The translations under genes and the position numbers were made by a program. Under the pieces are notes generated by a model that made no database searches, was not told where the DNA came from, and was given only the letters and a program-made list of their open reading frames with translations. This document shows, piece after piece, positions 1 to 64,000 of a stretch of 64,000 bases of DNA. This stretch comes from Streptomyces sp. 11x1 (GTDB lineage: Bacteria > Actinomycetota > Actinomycetes > Streptomycetales > Streptomycetaceae): positions 7,775,001 to 7,839,000 of the forward strand of contig NZ_CP122458.1 of the NCBI RefSeq assembly GCF_032598905.1. Reading direction: 5' to 3'. Each line of letters opens with the position of its first letter. The first letter of the stretch is position 1.

Positions 1-2
1 CG

Positions 3-1619
3 GTGGCCGACGCCATACAGCGGCACGTCACCGAGACCGGCTGGGCCGACCTCGCTCTGGAGCACATCGAAGCCGGCGGCGACCCGGACCCCGTCCTCAA
101 GGCCGCCTACGACACCCTCGCCACCCGAGTCCGGGACCGGCGGCGGCAGATCGACGCGTTCTTCGCGCGCTCTCTTTCCGCCTGGACGCGGGCTGGCACC
201 CAGCCCGGCAGCATGCTCACCGTCGAGACCTTCCTCGACCGCGTGGTCGGACAGGTCGCCCGGCGCGGGGTGGAACGGCGGGTACTGCTGCTCGTGCTCG
301 ACGGCATGAGTGTGGCCATAGCGAACGAACTCGGCGAGGAACTACGCGCATCCTGGGCGGAGTTCGACCCCCTGCCCGAGGGCGCTCCACAGCGTCGGGC
401 GATGGCCGCCGCCCTGCCCACCGTGACGGCCGTGTCCCGCACCTCACTGTTCGCGGGAACGCTGATGAAGGGCACCCAGGCCGACGAGAAGCGGCTCTTC
501 CCCACGCTCAAGCTGTGGGGCGGTGCCCCGGCCGGCGTCTTCCACAAGGACGACCTGCGCGGCGAGACCGCGGGCGACACCTTCGGCCCGGCGCTCACGG
601 AGGCGCTCACCGACGGCCGGACGCATGTCGCCGTCGTCCTCAACGCCATCGACGACCGTCTCGCCAAGGAACAGAAGCTCGGCGACGGGGCCTGGCGGGT
701 CGACGACGTGCCCGGCCTGCGAGACCTGCTGCGGGTGGCGGCGGCCCAGGGCATGGCCGTCGTTCTCACCAGTGACCACGGCCACGTCGTCGACCGGCAC
801 GGAAAGAAGGTCGACACCGCTGTCGAGCCCGCGTCCGCCCGACATCGCCTGCCCGTCGGCGGTCCCCTCGCCGACCGGGAGATCGCCCTCAGCGGACCGC
901 GCGTGGTGTGGCCCGAGCCCGGCGCGTCCATCGTGGCGCTGTGGGACGCCGACTCCCGCTACACCGCCCTCAAGGCCGGCTACCACGGCGGGGCCTCGCT
1001 CGCCGAGTTCACCATCCCCGTGCTCGCCTTCCTGCCGTTCGGGGCGGAACCGCCGAAGGAATGGCGGGAGCTGGGCGACCAGCGGCCCCTGTGGTGGGCT
1101 CCCGAGGAGGTGGGGAGGGCACCGCTGCCGAGTGAGGCCACCACTCAGCTGCTCGTCGGGACGACTTCCGCCGTGCCGAAGAAGCCGACGGGGAAGTCCC
1201 AGAAGAAGCAGGCGGAACTCGCGCGCACACACGAGGCGCTCTTCGACGTGGAGCTGACCACCGGAGGAGACGACTCCCTTCTCACCCCGACCCTCGTCTC
1301 CCGGACGGAGGCGCTGGTGACGGCCCTGCTCGGCTCGGAGACGTACCAGGGTCAGCTCGGGGGGCTCGCCCGCAAGCCGCAGCAGGAGCAGGTCCACAAG
1401 GCGCTCGCCGCCCTGCTCGACGCGGGCGGCACCCTGCCCGTGACCGCGCTCGCCCAGCGCGCCGGCATGCCCGTCACCCGGAGCGACGGTTTCGCCGCCG
1501 TTCTGCGGCAACTCCTCAACTACGACGGCGTGCAGGTACTGGAGACCCTGCCGGACGGCCGTACCCTGCGGCTCCACGAGGCACTGCTGCGAGAGCAGTT
1601 CGCCCTCGGAGGCGGCTGA
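3..1619 (+). CDS. pglZ: BREX type 2 phosphatase-like protein PglZ, C-terminal part (truncated by window edge)
   Basis: The reading frame is already open at the window edge, so this is the last ~538 residues of a longer protein; full-length BREX-2 PglZ proteins are much larger. It belongs to the PglZ branch of the alkaline-phosphatase superfamily, a core component of BREX and Pgl phage-resistance systems. Visible signs are the metal-site strand LLLVLDGM (around residue 98), a Ser/Thr-rich segment [15 protein letters not shown] that should hold the nucleophile equivalent, and SDHGHVVDR (around residue 259). A Lys/Gln-rich linker (about residues 390-405) leads to a C-terminal helical domain. It ends just before a strong hairpin. 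brxD and brxHI follow on the same strand, but only after an inverted two-gene cassette. The true start lies outside the window. Confidence 0.88.
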
Positions 1620-1630
1620 GGACATGGCTC

Positions 1631-1664
1631 GGGGTGTCTCGGGGCCTTGGCCCCGAGACACCCC
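1631..1664. terminator. Perfect 16-bp hairpin between convergent pglZ and CBS-HEPN genes
   Basis: Arm GGGGTGTCTCGGGGCC (1631-1646) and its exact complement (1649-1664) are separated by only TT. It starts 11 bases after the pglZ stop and lies 30 bases before the stop of the convergent gene, so it can serve both as a bidirectional terminator. There is no T tract, as is usual in high-G+C actinomycetes. Confidence 0.85.
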
Positions 1665-1693
1665 TGAGCGGTCCTCCCGCGTCGCTCGCTACC

Positions 1694-2746
1694 TCATGAC
1701 GCGAACGCCCTCAGAACCTTCGCGAAGGTCGTCAGCTCGTCGATCATTTCCGGCGGAAGGGGCTTCTCGTCGAAGTGGGCGATCCGGTTACGGATGTCCT
1801 TCACCCGCCTCAGCAGGCCGATGAACTGCTCCCGGGGCATGTTGGGCCACTTCAGGGCCTCCCAGTTGCGGTCGGCCTGTTCGGCGAAGGACTGCCTCGT
1901 CTGGTCTCCGTCCAGGAGTCTCAGGTAGTCGCCGAACATCAGGTCCGACACCTGGCCGGTGCGGTGCTCCGGTCTCTTGTTCGTCTGGACCGCCTTGATG
2001 GTCTCCGTGTCCAGAGCCGCGCCCAGGCAGCGGCGCAGCAGGGACTCGATGTCGCCCACGATGAAGAAAGGACGTGCCGCCCCCTCGAAGCGGTCCGTGA
2101 CGTCCGCGGCGGTGACGATGCCGGAGAGGCAGCCGTCGTCCCCGCGGACGAGCAGATAGCCGTGCTCGCGGATGACAGGGAGGGCGGCGAAGAACTCCTG
2201 CCGGGCGTCGGCGACGGGCAGCGAGTCCTTCTCCATCGCGTTGTCGAGGGTGGCCTCCTTCCCCGCCTCGTACATCTTGGCCACGGCCCCCCAGGTGACC
2301 ACGCCGTGGACCTGTGCCATGCCGGTGGTCACCGGAATCTGGGAGAGGCCCTTCGTGCGCATCAGAAAGGTCGTCTGGGACAGGGGCGTGCCAGGGCCCA
2401 CGGACACCACGCCGCGCCGCGCGGACGGGATGTCGCCGAGCAGGAGCCGCTGGGGCAGGGCGTGCGAGGGCAGGGCCTCGTCCGTCGCGTCGGTTTCGTC
2501 GTCCGTGTCGGCCGGTGTGCGCTGCGCGGGCACGGCCGCCAGCGGCACGACGTCGACTGTGGTGCGCAGTGCGCAGACGGCGAAGTCCGGCAGTGTGGTC
2601 AGCCCGGCGTCCGTCAGGGCCTGCGAGATCCGGTGCACCGTCCGGTGATCTCGGACCCTGACCTGGAACAGGTCGAGGATCTCCTGCACGGCCACGGTCC
2701 TGCCCTTGAGCGAGGCGAGGTCCGGCTCCTGCGGCCTGGTCGTCAT
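1694..2746 (-). CDS. CBS-domain protein with C-terminal HEPN (RNase-like) signature
   Basis: 350 residues from the ATG whose first bases overlap the upstream stop as ATGA, so it is probably translationally coupled to the DUF262 gene. Two CBS-like segments lie mid-protein: one starting near LSQTTFLMRTKGLSQIPV and continuing through GVVTWGAVAKMYE, and a second near SLPVADARQEFFAALPVIREHGYLLV with SGIVTAADVTDRF. CBS pairs usually bind adenine nucleotides. The C-terminal ~130 residues are helical and end with RNRIAH (319-324), which fits the R-x4-H signature of HEPN ribonucleases, followed by a final helix. Inference: a nucleotide-sensing RNase or abortive-infection effector working with its DUF262 partner. 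The fold and activity are not proven; it could be a non-catalytic HEPN protein. Its position inside a BREX-2 locus supports a defence role. Confidence 0.72.
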   Translation of the reverse strand: MTTRPQEPDLASLKGRTVAVQEILDLFQVRVRDHRTVHRISQALTDAGLTTLPDFAVCALRTTVDVVPLAAVPAQRTPADTDDETDATDEALPSHALPQRLLLGDIPSARRGVVSVGPGTPLSQTTFLMRTKGLSQIPVTTGMAQVHGVVTWGAVAKMYEAGKEATLDNAMEKDSLPVADARQEFFAALPVIREHGYLLVRGDDGCLSGIVTAADVTDRFEGAARPFFIVGDIESLLRRCLGAALDTETIKAVQTNKRPEHRTGQVSDLMFGDYLRLLDGDQTRQSFAEQADRNWEALKWPNMPREQFIGLLRRVKDIRNRIAHFDEKPLPPEMIDELTTFAKVLRAFAS

Positions 2747-4560
2747 CGGGCGTCGTCCTCCGGCAGGTCGCGGAGCATCGTCTTCTTGCCCATGGCGGAG
2801 TGCACCAGGTCCTGCAACTGCTTGGAGCGGTCGCGGTAGAAGCGCTCGTAGTCGTTCTCGCGCAAGGCGTCCGGGTCGATCAGGTGGGTGGTCAGGACAT
2901 CGTCGAACCACTCGGGACGGGTGTCGGACGCGGCGATCATCGTTGACACGTACGACGACGGCGCCCCCGTCATGTCCATGGCCGCGCGGTACGACAGGGG
3001 GGTCTTGTTCACGATCGAACTCGTTGGCAGACCCTGGCTGTTGCCCCGCCGGAACCAGGCCTTGGGGAAGATCTGCCGGACGTCCACGCCGTACTCGTCC
3101 AGTCGGCCGGGGCTGAGCGGGGCGTCCGTGTGGTGCCAGTCCACCGCCCCCTGCCTGATCAGCAGGGCGTAGATCCCCTTGTAGGCGGCGCTGTTGCGGG
3201 TGGTGAGGGTGTCGAGGCGCTCGGCGAAGAAGAACGCCTCGGTGACCGTCTCGGGTGCCCTCTCATCCTGCGCGATCCAGGGGACGAACTGCTCGACGTC
3301 CTTGGTGAAGCGCGTCTCCGTGGAGCCGCCGTACATCTCACCGAGCACCCCGCACCAGTACCACTGCTCGATCTTCTCCTCCGCCCCCAGACCGTCCATC
3401 GCCGTGTCGAGGATGGCGCGGACGGCCGCGAGCGGGACGAGCTGCGTCTTGTACGGCAGGTCGGCCGGGCGGACGATGCACTGCCGTTCCAGGAAGTCAC
3501 CAACCCACGCGAACGCGTCGGCGAGCTTGGGCGCCAGACGGACGAAGTCGGCCAGGGGGAGGTCGAGCAGATCGCGGCGCTTGCAGGACACCGTGGCCCC
3601 GAGGCCCGCCTGCTTGCGCTCCCAGGTGCGCACCAAGGCGATGGCCTGCAGGAAGTCGATGCTGCTCAGCCCGTTCTCGAGACCGCTGTCGACGCGGCCG
3701 AAGACCGGGTACTTGCTCGCCAGCGCTTGCTTGATCTCCCGCCACACCTCGGGGAGTTGGTAGTAGTCCCCGGTCTGGTCCACATAGTCGCGGTCCCCGG
3801 CGTACGTCGCGGTGAGCAGTTCGAACACGTTCAGGGGAACGCCGCCCGTGTTGACTCGCTCGAACACCGCGCAGACGGCGTCCATGGAGGTGGAGGCGCC
3901 CAGGCGGATCATCGGGACCTGGAAGGCGCGGACCTGTTGCAGGACCGCTTCGTCGAACTGGCCCCACAGGTCCCAGTTCCGGTCCTCGTCGGCCTTGATG
4001 TACGCCTTCTTCCACTCGTTCACGCGCTGGGCGTCGAAGACGAAGTGGAGCGGGAAGAGACCGGCCGCGCACTCGGCCTCGGTGCTGCTCAGATCCAGCA
4101 CCACGGTGCGGTTGAAGTCCGTCCTGAGCACCTTGTCGGCCGGGACGGACACGACGGCCTCGTCACGGTCCGCGGACGGTCCGACGGCCTTCGCGATGTC
4201 GACGTAGTACCACCGCTGGATGGGCTTGCTCCGGGAGTCCGCCGTCTCCACCGGGGCGTCGAGCCACAGGGCCTGGAAGAGGGAGGTGAGGCGCTGCTGT
4301 CCGTCCAGCAGCAGGAGGTCGGCCGCCGGGTCCCCGTCCGGCCGCGCACCGGTGAGGGTCCGCGAACGGAACCGGGTGGCGCCGCCGGTCTGCAGCGTCA
4401 TCACGACGCCCAGCGGGTAGTCGAGGGTGACCGTCGCGATGATCGCCCGGATCCGGTCGTCGTCCCACTTCCAGTTCCGCTGGAAGTCGGGCAGTTGTAA
4501 GGACCCCGAGGCGACATCCGCCAGAACGTCCTTCAGCTTCACGTTGTCGAGGGCCGCCAT
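2743..4560 (-). CDS. DUF262 (GmrS/ParB-like) protein with degenerate C-terminal HNH-like region
   Basis: 605 residues. The N-terminal DUF262 domain carries the family signature LLLLDGQQRLTSL (DGQQR at 86-90) and the downstream ERVNTGG...LNVFELLTATYA block. DUF262 is the nucleotide-hydrolysing half of GmrSD-type IV restriction enzymes and occurs in many defence islands. Proteins of this type often end in an HNH-like domain with a HHIFPKxW...SIVNKTPL pattern. Here the C terminus reads RQIFPKAW (495-502) followed by SIVNKTPLS, so the framework is kept but the usual histidines are Arg-Gln. Codon 21 is TTA (4498-4500), a rare leucine codon that in Streptomyces makes translation depend on the bldA tRNA. 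It is divergent from brxD and overlaps the CBS-HEPN gene by four bases. The DUF262 family assignment is firm; the substrate is unknown. Confidence 0.85.
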   Translation of the reverse strand: MAALDNVKLKDVLADVASGSLQLPDFQRNWKWDDDRIRAIIATVTLDYPLGVVMTLQTGGATRFRSRTLTGARPDGDPAADLLLLDGQQRLTSLFQALWLDAPVETADSRSKPIQRWYYVDIAKAVGPSADRDEAVVSVPADKVLRTDFNRTVVLDLSSTEAECAAGLFPLHFVFDAQRVNEWKKAYIKADEDRNWDLWGQFDEAVLQQVRAFQVPMIRLGASTSMDAVCAVFERVNTGGVPLNVFELLTATYAGDRDYVDQTGDYYQLPEVWREIKQALASKYPVFGRVDSGLENGLSSIDFLQAIALVRTWERKQAGLGATVSCKRRDLLDLPLADFVRLAPKLADAFAWVGDFLERQCIVRPADLPYKTQLVPLAAVRAILDTAMDGLGAEEKIEQWYWCGVLGEMYGGSTETRFTKDVEQFVPWIAQDERAPETVTEAFFFAERLDTLTTRNSAAYKGIYALLIRQGAVDWHHTDAPLSPGRLDEYGVDVRQIFPKAWFRRGNSQGLPTSSIVNKTPLSYRAAMDMTGAPSSYVSTMIAASDTRPEWFDDVLTTHLIDPDALRENDYERFYRDRSKQLQDLVHSAMGKKTMLRDLPEDDAR

Positions 4561-4788
4561 GTGACTCCACTTCCCACCCTGATGCCTGTACGGAGAGTGA
4601 TTTCATCAGCGCTTTCCGGTGACAGTCAACTGGTTCACCGAACAACGAGATGACCGCGGGCGCCGTCCGGATCAGGTTTCAGGGACGGGGCCATGAGGAG
4701 GGAGACAGCGGGCCCACAGAGTCACGAACCGGGTAGGACACAACTTCCTCGAGGCCACGGCGCACAGGGAGATGGAACACTGGTCCTC
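4561..4788. promoter_or_regulatory. Divergent intergenic region between DUF262 gene and brxD
   Basis: 228 bp that must hold the promoters of the inverted DUF262/CBS-HEPN pair and of brxD-brxHI. The DUF262-proximal part is noticeably richer in A and T (4595-4660) than the flanking genes. No convincing consensus -35/-10 pair or palindromic operator was recognised. An in-frame ATG at 4693 could extend BrxD by 32 residues, but the added segment looks non-coding. Confidence 0.45.
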
Positions 4789-6138
4789 GTGAGCACCACC
4801 GGATCCAAGCGCCCCGCCCAGGTCAGCGCGGCCCGCCGCCGTACCGTCATTGACGCCCTGCGCCGTGGAGCCGTGCCCGAGAGCGGGCTCGACCTGCTCG
4901 CGACCGGCCTCGACCGGTTCGAGACGGCCCTGGACGCCGAGCTGGACGCCGTGTCGTCCGGGGGGTCCGTGTTCAAGGCCGTACGGGGTGAGTACGGGTC
5001 CGGCAAGACGTTCTTCACGCGCTGGCTGGGCGAGCGGGCCAAGCGCCGCAACTTCGCCGTGGCCGAGATCCAGATCTCGGAGAACGAGACGCCGCTGCAC
5101 AAGCTGGAGACGGTCTACCGGCGGCTCACCGAAAGGCTCACCACGTCCAGCTTCCCGCCCAGCGCCCTGCGGCCCGTGGTCGACGCCTGGTTCTACGCCC
5201 TGGAGGAGGACGCCCTCGCAGCCGGCGCGACCGAGGAGGAGCTGCCCGGCGAAGTGGAGAAACTGCTCGTGGCGCGGCTCGCCGAGGTGTCCCGGCACGC
5301 CCCGTCCTTCGCCACCGCGTTGCGCGGCTACCGGGCCGCCCTCGCGGACGGGGACGAGGCGACCGCCTCGGCCGTCCTGGCGTGGCTCGGCGGCCAGCCG
5401 CATGTGGCGGCCTCCGCCCGCAGGTTCGCCGGGGTGCGCGGCGACCTCGACCATTTCGGTGCCCTCGGTTTCCTGCAGGGCCTCCTCACCGTGCTGCGCG
5501 ACTCCGGGCACACCGGGCTCTTCGTCGTCCTCGACGAGGTGGAGACGCTCCAGCGGGTCCGGTCGGACGCCCGGGACAAGGCGCTCAACTCGCTGCGGCA
5601 GCTCATCGACGAGGTGCACTCCGGCCGCTTCCCCGGCCTGTACCTCGTCATCACCGGCACACCCGCCTTCTACGACGGGCAGCAAGGCGTGCAGCGCCTG
5701 GCACCGCTCGCCCAGAGGCTCGCCACGGACTTCACCACCGACCCGCGCTTCGACAACCCCCGGGCCGTGCAGATCAGGCTCCCCGGGTTCAACCAGGAGT
5801 CTCTGGTCGGACTCGGCCTCACCATCCGTGACCTGTACGCCGATGCCGCGGCCATGCCTGAACGCGTGCGGACGGTCGTCGACGACGCCTACGTCGCCGA
5901 CCTCGCGGTGGCCGTCGGCGGAGCGCTGGGCGGGAAGGTCGGGGTGGCTCCCCGGTTGTTCCTGAAGAAACTCGTCGGGGACGTGCTCGACCGCGTGGAC
6001 CAGTTCGACGACTTCGATCCCCGGCAGCACTACCGGCTGACGGTCGCGGGCAGCGAACTCACCGATGTGGAGCGAAACCTCGCCGCCGCGGTCGCCGGCG
6101 GCTCCGCGTCGGCCGACGACATCGACCTGGAGCTGTGA
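4789..6138 (+). CDS. brxD: BREX type 2 ATP-binding protein BrxD
   Basis: 449 residues from GTG 4789; the ATG at 4693 would add a low-quality leader. The family motif segment RRTVIDALRRGAVPESGLDLLATGLDRFE precedes a Walker A GEYGSGKT (67-74). Walker B with the acidic pair is LFVVLDEVETL, and an arginine-rich central region follows. It is a P-loop ATPase of the DUF2791-type family found next to PglZ in BREX type 2 loci; its exact step in phage exclusion is not established. A partly A/G-rich stretch (CAGGGAGATGG) upstream may be the ribosome site, though spacing is long. Its TGA overlaps the ATG of brxHI, so the two are almost certainly co-translated and probably act together. Confidence 0.85.
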   Translation: MSTTGSKRPAQVSAARRRTVIDALRRGAVPESGLDLLATGLDRFETALDAELDAVSSGGSVFKAVRGEYGSGKTFFTRWLGERAKRRNFAVAEIQISENETPLHKLETVYRRLTERLTTSSFPPSALRPVVDAWFYALEEDALAAGATEEELPGEVEKLLVARLAEVSRHAPSFATALRGYRAALADGDEATASAVLAWLGGQPHVAASARRFAGVRGDLDHFGALGFLQGLLTVLRDSGHTGLFVVLDEVETLQRVRSDARDKALNSLRQLIDEVHSGRFPGLYLVITGTPAFYDGQQGVQRLAPLAQRLATDFTTDPRFDNPRAVQIRLPGFNQESLVGLGLTIRDLYADAAAMPERVRTVVDDAYVADLAVAVGGALGGKVGVAPRLFLKKLVGDVLDRVDQFDDFDPRQHYRLTVAGSELTDVERNLAAAVAGGSASADDIDLEL

Positions 6139-8339
6139 TGGCGGCGGACGCGGGACTTCCGGCGGGGAGAGGCTCGGGTGGCGAGGACGCCGATGTGCTG
6201 GAGCGGCTCGATCCCGTTGTCCTGCATCACATCGTCAACACACTCGGCTGGCCCGACCTGCGCCCTCTGCAGCGTGCGGCGATCACACCGCTCATGGAGG
6301 GACAGGACGCCGTACTCCTGGCTCCGACGGCGGGAGGCAAGACCGAGGCGGCCTGTTTTCCTCTGCTGTCGGCGATGGCCGAGCAGGGGTGGACCGGTAC
6401 GTCCGTGCTGTACTTGTGCCCGCTCAAGGCGCTTCTCAACAACCTGGTCGTCCGTGTCGACTCCTATGCCCAGTGGCTGGGACGGCGGGCTGCGCTCTGG
6501 CACGGTGACACCAAGGAATCACAACGGCAGCGCATCCGGGCAGAGGCGCCGGACATCCTGCTGACCACGCCCGAGTCACTCGAAGCGATGCTGATCGGCG
6601 TGAAGACCGACCATGCACGCCTGTTGGGGAGCGTGCGGGCCGTCGTCGTCGACGAAGTGCACGCGTTCGCAGGCGATGACCGGGGATGGCACCTGCTCGC
6701 CGTGCTGGAACGGCTGGAGCGGGTCACCGGACGGCCCATTCAGCGCGTCGGGCTCTCGGCGACTGTCGGCAACCCGGCCGAGTTGCTGCACTGGCTGCAA
6801 GGGGCCGGCGTCCGCAGTCGCACTGGTCAGGTGGTTGCCCCCGGAGTGCACCTGCCGACCACGGACGGCAGCGGCCACAGCGCCAAAGCGAGCCCAGAGC
6901 CGTCCAACAGGCCGGCGGGCGATGTGGAACTCGACTACGTCGGCTCCCTCGACAACGCGGCCAAACTCATTGCCGCGCTGCACAGAGGGGAGAAGCGGCT
7001 CGTCTTCTGCGACTCGCGCCGCCAGGTCGAGGAGCTGGGCGCGGCGCTCCGCGCCCGCGAGGTGACGGTCTTCCTGTCCCACGCCTCGCTCTCCGTCGAT
7101 GAACGCACCCGTTCCGAGCGAGCGTTCGCCGAGGCACGCGATTGCGTCATCGTCTCCACGTCGACCCTTGAGCTCGGCATCGACGTCGGTGACCTGGACC
7201 GCGTGATCCAGATCGACTCACCGGCCTCCGTAGCCTCGTTCCTGCAGCGCATCGGCCGCACCGGCCGACGTGCCGGGACCTTGCGGAACTGTCTGTTCCT
7301 CACCACCCACAAGAACACACTGCTGCAGGCGGCGGGCCTGTTGCTGCTGTGGTCGCGGGGCTGGGTCGAACCGGTCGAGCCTCCGCCGGTACCGCGTCAC
7401 CTGGTGGCCCAGCAACTGCTCGCCGTCACCCTGCAACAGCACAAGCTCGGCGACCGGCTGTGGGACCGACAGTGGAACGGCCTCGCCCCCTTCGACAAGT
7501 CGGCTGCCCCGATCCTGCGCTTCCTGACTGAAGAGGGCTTCCTCGACAACGACGGCGGCATGCTGTTCGTCGGCCCCGAGGCGGAACGTCGCTTCGGTAG
7601 AAGGCACTTCATCGAACTCACCGCCTCCTTCACCGCACCTCCGCAGTTCACTGTCCTGTCCGGACGCACGGAGATCGGTCGCACCGACCCGAGCGTGCTC
7701 ACCGAGGAACGCCCCGGCCCCCGGAGGTTGCTCCTGGGTGGACGCAGCTGGCAGGTCACCTACATCGACTGGCTGCGCAAACGCGCCTTCGTCGAGCCGG
7801 CCGACGGCGGTGGAGTCGCCAAGTGGATGAACGGTGGCGTCGCCGGACTGTCGTACGCGTTGACGCGTGCCATGCGCGAGGTGCTGCTGGGCGCGAGCCC
7901 GCCCGTCTCCCTTACCCGGCGGGCGGAGGCGTGCCTCGCCGAACAGCGCGAAACCGACGCACCTGACACCGTTCACCCGGGCGGCACGTTGATCACGCGC
8001 GTGGGCTCCGATGTCCGTTGGTGGACCTGGGCCGGCTACCGGGCAAACGCCACCCTGGCGGCCACCCTGCAGTCCGTCACCGACCCCCTGCAACGGCCCA
8101 CCGACAGCTGGCTGCGCCTTCGCGAGAATCTCAGCCCGGCCGCCTGGCGTACGGCCCGTGAGAACGTCGGCGAGAACCTCGTCCTGCCCGACGTGGACCC
8201 CAGGGCCGTACGCGGCTTGAAGTTCTCCGCCGCCCTTCCGGAACGCCTCGCCGTGGCCACGGTGGCGGCCCGCTTGGCCGACTTCGAGAGCGCCCGTTCG
8301 GTGCTCGGCGAGCTGACGCGCTTTCAGTACGAAGGCTGA
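6138..8339 (+). CDS. brxHI: BREX type 2 Lhr-like DEAD/DEAH helicase BrxHI
   Basis: 733 residues from ATG 6138, which shares its A with the brxD stop (TGATG). It is a superfamily 2 helicase. Motif I is APTAGGKTE (62-70), motif II DEVH (172-175), motif III LSATVGNP, and the second RecA lobe carries STSTLELGIDVGDLDRVIQ and the motif VI region QRIGRTGRRAG. The C-terminal ~330 residues hold the winged-helix and accessory part typical of Lhr-like enzymes. It is one of the genes that defines BREX type 2. Expected role is DNA or RNA unwinding during host-DNA recognition or phage DNA blockage. All motor motifs look intact. Confidence 0.87.
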   Translation: MAADAGLPAGRGSGGEDADVLERLDPVVLHHIVNTLGWPDLRPLQRAAITPLMEGQDAVLLAPTAGGKTEAACFPLLSAMAEQGWTGTSVLYLCPLKALLNNLVVRVDSYAQWLGRRAALWHGDTKESQRQRIRAEAPDILLTTPESLEAMLIGVKTDHARLLGSVRAVVVDEVHAFAGDDRGWHLLAVLERLERVTGRPIQRVGLSATVGNPAELLHWLQGAGVRSRTGQVVAPGVHLPTTDGSGHSAKASPEPSNRPAGDVELDYVGSLDNAAKLIAALHRGEKRLVFCDSRRQVEELGAALRAREVTVFLSHASLSVDERTRSERAFAEARDCVIVSTSTLELGIDVGDLDRVIQIDSPASVASFLQRIGRTGRRAGTLRNCLFLTTHKNTLLQAAGLLLLWSRGWVEPVEPPPVPRHLVAQQLLAVTLQQHKLGDRLWDRQWNGLAPFDKSAAPILRFLTEEGFLDNDGGMLFVGPEAERRFGRRHFIELTASFTAPPQFTVLSGRTEIGRTDPSVLTEERPGPRRLLLGGRSWQVTYIDWLRKRAFVEPADGGGVAKWMNGGVAGLSYALTRAMREVLLGASPPVSLTRRAEACLAEQRETDAPDTVHPGGTLITRVGSDVRWWTWAGYRANATLAATLQSVTDPLQRPTDSWLRLRENLSPAAWRTARENVGENLVLPDVDPRAVRGLKFSAALPERLAVATVAARLADFESARSVLGELTRFQYEG

Positions 8340-8515
8340 ATCGGAAAGCCGCCAAGGCTGCTTCGATCCGGACGGTTGAGGCTACCCCGTCCCTGTGACT
8401 GCTTCGGTACTACGGAAAGGCGAAGGCCTCCCGGTCTACGCGACCACAGTGGTCAAAGCCGCGTCCGCAGCGGACGGTGCTTGAGCGGGGTCCAGCAGCC
8501 CGCCGCGCCTTCTGC

Positions 8516-9598
8516 TCAGCACCAGCGGGAGCGGCAGCCGCCCCAGCCACCTCCACCGGACGAGCCGCTCGACGATCCACCTGAGCCACCCGAGCTTCCG
8601 GTCAGGCCGTCCGGGAAGGTGCTGTTGCGGTTCTGGTCACCAGGGAACGGGTCGTGATAGTCCGGGTCCCCGTCGTCATCGCGGTCGGGTAGCTGGGCGG
8701 ATCCGTTGTCCTCCTCTGCCTGGGCAGGACAGTCGTTCTCCGGTGCGGACAGCCACAGCCTCACCCACGTGCTGTCGGTGATCCGTTCCCTTCGGTCCGG
8801 ATCGTGCGCACACACCTTCCACTCGTCGTACTCGCCCTCGTCGGGGAGGCTGTCGTTTCCGTAGATCGTGTCTGCGTACACGTGATCGGGCGAGGGATCG
8901 AGAGCGGCGAGCTTCTCCTGAGCTGCCGTCCACGTCGCGCCGATCAGATGTGGCATCCTCGGCCAGGGGATGGGGCCGCCGTCCCGCGCGGGGCAGGGAG
9001 TCCCGGTGCGCACGGCTCCGAAGTCGATCGTCCTCGTGCCGCCCGGTGATGTGCCGGCCTCCTGGAAGCAGACGGTCCAGTCGGAGCGCATCCAGATGCC
9101 GTCGCCCTGGTCGGACGCGTCGTGGTCGCCGACGGTGAACCCCTCCGCCTGTGCCCTCTTCTTCGCTTTGTCGAGCCGCAGGCCGCGGAAGTCCGGGATC
9201 TCCGGGTCGGTTGTCGGCTCAGACCCCTGCGCCTGCTCCGCCGTACCCCTTGGGTGGGCGGAGGTGGCGGGCCTTCCGGCGTTCCGGGCCTTCACGTCCG
9301 CCTCCGCCACTGTGTCCGACGTCCTGTCCTGGGGTGCCGGGGGCAGGACCGCCCCGAGCAGGAGTACGGCCACGACGGTCGCGGTCACCTTCCACCCCTT
9401 CGGCCAGGCGTTGCCCCACCACAGGAGGAAGAGCGCGACGATCAGCGCGAGAATCCCGAGGAACTCGTTGAGGACGCCGAGCACCGGTACGGCCATGACG
9501 AAGCCGACGCGAGCCCGCCCGGTTCGCCACCAGGCAGTGCGGGGCGGGCCGAAGGATGGCGGTGGCGGAGGGCCGGGGGCGGGTGTGGGGTGGGACAT
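8516..9598 (-). CDS. Membrane-anchored PASTA-like domain protein
   Basis: 360 residues from ATG 9598; upstream in-frame starts lack a ribosome site. A proline-rich N terminus is followed by two hydrophobic stretches (about residues 31-60 and 68-85), and the rest should lie outside the membrane. Two PASTA-like units follow: IPDFRGLRLDKAKKRAQAEG, and a second beginning MPHLIGATWTAAQEKLAA. Next comes an acidic calcium-site-like stretch DRDDDGDPDYHDPFPGDQN and a Gly/Ser-rich tail. PASTA domains usually bind peptidoglycan fragments or beta-lactams in serine/threonine kinases, but no kinase domain is present here. It is convergent with brxHI and separated from it by 176 bp in which nothing was recognised. 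Function unknown. Confidence 0.7.
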   Translation of the reverse strand: MSHPTPAPGPPPPPSFGPPRTAWWRTGRARVGFVMAVPVLGVLNEFLGILALIVALFLLWWGNAWPKGWKVTATVVAVLLLGAVLPPAPQDRTSDTVAEADVKARNAGRPATSAHPRGTAEQAQGSEPTTDPEIPDFRGLRLDKAKKRAQAEGFTVGDHDASDQGDGIWMRSDWTVCFQEAGTSPGGTRTIDFGAVRTGTPCPARDGGPIPWPRMPHLIGATWTAAQEKLAALDPSPDHVYADTIYGNDSLPDEGEYDEWKVCAHDPDRRERITDSTWVRLWLSAPENDCPAQAEEDNGSAQLPDRDDDGDPDYHDPFPGDQNRNSTFPDGLTGSSGGSGGSSSGSSGGGGWGGCRSRWC

Positions 9599-10079
9599 GG
9601 CCAGGGGGCCTTTCGGAGAGCGGAGTTGATCCCTGCAGCAGCCATCTGTACGACCGACCGGACCGCTTTCGGGTCGATGGATCGTAGTGAGCCGTGGGGT
9701 CTGTCCCACGCGCGCGGCAGGGCCAAGAGCGACCCTGAGGGACGTGAGCCGCTCGCCGGTGGCGGGTGGGGAGGGGTGCGCTTTCGTGCGGATTCCCGGG
9801 TGGTCGAGACGGGCGTCGTACGGCCGTGTGGCCGGCTGTTCGCCCAGGTCGGCACCGGGACGCGGGACCCCGTGACTCGGTCCTGCGCGATGTTCTCAAG
9901 AGCCTTTGGGGAAATTACCAACCCCTCCGAACCCAGCCCGTTCGTGCGCGAGTTGGGGCGCCACTCGTTCGAGTGACGGGAGCGTCAGCGGGGCGAGTGA
10001 GTCCCGACGTGACCGAAGACGTCACAGCCGTCACAGCGAAGATGCCGGACACAGGACAGGCGGGGGCAGTCCGACGCCC
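9599..10079. other. 481-bp intergenic stretch without a recognised gene
   Basis: Lies upstream of the PASTA-like gene and downstream of the zinc-ribbon gene, both on the minus strand. Open frames here have arginine/proline-rich shadow-type translations with no family resemblance. No hairpin or operator was recognised. The only suggestive feature is an A/T-richer patch at about 9893-9930, which could hold the PASTA gene promoter or be decayed sequence. Confidence 0.5.
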
Positions 10080-10910
10080 CTACCGCAATCCGCCGACCTG
10101 GTCCTTGGCCCACCACAGAAACGCCGCGGAGTGCTGCTGGTTGGCGAAACCCTCGCCGACGAGGGCATGCAGGAGATCATTGCTCCAGAGGATGAGCCGG
10201 CCGAGGGTCCAGTTCACCGACTCGGGTGTCGGCAGCTCCAGTCCGTAGACCAGTCGCGCGACCTCGCGCTTGCCCCCGGCCTCCGTCGTGTACTTGAGGA
10301 TCGTCAGGAACCGGTCGGGGTACATCACACAGAGAACCCTCGTGAGGAGCGCCTCCTTGAAACCGGTCATGGCGAACGGCTCGGTGCCGGACAGCAGGCG
10401 CTGGAGCCGGTCTTCGAGCGGCACGTCGTCGGGTCCGTGCAGGAGGTACTCGATCGTCCTGCGGGTCGACTCCCCGGCCGCGGCATCGCCCATGTCGTTC
10501 CACGCGGAGTTGAACGTGGCCTGATTACCGGGGCGTGCTCCCACCTCGGAGTTGGCGAAGTCCTTGAGGGCTCTGGGGTCGCACGTCCACAGCCCGTCGG
10601 GGGAGAAGATCCGCTGGTACCTCGACCAGTAGGCCGCCACGTCGGGGTCGAAGTCCGGCTTGTCGGCGAGGTACTGCTCTTTCAGCCGGGCCACCCGCTC
10701 CACCTGCTCGGGATCGACGTCCTCGGCTTTCGGGAAACGGGCCTTGAGGTCGTCGAAGGAGCGAAGGAGGTTCCTCTGCGGGACGGTGGGCTCCTTGTGC
10801 TCCCATTCATAGCCGCAGCGGTGCTTCACGAGCCGACGTCCGCCGTCGAGCGTGCGCACCACCTCGATGTCCTCGTCGTCGCTGCACAGTGGACACATGA
10901 CCACCGCCAT
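10080..10910 (-). CDS. Zinc-ribbon protein resembling the N-terminal region of McrB-type restriction proteins
   Basis: 276 residues. The N terminus has CPLC (6-9) and a second cysteine after HRCGYEW, a partial treble-clef or zinc-ribbon look. A charged helical segment follows, then a block containing FNSAWNDMGDAAAGE, FKEALLTRVLCVMYPDRFLTIL and RLVYGLELP. From memory of the family, this block resembles the domain placed before the AAA+ GTPase in many McrB-like proteins, where a line like LTKLLAVxxPDRFLP is typical. Here it stands alone with no P-loop. An internal ATG at codon 5 is an alternative start. It sits between BREX genes and a nuclease-like gene, so a defence role is plausible. The McrB comparison is tentative. 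Confidence 0.55.
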   Translation of the reverse strand: MAVVMCPLCSDDEDIEVVRTLDGGRRLVKHRCGYEWEHKEPTVPQRNLLRSFDDLKARFPKAEDVDPEQVERVARLKEQYLADKPDFDPDVAAYWSRYQRIFSPDGLWTCDPRALKDFANSEVGARPGNQATFNSAWNDMGDAAAGESTRRTIEYLLHGPDDVPLEDRLQRLLSGTEPFAMTGFKEALLTRVLCVMYPDRFLTILKYTTEAGGKREVARLVYGLELPTPESVNWTLGRLILWSNDLLHALVGEGFANQQHSAAFLWWAKDQVGGLR

Positions 10911-11121
10911 GGCTACCCCCGTTCACGCGGTGCTCGCGCCCGCCCGGAGCGAGCGCTTCCCCACCCAGGGACCGCATTCTCGCATCCGGCCGGGGCCGCA
11001 GGGTGGGTGGCCTCCGGTCGGCACGCGCAGCTCCGACCGTACGGTCTTGCCGGGGCGGCCGGGCGAGGAGTGCCGATACAGGGTGTAACGCGCTGACGGG
11101 CCTGGCTGGTCCCCCCTGGAG

Positions 11122-11637
11122 CTACTTGATCAGGCGGCCCCTGTTCCGGTTGGCGAAGGGCCGCTTGCCGTGGACCCCGATGAATTCGGCGATCAGCTGG
11201 GCTTCGGCGTCGCCGGGGTCCCGCTCCGGCGTCGACAGCCATCCGACCAGCAACGAGCCCGAGTCCGCCAACTGCCAGACATAGCGCCCACCCCAGTGAC
11301 CCACCGCTTCTCCGGCGCCGTGACGCCGGTACTCGTCGAGCCGCTTCCGCAGTCCGCGCCGACCGCTTCTGCCGGTGGTCGCCTTGCCTACGTACAGCAC
11401 CATGGCCCCACCGGCCCAGGCCTCAGCCAATGTGTCGCGAGAAACGGAGGGATCACGGCCCTGGAAATGCCCAGCCGGACTCAGGGGCAGGAACTCCGGG
11501 GCGGACACATCGGGGCGCACGACGACGTAGATGCCGGCATCCAGGGGCACCCCGGCCTCCGGCAGTTCCGAGAAGGGGACGAATCCCGTGAATCCCCGGT
11601 CCGTGAGGATCTCCAGTGTCAGTGCTCGGTCGGTCAT
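11122..11637 (-). CDS. GIY-YIG-like nuclease-fold protein
   Basis: 171 residues from ATG 11637; ATGs at 11646 and 11667 are alternatives, and none has an ideal ribosome site. The N-terminal strand GIYVVV (35-40) and the second strand VLYVGKA (80-86) followed by RRGLRKRLDEYRRHG reproduce the GIY...YVG-x(n)-R spacing of GIY-YIG nucleases. A C-terminal EAQLIAEF stretch could supply the metal-binding glutamate. The family includes homing endonucleases, restriction enzymes and repair nucleases. Nothing indicates which substrate this one cuts. It is the last gene before the Rhs locus and is divergent from it. Confidence 0.65.
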   Translation of the reverse strand: MTDRALTLEILTDRGFTGFVPFSELPEAGVPLDAGIYVVVRPDVSAPEFLPLSPAGHFQGRDPSVSRDTLAEAWAGGAMVLYVGKATTGRSGRRGLRKRLDEYRRHGAGEAVGHWGGRYVWQLADSGSLLVGWLSTPERDPGDAEAQLIAEFIGVHGKRPFANRNRGRLIK

Positions 11638-11985
11638 GCGCGGCATGATCCCACGCGGGTAGGACAAGGTGGGTTCGTTCGGGCACGGTCGCGTAGTCGC
11701 CGCATCCCGGATCTTCGACGGGGCGATTGGCTGACTGGTCGACTTCGACAGAGCCCGCTCGATGCTCGGTGAGCCGACGTGGCGTGCTCTCCTGCCGGAG
11801 TGTGAGTGGCTGTTGCCATGAGGGCAGAAACAGAAGCCTCAAGGGCCCGTTACAAGTTGATAAGCAGCCAATTATGACGTGTTCATTATCACTTCATCAT
11901 TGCGATACGGCATGAGCCCCTTGTGCGCGCTCTGTGGACATGTCTATAAAGCCTCCTATTTTTGATCATTGAGTGGGGGGGTCCC
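11638..11985 (+). promoter_or_regulatory. Upstream region and likely sigma70-type promoter of the Rhs gene
   Basis: The 348-bp gap separates the GIY-YIG-like gene from the Rhs start. Bases 11850-11970 are strikingly A/T-rich for this genome. A plausible promoter is TTGTGC (11921-11926), an 18-bp spacer and TATAAA (11945-11950), giving a leader of about 30 bases. A G-rich run (11974-11981) precedes GTG 11986 as a strong ribosome site. The promoter call is by eye only. Confidence 0.5.
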
Positions 11986-14900
11986 GTGCGCCCGGCACGT
12001 CCGCTTGTCGTTTCTGTGGTTCTCCTGATGGCCGTGCTGACGGGAACCGAGCGCGCTGTCCTTGCAGCCGACCGCTCCGGGGAAGCTTCCACGGGAAGCG
12101 CCCCCGACCAGAGGTGGGGCAGCGCGGACGGGCGCAGTCACAAGGCTTCCGCCGAAGCCACGGACGCGGCCGCCAAGGGCGGCAACGACGGGCCGCTCAG
12201 GGGACGCGGTGAGCTTCCGGTCGAGGGTCAGTCGGGGACGACCGAGCTGCGCGCCACGTCGAAGCCGCCGGAGCCGGGATCGGTGAAGGAGGTGGCGGCG
12301 CCTGACGCGCCCGCCGCCGATGGCTTCGATGACGAGGACAGCAAGGAGGTCAAGGACAAGCGCAAGGAGCGGGAGCGCACGTTCCTGAACGAGGATGGCA
12401 CCTACACCACGCGCTTCTACAGTGAGCCCGTCAACTTCCGTGCGAAGGACGGGAGCTGGAAGGACGTCGACACGACGCTGGTGCCCCAGGAGGAGTCCGG
12501 CCCGAGGACGATGAGCGCCGAGGAGGGGGACTGGGAGACCCGTTCCACCGAGACGCCGATCGAGTTCGCCGGCTCCGCCGACGGTGACCCTTTGGTGCGG
12601 ATGCAGGTCGGTGACGGTCTGTCCATCGGGTACGCCGTCGAGGGTGCGAGCGCTGCCGTCGGGCAGGCCGAGGGCAGTGTCATCATCTACCCGGACGTTC
12701 GTCGTGACGCCGACCTGGAGCTCATCTCCGGCAGTGACTCGGTGAAGGAGACGCTGGTCCTCAAGGACGCGGACGCGCCCACCACTTGGCGCTTCCCCCT
12801 GGAGCTGCAGGGGCTGACCGCGCGGATCGACGAACACGGGAGCGTGGTCTTCGTCGATGCCGACGGCAACGGGCGCGCCTGGATGCCCGCCGGGTGGATG
12901 CAGGACTCCAACCTCGCCGAGGACGCCAACGAGGGCTCCATATCCTCCGGCGTCACCTTCAGCCTGGACGAGGCGAGCGGTCGGCAGGTGCTGGTCGTGA
13001 AGCTGGACGAGGCGTGGCTGTCGGATCCGGAGCGGGTCTTTCCCGTGCGGGTCGACCCGTCGGTCAAGTCGTTCGACTCCACCTCGGGGACCTATGTGCA
13101 GTCGCCGTACAACCAGAACTTCTCCAGCGACAGTGTGCTCAAGGTGGGCACGTACGACGGTGGCAGCCACAAGGCCGCGGCCTTCCTGAGGTTCACCGGT
13201 GTGGAGAGCACGCTGAAGAACGCGTGGGTGCTCAACACCAACCTCGCGCTCTACAACACCTGGTCGCAGTCGTGCACCGCCCGCCCGGTGACGGTCCACC
13301 CCATCACCTCGAACTGGTCGGAGTCCACGACCACCAAGTACCCCGGCCCGTCCACCGGTTCGTCGCTGGCCTCGAAGAGCTTCGCGCACGGCTGGCGGCC
13401 CTCGGGCACCGAGACGTGGTCGTGCGGTCCGGCCTGGGAGAGCATCAAGCTCGGTTCGGCCGGCCGCAAGCTGGTCAACGACTGGACTCACGCCCGCAAG
13501 AAGAACTACGGCCTGGCCGTGAAGGCGTCCACGAGCGACTCCAAGGGGTGGAAGCAGTTCGGTTCCGACGACTACCCGAGCGGCAAGCCCAGCCTGGACG
13601 TGACCTGGACGAAGTACGGCGCCACCTACACGATGGGTGACTTCACGGCCCCGGTGACCGCCACCTCCCAGGGCGTGCAGAAGCTCACCGTCAAGAACCA
13701 GGGGCAGGAGACCTGGCCCAAGGGTGGCGACTACAAGCTCCGCTACAACCTGTACGACTCCAAGGGCAAGGAGATCGAGGACAGCGACAAGATCGCGTAC
13801 ACGGAGATGCCGGAGGCGGTCTCGCCCGGCGAGAGCGTGACCGTGGACGCGAAGATCGCACCTCTGGCGCCCGCCACATACACCCTGCAGTGGACGATGA
13901 CCGACTACGGAGTCAGCCGCTTCACCACCGCCGGTGTTCCCGGCCCCGCCATCAAGTTCTCCGCGGTGAACATCCCACCGCAGCTGACCGCCGCGTCGCC
14001 CGGCAGCGGGGCGGTCGTCGACACCCTGACCCCGACCCTGTGGGCCAAGGGCAAGGACATCGACGGCTATCCCAAGGCCACGCTGCACTACACCTTCGAG
14101 GTGTGCGAGGTCGAGGGCAGTGACCTCCGCAAGAACTGCAGGAAGGGCACGCGCAGCGACGAGACGCAGTGGACGGTGCCGTCCGGGTGGCTGTCCTGGG
14201 GCAAGACCTACGCGTGGTACGCCTACGCGTACGACGGTGACGAGACCTCGGCCCGGCCGGGCGCCGCGCTGATCAGCACCGAGGTGCCGCAGCCGACGGT
14301 GACCAGTCATCTGGGCGGCGCGGACAGCGGTAAGGAGATCGGTACCCGCGCGGGCAACTACGTCACCGCCGCCACGGACGCGGCGATCACCACCGTGGGT
14401 CCGGAGCTGGCCGTCACCCGTACCTACAACTCCCTCGACCCGCGTTCGGACGGCGCGTTCGGCGCCGGCTGGTCCACCCCCTGGGACATGCGGCTGCGCC
14501 AGGAGACCGAGATCGGCATGGTCCTGGTGACCCTCGCCGACGGCTCGCAGGTCAGGTTCGGCAAGAACGCCGACGGCACCTACGCGGGCCCGGCAGGCGG
14601 TTCGCTCACTCTGCAGAACCAGGGTGGGGCGTGGCAGCTGCGGGAACGTTCCGGCAGCGTCTATCACTTCCTGGCCGGTGGCGTGCTCTCCCGGATCGTC
14701 GACTCCGCGGGACGCGGTCAGAAGGTCCAGCACCAGAGTGAGACCGGCGGTCCCGTCATCAAGGTCATCGACGAACTCTCCGGCCGCTCCCTGATCTTCA
14801 CCTGGTCCGGCGACCACGTCGACACCGTGACCACGAGCGTGGTCGGCCCCGAGGCCCCCGGTCTGGCCTGGTCGTACTCCTATGACGGCGATCGCCTGAC

Positions 14901-17900
14901 GAAGGTGTGCCCGCCCTCCTCGACCAGCAAGTGCACCCAGTACGCGTACGACACCGGTTCGGTCTATCGAAGTGGTGTCCTGGACGCCTCCCCGACCTCC
15001 TACTGGCGGCTCGGCGAGAGCGAGGGCGCCACGGCGGCCAGCGACGCCCCCTCGCGCACCGGCCTGAACGACGCCGCGTACCGGGACGTCACGCTGGGCG
15101 GCGCCTCGGCGATCGCCGGCACCACCGACACCTCCGGCGGCTTCGACGGCACCGACTCCGCAGTCGAACTGCCCTCGGACACCCTCCAGTCGACGGCGTA
15201 CCCGACGATCGAGCTCTGGTTCAAAACAACCAAGGCCACCGCCGTCCTGGTCGGCTTCCAGAATGAGGAACTCGGTGACAAGCCCACCTCCTACCGTCCG
15301 GTCCTGAACATCGACGCGGCCGGCAAGCTGCGTGGCGAGTTCCGCAGGGTCGGCGTCACCGGCGCCACCGGACCGATCACCTCCACCACGGCCGTCACGG
15401 ACGGCGCCTGGCACCACGCCGTGCTCACCGCCTCCGCGACCGGACAGACGCTGTACCTGGACGGCAAGAAGGTCGGCTCGATCGCGGGCGCAGTGGCCGA
15501 CCAGTCCCGCGACTACGCCTACCTGGGCGCCGGATACGCCAGCGCCAGCTGGATGGGTGTGGCCACCGGCGAGTACCGCTTCGCCGGGCAGCTGGACGAA
15601 GTCGCCCTCTACGCACACCCGTTGAACGCCGCGACCATCGCCGAGCACTACGCGGCCCGCGCCTCCGTCGGCCAGATCACCAAGGTCACGCTGCCGTCGG
15701 GCCGCACACACGCCACCGCTGTGTACGACTCCGGCTCCGGACGGCTGAAGGAGCACACGGACGCCAACGGCGGTACGTGGACGGTCTCGGCCCCCTCGTA
15801 CTCCAACGCCTCGTCCTCCTACGCGCGGACGATCCAGGGCGGTGGGGCCACCGGCTACTGGCGGCTCGGTGAACGCAGCGGAGCCGAGGCCGCCAGCCCG
15901 CTCGGCGAGGAGCTGAACGGCAGCTACCTGGACGGCGCACGCCCCGGCAGCCCCGGCATCTTCACCAGCGGCGACGACACGGCCGCCGAATTCGACGGCA
16001 GCGGCGCCGTGGAGGTGCCCACCGAGGCCCTCGGCACCGCGACGGCGATGTCGGTGGAGCTGTGGTTCAAGACGACCGAGCCCGGTGTGCTGGCCACCAT
16101 GCAGAACGCCGAGTTCGGCGAGACCCCCACCGGCTGGCGGCCCATGCTGCTGATCGACGCCGACGGCAAACTGCGCGGCAAGTTCGACCCCGCCGCCACC
16201 AGCCTGCTGTCCACGAAGACCGTCATCGACGGCCAGTGGCACCACGTCACCCTCACCGGCAACGCCCAGGCCCAGGCCCTCTACCTGGACGGCAGGCGGC
16301 AGGCGTACAACCAGCACGGTGTGCCGACGCTGCGCCACCCCCACGTCCTCATCGGCGGTGGCTACGCCTCGACCGGCTGGGACGGTCAGGCCGGCGGCTA
16401 CCGCAACTTCACCGGGCAGATCGACGAGGTCGCCTTCTACGACAAGGCGATCGTCCCCTTCACCCTGTCCGGGAGCAGTTGGGTGGCGAGCACCTCGCGT
16501 TCGTCCGCCCCGGCCGCGCACTTCCAGGCGCGTAAGGACCTCACCAGCGGTAGCGACACCCAGTACCAGGGCGTGACCACCGCGGACACCCCGGCCGCCT
16601 ACTGGCGGCTCGGTGAGGCCTCCGGGACAGCGCTCGCCAGCGAACTCGGCGGATCCGACGCGACCGCGACCTTCCACCCGGACACCAGCGCCGCGGACAC
16701 CGGGCTCGACGTGGACGGAATCTTCGGCCCGTCCGGCAACAGCGCGCTGAGCGCCGACGGCACGACCTACACCGAACTACCCGGATCGCTCCTCGCGGGC
16801 ACCACGGAACTCGCCGTGGAACTGTGGTTCAACACCTCCACGCCCACCGGCGTCCTGCTCGGTTTCCAGGACGCGCCGATCAACCAGGTCCCCGGCTCGT
16901 TCCGTCCGGTCCTCAACATCGACGAGGCCGGCAAGCTGCGAGGCGAGTTCCGCCGGGCCGGCGTGACCGGAGCGACCGGTCCCCTCACTTCTGCCCAGGC
17001 CGTGACCGACGGGCAGTGGCACCACGTGGTGCTCAGCGCTGACGCCACCGCCCAGACGCTCTACCTGGACGGCGTCAAGGTCGGCTCGATCACCGGCGCG
17101 GTCTCCGACCAGTCCCGCCCGTACGCCTACCTGGGCGCCGGATACGCCAGCGAGAGCTGGATGGGCGTGGACCCGGACCCGTACCACTACCAGGGCACCC
17201 TCGACGAGGTCGCCCTCTACCGGCACCCGCTCACCGCCGAGCAGGTCTCCGCCCACTACCGGGCGCAGGCCGAGCCCGCCGACTCCACGCTGACCAGCAC
17301 GGTGAAGGTCACCGACCCGAAGCAGAAGACCAGCTCGGCGACCTACGACGCGCTGCGCGGCCAGCGGGTGCTGTCACGGACCGACGCGACCGGCGCGGTC
17401 ACCGGCTACGCCTATGACACCGGCGGCAACCTGCACACCGTCACCGACCCCAACGGCCACGCCACGATCACCGGGCACGACAAGCGCGGCAACACGGTGT
17501 CGACCACCACCTGCCGGGACGCCGACTCCTGCTGGACCTCGTTCAGCTCGTACCACGTCAACGAGGCCGACCCGCTCGACCTGCGCAACGACAAGCCGTT
17601 GACCGTCCGCGACCAGCGGTCCAAGGACCACAAGGACGACCGCTACCGCGCCTCGTTCACCTACAACTCCCTGGGCCTGCCCACCAGCACGGTCCGCGCC
17701 GACGGCACCGCCTCGTCGACGACGTACACGGCCGGAACCGAGGCCGCGGTCGGCGGCGGCACCGTCCCGGCGGGGCTCGTCGACAAGGAGACCACCGCCG
17801 GCGGCGCCGTCACCGCCTACCGCTACTTCTCCAACGGCGACCTGGCCGAGGTGACCTCGCCTTCCGGGCTCGTCACCAAGCACACGTACGACGGGCTGGG

Positions 17901-18660
17901 ACGGAAGATCTCCGAGACCCAGGTCTCCGACACCTACCCGAACGGCGTGACCACGACCTACGCCTACGACACGGCCTCCCATGTCGTCACCGAGACCGGC
18001 GCCGGGGTCAAGAGCGAGCTCACCGACACCACCCACACCGCGCAGATCAAGCGCACCTACGACGAGGACGGCAACGTCCTGTCCGAAACCGTCAAGGACA
18101 CCACAGGTGGCGACACCGAGCGCGTGACGACCTACCACTACGACGAACACGGCCTGAACGACAGCGTCACCGACGCCGAGGCGAACACGACCCGCTTCCA
18201 GCACGACGGACTGGGCCGTGTCGAAGGCATGACGGACGCGGCGAACTCCCACTTCACATACTCCTACACCGCCCGAGGCCAGCACTCCGAGACGGTCCTC
18301 GACGACTGGCGAGGAGACCCCTCCGGGACGCTTCGCGACCTCGTGCTGGTCTCCAACGCCTACGACCCAGCCGGCCGTCTCGCCTCCACCACGGACGCGA
18401 TGGGCGCGACCACCGCGTACACCTACTACGACGACGGTCTGCCGGCCACGACCACGGCCAGGCAGGTCACCCAGTCCGACGCGAGCAAGCGCGACATCGT
18501 GCTGGAGAGCAACACGTACGACGCCGCGGGCAACCTGATCAAACAGGTCACCGGCGGCGGGAAGACCACCGAGACGTTCACCGTCGACGCGCTGGGCCGT
18601 ACCGAACGCAGCGTGCTCGACCCGGGGGGGCCTGGACCGCACAGCCACGTACAGCTATGA
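11986..18660 (+). CDS. Giant secreted Rhs/YD-repeat toxin, N-terminal part (frame broken at 18624-18630)
   Basis: 2,224 residues from GTG 11986, chosen for the adjacent G-rich ribosome site and because it begins a Sec signal peptide (PLVVSVVLLMAVLTG, then Ala-rich cleavage region). A DNRLRE-type beta domain follows (codons near 13060-13620), then an Ig-like segment, an Rhs entry domain with NYVTAATDAAI and LAVTRTYNSLDPRSDGAFGAGW (14350-14490), three LamG-like domains (14985-17265) and YD repeats of the Y-D-x-x-G-R type. The frame ends at VLDPGGPGPHSHVQL. Removing one G from the G7 run restores GLDRTATYSYD and joins the next ORF, giving about 3,549 residues. Rhs shells encapsulate a C-terminal toxin used against neighbouring bacteria. 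The break is either a sequencing error or a disabling or switchable mutation. Confidence 0.88.
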   Translation: MRPARPLVVSVVLLMAVLTGTERAVLAADRSGEASTGSAPDQRWGSADGRSHKASAEATDAAAKGGNDGPLRGRGELPVEGQSGTTELRATSKPPEPGSVKEVAAPDAPAADGFDDEDSKEVKDKRKERERTFLNEDGTYTTRFYSEPVNFRAKDGSWKDVDTTLVPQEESGPRTMSAEEGDWETRSTETPIEFAGSADGDPLVRMQVGDGLSIGYAVEGASAAVGQAEGSVIIYPDVRRDADLELISGSDSVKETLVLKDADAPTTWRFPLELQGLTARIDEHGSVVFVDADGNGRAWMPAGWMQDSNLAEDANEGSISSGVTFSLDEASGRQVLVVKLDEAWLSDPERVFPVRVDPSVKSFDSTSGTYVQSPYNQNFSSDSVLKVGTYDGGSHKAAAFLRFTGVESTLKNAWVLNTNLALYNTWSQSCTARPVTVHPITSNWSESTTTKYPGPSTGSSLASKSFAHGWRPSGTETWSCGPAWESIKLGSAGRKLVNDWTHARKKNYGLAVKASTSDSKGWKQFGSDDYPSGKPSLDVTWTKYGATYTMGDFTAPVTATSQGVQKLTVKNQGQETWPKGGDYKLRYNLYDSKGKEIEDSDKIAYTEMPEAVSPGESVTVDAKIAPLAPATYTLQWTMTDYGVSRFTTAGVPGPAIKFSAVNIPPQLTAASPGSGAVVDTLTPTLWAKGKDIDGYPKATLHYTFEVCEVEGSDLRKNCRKGTRSDETQWTVPSGWLSWGKTYAWYAYAYDGDETSARPGAALISTEVPQPTVTSHLGGADSGKEIGTRAGNYVTAATDAAITTVGPELAVTRTYNSLDPRSDGAFGAGWSTPWDMRLRQETEIGMVLVTLADGSQVRFGKNADGTYAGPAGGSLTLQNQGGAWQLRERSGSVYHFLAGGVLSRIVDSAGRGQKVQHQSETGGPVIKVIDELSGRSLIFTWSGDHVDTVTTSVVGPEAPGLAWSYSYDGDRLTKVCPPSSTSKCTQYAYDTGSVYRSGVLDASPTSYWRLGESEGATAASDAPSRTGLNDAAYRDVTLGGASAIAGTTDTSGGFDGTDSAVELPSDTLQSTAYPTIELWFKTTKATAVLVGFQNEELGDKPTSYRPVLNIDAAGKLRGEFRRVGVTGATGPITSTTAVTDGAWHHAVLTASATGQTLYLDGKKVGSIAGAVADQSRDYAYLGAGYASASWMGVATGEYRFAGQLDEVALYAHPLNAATIAEHYAARASVGQITKVTLPSGRTHATAVYDSGSGRLKEHTDANGGTWTVSAPSYSNASSSYARTIQGGGATGYWRLGERSGAEAASPLGEELNGSYLDGARPGSPGIFTSGDDTAAEFDGSGAVEVPTEALGTATAMSVELWFKTTEPGVLATMQNAEFGETPTGWRPMLLIDADGKLRGKFDPAATSLLSTKTVIDGQWHHVTLTGNAQAQALYLDGRRQAYNQHGVPTLRHPHVLIGGGYASTGWDGQAGGYRNFTGQIDEVAFYDKAIVPFTLSGSSWVASTSRSSAPAAHFQARKDLTSGSDTQYQGVTTADTPAAYWRLGEASGTALASELGGSDATATFHPDTSAADTGLDVDGIFGPSGNSALSADGTTYTELPGSLLAGTTELAVELWFNTSTPTGVLLGFQDAPINQVPGSFRPVLNIDEAGKLRGEFRRAGVTGATGPLTSAQAVTDGQWHHVVLSADATAQTLYLDGVKVGSITGAVSDQSRPYAYLGAGYASESWMGVDPDPYHYQGTLDEVALYRHPLTAEQVSAHYRAQAEPADSTLTSTVKVTDPKQKTSSATYDALRGQRVLSRTDATGAVTGYAYDTGGNLHTVTDPNGHATITGHDKRGNTVSTTTCRDADSCWTSFSSYHVNEADPLDLRNDKPLTVRDQRSKDHKDDRYRASFTYNSLGLPTSTVRADGTASSTTYTAGTEAAVGGGTVPAGLVDKETTAGGAVTAYRYFSNGDLAEVTSPSGLVTKHTYDGLGRKISETQVSDTYPNGVTTTYAYDTASHVVTETGAGVKSELTDTTHTAQIKRTYDEDGNVLSETVKDTTGGDTERVTTYHYDEHGLNDSVTDAEANTTRFQHDGLGRVEGMTDAANSHFTYSYTARGQHSETVLDDWRGDPSGTLRDLVLVSNAYDPAGRLASTTDAMGATTAYTYYDDGLPATTTARQVTQSDASKRDIVLESNTYDAAGNLIKQVTGGGKTTETFTVDALGRTERSVLDPGGPGPHSHVQL
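14985..17265 (+). repeat. Three LamG-like domain repeats inside the Rhs gene
   Basis: Three roughly 600-680-base units encode concanavalin/LamG-like domains beginning YWRLGE (about 15001, 15856 and 16600) and sharing ELWFKTT/ELWFNTS, RPVLNID.AGKLRGEFRR, W.HHV.L.A and LYLDG.K blocks. The first and third copies are the most alike, including near-identical runs around 15480-15550 and 17090-17160. The second is more diverged. They may bind sugars or surface ligands on target cells. Confidence 0.8.
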
Positions 18661-18748
18661 CGCCGACGACCGGGTCAAGGAGGAGACCCAGACCATCACC
18701 GGAGGCAAGACGCTCAGCACGAAGTCCGAGTACGACTCGGCGGGCAAC

Positions 18749-21700
18749 GTGAAGAAGCAGACGGTCACCGACGGCACGAGCACCCACACCACGACCCACA
18801 CCTACGACCGGCGTGGACTGGAACTGACCTCGGTCGCCCCGCGCGGCAACGAGCCGGGTGCGACCGCCGCGGCCCACACCACCACCTACCGGTACGACGA
18901 GCTGGGGCGCCTCGTCCAGGAGACGGCACCGCAGGTCCAGGCCGAGGAGAACGGCGGTTCCGCCACGGCGGTGCAGCCGGTCACCCGCACCGGCTACAAC
19001 ACCTTCGGCGACGTCACCCGGGTCAAGGACACCCGGGGCCAGGTGACCCGTACGGAGACGGACAGGCTCGGCCGTACGACCGCGGTGACCCTGCCCGGCT
19101 ACACCCCGCCCGGAGGTACCGAGCTCACGGCCACGCTTCGCACCACTTACACCCCGCTCGGACTCCAGGAATCCCTCACCGACCCGCTGGGCCGGGTCAC
19201 CAGCTACGGGTATGACCAGCTGGGCAGGGTGATCGACAGGACCGACCCGCCAGCCGACCCGGTCGGCGCGCTCCTCGACGGCGGCAGCTCAGAGATCCAG
19301 GTCGGTCCGGTCACGGCCGACGACGGCGGAGGAATATCCAGGTTCACCTGGACACCCACCGGCCTCCAACTGTCGGCGACGGACCCGACCGGAGCCCGCG
19401 CCGAGGCGACGTACGACGAACTCGGCCGCCAGCTGACCTCGACGGTCGTCGAGCGCTACCCGAGCGTGCAGAACCTGACCAGCCACTACACATGGGACGA
19501 CGCGGGCAACCAGACGCTGTCGCGGACTCCTGCCGGCCGGATCACCTCGTCCACGTACAACCCCGCCGGAGAGACCATGTCGGTGACCGACGCGGTGGGC
19601 ACCGCGCGGTTCGCCTACGACGGCCTCGGTCGCCAGACCGAGTTCGTCGACGCCACCGGGCGAAGGACGGTGACCGCGTACAACGCACTCGACGACGTCA
19701 CCGCGACGACCGACTACGGCACCGGTACCACAGCCCTGCGCACCGTCGGTCAGGAGTACGACGCCGACGGCAACCGCACGGCTCTGATCTCGGCGGAGAA
19801 GAAGGTCCGCACGACGTTCAAGTACGACGCCCTCGGCCGGATGACCGAGCAGCTGGAGCCGGTCACCTCCACCAAGTCCCTCACCACCACCTTCGGCTAC
19901 GACGCCGCGGGCAACCGCACCCGCTTCACGGACGGCCGGAGCAACACCACGGTCTACACCTTCAACAGCTGGGGTCTGCCGCAGTCCACGATCGAACCCG
20001 TCACGACGGCCACCCCGGACGCGGCGGACCGTACCTGGACCACCGTCTACGACCGCGCGGGGCAGCCGGTGACCGAGCTGCTCCCGGGCGGTGTGAAGCG
20101 CGAGAGCACCTATGACGGCCTGGGCAGGCTGATCGGCGAGACCGGCTCCGGCGCGGAGGCGGCCACCACCGCCCGCACCCTGGAGTACGACCTGGCCGGC
20201 CGGCTCACCGTCGTCGGCGTCGCCGGCGGCGCGACTCGGAACACGTACACCTACAACGACCGGGGTCAGCTCCTGACCGCGGCCGGTGCGGGCGGCGTCT
20301 CCGAGTACACGTACGACCTCGACGGCAACATGACGCACCGCAAGACCGCTGCGGGCAGCACCGACTACGGATACGACAGCGCCGGACGGCTCGACTGGGT
20401 CTGGGACTCCCTCACCGGCAACGACATCTGGTACGACTTCGACGCCGCCGGCCGGCCGAAGCTGGAGCGCTACGCGGTCAAGCCGGACGGTTCCACGGCC
20501 TGGACGGAGTCGACGCGCCGTACGTACAGCTATGACGACCTCGGCCGCCTCACCGGGGACAAGGTCACCCTTCCCGACGGCACGGGCGGCATCGCGTCGA
20601 CGGACTACACCTACGACCTCGACGATCAGGTGAAGACCAAGAAGACCACGGGTACCGCCGGAGCCACCACCAACACCTACGGCTACGACGACGCCGGGCG
20701 CCTGACCTCCTGGGCCCACGGCGGCAGCACGACGACATACGAGTGGGACGACGCCGGCAACCGCACCAAGTCCGGCTCCGTCAGCGCGACGTTCGACGAC
20801 CGCAACCGCCAACTGACGGACGGGACGAAGTCCTTCACGTACACCCCGCGCGGCACGCTCTCCGCGGTGAACAGCGGCACCGGCACTAAGCGGTCGCTGA
20901 CCTTCGACGCCTTCGAACGGAAGACGACCGACAGCGGGGTCGCGTACTCCTACGACTCGCTGGACCGCATCCAGACGCGGGGTTCGACGACCTTCGCCTA
21001 CGACGGAGGCTCGGGCGACCTGGCCACCGACGGCGACAGCAAGTACAACCGCACACCGGAGGGCACCCTGCTCTCCGCCTCGACCGGCACCACCGGACTG
21101 TGGGCTCTCACCGACCAGCACACCGACCTCGTCGCGGGCCTTGCTGCTGACGGCAAGACGGTCAACGGCTCCACGGCCTACGACCCCTTCGGCGTGGAGA
21201 TCGCCACCAACGGGACGACGCCCTCAGTCGGCTACCAGTCCGGTTACACCGACCCGACGTCGGGTGACGTCAACATGGCGGCCCGCTGGTACCAGCCGGG
21301 TACGGGCTCCTTCGGTTCCCGGGACACCTGGCAGCTCGATCCCGTGCCATCGGCCCAGGGCAACCGGTACGGATACGCCAACGACGACCCGGTCAACGGA
21401 ACGGACCCGACCGGACACGCGTGCGCGTGCGGTGGCGGAAGCGGACGGATGGGTGTGGGCGGCCTCCGGCGCGGATCCGGGCCGGGCACCAGGTACGGCG
21501 ACGCCGCACCGAAGAGGCACATACCCGACCGAAGGTCCGGCCGTAGGAGTACGCCCGGAAGCACAAAGCGCAACTTGGGGATCAGCCGGGCCCAGGCCCG
21601 CAAGAACGCCCAGGAGATGGCGCGCCTGGACCGACGGTTCTCCACGAGGAGGCCCGTCACGGGACGCTCGACGGGAACCGGCAACTCCTACCGCGGATGC

Positions 21701-22636
21701 ACCTACGGTTGCTCGACCACCTCGTACAGGGGCACCGGCGCGACCCGTGGCACGGGCTCCTCACGTGGTACCGCAAACACTCGACCCCCGAAGCCCCCGA
21801 CCCCGCAGAACCCGAACCGCGGCAAGAACCCGACGACGGCTCCTACTCGGCCGGTGCCCAGACCGAGGGTCGACGTGGGACGCGTCAAGCAGCAGGCGCT
21901 GCAGCGCGCTGTCGTGGTGGACCAGAGAGCGGTCATCGCGGCGACCTTCGACGGCGACGAGGAGTACACCCCCGAGCTGCAGGAAGCCCTTGACGGGGCG
22001 CCCTCACAGGGCCGTGACAGCACTGGTGATGACGCCCAGGACTGTCGACGGAGTGGTCGCGGTTGGGTGGAATACGGCGAGGCTGAGTCTGCGTACGGCA
22101 ACCGGGCCAGCGGTGTCGAGGCCTGCCTTGACACCGCCTATCTGGAGAGCAACCCAGGTAGCGACGTGAGCCGTGATATCCGGCCACCGGGGTATGAATG
22201 GGCTGGCCGCTTCGCTCGTCACCTCGGTCTGGTCCCCAGAGAAGCGATCAACAACTGCCATTTGCTTGGCAGAGACCTGGGTGGTTCGGGAACCGACCTC
22301 AGGAATCTATCCACCTGCTCCCGGCAGGCGAACACCTGGGTGCGGGGTGACGGGCGGCTTGAGCACAACATGTACAACTTCGAATCGCGGACGAACAGGG
22401 CGATCGAGAGTGGACAGGTCGTGCGTTACTCTGTTACACCCAAGTATGATGGTGCGCGGACTGTTCCGGTGGCATTCCAGATCGCTGCCTCGGGCGTGTA
22501 TAAGAATGGGGCGCCAGGAATCGACTTCGACACGGTCGTGCCGAACTCGCTCTACAGTCCGTCGCGACAGCAATGGAGAAACCTGGGTCTCGTGACACAC
22601 AACGGTGTGCCCCAGCCGATTGGATCGATGCCATGA
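18749..22636 (+). CDS. Rhs/YD-repeat toxin, C-terminal part with nuclease toxin domain
   Basis: Continues the Rhs gene; the open frame actually extends back to 18629, and 18749 is only the first ATG. YD repeats run to about 21400 and end with the classic core boundary RYGYANDDPVNGTDPTG. A low-complexity Arg/Gly/Thr/Pro linker (21420-22000) leads to the toxin. The final ~140 residues have NNCHLLGRDLGGSGTDLRNLSTC, HNMYNFESR and YSVTPKYDG, matching the layout of the Endonuclease_NS_2 (DNA/RNA non-specific nuclease) group. The likely catalytic histidine is encoded at 22259-22261, with NCH in place of the usual RGH. The stop overlaps the immunity gene by ATGA. If the upstream frameshift is real, this toxin is not exported by this gene. 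Confidence 0.85.
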   Translation: MKKQTVTDGTSTHTTTHTYDRRGLELTSVAPRGNEPGATAAAHTTTYRYDELGRLVQETAPQVQAEENGGSATAVQPVTRTGYNTFGDVTRVKDTRGQVTRTETDRLGRTTAVTLPGYTPPGGTELTATLRTTYTPLGLQESLTDPLGRVTSYGYDQLGRVIDRTDPPADPVGALLDGGSSEIQVGPVTADDGGGISRFTWTPTGLQLSATDPTGARAEATYDELGRQLTSTVVERYPSVQNLTSHYTWDDAGNQTLSRTPAGRITSSTYNPAGETMSVTDAVGTARFAYDGLGRQTEFVDATGRRTVTAYNALDDVTATTDYGTGTTALRTVGQEYDADGNRTALISAEKKVRTTFKYDALGRMTEQLEPVTSTKSLTTTFGYDAAGNRTRFTDGRSNTTVYTFNSWGLPQSTIEPVTTATPDAADRTWTTVYDRAGQPVTELLPGGVKRESTYDGLGRLIGETGSGAEAATTARTLEYDLAGRLTVVGVAGGATRNTYTYNDRGQLLTAAGAGGVSEYTYDLDGNMTHRKTAAGSTDYGYDSAGRLDWVWDSLTGNDIWYDFDAAGRPKLERYAVKPDGSTAWTESTRRTYSYDDLGRLTGDKVTLPDGTGGIASTDYTYDLDDQVKTKKTTGTAGATTNTYGYDDAGRLTSWAHGGSTTTYEWDDAGNRTKSGSVSATFDDRNRQLTDGTKSFTYTPRGTLSAVNSGTGTKRSLTFDAFERKTTDSGVAYSYDSLDRIQTRGSTTFAYDGGSGDLATDGDSKYNRTPEGTLLSASTGTTGLWALTDQHTDLVAGLAADGKTVNGSTAYDPFGVEIATNGTTPSVGYQSGYTDPTSGDVNMAARWYQPGTGSFGSRDTWQLDPVPSAQGNRYGYANDDPVNGTDPTGHACACGGGSGRMGVGGLRRGSGPGTRYGDAAPKRHIPDRRSGRRSTPGSTKRNLGISRAQARKNAQEMARLDRRFSTRRPVTGRSTGTGNSYRGCTYGCSTTSYRGTGATRGTGSSRGTANTRPPKPPTPQNPNRGKNPTTAPTRPVPRPRVDVGRVKQQALQRAVVVDQRAVIAATFDGDEEYTPELQEALDGAPSQGRDSTGDDAQDCRRSGRGWVEYGEAESAYGNRASGVEACLDTAYLESNPGSDVSRDIRPPGYEWAGRFARHLGLVPREAINNCHLLGRDLGGSGTDLRNLSTCSRQANTWVRGDGRLEHNMYNFESRTNRAIESGQVVRYSVTPKYDGARTVPVAFQIAASGVYKNGAPGIDFDTVVPNSLYSPSRQQWRNLGLVTHNGVPQPIGSMP

Positions 22637-23232
22637 CTTCATTTTCCGGCGACGATATGGCCCGCCTCCTGGCCGTCATGCCGGCCGATCTGGGTGAGGA
22701 CCAAGGGGTCGACTGGGCTGCGCTCCGAACGGCCTGGGGGCGGGGTTTTCCCTCGGACTACATGGCTTTCATGTCGCACTACGGAGCGGGAGCCATCGAC
22801 GACTCCTTCTCGATCCTGGTGCCGAACACGCCGGACCGGTCCGTGGAAGGTGGCATGGCAGGGGAGACACGCAATGCGGCGGGCCTGTGGGATGAGGGTT
22901 CTGCTCCTCTCCTGGCCTGGGGGTTGACCGTGGCAGCGGACATCGTCTGCTGGAAGACGGAGCACGAAGATCCGGACCGCTGGCCGGTTGTCGTCTGGCG
23001 GCGCCAGAAATCGTCCCCTCGGTGGGCCGAGTACGACCGGGGCATGAGTGGATTTCTCTGTGGGCTCTTCTCTCGTGACTTCGACGAGTGCCCACTGAGC
23101 GATACGACCCTGTGGGGGAACTCGACACCGAGGTTCGTCAGCGTCGGTCAGGAACAACGACTCCTCGACGAGGGGCTGAACCCCTGGACCGGGGAACCTG
23201 ACCCCTACGTGAACCTGTCGTTCGACGACTGA
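22633..23232 (+). CDS. SMI1/KNR4-type immunity protein to the Rhs nuclease
   Basis: 199 residues from ATG 22633, which overlaps the toxin stop (ATGA). The segment WAALRTAWGRGFPSDYMAFMSHYGAG matches the SMI1/KNR4 (SUKH) immunity fold signature, in which an early helix is followed by LP.DY..F...YG.G. The C-terminal half, with WPVVVWRR and GMSGFLCGLF, fits the later part of this fold. SUKH proteins are common immunity partners of polymorphic nuclease toxins. Immediate coupling to the toxin gene makes cognate immunity the obvious role. Base composition is less G+C-rich than the neighbours, as is usual for exchanged immunity genes. Confidence 0.8.
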   Translation: MTSFSGDDMARLLAVMPADLGEDQGVDWAALRTAWGRGFPSDYMAFMSHYGAGAIDDSFSILVPNTPDRSVEGGMAGETRNAAGLWDEGSAPLLAWGLTVAADIVCWKTEHEDPDRWPVVVWRRQKSSPRWAEYDRGMSGFLCGLFSRDFDECPLSDTTLWGNSTPRFVSVGQEQRLLDEGLNPWTGEPDPYVNLSFDD

Positions 23233-23249
23233 CGAGTAAAGGTCGTCCG

Positions 23250-23774
23250 GTGGAACTCTCTCGGTTCCGTGAATTCCTGGGGCAGCCGCAGGTCAACGGA
23301 GACATCAGCCGTGACTGGCGAGCTCTGGAAGCAGGCCTGGCGGAGCAGCTTCCTCAGGATTACAAGGAGTTCGTGACGGCTTACGGGCCGGGCTGTATCA
23401 ATGATCAGCTCTACCTCTTTCACCCGCGAGCGGCGGGAGGAGAAGAGGGATTGAGGCTCGAATCGTTGTGGGAGCAGGCCTCTCAGGCGTTTGGAGACCT
23501 CTCCAGCAGTTATCCTGAGCTCTATCCGTTTGCGATCTATCCAGCCCGCGGTGGATGCCTTCCGGTATGTCGCTCGATCTCGGGTAATCACGTGTTCATC
23601 CAGCCTCCGGCGAAAAGAGGGGATGGTTGGTCGGTGGTTGTGGAAATGGGGGAGTGGGCTCGGCTGGATATGTCGTTCACGGATTTTCTGTGGTCGGCGT
23701 TGAGCGGCGAACTGGAAATCCCGATCATTGAAGGGGATGCCTCGTTCGAGAGGGTCGGCGGAGTCCAGCCATAG
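23250..23774 (+). CDS. Second SMI1/KNR4-type immunity protein
   Basis: 174 residues from GTG 23250, with AAAGG upstream. The motif LAEQLPQDYKEFVTAYGPGCINDQLYLFHP is a textbook SUKH signature, and GDGWSVVVEMGEWARLDMSFTDFLWSALSGE is the usual C-terminal end. It lies 17 bases after the first immunity gene and is clearly lower in G+C. It is not a close duplicate of its neighbour. It may protect against a related toxin variant, since orphan immunity genes often accumulate downstream of Rhs loci, or both may be needed. Confidence 0.82.
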   Translation: MELSRFREFLGQPQVNGDISRDWRALEAGLAEQLPQDYKEFVTAYGPGCINDQLYLFHPRAAGGEEGLRLESLWEQASQAFGDLSSSYPELYPFAIYPARGGCLPVCRSISGNHVFIQPPAKRGDGWSVVVEMGEWARLDMSFTDFLWSALSGELEIPIIEGDASFERVGGVQP

Positions 23775-23992
23775 CTGGTTCGGCTGGGTCGGCCGATTCG
23801 GTCGCCGCAGTCGTAATTCGCGGGCAGAGCCCTGTGTGCAGACCGATCCTCGCAACGGGTCCGCGGCCCAGGCGTCGCCGCGGTGGAGTAGAGCCGGTGT
23901 GCGGGGGCACTCGGATTGCCGGAAAGCACGGGCGCGACGTGCGCCGAGACGTGGGGCTCCATCATCAAGTACGCCTATATCAGGGGAATGTG

Positions 23993-24280
23993 ATGACGAG
24001 TTACGGCGATTCTTCTTCTTCACTTCCCGATCACGCACCAACGGGCTGTGCCATCGCCAGCCTTGTCTGCGGAATCATCGGTATCTTCTTCTTCAACGTG
24101 ATCCTCGGCCCGCTGGCCATCGTGCTGGGTGTCGTAGGCCTGCGGCAGGCGGGGGTGAAGGGCGGCGGTGGCGTCGCCAGGGCCGGCATCGCCCTCGGCG
24201 TCGTGGACCTGGTCATCTTCGCGGTGCTGATCGCCGTGGCCGCGTCCAATGGCGGTTTCACCTGGTACGTCGGGGGCTGA
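23993..24280 (+). CDS. Small DUF4190-type membrane protein
   Basis: 95 residues from ATG 23993, preceded by GGGGAA. A short polar N terminus is followed by PTGCAIASLVCGIIGIFFFNVILGPLAIVLGVVGLRQA, then a Gly-rich turn and a second membrane segment LGVVDLVIFAVLIAVAAS. This two-helix arrangement with the GPLAIVLG core is typical of DUF4190 proteins, which are abundant and uncharacterised in Streptomyces. It stands alone after the Rhs locus and ahead of a strong terminator. Confidence 0.75.
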   Translation: MTSYGDSSSSLPDHAPTGCAIASLVCGIIGIFFFNVILGPLAIVLGVVGLRQAGVKGGGGVARAGIALGVVDLVIFAVLIAVAASNGGFTWYVGG

Positions 24281-24308
24281 CCGGCGAGCGTCGCTCGCTC
24301 CAGGCGTA

Positions 24309-24342
24309 CGTGGGCGGCTCGGCCTGAGCCGAGCCGCCCACG
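24309..24342 (+). terminator. Strong hairpin terminator after the DUF4190 gene
   Basis: Perfect 14-bp arms CGTGGGCGGCTCGG (24309-24322) and CCGAGCCGCCCACG (24329-24342) with a 6-base loop, 29 bases after the stop. It can also block read-through from the convergent oxidoreductase gene. Confidence 0.85.
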
Positions 24343-24389
24343 GCGTTTCCGGTCGGCTCGGGTGAGCCGCCCCGTTGCGCCCGCGCCCC

Positions 24390-25256
24390 TCACCCCACCA
24401 ACCCCACCACCTCCGCCAACCGCCCCCACTCCTTCCTCGGCAGCGCGTCGCCCTCCCGCCCGTCGAGCACCTGGAGAGCCACATGGTCCGCGCCGGCCGC
24501 GTGGAACTCGTCCACCCGTGCCCGGATTCGATCATCGTCACCCCATGCGTACACCGCGTCGATCAGGCGGTCGCTGCCCCCGTCCGCGAGGTCGGGTTCG
24601 GTGAAGCCGAGACGGAGGAAGGTGTTCGTGTAGTTCGGCAGCCCTAGGTAGAAGGCGAGGTGGGCGCGGGCGACGGACCGGGCGCGGTCCGCGTCGGGCT
24701 CCAGGATCACCTTCAGTTCGGGGGCCAGGAGAGCGCCCGTGCCCAGCGTCTCGCGCGCCTCGGCCGTGTGTTCCGGGGTCACCAGGTACGGGTGTGAGCC
24801 GGCCGCCCGGTCCCGGGAGAGGCGGAGCATGCGCGGGCCCAGCGCGGCCAGCACCCGACGGTCGGCGGGGACCCCAGCCGCGTCCAGGGCGTCCAGGTAG
24901 GCGACCATCGCGGCGTACGGGCGCCGGTACTGCTCCGCGAGCTTCGCGTGGCTCACGCCCAGGCCGAGGAGGAAGCGGCCGGGGTGGGCGGCGTCCAGCT
25001 CCCGGAAGCGCGCGGCCGTTTCGGCGGCCTCGTGCTGCCAGATGCTCTGGATGCCGGTGGCGACGGTGATTCGGGACGTGGCCTCGACCAGGGGGGCGGC
25101 GTGGTCGACCGACGTGCTGCCGCCCAGCCAGATTGCGCCGAAGCCGAGTTCCTCCAACTCGGCCGCCGCTTCTGCGACTTCACCGTGTCGAGCGGGATCC
25201 TCCGTTCGCAGTCCGATGCTCCAGATGCCGTGTCGACCCAGGTTCTGTTTCGCCAT
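24390..25256 (-). CDS. F420-dependent LLM-class oxidoreductase (TIGR03620-like)
   Basis: 288 residues from ATG 25256; a longer frame exists but starts with a poor leader. The protein begins GRHGIWSIGLRTEDPARHGEVAEAAAELEELGFGAIWLGG, the opening of luciferase-like monooxygenase (LLM) barrels that use coenzyme F420. ITVATGIQSIWQHEAAETAARFRELDAAHPGRFLLGLGVSH and the C-terminal ADHVALQVLDG continue the family pattern. The substrate cannot be predicted. It faces the DUF4190 gene and is divergent from the GH43 gene. An F420:NADPH oxidoreductase gene further along (57424) would supply reduced cofactor. Confidence 0.85.
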   Translation of the reverse strand: MAKQNLGRHGIWSIGLRTEDPARHGEVAEAAAELEELGFGAIWLGGSTSVDHAAPLVEATSRITVATGIQSIWQHEAAETAARFRELDAAHPGRFLLGLGVSHAKLAEQYRRPYAAMVAYLDALDAAGVPADRRVLAALGPRMLRLSRDRAAGSHPYLVTPEHTAEARETLGTGALLAPELKVILEPDADRARSVARAHLAFYLGLPNYTNTFLRLGFTEPDLADGGSDRLIDAVYAWGDDDRIRARVDEFHAAGADHVALQVLDGREGDALPRKEWGRLAEVVGLVG

Positions 25257-25378
25257 GCCATCGCCAACCCGGCCGCCTTCGGGATCTATTCCGACGGCCG
25301 CCTCGGCATCAAATCGTGTCGCATCCATTGACGCCCCTCCTGCCTCACCTTTACCTTCTGGCCGAAGTTACGCACAAC

Positions 25379-25394
25379 GTTCGCAATATCGAAC
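25379..25394. promoter_or_regulatory. Inverted repeat upstream of the arabinan genes (putative operator)
   Basis: GTTCG-CAATAT-CGAAC, a perfect 5-bp inverted repeat around an A/T core, sits 50 bp before the first GH43 start in an A/T-rich patch. Secreted glycosidase genes of Streptomyces are usually held off by repressors binding such sites. Which regulator would bind is unknown. Confidence 0.4.
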
Positions 25395-25444
25395 AATCTG
25401 CCTCTTGATCCCCTCCCCGAGAGCCGCCCCCGAAGGGACTTGCC

Positions 25445-26947
25445 GTGTTCCGCATTCAAGTCCGTCACGGGGTGACGCTGGGTGCCGCCCTGCTGGCCCT
25501 GTTCGCGTCACTCCTCGCCGTCCAGCCGGCCTCGCCCGCCGCAGCGGCCGACGGCAGGCCGTACACCAACCCGGTCAAGTCGCAGAAGGGCGCCGACCCG
25601 TGGCTGGAGTACTACAACGGCAACTACTACCTGGTGACGACCTCGTTCACCGGTGAGCTGACCATGCGCAAGTCACCCACGCTGGCGGGGTTGAGCACCG
25701 CGCCCAGCGTGCAGGTGTGGTCGGACAGCACCTCCACCCGCAACTGGAACATGTGGGCCCCGGAGATCCACTTCTTCGACGGCAAGTGGTACCTCTACTA
25801 CTCCGCCGGGCCGCGCGGCTCCGCCTGCTGCGACGACCAGCGCACCCACGTCCTGGAGAGCGCCGGGTCCGACCCGATGGGGCCGTACACCTTCAAGAAC
25901 ACCCTCACCGGTGCCAACCTCAACCCCAACGGCTGGCTGATCGACGTCAGCGTGCTCAAGCACGACGACAAGCTGTACCTGGTCGGCAGCGGTTCGGCGA
26001 GCGGCAGCAAGCAGAGCCTCGTCATCGCGCCGCTCAGCAACCCGTACACCCTCGCGAGCTCCACCTTCACCGTCATCTCCAGCCCGACCCTGAGCTGGGA
26101 GACGCAGAGCGGCGAGGTCAACGAGGGCCCCGAGCCGCTCTACCGCAACGGGCGCACCTTCCTCATCTACTCCGCCAGCGCCTGCTGGGGCCCCGACTAC
26201 AAGCTCGGGCAGCTGGAGCTGACCGGGTCCGACCCGCTGCTCGCCTCCTCCTGGACGAAGAAGCAGACGCCCGTCTTCCAGCGCAACGACGCGGCCGGGG
26301 TCTACGCGCCGGGCCACAACGGGTTCTTCACCTCGCCCGACGGCACCGAGAACTGGATCGTCTACCACGCCAACGACGCCGCGAGCGACGGCTGCGACAA
26401 CGGCCGTACGACCCGCGCCCAGAAGTTCACCTGGAACGCCGACGGCACCCCGAACTTCGGCACCCCCGTCGCCCTCGGGACCACCATCGCCGGGCCCTCC
26501 GGTGAGACCGCGACGACCCCGACCGCGTACACCATCGTCAACCGCAACAGCGGCAAGTGCCTGGACGTCAACGGCGGCAACACGGCCGACGGGACCAACA
26601 TCTTCCAGTGGACCTGCAACGGCGGGGCCAACCAGAAGTGGCGGATCGAGGACCGCGCCGACGACACCAGCCGCCTGGTGAACGTCGCCACCGGCAAGGT
26701 CGCCGACGTCGCCGACTGTGCGAGCGCCGACGGCACCGACATCCGGCAGTGGTCCTGGCTGAACAACAACTGCCAGAAGTACCGCCTGGTCTACCTCGGC
26801 GGCGACTACGTCCGGATCGTCAACGCCTCCACCGGCAAGGTCATGGACGTCGCCGACTGCGGCACCGCCAACGGCACCGACGTACGCCAGTGGTCCTGGC
26901 TCGACAACAACTGCCAGCAGTGGCGGCTTGTCCCCACGACCGCCTGA
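25445..26947 (+). CDS. Secreted GH43 exo-alpha-1,5-L-arabinofuranosidase with CBM13 (ricin-type) domain
   Basis: 500 residues from GTG 25445 with AAGGGA upstream. A signal peptide ends near PAAAADG. The five-bladed GH43 domain shows the usual acidic triad: the base in KGADPWLEYY, the pKa-setting Asp in LIDVSVLKHDDKLYL and the acid Glu in VNEGPEPLYRNG. After residue ~355 a ricin-type beta-trefoil (CBM13) has three repeats with QW motifs (FQWTCNGGANQKW, RQWSWLNNNCQKY, RQWSWLDNNCQQW). Domain order matches the characterised S. avermitilis exo-arabinofuranosidase of family 43. It should release arabinose from arabinan outside the cell. The next gene is a related enzyme 38 bp downstream, probably co-transcribed. 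Confidence 0.88.
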   Translation: MFRIQVRHGVTLGAALLALFASLLAVQPASPAAAADGRPYTNPVKSQKGADPWLEYYNGNYYLVTTSFTGELTMRKSPTLAGLSTAPSVQVWSDSTSTRNWNMWAPEIHFFDGKWYLYYSAGPRGSACCDDQRTHVLESAGSDPMGPYTFKNTLTGANLNPNGWLIDVSVLKHDDKLYLVGSGSASGSKQSLVIAPLSNPYTLASSTFTVISSPTLSWETQSGEVNEGPEPLYRNGRTFLIYSASACWGPDYKLGQLELTGSDPLLASSWTKKQTPVFQRNDAAGVYAPGHNGFFTSPDGTENWIVYHANDAASDGCDNGRTTRAQKFTWNADGTPNFGTPVALGTTIAGPSGETATTPTAYTIVNRNSGKCLDVNGGNTADGTNIFQWTCNGGANQKWRIEDRADDTSRLVNVATGKVADVADCASADGTDIRQWSWLNNNCQKYRLVYLGGDYVRIVNASTGKVMDVADCGTANGTDVRQWSWLDNNCQQWRLVPTTA

Positions 26948-26985
26948 TTCCCACATCCTTGACCTCGAAGGGCCGCGAACAAGAC

Positions 26986-28434
26986 ATGAGACGACTCGTC
27001 AGACGGGTTCTGGTGGCCGCCGCAGCCGCGCTCGCCGTGCTCACCACCGTGACCACCCCCGCCCAGGCCGCCGCCCCGGCGTCCCCGGCCGTCACCTTCA
27101 CCAACCCGATAGCCGAGCAGCGGGCCGACCCGCACATCTACAAGCACACCGACGGCTACTACTACTTCACGGCCACCGTCCCCGCGTACGACAAGATCGT
27201 GATGCGCCGGTCCACCACCCTCCAGGGCCTCGCCACGGCCACGGAGACCACGATCTGGACCAAGCACGCCAGCGGTGAGATGGGCGCCCACATCTGGGCG
27301 CCGGAGATCCACTTCATCGACGGCAAGTGGTACGTGTACTTCGCGGCCGGTGCCTCGAACGACATCTGGAAGATCCGGCCGTACGTCCTGGAGACCAGCG
27401 CGGCCAACCCGATCACCGGCACCTGGACCGAGAAGGGCCGGATCGCCCTTCCGCTGGACACGTTCTCGCTGGACGCCACCACCTTCACGGTGGGCGGCAC
27501 CCGCTACCTCAGCTGGGCGCAGAACGACCCGGCGGTGGGCACCGGCACCAACCTGTACCTGGCGAGGATGTCCAACCCCTGGACCATCAGCGGCAGTCCG
27601 GTGATGATCTCCAAGCCGGAGTACTCCTGGGAGACCGTCGGTCACCGGGTGAACGAGGGCCCGGCCGTCATCCAGCGGAACGGCAAGGTCTTCATGGCCT
27701 ACTCGGCCAGCGCCACCGACGCCAACTACTGCCTGGGACTGCTGACCGCCTCCGACACGGCCGACCTCATGAACCCGGCGTCCTGGGCGAAGACCTCCAC
27801 GCCGGTCTTCAAGAGCAACGCAAACACCGGCCAGTACGGCCCCGGCCACAACACCTTCACCACGTCCGAGGACGGAAAGTCCGACATCCTCGTCTACCAC
27901 GACCGCAACTACAAGGACATCAGCGGCGACCCGCTCAACGACCCCAACCGCCGTACCCGCTACCAGAAGCTGTACTGGAACGCCGACGGCACGCCCAACT
28001 TCGGCATCCCCGTCGCCGACGGCGCGACGCCGGTCCGGCTCTCCTCGTTCAACTTCCCGGGCAAGTTCATCCGGCACTGGGAGTACCGCGCCAAGCTGGA
28101 GAGCGACGTCACCAACCTCGCCGACTCGCAGTTCCGGATCGTCACCGGGCTGACGGGCAGCGGCACGGTCTCGCTGGAGTCGGCGAACTTCCCCGGCTAC
28201 TACCTCCGCCACAAGAACAACGAGCTCTGGGTGGAGAAGGACGACGGCACGGCCCTGTTCGACGCGGACGCGTCCTTCTTCCAGCGGGCCGGCCTCGCCG
28301 ACACCGCGGCCGGGGTCTCGTACGAGTCGTTCAACTTCCCCGGCCGCTACATCCGCCACTACAACAACCTGCTCCACACCCAGCCGGTCAGCACGACCCT
28401 CGACCGTCAGGACGCCACGTTCTACAAGGAGTAG
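26986..28434 (+). CDS. Secreted GH43 alpha-L-arabinofuranosidase with AbfB (CBM42) domain
   Basis: 482 residues from ATG 26986. Twin-arginine-like MRRLVRR begins a signal peptide cleaved near AQAAAP. The GH43 domain contains EQRADPHIYKHTDGYYYF (base), SLDATTFTVGGTRYLSW (pKa-setting Asp) and RVNEGPAVIQRNGKVFMAYSAS (acid Glu). From about residue 345 the AbfB/CBM42 arabinose-binding trefoil shows three SFNFPG or SANFPG...IRH/LRH repeats. It probably removes arabinose side groups from arabinoxylan or arabinan and complements the exo-acting neighbour. The two enzymes share a fold but use different binding modules. Confidence 0.88.
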   Translation: MRRLVRRVLVAAAAALAVLTTVTTPAQAAAPASPAVTFTNPIAEQRADPHIYKHTDGYYYFTATVPAYDKIVMRRSTTLQGLATATETTIWTKHASGEMGAHIWAPEIHFIDGKWYVYFAAGASNDIWKIRPYVLETSAANPITGTWTEKGRIALPLDTFSLDATTFTVGGTRYLSWAQNDPAVGTGTNLYLARMSNPWTISGSPVMISKPEYSWETVGHRVNEGPAVIQRNGKVFMAYSASATDANYCLGLLTASDTADLMNPASWAKTSTPVFKSNANTGQYGPGHNTFTTSEDGKSDILVYHDRNYKDISGDPLNDPNRRTRYQKLYWNADGTPNFGIPVADGATPVRLSSFNFPGKFIRHWEYRAKLESDVTNLADSQFRIVTGLTGSGTVSLESANFPGYYLRHKNNELWVEKDDGTALFDADASFFQRAGLADTAAGVSYESFNFPGRYIRHYNNLLHTQPVSTTLDRQDATFYKE

Positions 28435-28485
28435 CAGGAGTAGAAGGAGTGGTCAGGCATGCGCTAGCCGAGTAAAGAACGAGGT

Positions 28486-29163
28486 TCACTCCGGCGGGGT
28501 GACCCGCACCAGGCCCGACTGGTACGCCATCACGACCAGTTGGGCCCGGTCGCGGGCACCCAGTTTCGTCATCGCCCGGTGGACATGGGTCCGTACCGTC
28601 AGCGGGCTCACATACAGCTTCTCGGCGATCTCGTCGTTGGAGTGGCCCTCGGCCGCCAGGGACATGACCTCCCGCTCACGCGTGGTCAGGATGGTCAGCC
28701 GGTCGGGGGCGGCGAGCCGGTTGCCGGGGGTGGGGGTGGCGAGGAAACGCGTGATGAGGGTCCGGGTGGCGGCGGGGGAGAGCAGCGTGTCGCCGGCGGC
28801 CACCGTGCGGATGCCGTCGAGGAGCGCGTCGGCGGTGACGTCCTTGCCGAGGAAGCCGCTGGCGCCGGAGCGCAGCGCCTGGGCCACGTACTCGTCGATC
28901 TCGAACGTCGTGAGGATCAGGACACGGGTGTCGGCCAGCTCCTCGTCGGCGCAGATCACGGCGGTCGCGGTGAGCCCGTCCGTGCCGGGCATCCGGATGT
29001 CCATGAGGACCACGTCGGGGCGGTGCACCCGGACCAGGTCGACCGCCTCCCGGCCGTCGGTGGCCTCGGCGACCACCTCCAGGTCCGGGCAGGAGTCGAT
29101 GAGGATCCGGAAGGTGGCCCGCAGCAGGGCCTGGTCGTCGGCGAGCAGGACGCGAATGGTCAT
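28486..29163 (-). CDS. NarL/FixJ-type response regulator
   Basis: 225 residues. The receiver domain has acidic residues DD (9-10), phosphoacceptor Asp55 in VVLMDIRMPG, TT near LILTTFEIDEY and Lys in FLGKDVTADALL. The C-terminal LuxR-type helix-turn-helix is LTTREREVMSLAAEGHSNDEIAEKLYVSPLTVRTHVHRAMTKLGARDRAQLVV. It is encoded 33 bases after its histidine kinase gene, so they form a two-component pair. The neighbouring MMPL transporter gene on the same strand is a candidate target or co-transcribed gene. Confidence 0.92.
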   Translation of the reverse strand: MTIRVLLADDQALLRATFRILIDSCPDLEVVAEATDGREAVDLVRVHRPDVVLMDIRMPGTDGLTATAVICADEELADTRVLILTTFEIDEYVAQALRSGASGFLGKDVTADALLDGIRTVAAGDTLLSPAATRTLITRFLATPTPGNRLAAPDRLTILTTREREVMSLAAEGHSNDEIAEKLYVSPLTVRTHVHRAMTKLGARDRAQLVVMAYQSGLVRVTPPE

Positions 29164-29196
29164 GGGCGTTGCGTTTCTTCCACTGCTCGTGGGCGG

Positions 29197-30471
29197 CTAG
29201 TTCCGCTGTTCAGGGGCCGGGGCCGGCACCGGGGCTGTGGCGCGAGAGGGGTACGGCCGTAGTGGCAGGTCGGTGGTGACCTCGAAGCCACCCTCGGGGC
29301 GGTGACCCGCGCTCAGACAGCCCCCGACGGACTGGGCCCGCTCCCGCATGCCGATGAGGCCGAAACCACGGCCGGGCTCGGACGTGCCCCGCGGTGACGT
29401 GCCCCGCGGGCGCGGTGTGCCGTCGTCGGTGACCGTGATCGTCAGGTGCGCCTCCTCGTACACGAGGCGGACTCGTGCCGCGTCCACGGCGGCGTGCTTG
29501 CTGACGTTGGTGAGGGCCTCCTGCACGATCCTGTACGCCGTCAGGTCCACACCGGGGTCCAGCGGCCCCGGGACGCCGTCCGTGGTGACGGTGACCGTGA
29601 GACCGGCGGACTCGCAGGCCGCCGTCAGCTCGGGGAGTTGGTGGAGACCGGGGGTGGGGGCCAGCGGCGCCTCGGGGTCGTCGGGCCGGCGCAGCACCCC
29701 GACCGTGCCCTTCAGCTCGCGCAGCGCCGCCGACGTGGTGGCCGTCAGCTCGGTGAGGATGCGGTGGGCCTGCTCGGGGTCGGTACGGGTGAGGTGCGCG
29801 GCGGTTCCCGCCTGGGCGTTGGCGAGGGCCAGGTGGTGGGCGACCACGTCGTGCAGATCCCGGGCGATGCGCATCCGTTCCTCGGTGACCCTGAGCCGTG
29901 CCTCCTCCTCCCGGGTGCGTTCGGCGTGCTCGGCGCGGGCCTGCACCGACTTCAGATAGGCCCGCCGCACCAGCGTGCCCCGGCCGGCGGCCAGGGGGAG
30001 CAGCAGCCAGAAGATGGGACCGATCGTCCTGAGCACCAGCGAGAGGTGCTCCATGGAGTCGGCGAACACGGCCGCGACGTTCATCACCACGATGGTGGTG
30101 CAGCCGTAGACGCGGGTGGTTCTGCGGTCGGTGAGCGTGGCCAGCCAGTAGAGCGCCGCCATGAGCGGGGCGAGCAGCAGGGGGGTGAGCAGATAGCCGA
30201 GGGCGACGGCGACCGTCGTGCAGATAGCGGTCACGACGAGGGCGGCGCGCGGGTGGGTGCGGTGCTTGAGCAGCGCGAGGCAGGACACACCCATGAGGGC
30301 CACCCCGACCCTGTCCTGGTCCGGCGGTTCGGCGCCGGGCAGGGTGAGCGCGCTGCCGAGGGTGGCGCAGCCCATCAGCGCGAGGGCCAGGACCAGGTCG
30401 ACGAGGTGGGCGTAACGGCCGTAGAAGTCCCCCAGACGGTCCGCGGTGTGCCGCTCCAGGGCGGTGCTCAT
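29197..30471 (-). CDS. Membrane sensor histidine kinase (HisKA_3 type)
   Basis: 424 residues. The N terminus has about five to six membrane helices between residues 22 and 165 and no large outer sensor domain. The phosphoacceptor region is RMRIARDLHDVVAHHLALANAQAG, typical of NarL-partner kinases, and the ATPase domain shows NVSKHA, DDGTP and GFGLIGMRERAQSVGG. A Ser/Gly/Pro insert (PRPRGTSPRGTSEPGRG) lies in the ATP-lid. The start codon is the last of several tandemly duplicated ribosome-site/ATG units. The kinase probably senses membrane stress; the signal is unknown. Confidence 0.9.
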   Translation of the reverse strand: MSTALERHTADRLGDFYGRYAHLVDLVLALALMGCATLGSALTLPGAEPPDQDRVGVALMGVSCLALLKHRTHPRAALVVTAICTTVAVALGYLLTPLLLAPLMAALYWLATLTDRRTTRVYGCTTIVVMNVAAVFADSMEHLSLVLRTIGPIFWLLLPLAAGRGTLVRRAYLKSVQARAEHAERTREEEARLRVTEERMRIARDLHDVVAHHLALANAQAGTAAHLTRTDPEQAHRILTELTATTSAALRELKGTVGVLRRPDDPEAPLAPTPGLHQLPELTAACESAGLTVTVTTDGVPGPLDPGVDLTAYRIVQEALTNVSKHAAVDAARVRLVYEEAHLTITVTDDGTPRPRGTSPRGTSEPGRGFGLIGMRERAQSVGGCLSAGHRPEGGFEVTTDLPLRPYPSRATAPVPAPAPEQRN

Positions 30472-30587
30472 CGGGGCTCCGGCCGAACAGTGCCCGTCGG
30501 GGGCTCCGGCCGAACGGTGCTCATCGGGGACTCCGCAGGGTGGTGCTCATCGGGACTCCGCAGAGTGGTCATCGGGGCTCCGGTCGG
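30463..30587 (-). repeat. Tandem ~26-bp repeats duplicating the kinase translation start
   Basis: On the minus strand each unit reads approximately GGAG-CCCCG-ATGAGCACC, that is a Shine-Dalgarno-like GGAG, a five-base spacer and ATG. ATGs fall at 30471 (the real start), 30524, 30550 and 30572; a degenerate unit with ACG instead of ATG is centred on 30497. Unit spacings are 26, 27, 26 and 22 bases, so the starts are in different frames. Confidence 0.75.
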
Positions 30588-30704
30588 TGGGCGGGGACCA
30601 TGGTGGTGTCCCCCTCGATGGTCGTCGACTTCGGCGGGAACGCCCCCGAGGGCCTCCCGTGTCCTTCGCCACGGACGGCCCCCCGTGGGGGTGGGGCGGT
30701 CGGA

Positions 30705-32918
30705 TCAGGCGCGGGTCACTTCCAGCTCAGCCGTGTCGGCCGGGGCGGGCAGCTCCGTGTCGGCGCGGCGGGTCAGCGCCTCACCCTCCACATCGACGTG
30801 CGGCAGCGCACGGTCCAGCCACTTCGGCAGCCACCACGCCCTGTCACCGAGCAACGCCAGCACGGCCGGCACGATCGCCATCCGTACGACGAACGCGTCG
30901 AACAGGACCGCGGAGGCCAGCCCGAACCCGATCATCTTGATCATGGAGTCGCTCTCGCCGATGAACCCGGCGAACACCGCGATCATGATCAGGGCGGCGG
31001 CCGCGACCACCCGGGCGCTGTGCCGGAAGCCACTGGTGATCGCCTCGTCGGCCCGGTCGCCGTGGACGTACGCCTCGCGCATCCGGGAGACCAGGAACAC
31101 CTCGTAGTCCATCGCCAGACCGAACACGATGCCCACCAGGAAGATCGGCATCAGGCTCATGATCGGGCCGGTCTGCTCCACGCCCAGGAGCTCCGCGCCG
31201 TGGCCCTGCTGGAAGACCAGGACGACCACACCGAGCGAGGCGAGCACCGACAGCAGGAAGCCGGCGGCCGCCTTGAGCGGGACCAGCAGGGAGCGGAAGA
31301 CGACCAGCAGCAGGATGACCGCCAGGCCGACCACGACCAGCAGATACGGGACCAGCGCGGACTGCACCTTGTCGGAGATGTCGATGTTCAGCGCGGTGGT
31401 GCCGGTGACCTCGAACGTGGCGCCCGTCTCGGACTCCAGGCCGGGCCGCTCGTCGCGGATGGTGGTCACCAGGTCCTTGGTCTTCTCGTCGGTCGGCGCG
31501 GTGGCGGGCACCGCCGAGAAGACGGCCGTGTCACCGGCCTCGTTGAAGCGCGCGGGGGAGACGGACACGACCCCCTCGGTGGCGCCGATCTCCTTCATGA
31601 TCGTGTCGGCGGCACCCTTGGCGTCGTCGGTCCCCTCGGCGTCCACGACGATCGTCAGCGGCCCGTTGAAGCCGGGCCCGAAACCCTCGGCGAGCGCGTC
31701 GTAGGCCCGGCGCTCGGTGGTCGAGGTCGACTTGGCCTCGTCGCCGGGCATGCCCAGCTGGAGGTCGGTCATCGGGACGGCGAGCGCGCCGAGGCCGACG
31801 ACGCCGAGGACCAGCACGGGGAGCGGACGGCGCAGCACGAACCGCGACCAGCGGGTGCCGCCGTTGTCCGCGGGGCTCTCCTCGATCCGGCCGCTCCTGC
31901 GCGCCTTGCGGGCCAGCACCGCGTTCGGCCAGCAGCCGAGGACGGCCGGCACCAGGGTCAGCGCGATCAGCACGGCCACGACGACGGCGCCCGCCGCGGC
32001 CAGCCCCATCTTGGTCAGCATCGGGATGCCGACCACGGACAGTCCGGCCAGCGCGATGACGACGGTGAGTCCGGCGAACACGACCGCCGACCCGGCGGTG
32101 CCGGTGGCGAGGGCGGTCGCCTCCTCGGGCGAACGGCCCTTGGCGCGCTCCTCGCGGTAGCGGGAGACGACGAACAGGGCGTAGTCGATGCCGACCGCGA
32201 GGCCCAGCATCATCGCGAGGGTGCCCGTCGTGGTGGACAGGCCGAACGCCTCGGACAGGGCGAGGACCGAGGCCATGCTGAAGGCGACGCCGACCAGCGC
32301 GGTCAGCAGCGGCAGTCCGGCGGCGGCCAGCGACCCGAAGGTGACCAGCAGCACGACGGAGGCGATGGCGACACCGATCACCTCGGCCGCGCCGCCCGCG
32401 CCGCCCTGCTCGTCCATCGCGGTCCCGCCGGCCTCGACGGTCAGCCCCGAGTCCTGCGCCGCGTGGAGCGCGCCCTCCAGGTGGGTCCTGCTCGCGTCGG
32501 TGAGGTCGTTCGCGGTCACCTTGTACGTGACCGTCGCGTACGCCGTGGTGCCGTCCTTGCTGACCGCCCCCGCCCGGAAGGGGTCGACGGCGCTCGCGAC
32601 CTGGGAACCGTCGGCCAGATCCGCCACCGTCTCCTCGACGGCCTTCTTGTTCTCGGCGCCGGTGACCTTCTCGCCGCTCGGGGCGACGAACACGACCCGG
32701 GCGGTGGCGCCGTCCGCGGTGACCCCCGGGAAGCGCTGTTCCATCAGGTCGAACGCCTTCTGGGACTCGATGCCCGGCATGGAGAACTCCTCGTCGGAGG
32801 CTCCCGGGGCCTTGAGGGCGCCGACACCGACGGCGCCCAGTACCGCCAGCCACATCACTATGACGTACCAGCGTTTGCGGAAGGCCAGCCGGCCCAGCCG
32901 ATGAAGGAAGGTTGCCAT
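30705..32918 (-). CDS. MMPL-family (RND superfamily) transporter
   Basis: 737 residues, the usual length for actinobacterial MMPL proteins. It begins LGRLAFRKRWYVIVMWLAVLGAVGVGAL (first helix), followed by a large outer loop with GIESQKAFDLMEQRFPG. A five-helix bundle contains TFGSLAAAGLPLLTALVGVAF and TTTGTLAMMLGLAVGIDYALFVVSRYREE. A second outer loop and second bundle end with MSLMPIFLVGIVFGLAMDYEVFLVSRMREAY. Family members export lipids or drugs using proton flow. The gene lies upstream of the kinase/regulator pair on the same strand with a 233-bp gap, suggesting regulation by that pair rather than one simple operon. Confidence 0.9.
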   Translation of the reverse strand: MATFLHRLGRLAFRKRWYVIVMWLAVLGAVGVGALKAPGASDEEFSMPGIESQKAFDLMEQRFPGVTADGATARVVFVAPSGEKVTGAENKKAVEETVADLADGSQVASAVDPFRAGAVSKDGTTAYATVTYKVTANDLTDASRTHLEGALHAAQDSGLTVEAGGTAMDEQGGAGGAAEVIGVAIASVVLLVTFGSLAAAGLPLLTALVGVAFSMASVLALSEAFGLSTTTGTLAMMLGLAVGIDYALFVVSRYREERAKGRSPEEATALATGTAGSAVVFAGLTVVIALAGLSVVGIPMLTKMGLAAAGAVVVAVLIALTLVPAVLGCWPNAVLARKARRSGRIEESPADNGGTRWSRFVLRRPLPVLVLGVVGLGALAVPMTDLQLGMPGDEAKSTSTTERRAYDALAEGFGPGFNGPLTIVVDAEGTDDAKGAADTIMKEIGATEGVVSVSPARFNEAGDTAVFSAVPATAPTDEKTKDLVTTIRDERPGLESETGATFEVTGTTALNIDISDKVQSALVPYLLVVVGLAVILLLVVFRSLLVPLKAAAGFLLSVLASLGVVVLVFQQGHGAELLGVEQTGPIMSLMPIFLVGIVFGLAMDYEVFLVSRMREAYVHGDRADEAITSGFRHSARVVAAAALIMIAVFAGFIGESDSMIKMIGFGLASAVLFDAFVVRMAIVPAVLALLGDRAWWLPKWLDRALPHVDVEGEALTRRADTELPAPADTAELEVTRA

Positions 32919-33108
32919 GGGTCGCAGGTCTCCACGTCAGAGGTCTCGGATGTCAGCCAAGACTCCCGTCGCGGCCCCTGTCCCGTCGTCGTGCGGCTGC
33001 CGACAATCGCGGGTACTCAGAACGCAGTACGACACCGTCGCCGGGTCACCCCGGGGTATGACCGGGGGACGGCAGGGGGAGGACGTACCGTCGGCCCACC
33101 TGGTGCGC

Positions 33109-33642
33109 CTACATGGTGTGCAGGGTGTCGCGGGAGGCCCTGATGAAGACCTTCAGCGCGTCCCAGAACGGCGTGTAGCAGGCGTCGAAGCGCGCCACGG
33201 CACCGGTGTCGCCCTCGATCATCGCCTCGATCGCCTTGTGGAAGGGGTTCGTCGTCCGCCGGACGGCGTTGGCGAGGTCGGCGACCTCCTCGGGCCCCTC
33301 CAGCGAGACGATCCAGGTGAGATTGCGCAGCGTGGCGTACTCGTCCCGCTGCTGCTCACGCAGCCGCCGCAGCTCCTCCACCTGCTCCGGGTCGAGCCCG
33401 CCCTCGGCGCCCCGGACCACGTCGGACACCTTCCAGTGCACGTCGTTCAGCCGCTGCGCCTGCTCGATGAACCCGGCGTACGCCGTCCGCCGCGCCTGCC
33501 GCAGCCGCTCCACCCGTTGCGCGCCCGCCGTCGTGTCCGCCTGGATGCGTGCCGCCCGCGCGGTCCCCCGGCTCGTCACCCAGCTCGCCAGCACGGCCGT
33601 GGCGGCGGTGAGCGCGGCGATCCAGAACGCGTTGTCAGCCAT
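33109..33642 (-). CDS. Hypothetical protein with N-terminal membrane helix
   Basis: 177 residues; not recognised as a named family. One hydrophobic N-terminal segment (about residues 5-22) is followed by a long charged, helix-prone region with heptad-like Arg/Glu/Leu spacing (QRVERLRQARRTAYAGFIEQAQRLND), and later YATLRNLTWIVSLEGPEEVADLANAV. The layout suggests a membrane-anchored helical protein. Its start overlaps the end of the MazG-like gene by 8 bases, so they are co-expressed. Similar proteins are frequent in Streptomyces, but no role can be assigned. Confidence 0.6.
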   Translation of the reverse strand: MADNAFWIAALTAATAVLASWVTSRGTARAARIQADTTAGAQRVERLRQARRTAYAGFIEQAQRLNDVHWKVSDVVRGAEGGLDPEQVEELRRLREQQRDEYATLRNLTWIVSLEGPEEVADLANAVRRTTNPFHKAIEAMIEGDTGAVARFDACYTPFWDALKVFIRASRDTLHTM

Positions 33643-33988
33643 GGCGGGGGCCCAGCGAGCGTGCGGTGACCCCGGCCAGATGGGCGTCGAAGACCGCGCG
33701 GGCGTCCGGGGTCAGGGTGCGCAGCGCCACCAGAGCCGTGATGACGACGTCGCACAGCTCCGACTGGACGTCGTCCCAGGTGTGGGTGGTGCCCTTGCGC
33801 GGGTTCTGCCCGGTCGCGCCGATCACCGCCTGCGCGACCTCGCCGACCTCCTCCTGGAGCTTCAACATCCGCAGCAGCAGGCCCTCTTGGCCGCCGTAGG
33901 GCTGGTCCGCCTCCAGCCAGGCGTACAGGCGGGTGACGGACCGCCAGAGGTCGTCGGGGGCGTGGGGATGCCGGGGATGCTCGCTCAT
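33635..33988 (-). CDS. MazG-like nucleotide pyrophosphohydrolase
   Basis: 117 residues. The MazG fold's metal-binding pattern is visible: LKLQEEVGEVAQAVIGATG (ExxE) and VQSELCDVVITALVALRTL (ExxD). This family hydrolyses nucleoside triphosphates to monophosphates, often house-cleaning altered nucleotides or lowering (p)ppGpp. The short single-domain form is common in Streptomyces. It overlaps the following membrane-anchored gene by 8 bases. Confidence 0.82.
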   Translation of the reverse strand: MSEHPRHPHAPDDLWRSVTRLYAWLEADQPYGGQEGLLLRMLKLQEEVGEVAQAVIGATGQNPRKGTTHTWDDVQSELCDVVITALVALRTLTPDARAVFDAHLAGVTARSLGPRHG

Positions 33989-34023
33989 GGCCGCAGCTTG
34001 TCACGCCCCTCTGACAGCCGAGG

Positions 34024-34569
34024 TCACTCTTCGAACAGCGCCTCCTGCTCGCCCTCCTTCTCCTTGCGCACCCGCTGGTTGCGCAGGCCCACGACCACCG
34101 CGGTGACCGCGGCCGTGCCGGCGAGCGCCGCCGGGACCATCCAGCCCCGGTCGACGACATGGCGGAGCGCGTGGTCCAGGGAGAGCCGACCGGGCCCGGC
34201 GACGGCGAGGCCCGCGGCGGCCAGGCCCAGGGTCGCGGCGTACTCGTAACCGCCCTCGGTGTTGAAGAACCCGTTGGGCGTGTGGATCGCGGCCGCGCCG
34301 CCCATCGCGCCCGCCGCGGCCGCACCGGCCGCGGGCGTCGCGAGCCCCAGCGCGAGCAGCGCGCCGCCGCCCGTCTCGGCGAGGCCGGCGGCGGTGGCGC
34401 TCGCCTTGCCGGGCGCGTACCCGACGGACTCCATGAAGGCGCCGGTGCCCTCGATGCCGTGTCCGCCGAACCAGCCGAACAGCTTCTGCGTCCCGTGCGC
34501 GGCGAGCACACCACCCGTGCTCAGCCGCAGGAGCAGCAGTCCCAGATCACGTCGGTCGAATGAGGTCAT
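34024..34569 (-). CDS. DoxX-family membrane protein
   Basis: 181 residues from ATG 34569, preceded by GGGAG at good spacing. The family opening LGLLLLRLSTGGVLAAHGTQKLFGWFGGHGIEGTGAFMESVGY is followed by three more hydrophobic stretches and a charged tail (RVRKEKEGEQEALFEE). DoxX proteins are four-helix membrane proteins linked to thiosulfate or quinone metabolism or thiol stress; most bacterial copies are uncharacterised. It is divergent from the SnoaL-like gene, with 159 bp between. Confidence 0.88.
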   Translation of the reverse strand: MTSFDRRDLGLLLLRLSTGGVLAAHGTQKLFGWFGGHGIEGTGAFMESVGYAPGKASATAAGLAETGGGALLALGLATPAAGAAAAGAMGGAAAIHTPNGFFNTEGGYEYAATLGLAAAGLAVAGPGRLSLDHALRHVVDRGWMVPAALAGTAAVTAVVVGLRNQRVRKEKEGEQEALFEE

Positions 34570-34728
34570 GAGCACTCCCGGGCAGCCGGTACGTAGGGTC
34601 CCCTCCCGCGTATCCACCGTCGCACCGACCACACCCGCCCGACCCGTGCGGGCCGCCGTTCGGGTGGCCCCGGATCCGCCGTGCGCCTCCGGTGGCGCGC
34701 CCCCGGGAACGGTGTGAGGCTGGCCGCC

Positions 34729-35055
34729 ATGACGATCGCACCCGCCAAACTCAGCGACCCGGCCGTCCGGGCCTTCGTCGCCGCGGTGAACGCCCATGAC
34801 GAGGACGCCTTCTTCGCGCTCCTCACGGAGGACGCGACGATGTCGGACGACGGCTCCGACCGCGACCTCGCGGACTGGACCGACCGGGAGATCTTCTCCT
34901 CCCACGGCCACATCGAGGTCCAGCGCGAATCCGCGGGCGGCCGGGCGCTGGTCGCCAACTACCGCAACGACACCTGGGGCGAGATGCGCACCGCGTGGCG
35001 CTTCACGGTGTCGGAGGACGGCAGGATCAGCCGGTTCGAGACGGGCCAGGCGTAA
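34729..35055 (+). CDS. SnoaL/NTF2-like small protein
   Basis: 108 residues from ATG 34729. The layout AVRAFVAAVNAHDEDAFFALLTEDATMSDDGSDRD is the start of the NTF2-like cone fold, followed by a strand with TWGEMRTAWRFTVSEDGRISRFETGQA. Members act as isomerases, cyclases or binding proteins, so no substrate can be named. It is followed after 77 bp by the aldo/keto reductase gene on the same strand. Confidence 0.78.
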   Translation: MTIAPAKLSDPAVRAFVAAVNAHDEDAFFALLTEDATMSDDGSDRDLADWTDREIFSSHGHIEVQRESAGGRALVANYRNDTWGEMRTAWRFTVSEDGRISRFETGQA

Positions 35056-35132
35056 CGTCCTGGAGGGACCGCACGGTCGAGGGCATTGGGGCCTTGCGTT
35101 CGTGTGCACTCCAACTTCTAACGTCCCTGGGC

Positions 35133-36188
35133 ATGGAGACGACCTCGCACACGAGCGCGACCTCGCACACGAGCACGACCGCCGAAACGCACCCGCAGCC
35201 CCACACCCACACCCGCTCGCTCGGTCGCAGCGGTATCCAGGTCAGCGCCCTCGGCTTCGGCTGTTGGGCGATCGGCGGTGAGTGGCAGGACACCGACGGG
35301 CAGCCGCTGGGCTGGGGCAAGGTCGACGACGAGGAGTCCGTACGGGCGGTCCGCCGCGCCCTCGACCTCGGTGTCACCTTCTTCGACACGGCCGACACCT
35401 ACGGCGCGGGCCACAGCGAGCGCGTCCTCGGCCGGGCCCTCGGCAGGCGCCGCGCGGACGTCGTCGTGGCCACCAAGTGGGGCAACCTCTTCGACGAGGC
35501 CACCCGCACCCGCACCGGCCAGGACGACACCCCGGCCCACGCCCGCCGGGCCCTCACCGCGTCCCTCGACCGTCTCGGCACCGACCACGTCGACCTGTAT
35601 CAGCTGCACCTCTCCGACGCCGAACCCGAGCGGGCCGCCGAACTCCGCGACAGCTGTGAGGAGTTCGTGCGGGAGGGTCTGATCCGGGCGTACGCCTGGA
35701 GCACCGACGACCCGGACCGCGCGGCCGTGTTCGCGGAGGGGCCGCACTGCGCGGCCGTGCAGCACCGCCTGAACATCCTCCAGGACGCGCCCGAACTCCT
35801 GGCCCTGTGCGAGCGGTTCGAGCTCGCGAGCATCAACCGCAGCCCCCTGGCCATGGGTCTGCTCACCGGCAAGCACACCGGTGGGCGTGCCCTGGAGGCC
35901 GGTGACATCCGCAGTACGCCGCCGGCCTGGCTGCCCGGCTTCAGCGCGGACGGCGGCGCGGACCCGGAGTGGCTCGGCCGGGTCGAGGCACTGCGCGAGG
36001 TCCTCACGAGCGAGGGGCGCACGCTCGCGCAGGGGGCCCTCGCCTGGATCTGGGCCCGCAGCCCCCGGACCGTGCCCATCCCCGGCTTCCGCTCGGTCGC
36101 CCAGGCCGAGGAGAACGCGGGCGCCCTCGCGAAGGGCCCGCTCACCGCGGCCCAGGTGACGGAGATCGACCGGCTCCTGGGGAGGTGA
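35133..36188 (+). CDS. Aldo/keto reductase
   Basis: 351 residues from ATG 35133; the upstream extension is not protein-like. A His/Thr-rich N-terminal tail (residues 3-28) precedes the barrel, which begins LGRSGIQVSALGFGCWAIGG. The catalytic tetrad is complete: Asp85 and Tyr90 in DTADTYGAGHSE, Lys115 in ATKWGN and His159 in LYQLHLSD. PIPGFRSVAQAEENAGAL near the end is the NADPH-phosphate site. The physiological substrate is unknown; the family reduces carbonyls. Confidence 0.92.
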   Translation: METTSHTSATSHTSTTAETHPQPHTHTRSLGRSGIQVSALGFGCWAIGGEWQDTDGQPLGWGKVDDEESVRAVRRALDLGVTFFDTADTYGAGHSERVLGRALGRRRADVVVATKWGNLFDEATRTRTGQDDTPAHARRALTASLDRLGTDHVDLYQLHLSDAEPERAAELRDSCEEFVREGLIRAYAWSTDDPDRAAVFAEGPHCAAVQHRLNILQDAPELLALCERFELASINRSPLAMGLLTGKHTGGRALEAGDIRSTPPAWLPGFSADGGADPEWLGRVEALREVLTSEGRTLAQGALAWIWARSPRTVPIPGFRSVAQAEENAGALAKGPLTAAQVTEIDRLLGR

Positions 36189-36689
36189 GAGCCGGTGCCC
36201 GAATCGCTCGGCGCCGGGCCAGGCCCGCCCGGCGCTCCGCACGCGGTACGGGAGGGCCGGGCAGCGGGCATCGGCCCCGAGCGGGCGGCGATCCGGACCG
36301 CCGCCGACTGACGACGACGCGTGCCACGGCGGATGAGGCCCTGGCACGCCGGGCGGCCAGTGGCCTGGCCCTGCACCGCGCCCTGCGCGGCTCCAGGTCC
36401 AGGATGACCGCCGCGCCCCCGGGCGCCACGGCCCGGACGTGTGGGCAGCCGCTCCGTGCTCCGGTGCTCACCTCGCGGTCCCACGCGAGGTCCGCCCCCT
36501 TCCGGACCGCGGAACGGCTGCCACCTCCCCCTCGGGTTGGCCACGGAAGCCGCCGCCTCCAAGTGTGAAGCTCTCGTGGAGACGCGTCCTGAGCATATGA
36601 CTGTCACGTGCTCTTATGGACCGGAGCATCAGCTTCCGTTTGTGTAAGTTGAGCCGTGGACGAGTGTCTCGGGCCTCGCGTCGCCTCTC
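36189..36689. other. 501-bp gap without a recognised gene
   Basis: Lies between the ends of the convergent aldo/keto reductase and SDR genes. Translations in all frames are Arg/Pro/Ala-rich with no family resemblance. A short A/T-richer patch occurs at 36590-36655. No clear terminator hairpin was seen. It may be decayed sequence. Confidence 0.5.
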
Positions 36690-37508
36690 TCAGCCCCGCC
36701 CCACGTACGGCATCGCCGTCGCCATCACCGTCGCGAACTGCACATTCGCCTCCAGCGGCAGCTCCGCCATGTGTCGCACGGTCCGGGCCACGTCGGCCAC
36801 GTCCATCACCGGCTCCGGGGCGAGCTGCCCGTTCGCCTGGAGGACGCCGGCCGGCATGCGCTCGGTCATGTCCGTCGCCGCGTTGCCGATGTCGATCTGG
36901 CCGACCGCGATGCCGTACGGCCGCCCGTCCAGCGAGAGCGACTTGGTGAGGCCGGTCAGGGCGTGCTTGGTCGCGGTGTACGCGACGGAGTGCGGGCGGG
37001 GGGTGTGCGCGGAGATGGAGCCGTTGTTGATGATCCGCCCGCCCTGCGGGTCCTGCTCCTTCATCTGCCGGTACGCCGCCTGCGCGCACAGGAACGCCCC
37101 GTTGAGGTTGGTGTCCACGACGTGCCGCCAGGCCGCGTAGTCCAGCTCCTCCACCGGCACCCCGCCCGGCCCGAACGTGCCCGCGTTGTTGAACAGCAGG
37201 TCCAGCCGTCCGAACCGGTCGCGCACGGCCGCGAGGAGCGCGTCCACGTCACCGGGGCGCGAGACGTCCGTACGGACGCACAGCGCCTCCGGGGCGCCGG
37301 CACGCGCGGCGGTGCCCGCGCCCCCGGCCCCGCCCGCGCCGGTGTCCGCCGTGGCGCCCGCCTCGGCCGCGGTCTCGGCGAGCTTGTCCTCGCGGCGGCC
37401 CGCGAGCGCCACCGACCAGCCGGTGCGCAGCAGTTCCACGGCCGCGGCGCGGCCGATGCCGGAGCCCGCGCCCGTCACGATCGCGATCTTGGTTCGCATA
37501 GCGTTCAT
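36690..37508 (-). CDS. Short-chain dehydrogenase/reductase
   Basis: 272 residues; ATG at 37499 (codon 4) is an alternative start. The nucleotide site is TGAGSGIG (12-19), followed by the structural motif NNAG and the catalytic NNGSISAH...YTATK arrangement (Ser, Tyr, Lys). Between the cofactor-specificity helix and the next strand there is an unusual Gly/Ala/Thr-rich insert ([20 protein letters not shown]), probably a surface loop expanded by repeat slippage. Classical SDRs oxidise or reduce alcohols and ketones; the substrate cannot be inferred. Confidence 0.9.
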
Positions 37509-37669
37509 GGCCTCGCAGCGTAAGGGAGGGGAGTGCGCCCGGCCGCGCAGGCGGGGTCCGCCATCCGGAACTCATCCGTCCGCCATCTGAGTGTTGTGTA
37601 CGTGACAGAAGATCGTCGAACCTGGCCACTCCAATGCCGAAAAGACAACTACCTTCAGACGAGGGCCAG

Positions 37670-39370
37670 ATGACACCCACAGCCCAGAACAGCAGCCCGA
37701 ACGCCCGGAACACCCAGTACCCCCAGGGGCCGACCCGGCCCCGTTCGTCGCACGCGGCCGAACTCCGCGCCGCCGCACGTCACTTCGACCGCCGCCGCTT
37801 CCTCACCGTCACGGGTGCCGCCGCCGCGCTCGCCTTCGCCACCAACCTCCCCGCGGCGGGCGCCGCGGCCGCCGCCTCGCTGGATCCCGCGCAGATCACC
37901 GAGGACCCCTTCACCCTCGGCGTGGCCTCCGGCGACCCGCTGGCCGACTCCGTGCTCCTGTGGACCCGGCTCGCCCCGGCCCCGTACCAGCCGGACGGCG
38001 GTCTGTCCGATCAACGCATCCCCGTGCAATGGGAGTTGGCCCTCGACCAGAGATTCCGACGCATCGTCAGACGTGGCACCGTCACCGCCCACCCCGAGTT
38101 CCACCACACCGTCCACGTGGAGGTCGGCCACCTCGCCCCCGGGCGCGTCTACCACTACCGCTTCCGCGCCGGCGCGTGGATCAGCGAGACCGGCCGCACC
38201 CGCACCGCCCCCGGCCGCGGCCACCTGACCGGCGCCACCGGGCTCACCTTCGCGGCCGTCTCCTGCCAGCGCTACGACCAGGGCTACTACACCGCCTACC
38301 GGCACCTCGCGGAGGAGGACATCGATGTCGTCCTCCACCTCGGCGACTATCTCTACGAATACGCCGTGAACTCCGTCGGCGGCGCCCGCAACTACACCGA
38401 CCGCGTCCTGCCCGACGTCTTCAACCACGAGACGGTCACCCTGGAGGACTACCGGCTGCGGTACGCCCTCCACAAGACCGACCCCGACCAGCGGGCCGCC
38501 CACGCCGCGCACCCCTTCGTGGTCACCTGGGACGATCACGAGACCGAGAACAACTACGCCGGCGAGCACCCCGACGGCGGCGAGCCCTCCGAGGAGTTCC
38601 TGCTGCGCCGCGCCGCCGCCTACCGCGCGTACTGGGAGAACCAGCCGCTGCGCCGCCCCCAGCGCCCCGACGGGCCCGACATGCGGCTCTACCGCCGCTT
38701 CCGGTGGGGCCGCCTCGCACAGTTCGACATACTCGACACCCGCCAGTACCGCTCCAACCAGGCGCAGGGCGACGGCTGGCAGATCCCGGGCCCGGAGTCC
38801 GCCGACCCCGCCCGCACGATGACCGGCGCCACGCAGGAGCGCTGGCTCCTGGACGGCTGGGACCGGTCCGACGCCGTCTGGAACGTCGTCCCGCAGCAGG
38901 TCACCTTCTCCCAGCGCCGCAACGCCGTGGGCGACGTCTACCGGGTGGCGATGGACGCCTGGGACGGTTACCGGGCCTCCCGCGAACGCCTCCTCGCCGG
39001 CGCGGAGGCCGCCGGAGTGGAGAACCTGATGGTCCTCACCGGTGACGTCCACGTCGGCTACGCCTTCGACATCAAGCGCGACTTCGACGACCGCTCGTCC
39101 CGCACCGTCGGCACGGAGCTCGTCGCCACCTCGATCAGCAGCGGCGGCAATGGCACCGACAAGCCCGCGAACTGGGACACCTACATGACCGCCAACCCCC
39201 ACATGCGCTTCTACCACGGCCGACGGGGGTACCTCACGGTCGCCCTCGACCGCGAGGCCGCCCGCGCCGACTTCAAGGCCGTGCCCTACGTGACGACGCC
39301 CGGGGCCGGCATCTCCACGGTGGCGTCCTTCGCGGTGGAGGCGGGCACGCCGGGGCTCACTCCGGCGTAG
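37670..39370 (+). CDS. phoD: Secreted PhoD-type alkaline phosphatase
   Basis: 566 residues from ATG 37670, chosen over ATG 37634 because GAGGG stands at proper spacing. A Tat signal DRRRFLTVTGAAAALAFA directs folded export. Metal-site blocks of PhoD are complete: FAAVSCQRYDQGYYTAYRHL, VVLHLGDYLYEY, VVTWDDHETENNYAGEH and MVLTGDVHVGYAFD. The enzyme is a calcium/iron-dependent phosphodiesterase/monoesterase that scavenges phosphate. In Streptomyces such genes are normally induced by PhoP under phosphate limitation, but no clear PHO box was recognised here. Confidence 0.9.
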   Translation: MTPTAQNSSPNARNTQYPQGPTRPRSSHAAELRAAARHFDRRRFLTVTGAAAALAFATNLPAAGAAAAASLDPAQITEDPFTLGVASGDPLADSVLLWTRLAPAPYQPDGGLSDQRIPVQWELALDQRFRRIVRRGTVTAHPEFHHTVHVEVGHLAPGRVYHYRFRAGAWISETGRTRTAPGRGHLTGATGLTFAAVSCQRYDQGYYTAYRHLAEEDIDVVLHLGDYLYEYAVNSVGGARNYTDRVLPDVFNHETVTLEDYRLRYALHKTDPDQRAAHAAHPFVVTWDDHETENNYAGEHPDGGEPSEEFLLRRAAAYRAYWENQPLRRPQRPDGPDMRLYRRFRWGRLAQFDILDTRQYRSNQAQGDGWQIPGPESADPARTMTGATQERWLLDGWDRSDAVWNVVPQQVTFSQRRNAVGDVYRVAMDAWDGYRASRERLLAGAEAAGVENLMVLTGDVHVGYAFDIKRDFDDRSSRTVGTELVATSISSGGNGTDKPANWDTYMTANPHMRFYHGRRGYLTVALDREAARADFKAVPYVTTPGAGISTVASFAVEAGTPGLTPA

Positions 39371-39379
39371 CCGCGGGGC

Positions 39380-40417
39380 TCACGCCGGTGTAGTGACCAG
39401 CGCGTCGCCCCGGCAGTCGGCCTCGCCGGGATAGCGCACCCCGATACGGTCGCGGATGGCGTCCAGGGTGCGCATCACGGCGAGGGTGCCGTCGAGGGGG
39501 ACGAGCGGGGACTCGGTCTCGCCGGCCCGCAGGGCCCGCATGACCTCCCGGGCCTCGTGCCGGAAGCTGTTGCGGGGGCCGTCGGCCGGGTCCGCCGCGA
39601 AGGTCTGCGGGTCGCGTCCTTCGCGGTGCAGGACGAAACGGTCCGCGAAGAAGAAGCCGTCCGGGACGTCGATCCGGCCCTCGGAGCCGGTGACCGACGC
39701 GCTGGTGGCGGTACCGCCGACGATGGAGCAGTGCAGCGAGGCAAGGGCGCCGTTCTCCCAGGAGAGCAGGGCGCCCGTCTGGAGATCGATGCCGTCCTCG
39801 GAGAGCACCGCCTTCGCCATGATCTCCGAGGGCTCCCCGAGCAGCAGGTGCGCGAAGGACACCGGGTACACACCCAGGTCGAGCAGCGCGCCCCCGCCCT
39901 GCGCCGGGTCCCGCAGCCGATGCGACGACGCGAGGGGTCCGAGGATGCCGAAGTCGGCGTGCACCGTCCGCACCTCACCGATCGCGCCGTCCCGCACCAT
40001 CGCCGCGAGCCGGCGCACCACCGGGTTGCAGTACGTCCACATGGCCTCCATCAGGAACCGCCCGCGCTCCCGCGCCAGCGCGACCAGTTCCTCCGCCTCG
40101 CGCACGTTCAGCGTGAACGGCTTCTCGCACAGCACGTTCCGCCCGGCCTCCAGGCACATTCCGGCCGCCGTGCGGTGCGCCGAGTGCGGTGTGGCGACGT
40201 ACACCACGTCCACGTCCGTGTCCTCGGCGAGCGCGCGCCAGTCGCCGTACGCCCTCGGTATCCCGAACCGTTCCGCGAAGGCCTTCGCGGAATCCTCGCT
40301 GCGTGAGGCCACCGCCACGACCTCGGCGTCCGGCAGGTCGACGAGGTCGGCCGTGAAGGCCGCGGCGATCCCTCCGGTAGCCAGGATTCCCCACCGCACA
40401 CGTCCGTCGTTCGACAT
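39380..40417 (-). CDS. Gfo/Idh/MocA-family oxidoreductase
   Basis: 345 residues from ATG 40417. The Rossmann opening is VRWGILATGGIAAAFTADL; DVDVVYVATPHSAH and NVLCEKPFTLN follow, with Lys of EKP being the usual catalytic/cofactor residue. The C-terminal domain has LLDLGVYPVSFAHLLLG. These enzymes act on sugars, inositols or related trans-diols with NAD(P). It converges with phoD, with only nine bases between stops, and is divergent from the exporter gene. Confidence 0.9.
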   Translation of the reverse strand: MSNDGRVRWGILATGGIAAAFTADLVDLPDAEVVAVASRSEDSAKAFAERFGIPRAYGDWRALAEDTDVDVVYVATPHSAHRTAAGMCLEAGRNVLCEKPFTLNVREAEELVALARERGRFLMEAMWTYCNPVVRRLAAMVRDGAIGEVRTVHADFGILGPLASSHRLRDPAQGGGALLDLGVYPVSFAHLLLGEPSEIMAKAVLSEDGIDLQTGALLSWENGALASLHCSIVGGTATSASVTGSEGRIDVPDGFFFADRFVLHREGRDPQTFAADPADGPRNSFRHEAREVMRALRAGETESPLVPLDGTLAVMRTLDAIRDRIGVRYPGEADCRGDALVTTPA

Positions 40418-40515
40418 CGCCACCCCTGTCCTCGGCCCCGGGACGGGATGTGACCCCGCCCACGTCGTACGAGCTGAGAGCATAGGTGGCGGAGCGAACG
40501 CAGAGGGAGGGGCAC

Positions 40516-42060
40516 ATGCCCGAGGGGCACATACCGGGCTCGGCACCGGCCGAGTCGAACACGGCGGCGCCGACGGACGAGCACGCGGGGCCGGGCACGG
40601 GGGCGGAACACCGGGCGGGACGCCCGGGACCGGCAGAACGACCGGGACCGGCGGGACGGCCAGGGTCGCCAGGGCGGCCCGGCTCGCCGGAACAGCCGCA
40701 GCCCCAGTCGCACCCGAGGCCCCAGTCGCAGCCGAAGCCGAGCCCCACCGCCCTGGCCTCCACCGCCCCGGCCTCCACCGCCCTCCGCGGCGCCGGCCTC
40801 CGCCGCACCGGTCTCCTCGTCACCCTCATCCTCGGCGGGCTCACCGCCACCCCGCCCCTCGCGATGGACATGTACCTCCCGGCCCTGCCGGAGGTCACCA
40901 CCTCCCTGCACGCCCCCGCCACCACCGTCCAACTCACCCTCACCGCCTGCCTCGCCGGTATGGCGCTCGGCCAGCTGCTGATCGGTCCGATGAGCGACCG
41001 CTGGGGCCGCAGACGCCCCCTCCTGCTCGGCCTCGCCGTCTACATCGTCGCCACCGCGCTCTGCGCCCTCGCCCCCACCATCGAGACCCTCATCGCCTTC
41101 CGCCTGGTGCAGGGCCTCGCCGGCTCCGCCGGGATCGTGATCGCGCGGGCGGTCGTCCGCGACCTGTACGACGGCGACGCGATGGCCCGGTTCTTCTCGA
41201 CGCTGATGCTCATCTCCGGAGTGGCCCCGGTCGTCGCCCCGCTGATCGGCGGTCAGGTCCTCCGCGTCACCGACTGGCGGGGCGTCTTCGTCGTCCTCAC
41301 CGCCATCGGCATCGCCCTGCTCGCGATCGTCTGGGCGAAGCTCCCCGAGACGCTCACCCCCGCCGAACGCTACGGCGGCGGCATCGGCGAGACCCTGCAC
41401 GCCATGCGCGGCCTGCTCACCGACCGGGTCTTCATGGGCTACACGCTCGCCGGCGGCTTCGCCTTCGCCGCCCTCTTCGCGTACATCAGCGCCTCCCCGT
41501 TCGTGATCCAGGAGATCTACGGCGCCTCCCCGCAGACCTTCAGCCTGCTCTTCGGCGTCAACTCCGTCGGCCTGGTCGTCGTCGGCCAGATCAACGGCAA
41601 GATCCTGGTCGGCCGGGTCAGCCTGGACAAGGTGTTCGCGGTGGGCCTGTCCGTCGTCGCCGTGTCCGCGACCGCGCTGCTGCTGATGTCCCTGGGCGTC
41701 TTCGGCGAGGTCGGCCTCGCGCCGACGGCGGTGGCCCTGTTCGTGCTGATGTCCGCGATGGGCGTCACCCTGCCCAACACCCAGGCCCTCGCCCTGATGC
41801 GGGTACGCCACGCCGCGGGCTCCGCGTCGGCCCTGCTGGGTACCTCGTCCTTCCTGATCGGCGCGATAGCGTCCCCCCTGGTCGGCGTCGCCGGCGAGGA
41901 CACGGCCGTCCCCATGGCCGTCGTCCAGGTGGCCGCGACACTGGTGGCCGCGGTCTGCTTCGTGGCACTGTGCCGTCCTTGGAACAGGCGTACGACGGTG
42001 GGTACTTCGAAGGGCTCGAAGGGCACGACGGGTTCGACGGTGGAGGGAGCGGAGAGCTGA
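40516..42060 (+). CDS. Bcr/CflA-type drug exporter (MFS)
   Basis: 514 residues from ATG 40516 with GAGGGAGGGG upstream. An unusually long cytoplasmic N-terminal tail (about 100 residues) is low-complexity, with Pro/Gly/Arg and PQPQSHPRPQSQP stretches. Twelve helices follow, starting GLLVTLILGGLTATPPLAMDMYLPALP, the hallmark of the Bcr/CflA subgroup, and GPMSDRWGRRRP is the MFS motif A. Members export bicyclomycin, chloramphenicol, sulfonamides or similar. The end overlaps the following hydrolase gene. Confidence 0.9.
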   Translation: MPEGHIPGSAPAESNTAAPTDEHAGPGTGAEHRAGRPGPAERPGPAGRPGSPGRPGSPEQPQPQSHPRPQSQPKPSPTALASTAPASTALRGAGLRRTGLLVTLILGGLTATPPLAMDMYLPALPEVTTSLHAPATTVQLTLTACLAGMALGQLLIGPMSDRWGRRRPLLLGLAVYIVATALCALAPTIETLIAFRLVQGLAGSAGIVIARAVVRDLYDGDAMARFFSTLMLISGVAPVVAPLIGGQVLRVTDWRGVFVVLTAIGIALLAIVWAKLPETLTPAERYGGGIGETLHAMRGLLTDRVFMGYTLAGGFAFAALFAYISASPFVIQEIYGASPQTFSLLFGVNSVGLVVVGQINGKILVGRVSLDKVFAVGLSVVAVSATALLLMSLGVFGEVGLAPTAVALFVLMSAMGVTLPNTQALALMRVRHAAGSASALLGTSSFLIGAIASPLVGVAGEDTAVPMAVVQVAATLVAAVCFVALCRPWNRRTTVGTSKGSKGTTGSTVEGAES

Positions 42061-43190
42061 GCGCGCCGAGACTGCGCACGGACACCCCGGAACGGGCCGG
42101 ACTCGACCCGGAGGAACTGCGCCATCTCACACGAGAGGTGCGCGCGCTGACGGAGGGCGACAACCCCCGGGCCCCCGCCGCCGTCGTCCTCGCCGGACGC
42201 GGCCCCGTCGTGGCCGTCGAGGAGGCCGCGGGCTGGGCCGTCCGCTACGAGGCCTACGACGAGCGCGCCGAGGCCGGAGTGGAGCTGCCGCCCGACTCCC
42301 GGGTCCCGGCGCGGCCCGACACCCCCTTCGACCTGGCCTCCCTCACCAAGCTCTTCACCGCCGTGGCCGCCGTCCAACAGCTGGAGCGCGGCACCCTCGG
42401 CATCGACGCGAAGGTGGCGGCGTACCTCCCCGACTTCACGGGGGCCGCCGCGCACGGCCTCACCGTCCGCCACCTCCTCACCCACACCTCCGGGCTGCGC
42501 CCCGAACTCCCGCTGTACGACTGCCCGTCGCCGACCGCCCGCCTGGCGATGCTCCGCGCGGAGGCCCCGACGGCGACCCCGGGCACGACCCACCTCTATT
42601 CCGACCTGAACCTCCTGCTCCTCCAACACGTCCTGGAACGCCTCACCGGCCGGACCCTCGACGTGCTGATCCGCGACGGCATCACCCACCCCCTGGGCAT
42701 GGCGTCGACGACCTTCGGCCCCTGCCCGGCCGCCGCGGCGACGGAGGACCAGCGCCTGCCCTGGGCGAAGGCGGAGCGGGGCATGATCCGCGGCCGGGTG
42801 CACGACGAGAACGCCTGGTCCCTCGGCGGGGTCGCCGGTCACGCGGGTCTCTTCTCCACCGCCCGTGACCTCGCCGTCTTCTGCCGCACCCTGCTCGCCG
42901 GCGGCTCCTACGGCCCCGCCCGCATACTCGGCCCCGACTTCGTCGAGCTGATGCTGACCCCACCGGGCCTCGGCTTCGCCCTCGACCAGCCCTGGTTCAT
43001 GGGCGAACTGGCGGGCAGGGGAGCGGCGGGCCACACCGGCTTCACGGGCACGTCCCTGGTCCTGGACCGGGCGACGGACACCTTCCTCATCCTCCTCACC
43101 AACGCGGTCCACCCCCGCCGCCACGCCCCCATCAACAAAACCCGCGCGACAGCGGGCACCCACCTGGCCCGCGCGGTACGGGGGATGTGA
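42057..43190 (+). CDS. Beta-lactamase-fold serine hydrolase (class C/DD-peptidase type)
   Basis: About 377 residues. No ATG or GTG exists near the expected start; I place it at CTG 42057, directly after GGAGGGAGCGGAGAG and overlapping the exporter stop as CTGA. An in-frame GTG at 41970 is the alternative. The catalytic SxxK is SLTK (95-98) in FDLASLTKLFTAVAAVQ, the second motif is YSD in THLYSDLNLLLLQHV, and HTGFTG replaces the KTG box. The active site is that of esterases and DD-peptidases. There is no signal peptide, so it is likely a cytoplasmic esterase or amidase. Confidence 0.8.
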   Translation: MSAPRLRTDTPERAGLDPEELRHLTREVRALTEGDNPRAPAAVVLAGRGPVVAVEEAAGWAVRYEAYDERAEAGVELPPDSRVPARPDTPFDLASLTKLFTAVAAVQQLERGTLGIDAKVAAYLPDFTGAAAHGLTVRHLLTHTSGLRPELPLYDCPSPTARLAMLRAEAPTATPGTTHLYSDLNLLLLQHVLERLTGRTLDVLIRDGITHPLGMASTTFGPCPAAAATEDQRLPWAKAERGMIRGRVHDENAWSLGGVAGHAGLFSTARDLAVFCRTLLAGGSYGPARILGPDFVELMLTPPGLGFALDQPWFMGELAGRGAAGHTGFTGTSLVLDRATDTFLILLTNAVHPRRHAPINKTRATAGTHLARAVRGM

Positions 43191-43286
43191 CGGGGCGGAC
43201 CTCGCGGGCAGAGGGGCACGGAGGAGGCGGGTGAGGGCCGGCGCCGAGGCGCCCGGTGGGCTCGCGGCCCCTCGTAGAATCACCCC

Positions 43287-44315
43287 GTGAACGTCCCCGC
43301 CTCCGCCCCCTCCTCGCCGTCCTCCTCGGCCGACGCCCTCCGCACCGCCCTCGCCGGCCTGCTCGACGGGTTGCCGCCGAGGTCGGCCACGCAGGCGGTC
43401 GAGCGGCTGATCGCGAACTACCGGGGGCGCACGCCGACGGACGCGCCCGTGCTGCGGGACCGCTCGGACGTCGTCGCGTACGCGGCGTACCGGATGCCGG
43501 CGACGTTCGAGGCGGTGTGCTCGGCGCTGGAGGAGTTCGCCGCGGCGGTGCCCGGGTGGGCGCCCGGCGGTCATGTGGACGTCGGCGGGGGCACGGGCGC
43601 GGCGACCTGGGCGGTGAACGCGACCTGGGAGGGCGCACGGCCGGTCACCGTGCTCGACTGGGCGGAACCGGCGCTCGCGCTCGGGCGGGAGATCGCCGCG
43701 GCGAACCCGGAACTGAAGACCGCCGAGTGGCGGCGCTCCCGCATCGGCTCGGCGCTCACCATCGAGGACACCGACCTGGTCACCGTCTCCTACGTCCTGG
43801 GCGAGCTGACCGCGTCCGACCGCACGGCCGTCGTCGAGGCGGCCGCGACCGCCGCCCGGGCCGTCGTGATCATCGAGCCCGGCACCCCCGACGGCTACGC
43901 CCGGGTCATCGAGGCCCGCGACCGGCTGATCGCCGCCGGTTTCCACATCGCCGCGCCCTGCCCGCACAGCGCCGCCTGCCCCATCGTCCCCGGCGAGGAC
44001 TGGTGCCACTTCTCGGCCCGGGTCAGCCGCTCCTCCCTGCACCGTCAGGTCAAGGGCGGCTCCCTGCCCTACGAGGACGAGAAGTTCAGCTACGTCGCCG
44101 CCACCCGTTTCCCGCCGGCACCGGCCCCCTCTCGCGTCGTCCGCAGGCCCCAGATCCGCAAGGGCCAGGTCCTCCTCGACCTCTGCGAGACCGAGCCGTC
44201 CCTCAGCCGCACCACCGTCACCAAACGCCACGGCCTCCTCTACCGTGCGGCCCGCGACGCGGACTGGGGCGATGCCTGGCCACCGGCCGTGGGCGACGAC
44301 GACCAGGTGTCCTGA
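43287..44315 (+). CDS. Rsm22-family (mitochondrial-type ribosome) methyltransferase-like protein
   Basis: 342 residues from GTG 43287. The SAM-binding stretch is HVDVGGGTGAATWAV, followed by VTVLDWAEPALALG. The family-defining C-terminal part has APCPHSAACPI...DWCHFSARVSRSSLHRQVKGG...YEDEKFSYVA; its cysteines are proposed to bind an Fe-S cluster in the mitochondrial relatives. Family members act on, or help assemble, the small ribosomal subunit. It stands alone between the hydrolase and the GNAT gene. Confidence 0.87.
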   Translation: MNVPASAPSSPSSSADALRTALAGLLDGLPPRSATQAVERLIANYRGRTPTDAPVLRDRSDVVAYAAYRMPATFEAVCSALEEFAAAVPGWAPGGHVDVGGGTGAATWAVNATWEGARPVTVLDWAEPALALGREIAAANPELKTAEWRRSRIGSALTIEDTDLVTVSYVLGELTASDRTAVVEAAATAARAVVIIEPGTPDGYARVIEARDRLIAAGFHIAAPCPHSAACPIVPGEDWCHFSARVSRSSLHRQVKGGSLPYEDEKFSYVAATRFPPAPAPSRVVRRPQIRKGQVLLDLCETEPSLSRTTVTKRHGLLYRAARDADWGDAWPPAVGDDDQVS

Positions 44316-44387
44316 GGCCCGCCGCCGGGGCGCCGCGATCGAAAAGCAGTTGCGCCGCCCCCGCGGCCTCCGGCTATGTCTTCGATC

Positions 44388-44936
44388 ATGTCCACCACCC
44401 CGCACCTGGCCGAGATATCCCCCGCCAACCTCGACGCCGCGCTCGCCGTACGCGTCCGCCCCGACCAGGAACACCTGGTGGAGCCGGTCGTGCAGTCTCT
44501 GGCGGAGGCGTACGTCCACCCCGGGGTCGCCTGGCCCCGGCTCATCATGGACGACGACCGCGCCGTCGGCTTCCTGATGGCCTTCCTCGACATCGACTGG
44601 AAGGGCGACGGCTCGGGCACCGACATCCGCTCCGGGCTCTGGCGGCTCAACATCGCCGCCGACGAGCAGGGGAGGGGGTACGGCCGCTTCGCCGTCGAGT
44701 CCGTGGCCGCCGAGATCCGCCGCCGAGGCGGAGACCGCGTCCACGTCACCTGGCACCCCGGCCCCGACGGCCCGGAGCGCTTCTACCTCGGCCTCGGCTT
44801 CCGCACGACGGGGGAGACCAGCGGGGGGCAGACGGTCGGCATGCTGGAGTTGGCCGGATCGGAGTCGACCGCAACGGAGTCGACCGCAACGGAGTCGACC
44901 GGATCGGAGTCGACCGCATCGGAGCCGGCCGGATGA
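44388..44936 (+). CDS. GNAT-family N-acetyltransferase with repetitive C-terminal tail
   Basis: 182 residues from ATG 44388; ATG 44376 is possible and neither has a good ribosome site. The acetyl-CoA loop is LNIAADEQGRGYGRFAVESV, followed by VHVTWHPGPDGPERFYLGLGFRTTGE. After the fold ends, the protein continues with a Ser/Thr/Glu tail built from five-residue repeats (ESTAT, ESTAT, ESTGS, ESTAS, EPAG). Its stop overlaps the VOC gene start. The substrate is unknown. Confidence 0.82.
   Translation: MSTTPHLAEISPANLDAALAVRVRPDQEHLVEPVVQSLAEAYVHPGVAWPRLIMDDDRAVGFLMAFLDIDWKGDGSGTDIRSGLWRLNIAADEQGRGYGRFAVESVAAEIRRRGGDRVHVTWHPGPDGPERFYLGLGFRTTGETSGGQTVGMLELAGSESTATESTATESTGSESTASEPAG
44861..44935 (+). 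repeat. Five tandem 15-bp repeats at the GNAT/VOC gene junction
   Basis: Units GGAGTCGACCGCAAC (44861-44875 and 44876-44890), GGAGTCGACCGGATC (44891-44905), GGAGTCGACCGCATC (44906-44920) and GGAGCCGGCCGGATG (44921-44935). The last unit contains the GGAG ribosome site and the ATG of the VOC gene. The repeats keep the GNAT reading frame. Confidence 0.9.
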
Positions 44937-45643
44937 CCGCCCACCCTGCTTCCCCCGGCGGCTTCTGCTGGATGGACCTCAAGACCCGTGACCTGGCCGG
45001 CACCACCGCCTTCCTCGCCGCCGCTCTGGGCTGGCACCTCGCCGTGGACGAGGAGGACTGGCGCCGGTCCACGAAGATCACCACGGCGGACGGTCATCTC
45101 ATCGGCGGGGTGAGCGACCTGGCGAATCCCGTCTACCCGCCGGAGACCCCGCCCCACATCGCCTCCTACCTGACGGTCGACGTCGTCGACCGTCGTGCGG
45201 CCATGGCGGTGGCCGCCGGCGCACGACTCGTGGTCCCGCCGTTCGACGCCGGTGACCAGGGGCGCATGGCCACGCTGGTGGACCCGGTGGGTGCGGCCGT
45301 CTCCTTCTGGCAGCCGTACCGGTTCCGCGGATGGGAGTTCCCGCCGCGTGCCCCCGGCACCCCGCAGCGCATGGTTCTGACCTGTCAACAGCCGGACAGG
45401 GCAAGGGAGTTCTACCGGGTGGTGACCGGCACGACGTTCGCCCGCGCCGACTTCGTCGTGGGCGACGCGCCGCAGTGGGAGGTCATGGTCGGCGTCGAAG
45501 ACTTGGAGGCCGTCGCGGCCCGAGTCCATGGCCGGGTCTCGTCGTCGGCGGACGCCGGTCGCCCCGCACTGCGGCTGACCAGCCCGGAAGGACTCGCCCT
45601 CCGGGTGGTCCAGCTCCACCACCACCGCCTCGGGGACCGCTGA
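44933..45643 (+). CDS. Two-domain VOC (glyoxalase/dioxygenase-fold) protein
   Basis: 236 residues from ATG 44933, overlapping the GNAT stop as ATGA. Two tandem VOC modules are visible: GGFCWMDLKTRDLAGTTAFLAAALGWHL with TLVDPVGAAVSFWQP, and MVLTCQQPDRAREFYRVVTGTTF with RLTSPEGLALRVVQL. VOC proteins bind metals and act as glyoxalases, dioxygenases or antibiotic-binding proteins. Its function is not predictable. Translation is probably coupled to the GNAT protein. Confidence 0.85.
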   Translation: MTAHPASPGGFCWMDLKTRDLAGTTAFLAAALGWHLAVDEEDWRRSTKITTADGHLIGGVSDLANPVYPPETPPHIASYLTVDVVDRRAAMAVAAGARLVVPPFDAGDQGRMATLVDPVGAAVSFWQPYRFRGWEFPPRAPGTPQRMVLTCQQPDRAREFYRVVTGTTFARADFVVGDAPQWEVMVGVEDLEAVAARVHGRVSSSADAGRPALRLTSPEGLALRVVQLHHHRLGDR

Positions 45644-45664
45644 AGCCCGCGGCCCCCGGCCGGT

Positions 45665-45895
45665 TCACGACGACTCGCCGGCCGTACGGTCCGCCGCCGT
45701 ACCGTCCGTAGCCGTGGCCGCCCGTCCTTCCTGCCGTTTCTCCTGCAGCTTGCGCAGCAGTTCCCGCTTCTGGGCCTGGGGGTCGAGGCCACCGCCGACG
45801 CGGCCGCCCGCGGGGCCGCCGCGCAGGGCCTCGCGGCCCAGGTGCCGGCGGGCGCCGCCCACTCCCAGCATGTTTCCTGCTCCACCTCGGGTCAT
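45665..45895 (-). CDS. Small DUF6243-type protein
   Basis: 76 residues from ATG 45895, with GGGAG/GGAAGG-like sequence in its leader. The N-terminal block MTRGGAGNMLGVGGARRHLGREALRGG and the C-terminal GLDPQAQKRELLRKLQEKRQ match a small Streptomyces-restricted family of unknown role (DUF6243). The end is rich in Ala/Thr. It is divergent from the TetR gene and shares with it a region holding two operator-like sites, so it is a likely target of that repressor. Confidence 0.75.
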   Translation of the reverse strand: MTRGGAGNMLGVGGARRHLGREALRGGPAGGRVGGGLDPQAQKRELLRKLQEKRQEGRAATATDGTAADRTAGESS

Positions 45896-45916
45896 GACGG
45901 TCTCCCTTCCAGTGGC

Positions 45917-45969
45917 GAGACGATGCGTCTCGTCGATGTTCACCACCATGCGGCGAGACGCATCGTCTT
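45917..45969. promoter_or_regulatory. Paired inverted operator-like sites between DUF6243 and TetR genes
   Basis: GAGACGATGCGTCTC (45917-45931) recurs as its reverse complement, GAGACGCATCGTCTT (45955-45969), with 14 of 15 matches. Each copy is itself nearly palindromic. Centre-to-centre distance is 38 bp. Such a pair between divergent genes is typical of TetR-family autoregulation. Confidence 0.75.
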
Positions 45970-45991
45970 GTCAACCTGATAAATTCGCGTC

Positions 45992-46627
45992 ATGGCCAAG
46001 AAGACCGCCCCTGATTCCGCCCGGCGCAGCGAGAAGTCGCGTCGCGCCATCTACGACGCCGCCCTCGCCCTCGTCGGTGAGGTCGGCTACCAGAAGACGA
46101 CCATCGAGGGCATCGCCGCCCGCGCCGGCGTCGGCAAGCAGACGATCTACCGGTGGTGGTCCTCGAAGGCGGAGGTCCTGCTGGAGGCGTTCCTCGATCT
46201 GAGCAACCAGGCGGCGGAGGCGGCCGCCCGGCCCGAGGTGATCGGCGAGCACACCGAGTACGAGATCCCGGACACCGGGGACCTCGAAGCCGACCTCAAG
46301 GCCGTCCTGCGCGCGACCGTCGACGAACTCCTCGACCCCAAGTTCGAGGTCCCCTCCCGCGCCCTGGCCGCCGAGGGGGTGGTCAACCGGGAACTCGGCG
46401 TCGAGTTCGTCGGCAAACTGCTCGAACCCCAGCTCCAGTTGTATGTGAAGCGCCTGCGCGCGGCCCAGGAACAGGGCGCCGTGCGCCCCGACATCGACCC
46501 GCGGATCGCCCTGGAGCTCTTCGTCTCCCCGCTCGCCCAGCGCTGGCTGCAGCACACGGGCCCCATCTCCTACGCGTACACGGACGCCCTCGTCGAGTAC
46601 GCCCTGCACGGCCTCGCGCCCCGCTGA
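45992..46627 (+). CDS. TetR-family transcriptional repressor
   Basis: 211 residues. The DNA-binding region is RRAIYDAALALVGEVGYQKTTIEGIAARAGVGKQTIYRWWSSKAEVLLEAF, a complete TetR helix-turn-helix. The ligand/dimerisation part is helical and ends with LAQRWLQHTGPISYAYTDALVEYAL, a TetR_C-type domain. The gene starts 22 bp after the second operator-like site. It is expected to repress itself and the divergent DUF6243 gene. The ligand is unknown. Confidence 0.92.
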   Translation: MAKKTAPDSARRSEKSRRAIYDAALALVGEVGYQKTTIEGIAARAGVGKQTIYRWWSSKAEVLLEAFLDLSNQAAEAAARPEVIGEHTEYEIPDTGDLEADLKAVLRATVDELLDPKFEVPSRALAAEGVVNRELGVEFVGKLLEPQLQLYVKRLRAAQEQGAVRPDIDPRIALELFVSPLAQRWLQHTGPISYAYTDALVEYALHGLAPR

Positions 46628-46848
46628 GCCGACGACCCCGTGCGGGTGTGACCAAGGCGACCCGGTGTCGATCGAGCGGGACCGGAGCGTGGCCGGTAAA
46701 TCACCTCAAAGCACGGGATAACCCGCCATCCCTGTCCGCGCTCCGGCATCGCCCCACGTACCCCGGATGTGGGCTCCGGCCACCCGCGGCGCAGGATGGT
46801 GGGACCATGGGGACATGCTGTCCGCACCACAGCGAGGCGAGGCGATAG

Positions 46849-47601
46849 ATGAGCGCGACGTTCGGCGGCCGGACCGGTCGGCAGGGCAGGTTCTCCGAGT
46901 GGCTGCGTGCCCGTCGTACCGGCCGCCCGCTCGACCCGGCCGCCGACGACACCGGCCGTGAGGAGCTGCTGCTCGCCGCGGCCTCCGCCGGACTCCCGCT
47001 CGCGCCCGCCGCGTACCCCTCGGGCTATCGGTGTTCGTGCGACCGCGTCGGCTGTCCCACCCCCGCCCGGCACCCGGTGTCGTTCGCCTGGCAGACGCAG
47101 TCCACCACCGACCGCGGCCAGATCGAGCGCTGGGCCCGGCACCAGCCGCAGGCCAACTTCATCACCGCGACGGGCATGGTCCACGACGTGCTGGACGTCC
47201 CGCTCGCCGCCGGACGCGAAGCCCTGGAGCGGCTGCTCGCCGCCGGGATCGAGGTGGGCCCCGTCGCGGAGTTCGAGTCCGAGTCCGACGACGGACGGCT
47301 CTTGTTCTTCACCCTCACCCGGGGTACGCCCGAGGACGAGGACGAGTGGTGGCCCTGCGAGCTGGACTGCCACCCCGAGACCATGGACGAGCACCCGGGC
47401 CTGCGCTGGCACTGCCGCGGGTCCTACGTTCTCGTCCCGCCGGCCCGGCTCCCCGGTGACCTCGGCGTCCACTGGGTACGCGGCCCCGAGCACCCGTTGC
47501 CGGACCCGCTGAGCCTGCTGGAGATCCTCACCGACGCCTGCTCACGCCATGTGGGCGAGCAGCCGGACCACACGAACGCGGCCTGGCCCTCCCGCGGCTG
47601 A
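46849..47601 (+). CDS. Bifunctional primase/polymerase (prim-pol) domain-like protein
   Basis: 250 residues. The motif region LPLAPAAYPSGYRCSCDRVGCPTPARHPVSFAWQTQSTTDRGQIERWARHQPQANFITATG corresponds to the front of archaeo-eukaryotic prim-pol domains (Cys pair, GxHP-like turn, N-FITATG). FEVDVPG-type active-site acidics are replaced here by VLDVPLAAGREALERL. Many Streptomyces chromosomes carry such short stand-alone copies of unknown role; no helicase or plasmid genes accompany it. Confidence 0.78.
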   Translation: MSATFGGRTGRQGRFSEWLRARRTGRPLDPAADDTGREELLLAAASAGLPLAPAAYPSGYRCSCDRVGCPTPARHPVSFAWQTQSTTDRGQIERWARHQPQANFITATGMVHDVLDVPLAAGREALERLLAAGIEVGPVAEFESESDDGRLLFFTLTRGTPEDEDEWWPCELDCHPETMDEHPGLRWHCRGSYVLVPPARLPGDLGVHWVRGPEHPLPDPLSLLEILTDACSRHVGEQPDHTNAAWPSRG

Positions 47602-47657
47602 CCCGGTCCGCCACGGCTGAACTCCGCCCCCGGCCGGGCGCCACCGCACCCCGGCGG

Positions 47658-48752
47658 TCACTCGCCCTTGGCGCCCGTCAGTCCGCCCACCTGGCTCACG
47701 ACCCGCACCTGCTGGTCGGACTCCGTCTTCGCCGGGTCGAGCACTGCCTGGTTGTACACGAACTCCAGGGTCAGGGACTGCTTCGGCTCGCCCGTCATCA
47801 GGGCGCGCACGGCCGCGTCGTTGACGGGGATGCTCACCCCGGGCGCGGCGGTCTGTTTCTGGTAGGTGCGGGTGGTGAAGAAGACCAGCGCCCCGCCGTC
47901 CGTGGTGCGCAGTCCCACCGGCGCGTAGTCACCGTTGGTGAGGGCCTCGTCGATGTACTGCCGCGCCAGGCCCGGCTTCTCCGCGTTCCGCCGGCGCCGC
48001 GCGCGCTCCTCGGAGGTGTACGGCCCGTCCGCGAAGAGCGCGCTGTCCTCCTCCAGGTACGTCACGTACCGGTCGGGCAACTGCGCGGGCTCCACGGAGA
48101 GTTCGGCGTCGTCGGGCTGCACCACCTGGGCGTAGCCGTCCTCGTCCTTCTTGAACTCGGGCATGTCGGCGGCCGGCACGATCGTGAGGAAGGAGACCTC
48201 CCACAGATCGGTCAGCCCGTCCCGGGTGAAGACGAACAGCCAGCGGTCCGTCGCGTTGCCCTTGTTGGCGGTGGCGTCGACGACGAACCAGCGCGGCCAC
48301 GCCGCCTTCTCCGGGATCGTGTACGTGACGTCGGCCAGCTTCAGCGGCACATGGTTCGGGTTGCCGCCCGGGTTGAGCTTCGCGCCCGAACGGAGCTTGC
48401 CGCCGTCGATGTCGGCGAGCGCGCCGGTGACCCGGGAGGCGTCCTGGGACTGGTCGTTGGCCTGGTCCGCCTTGTTGTACGCGGTGGTGAAGTCCTGCAG
48501 CGCGCGCTCCGCCTCCGCCCGGGTCGCGGCGGGAAGGATCTCCAGGTCGCCCCGGACCACCACGCACCCGCTCGCCGTCAACGACAGCGCGGTCACCGCC
48601 GTGGTCACCAGCGCGCCACGCCCGTACGCGCGAAGCCCGCCCCGGCGACGAAGCCCGCCCCGGAGACGAAGCCCGAGGAACCTCCCGACCGTGCGAACCG
48701 GACGAACCTCACGAAGCCTCAGTGGGCTCCGAACCCCGCGCACCCTGCTCAT
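47658..48752 (-). CDS. Predicted lipoprotein of unknown function
   Basis: 364 residues from ATG 48752. An unusually long Arg-rich N terminus precedes a hydrophobic stretch and a lipobox LTASGC (Cys63), so an internal GTG a few codons before the hydrophobic segment could be the true start. The mature part contains DFTTAYNKADQANDQSQ, RWFVVDATANKGNATDRWLFVFTRDG and LEFVYNQAVLDPAKTESDQQVRVVSQVGG. It resembles uncharacterised Streptomyces secreted proteins. The start overlaps the end of the iron-permease remnant by 44 bases, indicating a former or present operon. Confidence 0.7.
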   Translation of the reverse strand: MSRVRGVRSPLRLREVRPVRTVGRFLGLRLRGGLRRRGGLRAYGRGALVTTAVTALSLTASGCVVVRGDLEILPAATRAEAERALQDFTTAYNKADQANDQSQDASRVTGALADIDGGKLRSGAKLNPGGNPNHVPLKLADVTYTIPEKAAWPRWFVVDATANKGNATDRWLFVFTRDGLTDLWEVSFLTIVPAADMPEFKKDEDGYAQVVQPDDAELSVEPAQLPDRYVTYLEEDSALFADGPYTSEERARRRRNAEKPGLARQYIDEALTNGDYAPVGLRTTDGGALVFFTTRTYQKQTAAPGVSIPVNDAAVRALMTGEPKQSLTLEFVYNQAVLDPAKTESDQQVRVVSQVGGLTGAKGE

Positions 48753-49065
48753 CAGGAATCTTCACCTTCCCCTTCCCGGAGGCGAACCCTACCGGGGCCA
48801 GGAACAGCGCGAGCGTCGGGACCGGATAGAGGACCCAGACCGTGACTTGGAGGACCGTCGGGTCGGGCTGGAAGTTGAACACACCCTTCAGGAGGGTGCC
48901 GTACCAGCTGTCCGGCGGGATCGTCCCGGTGATGTCGAACGCCGTGTCGGTCAGGCCGGGCACGAAGTCGGCCTCCTGGAGGTCGTGGAAGCCGTACGCG
49001 AGGACGCTGGCCGCGACCACGACCACGACCAGCATGCCGCCGGTCCAGGTGAAGAACTTCGCGAG
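48709..49065 (-). pseudogene. C-terminal remnant of EfeU/FTR1-type iron permease
   Basis: The frame running from 49401 encodes, in its last ~118 residues, LAKFFTWTGGMLVVVVVAASVLAYGFHDLQEADFVPGL and DSWYGTLLKGVFNFQPDPTVLQVTVWVLYPVPTLALFLAPVGFAS. This is the end of an EfeU/FTR1 high-affinity iron permease (about 280 residues when whole). The REXXE-containing N-terminal two thirds is missing in all frames upstream; that part of the ORF (49066-49401) is Arg/Pro-rich and unrelated. No EfeO or EfeB partner is present. It is a truncated gene; whether the fragment is still translated is unknown. Confidence 0.78.
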
Positions 49066-49493
49066 GTCCGGTCCGACGCTGAGCGCGTCCGTGGCCAGAT
49101 CGCGCTGCACCGGGATGAACCGTTCCCAGGGGCTGAGCGGGAGTGAGTCCTGTTGCCAGGTCTCATGCTCGGCCGAACGCCCCGGACGGTGTTGGGCGTT
49201 CTGGTTGCCCGCGTTCGCTCCGCGTCCGGGCGGCACGGATCGTGTCCGTGGTCCGGGGATGCGGGGGCGGGTTTCCTCACGCCCGGGAACACCTGGTCGG
49301 GCCTGGACGGTCCGATGCCCCACCGCATCTCTCCGGTGCTGTGGGGGCGGTGCCGTCCGTCGCCGGATCGGGTGTTGCTGGGCGCGCCTTCCGATCGCCA
49401 CGGCAGCAGCGTCGTGGCGGGTGGTGGTGCGGCTGGTGGTGGTGAGGGGTTTCTGCCAGTGCTGGCCCGGAAGCCGACCATCGCACGGTCGAG
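49066..49493. other. 428-bp stretch with no recognisable gene
   Basis: Lies between the iron-permease remnant and the heme ABC ATPase gene. Translations in six frames are Arg/Pro/Ser-rich and look non-coding; no EfeU N-terminal sequence was found. It includes an odd GTGGTGGTGCGGCTGGTGGTGGTG run (49423-49443). Probably scrambled or replaced DNA at the truncation point. Confidence 0.55.
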
Positions 49494-50408
49494 CTAAACC
49501 GCCCTCGTGCGCTCCCCGGCGAGCGGCAGGGAACCCCGTTTCGGTGTGATCAGGACATCACCGGTCCGCGGATGCGGGAACACCTCCACCGGCTGCCGGT
49601 ACACCTCCGACAGCAGGCCCTCCTCGAAGACGTCGGCCGGCGGCCCGTCCGCCGCGATCCGCCCGTCACGCAGCACGGCCACCCGGTCCGCGTACGCCGC
49701 CGCCAGTCCGAGGTCGTGCAGGACGACGACCACCGCGTCCCCGGCCCCCGCCCGCTCCCGGCACACCCGCAGCACCAACTCCTGGTGCCGGAGGTCCAGC
49801 GCGGCCGTCGGCTCGTCCAGCATCAGCAGCGGCGCCCGCTGCGCGAGCACCCGCGCCAGCGTCACCCGGGCGCGCTCGCCGCCGCTCAGCGCGGAGAAGG
49901 GCCGCGCCGCGAACCCGGCGACCTCGGTCACCCCCATCGCCTCCGCCACGGCCACGTCGTCGGAGTCCTCCTCGCCGACCCCGCCGGGCTGCCGCGCCCA
50001 GGGGGCCCGCCCCATGCGGACGACCTCCGCCACGGTGAACGGGAACGACAGGGCGGCGGACTGCGGCAACACGGCCCGGCGCAGGGCAAGTTCGAGCGCC
50101 GACCACTCACGCACCGGCCGCCCGTGCACCCGTACGACCCCACCGGCCACCGGCAGGTCCGCCGCCAGCGCGCCCAGCAGCGTCGACTTCCCCGCGCCGT
50201 TGGGCCCGACCAGCGCGAGCACCTCTCCCGCGCGGGCCGCGACGGACACGCCGCGCAGGACCTCGCGCGCCCCGAGGCGGACGGTGACACCGTCGGCCTC
50301 GGCGAGGACGTCACCGGGGCGGGACGGGGGCGGGGGAGTGGGCGCCCCCGGGCCGAAACGTCCCTGGAGGAGCCGACGTAGAGCCTCCGCGCCCGATGTC
50401 GCCCTCAT
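49494..50408 (-). CDS. hmuV: Heme/iron-complex ABC transporter ATPase
   Basis: 304 residues. Walker A LVGPNGAGKSTLLGAL, signature LSGGERARVTLARVLAQ, Walker B PLLMLDEPTAALDL and the H-loop VVLHDLG are all present. The N terminus has an extra ~35 residues rich in Pro. It overlaps the permease gene by ATGA, so the two are coupled. FecE/HmuV-type ATPases drive uptake of heme or siderophores. The nearby heme oxygenase favours heme, but a siderophore is possible. Confidence 0.85.
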   Translation of the reverse strand: MRATSGAEALRRLLQGRFGPGAPTPPPPSRPGDVLAEADGVTVRLGAREVLRGVSVAARAGEVLALVGPNGAGKSTLLGALAADLPVAGGVVRVHGRPVREWSALELALRRAVLPQSAALSFPFTVAEVVRMGRAPWARQPGGVGEEDSDDVAVAEAMGVTEVAGFAARPFSALSGGERARVTLARVLAQRAPLLMLDEPTAALDLRHQELVLRVCRERAGAGDAVVVVLHDLGLAAAYADRVAVLRDGRIAADGPPADVFEEGLLSEVYRQPVEVFPHPRTGDVLITPKRGSLPLAGERTRAV

Positions 50409-51531
50409 GCCCAGCCTCCCTGCTTGCGACGGGTCCTGCGGAGCAGCCAGAAGAAGAACGGGCTGCCGATCAGGGCGGTGAGGACGCCCAGGGGCAGCTC
50501 CGCCGGCTGGACGATCGTGCGGGCCGCGAGGTCCGCCGCCAGCAGGACGACCGCCCCGGCGAGCGCGCTGCCCGGGATCAGGAACCGGTGCCCCGGCCCC
50601 GCCGCCATCCGCAGCAGATGCGGCACGACGAGCCCCACGAACCCGATGACGCCCGACACGCTCACGGCGGCGGCGGTCAGCAGCGCGACGACCAGGATCA
50701 GCACGACCCGCAGCCGCTCCACGTCCACCCCGAGATGCCGTGCCGGCCGCTCACCGAGCGCGAGCATATCCAGCTTGCGGGCGTGGAACGGTGCCACGGC
50801 CAGCCCGATCACCGCGCACGGCAGCACGGCCAGCACCTTCGGCCACGTCGACTGCGCGAGCGAGCCCAACTGCCAGAACGTGATCTGGTTGACGGCCGCC
50901 GTGTCCTCCGCGAGGAAGATGAACAGCCCGATCGTGGCGCCGGCGAACGCGTTCACCGCGATACCGGTGAGGATCAGCGTCACGACCTCGGTCCGGCCCC
51001 CCGACCGCGACATCGCGTACACCACGAACACGGTGATCAGCCCGGCGACGAACGCGAGGACCGAGACCGTCCAGTTCCCGAGGAACGTGATCCCGAACGC
51101 GATCGCCGCGACCGCGCCCACCGCCGCGCCCAGCGAGACCCCGATGACACTCGGCTCCGCGAGGGGGTTCCCGAAGACGCCCTGCATCAGCGCCCCCGCG
51201 CACCCGAGCGACGCGCCGATCAGCAACGCCAGCACGATCCTCGGGAACCGGACGTTCCACAGCACCGACTCGGGCACGCGTGCCAGCTCCGCCCCGCCGA
51301 GCCCGATCCGATGGGCGACCGAGGAGATCACGTCACCGGTCGGGATGGGATAGGCCCCGAGCCCACCGGCGACCGGCACCAGAACGAACAGCGCGACGAC
51401 GAGACCGACGGTCAGCAGAAGAGGGGCCCGCCGACGCCGACCCCGTCGGCCCCTGTGGCCCCGCCCGAGTCGTCAATGTCGTCGGTGTCGTCGGCTCTCT
51501 CCGGATCAACCGGCTTGCTCAGTAAGGTCAC
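50405..51531 (-). CDS. hmuU: FecCD-type heme/iron permease, frameshifted near its N terminus
   Basis: The intact frame is 50405-51379 (324 residues from GTG), with SEPSVIGVSLGAAVGAVAAIAF, GNPLAEPSVIG and AGAVVLLAADLAARTIVQPAELPLGVLTALIGSPFFFWLL, classic FecCD features. The family's first helix lies upstream in the same frame (APLLLTVGLVVALFVLVPVAGG) but has no start codon; a TGA closes that frame. A good start, GTG 51531 with GAGAGGA upstream, begins MTLLSKPVDPERADDTDDIDD in another frame, and the two join if one base is added around 51441-51444 (a C4 run). Codon 3 of the proposed start is TTA. So this is a sequencing error or a real inactivating deletion. Confidence 0.78.
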
Positions 51532-51629
51532 GTGGTCCTCTCATGGGTGGGTTCGGGGCTGCCGGTCGGGTCGGCGGCGGTGCGGTGACCTGGTACGACC
51601 CGGGGCCCGGTTGATGTTTCAATGCGGGG

Positions 51630-52274
51630 GTGACCGACTTCGATGTGCTGCGGGTGTTCTGCGGACCCCGCGGCGGATACGGCAACGAACTGGGCGTCGT
51701 CCGTGAGGGCTCCGTCATGCCCGACCGCGCCGAGCGCCAGGAGTTCGCCGCCAAACTCGGCTTCAGCGAGACCGTGTTCGTGGACGACCCCGAGCGCGGT
51801 GTCATCGACATCTACACCCCCTCGCAGCGCCTGCCCTTCGCCGGACACCCCTGCGTGGGCGCGGCCTGGCTGCTCGACGCGCCCGAACTGGTCACCCAGG
51901 CCGGTCTCGTGGGCGCCCGGCTGGACGGCGAGTTCAGCTGGATCGAGGCCCAGCCGGAGTGGGCCCCGCCCCGCACCTTCCGCCAGTACGCCTCCGCCGC
52001 CGAGGTCGACGACCTACGCGTCCCGCCGCCCGGCGAGTGGATCTATGCCTGGGCCTGGGAGGACGAGGCCGCCGGCCGCATCCGCGCCCGCGCCTTCCCC
52101 GGCCGAGACGACGGCATCGACGAGGACGAGGCCACCGGCGCGGCGGCCCTCCAACTCACCGCCCACCTCGGCCGAGCCCTGAACATCACCCAGGGCACCG
52201 GCTCCCAACTCCTCACGGCCCCGCAGCCGCACGGCTGGGTCGAGGTCGGCGGCAGGGTGTTCCTGGAACGCTGA
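51630..52274 (+). CDS. PhzF-family isomerase/epimerase-like protein
   Basis: 214 residues from GTG 51630. The family motifs are GYGNELGVV, FSETVFVDD (with the likely catalytic Glu) and the proline-gated turn LPFAGHPCVGAAWLL; the C-terminal half shows DEDEATGAAALQLTAHLG. It is shorter than most PhzF proteins (about 280 residues). The family includes PhzF, an isomerase of phenazine biosynthesis, and many proteins of unknown substrate. It is divergent from the iron permease gene and convergent with heme oxygenase. Confidence 0.82.
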   Translation: MTDFDVLRVFCGPRGGYGNELGVVREGSVMPDRAERQEFAAKLGFSETVFVDDPERGVIDIYTPSQRLPFAGHPCVGAAWLLDAPELVTQAGLVGARLDGEFSWIEAQPEWAPPRTFRQYASAAEVDDLRVPPPGEWIYAWAWEDEAAGRIRARAFPGRDDGIDEDEATGAAALQLTAHLGRALNITQGTGSQLLTAPQPHGWVEVGGRVFLER

Positions 52275-52310
52275 GGGCGCCTACGGAACAGGGGGCGGCA
52301 TCCCGTGCCC

Positions 52311-52355
52311 GTCAGGGGCGCGGGGAACAGGGCGATCAGCCCCCACGCACCCGCA
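52311..52355. repeat. Streptomyces-type intergenic repeat fragment
   Basis: GTCAGGGGCGCGGGGAACAG, continuing to CAGCCCCCACGCACCCGCA, matches a sequence style that I know recurs in intergenic regions of many Streptomyces. A related copy lies inside the AfsR-like gene at 61633-61755. Origin and role are not established. Confidence 0.6.
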
Positions 52356-52399
52356 CTGATCCCACGACCCCCACACCCCCGCCCCAGCGGGCGCAGCGC

Positions 52400-53068
52400 T
52401 CACGCACTCAACGGAAACTCGTCACCCAAGGCAAGAAAGACCGCGGTGTTGAGCGCGAACGCCCGCTTGCACTCACCCACGATCCGCTGCTTCTCCAGCT
52501 CATCGGCCGGCACCTGGTCCAGCAGTTCCCGGTACCCCCGCTTGAACGCGGCCGGGTTGGTGATCTCCTCGAAGACGTAGAACCGCACCCCGTCGCCCTT
52601 CTTGGCGAAGCCCCACGTCTTCTCGGCCCGGTCCCGGATGATCTGCCCACCCGACAGGTCCCCGAGATACCGCGTGTAGTGGTGGGCCACATACCCGCCG
52701 GCCCAGGTGCGCGCGCACTCCGCGACCCGTGCCGCGTACTCCTCGGTCGCCGGCAGCGCCGTGAGCGTCGACCGCCAGCCGGGGCCGCGCAGATGCTCCA
52801 GGTCCCGCTCCAGCGCGCCCAGCCGCATCAGCTCGGGCTGCACGAACGGTCCCGCGACCGGGTCGTGGGCCAGCCCGGGGGCGGCGCTCTCCAGCGCCTC
52901 GTACACGAACCACAGCTGCTCGGTGTAGCGCGTGTACGCCTCGACACCGAGTTTGCCGCCCAGCATGTCGGCCATGAACGTCGTGCTCTCCGCCTCGGTG
53001 TGCTGCTCGTGCGAGGCGGTGCGGATGAGCGTGGAGAACGCCGTGTCCGATGTGACCGACGCGTTCAT
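52400..53068 (-). CDS. Biliverdin-producing heme oxygenase
   Basis: 222 residues from ATG 53068 with GGAGG at ideal spacing. Proximal heme ligand His23 lies in SHEQHTEAESTTFM, and the distal helix signature is RYLGDLSGGQIIRDRAEK. The enzyme opens heme to biliverdin, carbon monoxide and ferrous iron. A DmdR/IdeR-type box lies 50 bp upstream of the start, so it should be made under iron shortage. With the neighbouring ABC transporter it forms a heme-iron acquisition set. Confidence 0.92.
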   Translation of the reverse strand: MNASVTSDTAFSTLIRTASHEQHTEAESTTFMADMLGGKLGVEAYTRYTEQLWFVYEALESAAPGLAHDPVAGPFVQPELMRLGALERDLEHLRGPGWRSTLTALPATEEYAARVAECARTWAGGYVAHHYTRYLGDLSGGQIIRDRAEKTWGFAKKGDGVRFYVFEEITNPAAFKRGYRELLDQVPADELEKQRIVGECKRAFALNTAVFLALGDEFPLSA

Positions 53069-53100
53069 GGAGGCCTCCGGTGCCGATGGGGATGAGCGCG

Positions 53101-53147
53101 AACCTGTTGCCAGTTTCTGTGGTTAGGCTTACCTAAGTCAACAGGTT
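53101..53147. promoter_or_regulatory. Iron box (DmdR/IdeR type) inside a 9-bp inverted repeat
   Basis: 53118-53136 reads TGTGGTTAGGCTTACCTAA, matching 16 of 19 positions of the consensus TTAGGTTAGGCTAACCTAA. It is flanked exactly by AACCTGTTG (53101-53109) and CAACAGGTT (53139-53147), a perfect inverted repeat around the box. The site should repress heme oxygenase when iron is plentiful. The flanking repeat may bind a second regulator. Confidence 0.8.
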
Positions 53148-53217
53148 CCCGACTCCCTGTCGGTAAAAACGCTACCCCGGATCCCCGCCACCTCCACATG
53201 GAATCCGCGCAAGAGAG

Positions 53218-53251
53218 AACCCGCCGCACGGCGGGAGGCCGACGGCGGGTT
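53218..53251 (-). terminator. Hairpin after the methionine aminopeptidase gene
   Basis: Arms AACCCGCCG (53218-53226) and CGGCGGGTT (53243-53251), with further internal pairing, lie 55 bases past the stop of the minus-strand map gene. Confidence 0.6.
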
Positions 53252-53305
53252 GTGGCAGGGCGAAGCGGGGGCGGGGCCGCCGCAGCGGAGCTGGGTCCGG
53301 TGGCT

Positions 53306-54163
53306 CTACGGCAGCGTGAGGATCTCCGCGCCGGTCTCCGTGACCACCAGCGTGTGCTCGAACTGCGCGGTCCGCTTGCGGTCCTTCGTCACGACCGTCC
53401 AGCCGTCGTCCCACATGTCGTAGTCGTACGACCCGAGCGTCAGCATCGGCTCGATGGTGAAGGTCATCCCGGTCTGGATCAGGGTGGTGGCGTGCGGGGA
53501 GTCGTAGTGCGGGACGATCAGCCCGGAGTGGAACGACGAGTTGATCCCGTGCCCGGTGAAGTCGCGCACGACCCCGTACCCGAACCGCTTCGCGTAGGAC
53601 TCGATGACGCGCCCGATGATGTTGATCTGCCGTCCCGGCTTGACGGCCTTGATGGCACGGGCGAGCGACTCCCGGGTCCGCTCGACGAGCAGTTTCGACT
53701 CCTCGTCGACCTCGCCGACCAGGTAGGTGGCGTTGTTGTCGCCGTGGACGCCGCCGATGTACGCCGTCACGTCCAGGTTCACGATGTCGCCGTCGTGCAG
53801 CACGGTCGAGTCGGGGATGCCGTGGCAGATGACCTCGTTGACCGAGGTGCACAGCGACTTGGGGAAGCCGCGGTAGCCGAGCGTCGAGGGATAGGCCCCG
53901 TGGTCGCACATGTACTCGTGCGCCACCCGGTCCAGCTCGTCCGTGGTGACCCCGGGGGCGATGTGCTTGGCGGCCTCGGCCATCGCCCGGGCCGCGATCC
54001 GGCCGGCGATCCGCATCGCCTCGATCGTCTCCGGGGTCTGCACCTCCGGCCCGGTGTACGGAGTCGGGGCGGGCTTGCCCACGTACTCGGGACGGCGGAT
54101 GTTCCCCGGTACGGGGCGGGCGGGGGAGAGCTTCCCCGGTGCGAGCAGCGACTGGCCAGACAT
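53306..54163 (-). CDS. map: Methionine aminopeptidase, type I
   Basis: 285 residues. All five metal ligands are present: Asp131 (VNLDVTAY), Asp142 (HGDNNATY), His205 (FTGHGIN), Glu238 (FTIEPML) and Glu269 (QFEHTLVV), and His114 (ICHGIP) completes the site. The N-terminal ~45-residue extension with PxxPxP-like content is typical of the actinobacterial long form. It removes the initiator methionine from new proteins. GDNNATY replaces the usual GDTSATF. Confidence 0.94.
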
Positions 54164-54230
54164 GCCAGCGAGTTTAACCAGCGGTGGTGGGGGACCATGT
54201 CGGTGAGGACTGGCGAAGGGAACTCAGCTC

Positions 54231-54458
54231 ATGCCCCTGTTCAAACGGCGTACGGCCGGCAAGCCCGGTGAGTGGTTCTACTGCCTGGAGCACAAGAAGG
54301 TCGAGGAGGGCCCCGACTGCCCCGGCAAGGACCGCATGGGTCCCTATGCCTCCCGTCAGGACGCCACCCGGGCCATGGAGACGGCCCGGGAGCGCAACGA
54401 GGAGTGGGAGACGGACCCGCGCTGGCACGACACCCCGTCCCCGGGGCCCGACGCCTGA
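54231..54458 (+). CDS. Small conserved hypothetical protein
   Basis: 75 residues from ATG 54231. Sequence PGEWFYCLEHKKVEEGPDCPGKDRMGPYASRQDATRAMETARERNEEWETDPRW is compact, with Cys and Trp residues placed as in a small globular domain, similar to short SPOR-like proteins seen next to map in Streptomyces. It is divergent from map, with 67 bp between. No function can be given. Confidence 0.68.
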   Translation: MPLFKRRTAGKPGEWFYCLEHKKVEEGPDCPGKDRMGPYASRQDATRAMETARERNEEWETDPRWHDTPSPGPDA

Positions 54459-54484
54459 TCCCGCGGCCCCCCTCCCCACTCGCC

Positions 54485-55324
54485 TCACCACTCGGCGGGG
54501 GCGGAGGTCCTGCCGTCGTGCGGGGCCCGGTGGGGTTCGGGGGTGCCGGCGCCGCCCTCGCGGGGCGCGCGAGCCGCGTTCTCCCACTCTGCGTCGCCGA
54601 GCACCATGTCGGGGTCGAACATCACGATGACGGCGGCGACCAGGAGGACGACGAGCGGGCCGGCGAGCATGGCCAGGAGGAACGACAGCAGGTCGGCGGA
54701 GGACTGTGAGACGTCGGACCGGCCCGTCAGGTGGACGGAGACCGAGGCCATGCCCGTGTAGTGCATCCCGGTCACGGCCACACCCATGACCATGCTCGCC
54801 CCGATGCTGGCCCACAGCGTGTGGATGGAGACGGCGGCCCACAGGGCGGCTGTGGCGGCCAGGACGGCGATCACGACGGACAGGATCACCGTCGGGATGT
54901 CGTAGTGGAGGGTGCCGTTGGTGTGCACGGCGGCCATGCCGAGGTAGTGCATGGCCGCGACACCGAGCCCGGTGATCGTGCCGGCCGTCGCCAGGGTCGG
55001 CACGGAGCCGCCCCGGTAGCCGACGAGGAACACGCCGACCGCGACGACGCCGATGGCGACGGCGAGGCTGAGCAGTGTCTTCGACATGTCGTAGTTGACG
55101 AGCGCGCCCTGGACATTGAAGCCGATCATGGCGATGAAGTGCATGGTCCAGATGCCGCAGCCGATCGATACGGCCCCCAGGGTCAGCCACCCGGCTCTGC
55201 GGTGCGGGCGTCGCAGCGACCGGGTCGCGCACCGCAGCCCGAGCGCCGCCCCGAGGCACGCCATGAGGTACGCGGCGACCGGGGTCGTGGCGCCGAAATG
55301 GAAGTTGGAGACGGTGGCGTTCAT
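54485..55324 (-). CDS. MHYT-domain membrane sensor protein
   Basis: 279 residues from ATG 55324, where GGGGAGGG provides a good ribosome site (ATG 55348 is alternative). Seven hydrophobic helices carry the three MHYT-type copper-coordinating motifs: TMHFIAMIGF, AMHYLGMAAV and GMHYTGMASV. MHYT domains are proposed to sense oxygen, CO or NO. Here no output domain follows, only a short Pro/Glu/Arg-rich tail, so it may signal through a partner. Confidence 0.88.
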   Translation of the reverse strand: MNATVSNFHFGATTPVAAYLMACLGAALGLRCATRSLRRPHRRAGWLTLGAVSIGCGIWTMHFIAMIGFNVQGALVNYDMSKTLLSLAVAIGVVAVGVFLVGYRGGSVPTLATAGTITGLGVAAMHYLGMAAVHTNGTLHYDIPTVILSVVIAVLAATAALWAAVSIHTLWASIGASMVMGVAVTGMHYTGMASVSVHLTGRSDVSQSSADLLSFLLAMLAGPLVVLLVAAVIVMFDPDMVLGDAEWENAARAPREGGAGTPEPHRAPHDGRTSAPAEW

Positions 55325-55555
55325 GTAGGGCCCTCCCCTGGCGTACATGAGATGCGCCTCGGTCCGGTGCGCGTGAGGGCGCGGACGACACCCCCGTTCT
55401 GCCGAGGGCGGGGCGCAGGGGCCAAGAGGCTGAAACAAGCCACCTGGCCGAGATGGCGCGATTCAATCACACTCTGCTCACGCTTCCTACACAGGAGTGA
55501 AGTTTCGTTGAAACAGGGATGACCGAGGCGGGGGAGGCGGGAGTGGCGACCGGCG

Positions 55556-56158
55556 TCACCAGTGGGTGGGAGGCGGTGACGTCAGCCGGTCGGTGAGACG
55601 GGAGAGGCGCTCACGGAAGCGGCGCCGCCCCCTCGGCTCCGGCACCGCGTCCTCCCCGGCGGCCGCGCTCACCAGGTGCTGCACGGTGTCCAGGTCGACG
55701 ACCGGCTCGGCGGGCGCCGCCAACGCCTCGTGGGCCAGCGCGTCGAGATCCCGGTCGCCGGTGTTCAGCGACAGCACCGTCGCCCCGGCCCGCCGCGCGT
55801 CGTGCACCCGCTCCAGCAGAGCGGTCCCCGGCGCGGACGGCGCGACCACCAGCAGGGTCTCGCCCCGCCGCGCCGCCGACACCCGGCCGAGCCCCACCGC
55901 CAGGTGCGCGGGGTCCGAGGGCCGCGCGGAGTGCCGTACGAGCGTCGGGGCGAGTTCCGGCGTGCCGGACCAGGCCGCCTCGTCGACCAGATGCGCCGCG
56001 AGATGCCACGGCTCGTACTCGGCCGTACCGACGAGCAGCAGCCCACCGCCGTACGACACCACGGATCCCCGCAGCGCCCCCGCGAACCGCCGCGTGGCCC
56101 CCAGCCACTCCGCCCCGGCGAGCACCTCACGCAGCAACGCGACCCGTACGGCATCCAT
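55556..56158 (-). CDS. Hypothetical SIS-like protein
   Basis: 200 residues; Rossmann-like order with RGSVVSYGGGLLLVGTAEYEPWHLAAHLVDEAAW, GETLLVVAPSAPGTALLERVHDARRAGATVLSLNTGDRDLDALAHEAL. The middle block (APSAPGTALLERVHDARRAGATVLSL) looks like the substrate-binding loop and helix of SIS-type sugar-phosphate-binding domains, but no exact match could be recalled. The C terminus is Arg-rich. It is divergent from the sialidase gene. Confidence 0.6.
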   Translation of the reverse strand: MDAVRVALLREVLAGAEWLGATRRFAGALRGSVVSYGGGLLLVGTAEYEPWHLAAHLVDEAAWSGTPELAPTLVRHSARPSDPAHLAVGLGRVSAARRGETLLVVAPSAPGTALLERVHDARRAGATVLSLNTGDRDLDALAHEALAAPAEPVVDLDTVQHLVSAAAGEDAVPEPRGRRRFRERLSRLTDRLTSPPPTHW

Positions 56159-56303
56159 GCGCCCGCATCCTGCCGCAACCGGACACTCGTGACCCGGTGT
56201 TCACCCCGAATTGGCCCGAGCCGGGCACGCAGGCCGAACAGCGACCGCCACGGGCGCACCGCACCACCACGCCACGAGCCGCCCCCCACCCCAGGAGCCC
56301 CTC

Positions 56304-57386
56304 ATGACCCCCACGCCCCAGTCCAGCGTCCCCTTCCGGGCCGGCCGCGAAGGCTATGCCAGCTTCCGGATCCCGGCGGTCGTCGCCACCCCCTCCGGCG
56401 CCCTGCTCGCCTTCTGCGAGGGACGGGTCGGCGGACGGGAGGACTTCGGGAACATCGACATCGTGGTGAAGCGGTCGACGGACGGCGGCCGGACCTGGGG
56501 CCCGCTCCAGGTCGCCGCCGGCAACGGCGACGACCTCGCCGGCAACCCCGCCCCCGTCGTCCTCGACACCGGCCGGATCCTGCTGGTCCACGTCCGCAAC
56601 GCCGCGCACGCCACGGAGGACGCCATCCGGCGCGGCGAGGTGAGCGCGGCGGACGGCCGTCGGGTCTGGGTGCAGCACAGCGACGACGAGGGACGGACAT
56701 GGTCCGACCCCAGGGAGATCACCCGGCAGACCAAGAAGCCCGAGTGGCGGTGGTACGCCACCACCCCCGGCCACGCGCTCCAACTCACCACCGGCCGTGT
56801 CGTCGTCCCCGCCAACCACTCCCTCCCGCCCACCGGCGCGGACAACGGCACGGAGGGCAGGTACAACGGCGGACACTGCCTGCTGAGCGACGACGCGGGC
56901 GCCGGCTGGCGCATCGGATACGTCGACGACAACATCGACGGATACATCAACGTCAACGAGACCACCGCCGCCGAACTCCCCGACGGCCGGGTCTACTTCA
57001 ACACCCGCAACGACTCTCCGTCCCCCGGCACCCGCGCCGACGCCCACTCCACGGACGGCGGCGAGAGCCTGGTCAAGCCGTTCCGGCCGCAGGCGGGCAT
57101 CGTCGGCCCGGTCGTCGAGGGCAGCGTCCTCCAGCTCAGCGACCCCGACCTGCTCCTCCACTCCGGCCCCGCCGACCCCGGCTTCCGCGCCCTGATGACC
57201 GTCCGCGCCAGCGACGACGGCGGCGTCACCTGGCGTTCCGTCCACACCGTCGACGGGCTGCCCGCCGCGTACTCCGATCTCGTACGCGCCGACCGGGACA
57301 CCGTCGGACTGCTCTACGAGACGGGCGACTTCAGCGCGTACGAGACGATCACGTTCCGCCGGATCCCCCTGACCGCGCTCACCTGA
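56304..57386 (+). CDS. Exo-alpha-sialidase (GH33)
   Basis: 360 residues from ATG 56304 with AGGAG upstream. The family motif FRIP (21-24) is followed by three Asp boxes: STDGGRTWG, SDDEGRTWS and SDDGGVTWR. The late Arg/Tyr/Glu active-site region includes ALMTVRAS and DTVGLLYETGDF. No signal peptide or lectin domain is present, so this copy is either cytoplasmic or exported by another route. It should cleave terminal sialic acids; related enzymes act on other nonulosonic acids. Confidence 0.88.
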   Translation: MTPTPQSSVPFRAGREGYASFRIPAVVATPSGALLAFCEGRVGGREDFGNIDIVVKRSTDGGRTWGPLQVAAGNGDDLAGNPAPVVLDTGRILLVHVRNAAHATEDAIRRGEVSAADGRRVWVQHSDDEGRTWSDPREITRQTKKPEWRWYATTPGHALQLTTGRVVVPANHSLPPTGADNGTEGRYNGGHCLLSDDAGAGWRIGYVDDNIDGYINVNETTAAELPDGRVYFNTRNDSPSPGTRADAHSTDGGESLVKPFRPQAGIVGPVVEGSVLQLSDPDLLLHSGPADPGFRALMTVRASDDGGVTWRSVHTVDGLPAAYSDLVRADRDTVGLLYETGDFSAYETITFRRIPLTALT

Positions 57387-57423
57387 CCGTCGTCCACGCC
57401 GGACCCGCACGTAAAGTCGGCCC

Positions 57424-58152
57424 ATGACCTCTACTGACAGTGCACAGCAGTCCGCAGCGCAGACCCCCGTGAAGGCCCCTGCCAAGGACCCCTGGGACCT
57501 GCCGGATGTCTCGGGGCTCGTCGTCGGCGTGCTCGGCGGCACCGGTCCGCAGGGCAAGGGCCTCGCCTACCGTCTCGCCAAGGCCGGCCAGAAGGTGATC
57601 ATCGGCTCCCGGGCCGCCGACCGCGCCCAGGGCGTCGCCGAGGAACTCGGGCACGGCGTCGAGGGCGCCGACAACGCCGAGACCGCGCGCCGCAGCGACA
57701 TCGTGATCGTCGCGGTGCCCTGGGACGGCCACGGCAAGACCCTCGAATCGCTGCGCGAGGAACTGGCCGGCAAGCTCGTCGTCGACTGCGTCAACCCGCT
57801 CGGCTTCGACAAGAAGGGCGCCTACGCGCTGAAGCCGGAGGAGGGCAGCGCCGCCGAGCAGGCCGCCGCCCTGCTGCCGGACTCGCGGGTCACCGCCGCC
57901 TTCCACCACCTCTCCGCCGTCCTCCTGGAGGACCCGGAGATCGAGGAGATCGACACCGATGTGATGGTGCTCGGCGAGGAGCGTGCCGACGTCGAGATCG
58001 TGCAGGCGCTGGCCGGCCGCATCCCCGGGATGCGCGGCATCTTCGCCGGCCGGCTGCGCAACGCCCACCAGGTCGAGTCGCTGGTCGCCAACCTGATCTC
58101 CGTGAACCGCCGGTACAAGGCCCACGCGGGCATCCGCCTCACGGACGTGTAG
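57424..58152 (+). CDS. npdG: F420:NADPH oxidoreductase
   Basis: 242 residues. After a ~30-residue flexible leader, VVGVLGGTGPQGKGLAYRLAKAGQKVIIGSRAADRAQ is the NADP-binding start of the NpdG/Fno family, followed by VIVAVPWDGHGKTLESL, CVNPLGFDKKG and TAAFHHLSAVLLEDPE. It moves hydride between NADPH and coenzyme F420, keeping F420H2 available for oxidoreductases such as the LLM enzyme at 24390. Confidence 0.92.
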   Translation: MTSTDSAQQSAAQTPVKAPAKDPWDLPDVSGLVVGVLGGTGPQGKGLAYRLAKAGQKVIIGSRAADRAQGVAEELGHGVEGADNAETARRSDIVIVAVPWDGHGKTLESLREELAGKLVVDCVNPLGFDKKGAYALKPEEGSAAEQAAALLPDSRVTAAFHHLSAVLLEDPEIEEIDTDVMVLGEERADVEIVQALAGRIPGMRGIFAGRLRNAHQVESLVANLISVNRRYKAHAGIRLTDV

Positions 58153-58234
58153 CCGCCGCACGCGGGCCCCGGTGCATGGGGGACACTGGACGGCGCACCA
58201 CCTCGTCCGACCGCCTTCCCAGGAGCCGACCCCC

Positions 58235-58447
58235 ATGCCCCTCTTGCTCCCTCCCGACCCGGCCCGGCGCCTCGCCCTCTACGCGCTCGTCGTCTGTCTC
58301 CTCGCGATCACCGCGGCCGTGGTCTCCTTCAGCCGGGGCAGCTGGCTGGGTGTGGTGTGGGTGCTGATGGCAGGGCTGTCGTCCAACATGACCTGGTACT
58401 ACGTCCGCAAGGCCAGGCAGGGGCGCGAGGCCGTCACATCCCGGTGA
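58235..58447 (+). CDS. Small two-helix membrane protein
   Basis: 70 residues from ATG 58235 with AGGAGCC upstream. Two hydrophobic segments: RRLALYALVVCLLAITAAVVSFSRGSW and LGVVWVLMAGLSSNMTWYYVRKARQGRE. No named family recognised. Its end overlaps the end of the protease gene by 14 bases (convergent). Confidence 0.68.
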   Translation: MPLLLPPDPARRLALYALVVCLLAITAAVVSFSRGSWLGVVWVLMAGLSSNMTWYYVRKARQGREAVTSR

Positions 58448-59231
58448 GGCAGATGTCGCTGTCCTCGCGCCAGAAGCGGTAGAGCCAGTAGCCGCAGTCG
58501 GAGAGCTGGTCCTCGATGCCGAGGCCCCGCATGAACGCGTCGATCACGTCCCAGAACACGCCGTTCACCGCCGGGATCCACAGCACCGCGAAGACCAGCA
58601 GCAGCCCGAAGGGCGCCAGCGGCTCCACCTGGCGACGGATCTTGTACGACAGCCAGGGCTCGATGACGCCGTAGCCGTCCAGGCCGGGCACCGGCAGGAA
58701 GTTCAGGATCGCCGCCGTGACCTGGAGCATCGCCAGGAAGGCGAGGGCGAAGAGGAAGGCCCTCGGCACGCCGTCGGTGACGCCCAGCCAGAAGGGTGCG
58801 GTGCAGACGGCCGCGAACAGCACGTTCGTCAGCGGTCCCGCCGCAGAGATCAGACTGTGCTTCCAGCGGCCCTGGATCCGGCCCCGCTCGATGAACACGG
58901 CACCACCGGGCAGACCGATCCCGCCCATGATCACGAAGACGACGGGCAGCACGATGCTGAGCAGGGCGTGTGTGTAGGCGAGTGGATTGAGGCTCAAGTA
59001 GCCTTTCGTGCCCACGGTGATGTCGCCCCCGTGCAGCGCGGTACGGGCGTGCGCGTACTCGTGCAGGCAGAGGGAGACCACCCAGGCCGAGGTGACGAAG
59101 AGAAAGACGGCGAGCCCCGGACCTGACGCGAAGCCTGTCCACACCGCCCACCCGGTGACCGCCATGACGGCGACGATCCCTAGGAAGACCGGGCTGATCC
59201 GGTGGTCGCTGGCGCGAGAGGTGAGGGTCAT
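58434..59231 (-). CDS. Site-2-protease-type membrane metalloprotease (M50)
   Basis: 265 residues. The zinc site HEYAH (57-61) lies in the second helix region CLHEYAHARTALHGGD, and the second signature is AILNFLPVPGLDGYGVIEPWL, with Asp completing the site. It is a compact rhomboid-independent, PDZ-less S2P of the type widespread in actinobacteria. Targets are usually membrane-anchored anti-sigma factors, but none is adjacent. The ribosome site CAGGAG lies inside one copy of a repeated sequence. Confidence 0.88.
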   Translation of the reverse strand: MTLTSRASDHRISPVFLGIVAVMAVTGWAVWTGFASGPGLAVFLFVTSAWVVSLCLHEYAHARTALHGGDITVGTKGYLSLNPLAYTHALLSIVLPVVFVIMGGIGLPGGAVFIERGRIQGRWKHSLISAAGPLTNVLFAAVCTAPFWLGVTDGVPRAFLFALAFLAMLQVTAAILNFLPVPGLDGYGVIEPWLSYKIRRQVEPLAPFGLLLVFAVLWIPAVNGVFWDVIDAFMRGLGIEDQLSDCGYWLYRFWREDSDICLTGM

Positions 59232-59241
59232 GTGTCAGGGC

Positions 59242-59323
59242 TCCTGAGAGACGGCCGCCCGCATGGGCGAGGAGAATCGACTGCGATGGTGAACACGAGG
59301 ACAACGTCCTGAGAGGCGGCTGC
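59242..59323. repeat. Direct repeat pair and inverted repeat in the M50 leader
   Basis: TCCTGAGAGACGGCCGC (59242-59258) recurs as TCCTGAGAGGCGGCTGC (59307-59323), 15 of 17 identical. Overlapping this, GGAGAATCG (59271-59279) is mirrored by CGATTCTCC (59334-59342). The first copy contains the protease ribosome site. This 146-bp gap separates the integrase gene from the protease gene. Confidence 0.6.
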
Positions 59324-59377
59324 TCTCCCGAGGCGATTCTCCCTTCGGCACCTGATCACCCGCCGTGGGACCCCGGC

Positions 59378-60781
59378 TCACTCCAGGAACCTGGCAAGGC
59401 GCTGCTGGAAGTCTCCGGGAATCTCGGCAACGTGACCGCCGCGTTCTCGGGGATGGCATCTGATCGTGATGCCGGCACGGACCAGGTCCTCACCGACATC
59501 CGCGATCTCCATGCTCAGCCACCGCTCGGCGAAGGTTGAACCGAGTGGCACGAACTGCCAGTGATCCTCGTCGACGGCATGGGGCGGCGGGTCGGTCTCA
59601 CTGCTGGTCCTGGTTCGCGGGACGTATTCACGGCGGACGACGGGTGTGTGCCCGGCCGCCTCGACCAGCATGCCCAGGATCGGCGTGACGATGTCGTCGG
59701 CGGGCACGAACACATAGCCGGGGCACGCCGGGGAGCCGACGCGCGAGAGGCAGCGGATCTTCTCGGTGATCCGGTACGTACCGTCCTTGCGTCGCTTCCT
59801 GGTGGTGTGGAGTCGAAGGTTCTTGCCGCACCCGCCGCACTTGATCACACCGAGGAGCGGGGTCCGGGGTGTCACGGGACGGCGGCTCGACGGTGAGGCT
59901 GCAGCGGCCAGGGCGCTCTGCAGACGGTCGAACGTCTCTTGCTCCAGCACTCCTTCGGCCACGCGCACCGGGTCGCCCTCCTGATCGCGAACCAGTACAC
60001 GTTTCCTGTACTTCCTGCCGGGCACGACTTCGCTCCGTGTCTTCCAGCCGAGCAGTGTGGGCGAGGTGAGGATCCCCTTCAGTGTGCGCGGGTACCAGAT
60101 GAAATCCTTCCCCGACTTGTTGCGCTGGTACGTGTCCGCAGGCGCCGGTACCCCTCGTGCCTCGAAGTCTCGGCAGACGGCGTTGACGGATTCGCCGCCG
60201 ATGACGCGCCGAGCGGCCTCCCGTACGACAGCCGCCGTCTCGGGATTGATCTCCAGGTAACGGGCCCCGTCTCTCGCGTACGTCCTGTAACCGAAGGGCG
60301 GCGAACTCCCGCCCCACCGTGTGGAGATGAGCAGGCGCGCACGCGCAGATGCGACTCGCTCGGCCCCGGCCTGCGCTTCCATCTGGGCGAAGGTGGCGAT
60401 CATGGCGGCTGTCGCCCTGCCGGTCGGACTCGTGAGGTCGAACGGTTCGGTGGCGGATACGAGGCCCTTTCCGCCGTGGGTCCTCGCCCACTCGATCATC
60501 TTGTGAAGGTCACCAACCCGGCGAACGAACCGGTCGAGTCGCCAGAAGACGATGACGTCGAATTCGGGGGCGCGTTCGTCGAGCCAGCGGGACAGCTCCG
60601 GCCGTTGCCATGGTGGAACGGCGGTGGCGGAGACGGGGAGATCTCTGGCGATGCCCGCGACCTCCCAGCCGCGCGCCTCGCAATAGGACCTGCACTCTTC
60701 GATCTGCCGCTCGGGGCTGGTGGTCGACTCGGTTCGGACGGTCAGTCGGACGGTGATGAGTGCTCTAGGTGATCTCTCCAT
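59378..60781 (-). CDS. Large serine recombinase (Bxb1-like integrase) with Thr at the catalytic serine position
   Basis: 467 residues from ATG 60781. The N-terminal catalytic domain RALITVRLTVRTESTTSPERQIEECRSYCEARGWEV aligns well with mycobacteriophage Bxb1 integrase, and DVIVFWRLDRFVRR and SPTGRATAAMIATFAQMEAQAGAERVASAR supply the conserved Arg residues. A recombinase domain, zinc-ribbon (CGGCGKNLRL...CLSRVGSPACPGYV) and C-terminal helices follow. The expected nucleophile Ser (RLS in Bxb1) is Thr14 (RLT). No excisionase, phage or plasmid gene is nearby, so this is a stranded integrase of a lost element, or an element edge. Confidence 0.85.
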   Translation of the reverse strand: MERSPRALITVRLTVRTESTTSPERQIEECRSYCEARGWEVAGIARDLPVSATAVPPWQRPELSRWLDERAPEFDVIVFWRLDRFVRRVGDLHKMIEWARTHGGKGLVSATEPFDLTSPTGRATAAMIATFAQMEAQAGAERVASARARLLISTRWGGSSPPFGYRTYARDGARYLEINPETAAVVREAARRVIGGESVNAVCRDFEARGVPAPADTYQRNKSGKDFIWYPRTLKGILTSPTLLGWKTRSEVVPGRKYRKRVLVRDQEGDPVRVAEGVLEQETFDRLQSALAAAASPSSRRPVTPRTPLLGVIKCGGCGKNLRLHTTRKRRKDGTYRITEKIRCLSRVGSPACPGYVFVPADDIVTPILGMLVEAAGHTPVVRREYVPRTRTSSETDPPPHAVDEDHWQFVPLGSTFAERWLSMEIADVGEDLVRAGITIRCHPRERGGHVAEIPGDFQQRLARFLE

Positions 60782-60901
60782 GCAGGCCAAGCTAGCGTGT
60801 TTGTATCTAAGGAGCTGAGAGTTTCACACGTCAGCCCTCGCTTCCCTGGGGTGCGTCAAAAGTGAGTTCGTCAATACCGGGGGGCGAGTGAGAATGGCCC
60901 C

Positions 60902-63900
60902 GTGCGCTACCGCATCCTCGGCACCACCCAGGCCCTGCAGTCCGACGGCACCCCCGTCCCCGTCGGGGGCGCACGTCTGCGTGCCCTGCTGACCGTGCTC
61001 GCGCTGCGGCCGGGACGTACGGTGCCCGCGGCCCTCCTCGTCGACGAGGTGTGGTCCGACGATCCGCCCGCCGACGCGCCCGGCGCACTGCAGGCGCTGG
61101 TCGGCCGGCTGCGCAGGGCGCTCGGCCCGGAAGCGGTCGCCTCGGTGAACGGCGGCTACCGGCTCACGGCCACCCGGGACGACGTCGACCTGCACCGCTT
61201 CGAGCGCCTCACGGACGAGGGCGTCCGCGCGCTCGCCGGCGGCGACCCGGCCAAGGCCGCCGACGTCCTCGACGACGCGCTCGCCCTCTGGCAGGGCCCG
61301 CCCCTCGCCGACCTCCCCGACCGCGCCGCCGAGGCGGCCCGCTGGGAGACCCGCCGCCTCGACGCCCAGCGCATCCGCCTCACCGCCGCCCTGGCCCTGG
61401 GCCGCCCCGACACCGCCCTCCCCGACCTCACCGCCCTCTGCGACATCCACCCCCTCGACGAACCCCTGCAGGCCCTGCGCCTGCGCGCCCTCCGCGACAC
61501 CGGCCGCACGGCGCAGGCCCTGGCCGCTTACGAACGGGTACGCCGCCTCCTGGCCGACCGCCTGGGCACGACCCCCGGCCCCGCCCTGCGCAAACTCCAC
61601 GCGGAACTCCTGAGATCCGACCAACCAGTGCCCCGTCAGGAGCGCGGGGAACTGCGCGAGAACCCCCACGAACCAGCACCCGACAACGCACCGCCTCGGG
61701 GTCGAAGGGGCAGCGCCCCTGGGGATGGGACGGGTAGGGGCGGCGGGGGCGAAAATCGGGCCCAGTCCCCCCACCCCACCCGCCCCCCGGGCAACCTCCG
61801 CGCCCGCCTCACCTCCTTCGTCGGCCGGGACACCGACATAGACACGATCCGCGACGACCTCACCACCAGCCGCCTCGTGACCCTCCTCGGCCCCGGCGGC
61901 GCGGGCAAGACCCGCCTCTCCCAGGAGGCCGGCGAGGCGCTCGCCCCAGCCCTGCCGGACGGCGTCTGGCTCGCCGAACTCGCCCCCGTCGACGACCCCG
62001 CGAACGTCCCGGAGGCCGTCCTGACCGCCCTCGGTGCCCGCGAGACCGTCCTGAGGGGCGCCGGCGCCGAGGAGATGCGCGTCGCGGCGGACCGCCAGGA
62101 CGACCCCCTGGTCCGCCTCACCGAGCACTGCGCCGGCCGTCGCATGCTGCTGATCCTCGACAACTGCGAACACGTCGTGGACGCCGCCGCCCACCTCGTC
62201 GACCAGCTCCTCCGACGGTGTCCGGGGCTGACCGTCCTGGCCACCAGCCGTGAACCCCTCGGCGTACCGGGGGAGTTGCTGCGCCCGGTGGAACCGCTGA
62301 CGCAGCCCCACGCGCTGCGCCTGCTCGCCGACCGGGGAGCGGCCGCCCGGCCCGGCTTCACCGTCGACGCCGACCCGGAGGCCGCCGCCGAGATCTGCCG
62401 GCGCCTCGACGGCCTGCCGCTCGCGATCGAGCTGGCGGCGGCCCGGCTGCGGATGCTGACGCCCCGCCAGATCGCCGACCGTCTCGACGACCGCTTCCGG
62501 CTGCTCACTTCCGGCAGCCGTACCGTGCTACCCCGGCAGCAGACCCTGCGCGCGGTCGTCGACTGGTCCTGGGAGCTCCTCGACGAGGACGAACGGGACG
62601 TCCTGCGGCGGCTGTCGGTGTTCGCCGGCGGCTGCGACCTGGCCGCCGCCGAGGCCGTCTGCGGTCCCGCCGCACTGGAGGCACTCGGCTCCCTCGTGGA
62701 CAAGTCGCTTGTCGTGGCCGCCCCTTCTGCCGCCACCGACGGCTCCGGGAGCTCCGGCGGCTCCGGCGGCGAGATGCGTTACCGCCTCCTGGAGACCGTC
62801 GTCGAGTACGCCGGTGAACGGCTCGACGAGACGGGCACCCGCCCAGCCGCCGAGCGCGCGCACCTCACGTACTACCGCGAACTCGCCCGCGTCACCGACC
62901 CGTTGCTGCGCGGCTCCGGCCAGCGGGGCGCGATCGAGCTGCTGGAGCTGGAGTACGAGAACATCCGTACCGCGCTCAGGCGCGCCGTCGCCGAGCGGGA
63001 CGAGCAGGAGGCACTCTGTCTGACCCTCTCGCTGTGCTGGTACTGGCAGATACGCGACCTGCGACTGGAGGCCCGCCACTGGTCCACCGAGGTCAGGGCA
63101 CTCGGCCCGAACCCCTTCACCGCGCCCGCACGCCACGTCCCCGACCTGCTCGAACGCTGCACCGACAACCCGCCGCCCATGTGTCCCGAACTGCTCGAAG
63201 AGGCCCGGCGCGGAGTGCATCTCGTCCATATGGCCTGTATGGACATGGAGTTGACCGCCTGGGAGACCCCGCAGGCCAAGGAGAGACTGCGCGTCATCGG
63301 TGAGACCTACCGCCCCGGTCAGCCGCAGACCTGCCGCTACCCGGGCTACCTGTGGTTCTACGCCGTACTGCTGTCCGGTGACATGGACCGCACCCGCGAG
63401 CTCAGCGACGCGACCGTCCGCGGCTGCCGGGAGTTCGGCTACACCTGGGAATTGGGCCAGGCCTTGCAGACGCGGGCCGGCATCCTCGCCAACCGGACCG
63501 ACTGGGTCGGCGACGCCACGCACGACGCCGACGAAGCCCTGGAGATCTTCGAGCGGGTCCAGGACGCGTGGGGCGCCGCGGAAGCGCTCTCGGCGCGTGG
63601 CGAGGCCCGGGAGCGCAAGGGCGACTACGCGGGTGCCGCAGCGGACTTCGAGCGGGCCATCGAGTACGCGGAACGGCTCGGCGTCCGTGCCCAGCAGGGC
63701 GTCCTCGGCGCACGGCTCGGCGGACTGCTCCTGGAGTGCGGTGACACCGAGCGGGGCGAGCGCATGCTGCGTGACGTGCTGGCCGACGGGCAGGACACCG
63801 CCGACGAAGCCGCCGCAGCGGCCCGTCTCTTCCTGGTGATCCAACTTGCCCGCACAGGACGCACGAGCGAGGCGCGGGAGGAGATGCGACGGTTGCGCGA

Positions 63901-64000
63901 GTCCTTCGCCGCCATCAACTTCGTGGTGTTCTCCGGGTTCGTGCTCGGCGTCGAGGCATGGCTGGAGACGCTGGACGGACGCCACGCCGCGTCCCTGGAC
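60902..64000 (+). CDS. AfsR/SARP-type transcriptional regulator with NB-ARC and TPR-like region (truncated by window edge)
   Basis: The open frame from GTG 60902 continues past the window, giving at least 1,033 residues. Domain order: winged-helix DNA-binding (VRYRILGTTQALQ...ARLRALLTVLALRPGRTVPAALLVDEVW), BTAD (about residues 95-240), a Gly/Pro/Arg-rich linker (240-290), NB-ARC ATPase with GPGGAGKTR (about 331-339), LLILDNCEH and GLPLAIELAAARL, then helical repeats. AfsR-like proteins activate antibiotic or developmental genes, often after phosphorylation or nucleotide binding. The linker is encoded by a Streptomyces-type repeat. No biosynthetic genes are visible beside it. Confidence 0.88.
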   Translation, partial: MRYRILGTTQALQSDGTPVPVGGARLRALLTVLALRPGRTVPAALLVDEVWSDDPPADAPGALQALVGRLRRALGPEAVASVNGGYRLTATRDDVDLHRFERLTDEGVRALAGGDPAKAADVLDDALALWQGPPLADLPDRAAEAARWETRRLDAQRIRLTAALALGRPDTALPDLTALCDIHPLDEPLQALRLRALRDTGRTAQALAAYERVRRLLADRLGTTPGPALRKLHAELLRSDQPVPRQERGELRENPHEPAPDNAPPRGRRGSAPGDGTGRGGGGENRAQSPHPTRPPGNLRARLTSFVGRDTDIDTIRDDLTTSRLVTLLGPGGAGKTRLSQEAGEALAPALPDGVWLAELAPVDDPANVPEAVLTALGARETVLRGAGAEEMRVAADRQDDPLVRLTEHCAGRRMLLILDNCEHVVDAAAHLVDQLLRRCPGLTVLATSREPLGVPGELLRPVEPLTQPHALRLLADRGAAARPGFTVDADPEAAAEICRRLDGLPLAIELAAARLRMLTPRQIADRLDDRFRLLTSGSRTVLPRQQTLRAVVDWSWELLDEDERDVLRRLSVFAGGCDLAAAEAVCGPAALEALGSLVDKSLVVAAPSAATDGSGSSGGSGGEMRYRLLETVVEYAGERLDETGTRPAAERAHLTYYRELARVTDPLLRGSGQRGAIELLELEYENIRTALRRAVAERDEQEALCLTLSLCWYWQIRDLRLEARHWSTEVRALGPNPFTAPARHVPDLLERCTDNPPPMCPELLEEARRGVHLVHMACMDMELTAWETPQAKERLRVIGETYRPGQPQTCRYPGYLWFYAVLLSGDMDRTRELSDATVRGCREFGYTWELGQALQTRAGILANRTDWVGDATHDADEALEIFERVQDAWGAAEALSARGEARERKGDYAGAAADFERAIEYAERLGVRAQQGVLGARLGGLLLECGDTERGERMLRDVLADGQDTADEAAAAARLFLVIQLARTGRTSEAREEMRRLRESFAAINFVVFSGFVLGVEAWLETLDGRHAASLD
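61633..61755 (+). repeat. Streptomyces-type repeat inside the AfsR-like gene linker
   Basis: The stretch begins CGTCAGGAGCGCGGGGAACT and ends GGGACGGGTAGGGGCGGCGG plus GGGCGAAAAT. It resembles the 52311-52355 repeat and, by memory, an intergenic family common in Streptomyces. It keeps the reading frame and encodes the low-complexity linker between BTAD and NB-ARC. Confidence 0.65.

Follow-up and report, generated by a model that had tools for sequence, protein, structure and literature searches.

The window, a 64,000-nucleotide stretch of a Streptomyces genome, carries, within a BREX type 2 locus, an inverted pair of genes that encode a DUF262 protein and a CBS-HEPN protein and have pglZ on one side and brxD-brxHI on the other (Table 1). 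The first-pass annotation had described a two-gene unit on the opposite strand that separates pglZ from brxD-brxHI, is coupled by ATGA and is set off from pglZ by a perfect hairpin; coordinates, strands and profile matches agree with this layout, and the overlap and the hairpin were both found. DUF262 is the first gene of the operon and CBS-HEPN the second. The surrounding locus is a real BREX-2 locus, since the same genome holds, upstream of the window, BrxC/PglY, the remainder of PglZ and a type 2 PglX (1782 bits, cut-off 400; approximately 22 kb before brxC), so that PglZ-2, BrxD, BrxHI, BrxC and PglX-2 are all found.

Table 1 Features of the DUF262/CBS-HEPN pair and the adjoining BREX type 2 genes (positions are those of the window)
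Feature	Position	Strand	Basis or remark
pglZ (BREX type 2), C-terminal part	3..1619	+	NF033446 617 bits for in-window part (cut-off 200); gene start precedes window
Whole pglZ gene (locus L202)	starts upstream of window	+	PADLOC PglZ 893 bits
Perfect hairpin, 15-bp stem, 4-nt loop	1631..1664		Between convergent pglZ and CBS-HEPN ends
CBS-HEPN gene, 350 aa, DS-11-like	1694..2746	-	ATG start overlaps DUF262 stop
HEPN R-x4-H motif RNRIAH (R319 to H324)	1775..1792	-	Alignment with homologues
CBS pair, residues 98-225	2072..2455	-	Within CBS-HEPN gene
ATGA overlap coupling the two genes	2743..2746	-	CBS-HEPN ATG over DUF262 TGA
DUF262 (GmrSD_N) gene, 605 aa	2743..4560	-	Pfam GmrSD_N E 4e-25
Degenerate HNH region, R495-Q496-IFP ... 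N518 ... A527	2977..3087	-	Unpaired relatives: H-H-IFP ... N ... N
DGQQR NTPase motif, intact, residues 86-90	4291..4305	-	Alignment
-10-like TGAAAT, cassette's own promoter-like element	4600..4605	-	Alignment of upstream regions
-35-like TTGACT, cassette's own promoter-like element	4624..4629	-	Alignment of upstream regions
brxD	4693..6138	+	NF033438 658 bits (cut-off 350); longest frame, GTG at 4789 likelier start
brxHI helicase	6135..8339	+	PADLOC BrxHI 1065 bits

A scan with the CBS-HEPN protein, taking one genome per species, returned 36 loci, all titled Streptomyces, and the DUF262 gene directly precedes CBS-HEPN in every one of them, with an overlap of ATGA in 30/36 and GTGA in 6/36. 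Conservation over these loci, together with median dN/dS values of 0.15 for DUF262 and 0.21 for CBS-HEPN that indicate purifying selection, rules out chance open reading frames or an annotation artefact, and the distances of the two proteins correlate with r 0.99 across 31 loci. In 150 Streptomyces genomes, the ten strongest CBS-HEPN and the ten strongest DUF262 matches fell in the same ten genomes and were adjacent, and DUF262 homologues above 800 bits adjoined CBS-HEPN in 10/10 cases; in 296 genomes of the class, matches above 800 bits did so in 9/9, five of these nine pairs coming from another family, with no BREX genes in the stretch examined. These two samples overlap: both include the window's genome, and six of the sampled loci share a protein end with a fetched locus. 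Lower-scoring DUF262 homologues had no CBS-HEPN neighbour in either the Streptomyces sample (0/5, best pieces 297-561 bits, a count that leaves out weaker matches and fragments below 210 bits) or the 296 class genomes (0/13, 205-590 bits), and nine Streptomyces genomes with lower-scoring CBS-HEPN matches were without a DUF262 neighbour. The first-pass annotation had suggested a search for conserved adjacency within and outside BREX-2, with homologues that never co-occur as the result that would speak against a module; the pair was found in all 36 loci and also in non-BREX genomes, which is the opposite result for the close family, although more distant relatives of either protein are found without the other. 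DUF262 and CBS-HEPN are a real unit, not a chance pairing, and one that is wider than its stay in BREX. A CBS-HEPN search gave no match in phage records and five plasmid records, all below 30% identity and with no A2-type DUF262 in the 16-17 kb fetched. The profile NF053863 matched in 255 of 296 genomes of the phylum, none over the cut-off, and was not used for counts as the matches, among those listed, were mostly to the CBS part only.

NF053863 is the profile of DS-11, found with DefensePredictor (PMC13092281), and the CBS-HEPN protein of the window is similar to it over its full length, at 230 bits against a cut-off of 260; two other paired members score 224 and 253 bits. The order of N-terminal domain, CBS pair and HEPN is the same, as is the R-x4-H motif, and the window protein aligns end to end with the likely DS-11 of E. 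coli KE47 (L138, 405 bits, Tyr157 counted from the first Met). The R-x4-H motif is present in 118/120 best-listed homologues, the other two ending earlier or differing there. Pfam gives the predicted C-terminal HEPN domain little backing, with HEPN_Swt1 at E 0.07, below the cut-off, for the window protein and matches in 10/27 of the family at E 1, the best of them at E 0.0012; the assignment is supported by the DS-11 similarity and the R-x4-H motif. The structure model of the protein has a mean pLDDT of 84, and the matches of a structure search with it were taken up by CBS pairs. Tyr157, which contacts adenine in DS-11, aligns with Leu in the window protein, and the ligand of the window's CBS pair therefore need not equal that of DS-11; at this position Tyr is found in L028, L034, L088, L089 and L184 and Phe in L090 and L181. 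DS-11 defence is reported to require CBS Y157 and HEPN residues (PMC13092281). The window protein thus differs from DS-11 in its score below the cut-off and its Leu for Tyr157, and also in its setting, as DS-11 is described as one protein whereas CBS-HEPN has a constant DUF262 partner (36/36 loci).

The first-pass annotation had cast the DUF262 protein as an NTPase or modified-DNA sensor, and this holds in so far as the NTPase motif is intact, the D, Q, Q and R of DGQQR being present in 46/46 paired and 17/17 unpaired proteins; what had been overlooked is a C-terminal HNH-like region without catalytic residues. All three HNH residues compared are kept in 0/45 distinct paired versus 16/17 distinct unpaired proteins, a count for which two paired and four unpaired fragments were dropped and identical rows collapsed, one row in each group being gapped at the HNH columns. 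The Fisher value for this count was set aside because it takes related rows to be independent. In the paired proteins H495 has become R in 43/45 and N527 is lost in 43/45, leaving H496 in 4/45, H495 in 1/45 and N527 in 2/45, and five additional paired genomes outside this count also read R-Q ... A. F498, P499 and N518 are kept in 49/49 paired rows with letters there, in an alignment that omitted the short loci L037-L067, L108-L151 and L166-L180; the DUF262 stretches of the short loci L038-L047 and L143-L151, read separately, included none with all three HNH residues. Pfam reported no DUF1524 on the window protein. Because the AlphaFold model is poor over the HNH-like part (pLDDT below 50 at residues 471-567), the HNH-site comparison is one of sequence alone. 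In a midpoint-rooted tree of 38 rows, made with the HNH columns excluded and with L105 as a long branch, a single branch (SH-aLRT 100) separates the 20 paired rows from the others; both trees made were quick reconstructions in which some branches are long. The loss of the HNH site in paired DUF262 is one event on the tree, an association without evolutionary replicates.

The account of BrxU (PMC8565348) reports that D474A and H475A in its DHIYP motif abolish cleavage and resistance while ATPase activity remains, and that the C-terminal changes N485A and N519A leave DNA cleavage intact, so that a lost Asn alone proves little. The unpaired DUF262 relatives have H at the position of BrxU D474 and are putative nucleases. 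The loss of the HNH catalytic residues is the most telling finding. Two independent weapons could still lie side by side, with DUF262 a type IV enzyme that still cuts DNA through a changed active site and CBS-HEPN a separate DS-11, and purifying selection on the HNH-like region (dN/dS 0.16), the invariance of F498, P499 and N518 and the H496 of four proteins would suit such an arrangement. With R at 495 and N527 gone in 43/45 each, cleavage reported as lost when the corresponding D and H of BrxU are changed (PMC8565348) and the obligate pairing left unexplained, we consider it very unlikely. A toxin-antitoxin-like pair, in which DUF262 would silence the CBS-HEPN RNase and release it when a phage alters nucleotide pools or removes DUF262, is rather unlikely: the ATGA coupling, the strict co-occurrence and the co-divergence at r 0.99 would be equally expected of an inhibitor and of an activator, and DUF262 comes first in the operon, but the NTPase motif intact in all 46 paired proteins is as expected of an active switch, and the published description of DS-11 is of a one-protein system with no antitoxin (PMC13092281).

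The pair has its own promoter-like element, which was identified by alignment of the regions upstream of 35 loci and of the window (36 in all), a sigma-70 scan having found nothing. The pattern TTGAC ... T(G/A)N(A/T)AT, 66-70 bases 5′ of the DUF262 start, occurs in 31/36 regions compared with 4/3600 shuffles, although it was written after viewing the alignment and the 31/36 is no independent test. It is absent from L007, L028, L029, L032 and L035 and present in L003, a locus without BREX. At the other end of the pair, the stretch 1600-1720 folds with a z of -5.0 relative to 200 shuffles, and the hairpin is a possible bidirectional terminator; a terminator scan gave no match at the hairpin, which is without a T run. 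The hairpin did not hold up as a conserved element, as a perfect stem of at least 13 bp was found in 5/19 measurable loci (L001, L003, L005, L024 and L026), and the spacing between CBS-HEPN and pglZ is only 8-12 bases in L013, L028, L029, L032 and L035.

Opposite-strand pglZ adjoins the pair in 34/36 loci, 33 of which also have brxD, and L004, where a contig end cuts the locus, has pglZ but no brxD; the flanks of L003 hold no BREX gene and those of L021 BREX fragments only. Junction and orientation are identical in 33/33 loci holding both pglZ and brxD, with approximately 2-5 kb of extra DNA at one side of the pair in L013, L014, L015 and L026. The distances of the pair proteins correlate with those of BREX proteins at 0.89-0.95 (31 loci), below the value within the pair. 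Among the 150 Streptomyces genomes, pglZ-2 was over the cut-off in 32, and seven of the ten pairs in this sample lie beside pglZ and three elsewhere (G105, G090 and G091). In all, 8/18 paired genomes from the two samples hold the pair away from BREX, namely these three and G653, G527, G609, G679 and G563, whose non-BREX status was read from 16-19 kb stretches with profiles from Streptomyces proteins; among the others, the BREX setting of G108 rests on coordinates, and those of G020, G062, G139 and G148 on coordinates and loci sharing a protein end. The pglZ-brxD junction was read in 28 of the 34 BREX-2 pglZ loci of the Streptomyces sample (G008, G032, G057, G090, G106 and G130 were left out) and held the pair in seven, an AbiU/AIPR gene in four, a scar in one and nothing in 16. 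The scar (G080/L087) is a CBS-HEPN gene reduced to 37 codons between pglZ and brxD, with brxHI still present. Away from BREX, the neighbours are a type IIG/DrmMI-like methylase, a DrmD-like helicase and a PD-T4-6-like kinase in G105, and a type I methylase and a DpdE/ZorD-like SNF2 helicase in G091. Of the other family, three loci have identified neighbours, a UvrD-like helicase together with either an ABC exporter or a kinase and no DNA-modification genes, so the association with DNA modification does not extend to all pairs.

An obligatory link with BREX was rejected as a general rule, as the pair exists without BREX and BREX without the pair. This occurrence without BREX, and the retention of pglZ, brxD and brxHI where the pair was lost to the 37-codon scar, would suit a passenger caught in BREX-2 with no functional tie to it, set against which are the constant junction and orientation and the 0.89-0.95 correlation with BREX proteins, both of which also fit plain vertical descent; such a passenger seems unlikely. 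A guard of BREX, firing when a phage inhibitor disables the system, is an improbable role, because nearly half of the sampled paired genomes hold the pair away from BREX and 16/28 of the junctions examined are empty; what speaks for it is that pglZ and brxD flank the pair in 33/36 loci, that AbiU/AIPR, a different abortive-type gene, takes the same slot in 4/34, and that PrrC is reported to guard EcoPrrI in this way (PMC12707154).

The suggestion of the first-pass annotation that an extra two-gene module rides in BREX-2 is supported, as are the strict co-occurrence and the architecture of sensor and HEPN effector. We consider the chances evenly balanced that the pair is an autonomous two-protein phage-defence module, in which a DNase-dead type IV sensor activates a CBS-gated HEPN RNase as a second layer of BREX-2. 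Tentatively, a single branch of a type IV lineage may have seen both the loss of the DNA-cutting HNH site and the acquisition, in trans, of an obligate HEPN RNase under nucleotide control, giving an abortive, RNA-targeting system that BREX-2 captured as a backup. The guard would be compatible with such a module, and the passenger with the exchange of effector. DUF262 would act as a sensor of the type IV restriction kind, binding and hydrolysing NTP and most likely encountering DNA that enters the cell and might be modified. With a dead HNH site it would cut no DNA; a conformational change driven by NTP would activate the co-translated CBS-HEPN, putatively an RNase that works as a dimer under the control of an adenine-type nucleotide bound to the CBS pair. 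RNA cleavage would then stop the growth of the infected cell and, in BREX-2, the pair, probably running from its own promoter in the opposite orientation to the BREX genes, would serve as an abortive second line of defence, the first being based on modification. The proposed path from DUF262 to HEPN has precedents, because DUF262 hydrolysis in SspE upon sensing DNA marks is reported to activate the attached nuclease, and DUF262 in Menshen may regulate a separate nuclease (PMC10952713). By analogy, the position of the pair in BREX-2 fits the backup-effector idea as put forward in PMC12839542. Several observations speak against this reading: the single event on the tree, the HNH residues still present in a few paired proteins, the Leu at the DS-11 Tyr157 position, the HEPN match below the Pfam cut-off and the lack of DNA-modification genes beside the other-family pairs. 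DS-11 is also reported to act alone in E. coli, so that a HEPN protein of this type needs no DUF262 partner, and the nine Streptomyces genomes with CBS-HEPN but no adjacent DUF262 weigh the same way.

If the exchange of effector is real, a restriction enzyme can retain its sensor yet come to destroy RNA in place of DNA and to act by abortive shutdown in place of direct cutting, and the relatives with and without the change would form a matched set for testing. DUF262 would be a natural source of input for a DS-11-type protein, a lead that could assist the search for what triggers CBS-HEPN defence and which ligand it binds, and the pglZ-brxD junction of BREX-2 would be a slot for interchangeable abortive modules, either the pair or AbiU/AIPR.

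Several parts of this arrangement are already in print, namely DUF262 with HEPN (PD-T4-2), CBS-HEPN (DS-11), DUF262 in BREX (BrxU) and HEPN backups in BREX. The view that the pairing had not been described as a system held for the exact pair, as no paper naming it was found in the open PubMed Central literature among the matches listed, but not for its kind, which is known from PD-T4-2, DS-11 and the BREX backups. Among those matches, the constant DUF262/CBS-HEPN pair, its placement in BREX-2 and the loss of HNH in step with the gain of an RNase appear to be new, and the predicted signature of an exchanged effector in paired DUF262 looks unusually clean. BrxU and GmrSD share the DUF262 NTPase with DGQQR, and BrxU is the best fold match of the modelled window DUF262 (439/605 residues, rmsd 15, i.e. 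domain by domain); it too is reported inside a BREX locus, albeit of type 1 rather than type 2 (PMC8565348), whereas the window DUF262 is without the HNH catalytic residues (DHIYP, Asn) and has its RNase partner in trans. The likeness to PD-T4-2 is one of composition only, in that this anti-phage system too combines DUF262 with HEPN, and no CBS is mentioned for PD-T4-2 in the accounts available (PMC9519451, PMC10952713); the PADLOC PD-T4-2 models gave no match with the window DUF262 at E 0.1 or CBS-HEPN at E 0.01, and PD-T4-2_A matched weakly in 16/25 DUF262 family members, the window's own excepted. The BREX auxiliary or backup effectors of PMC12839542 are nucleases embedded as a second layer, including GmrSD-type HNH and standalone HEPN proteins, and the main text of that paper has no word starting with CBS, nor was a DUF262 and CBS-HEPN pair seen in the parts consulted. 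PrrC in EcoPrrI likewise has its RNase gene inside a defence locus based on modification (PMC12707154) but is a different protein, and the window pair, for which a guarding role is putative, also lives alone. A 2013 survey lists CBS-HEPN and a DUF262-HNH-HEPN fusion (PMC3710099), and DS-11 relatives are also found fused to RAMA and N6-methylase domains.

The pglZ-brxD junction occupied by the DUF262/CBS-HEPN pair in some BREX-2 loci holds, in the fetched loci L070, L072, L073 and L074 (genomes G145, G068, G011 and G134, respectively), an AbiU/AIPR gene of ~580 aa encoded on the BREX strand; this assignment was tested on the L072 copy, and the copies in L070, L073 and L074 are 80-90% identical. 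The junction has the appearance of a slot for abortive modules. In G080 the pair has been lost while BREX is kept, as indicated by a CBS-HEPN scar between brxD and pglZ.

CBS-HEPN domains resembling DS-11, a one-protein defence system, also occur in fusion proteins, of which the one from G077 is a methylase fused to a likely RNase effector. The frames of the DS-11-like CBS-HEPN proteins in L098, L099, L101-L104 and L141 carry ~180-215 additional N-terminal residues, and CBS was the sole Pfam match at a threshold of E 0.01 in the four extended proteins examined (L098, L101, L104, L141).

Features of the pair, its homologues and other frames
Feature	Location	Strand	Remarks
HsdM_N + N6 methylase + RAMA + DS-11-like CBS-HEPN	L096:7509-10112		G077; single protein
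RAMA + DS-11-like CBS-HEPN	L097:9417-10892		fusion
RAMA + DS-11-like CBS-HEPN	L109:1483-3819		fusion
CBS-HEPN scar	L087:13221-13331		G080; BREX-2 locus; 37 codons
Frame adjoining the pair	L003:11185-17784		2199 aa; locus without BREX
Very long frame	window 11962-18660	+	2232 aa

A Pfam search with the L003 frame returned no match, and its PADLOC matches were DpdF-like, weak and short. The BREX-2 locus of the window's genome is split, with ~22 kb separating pglX from brxC (G000:C1, 7747485-7769820). The translation of the very long frame in the window resembles an RHS/YD-repeat protein.
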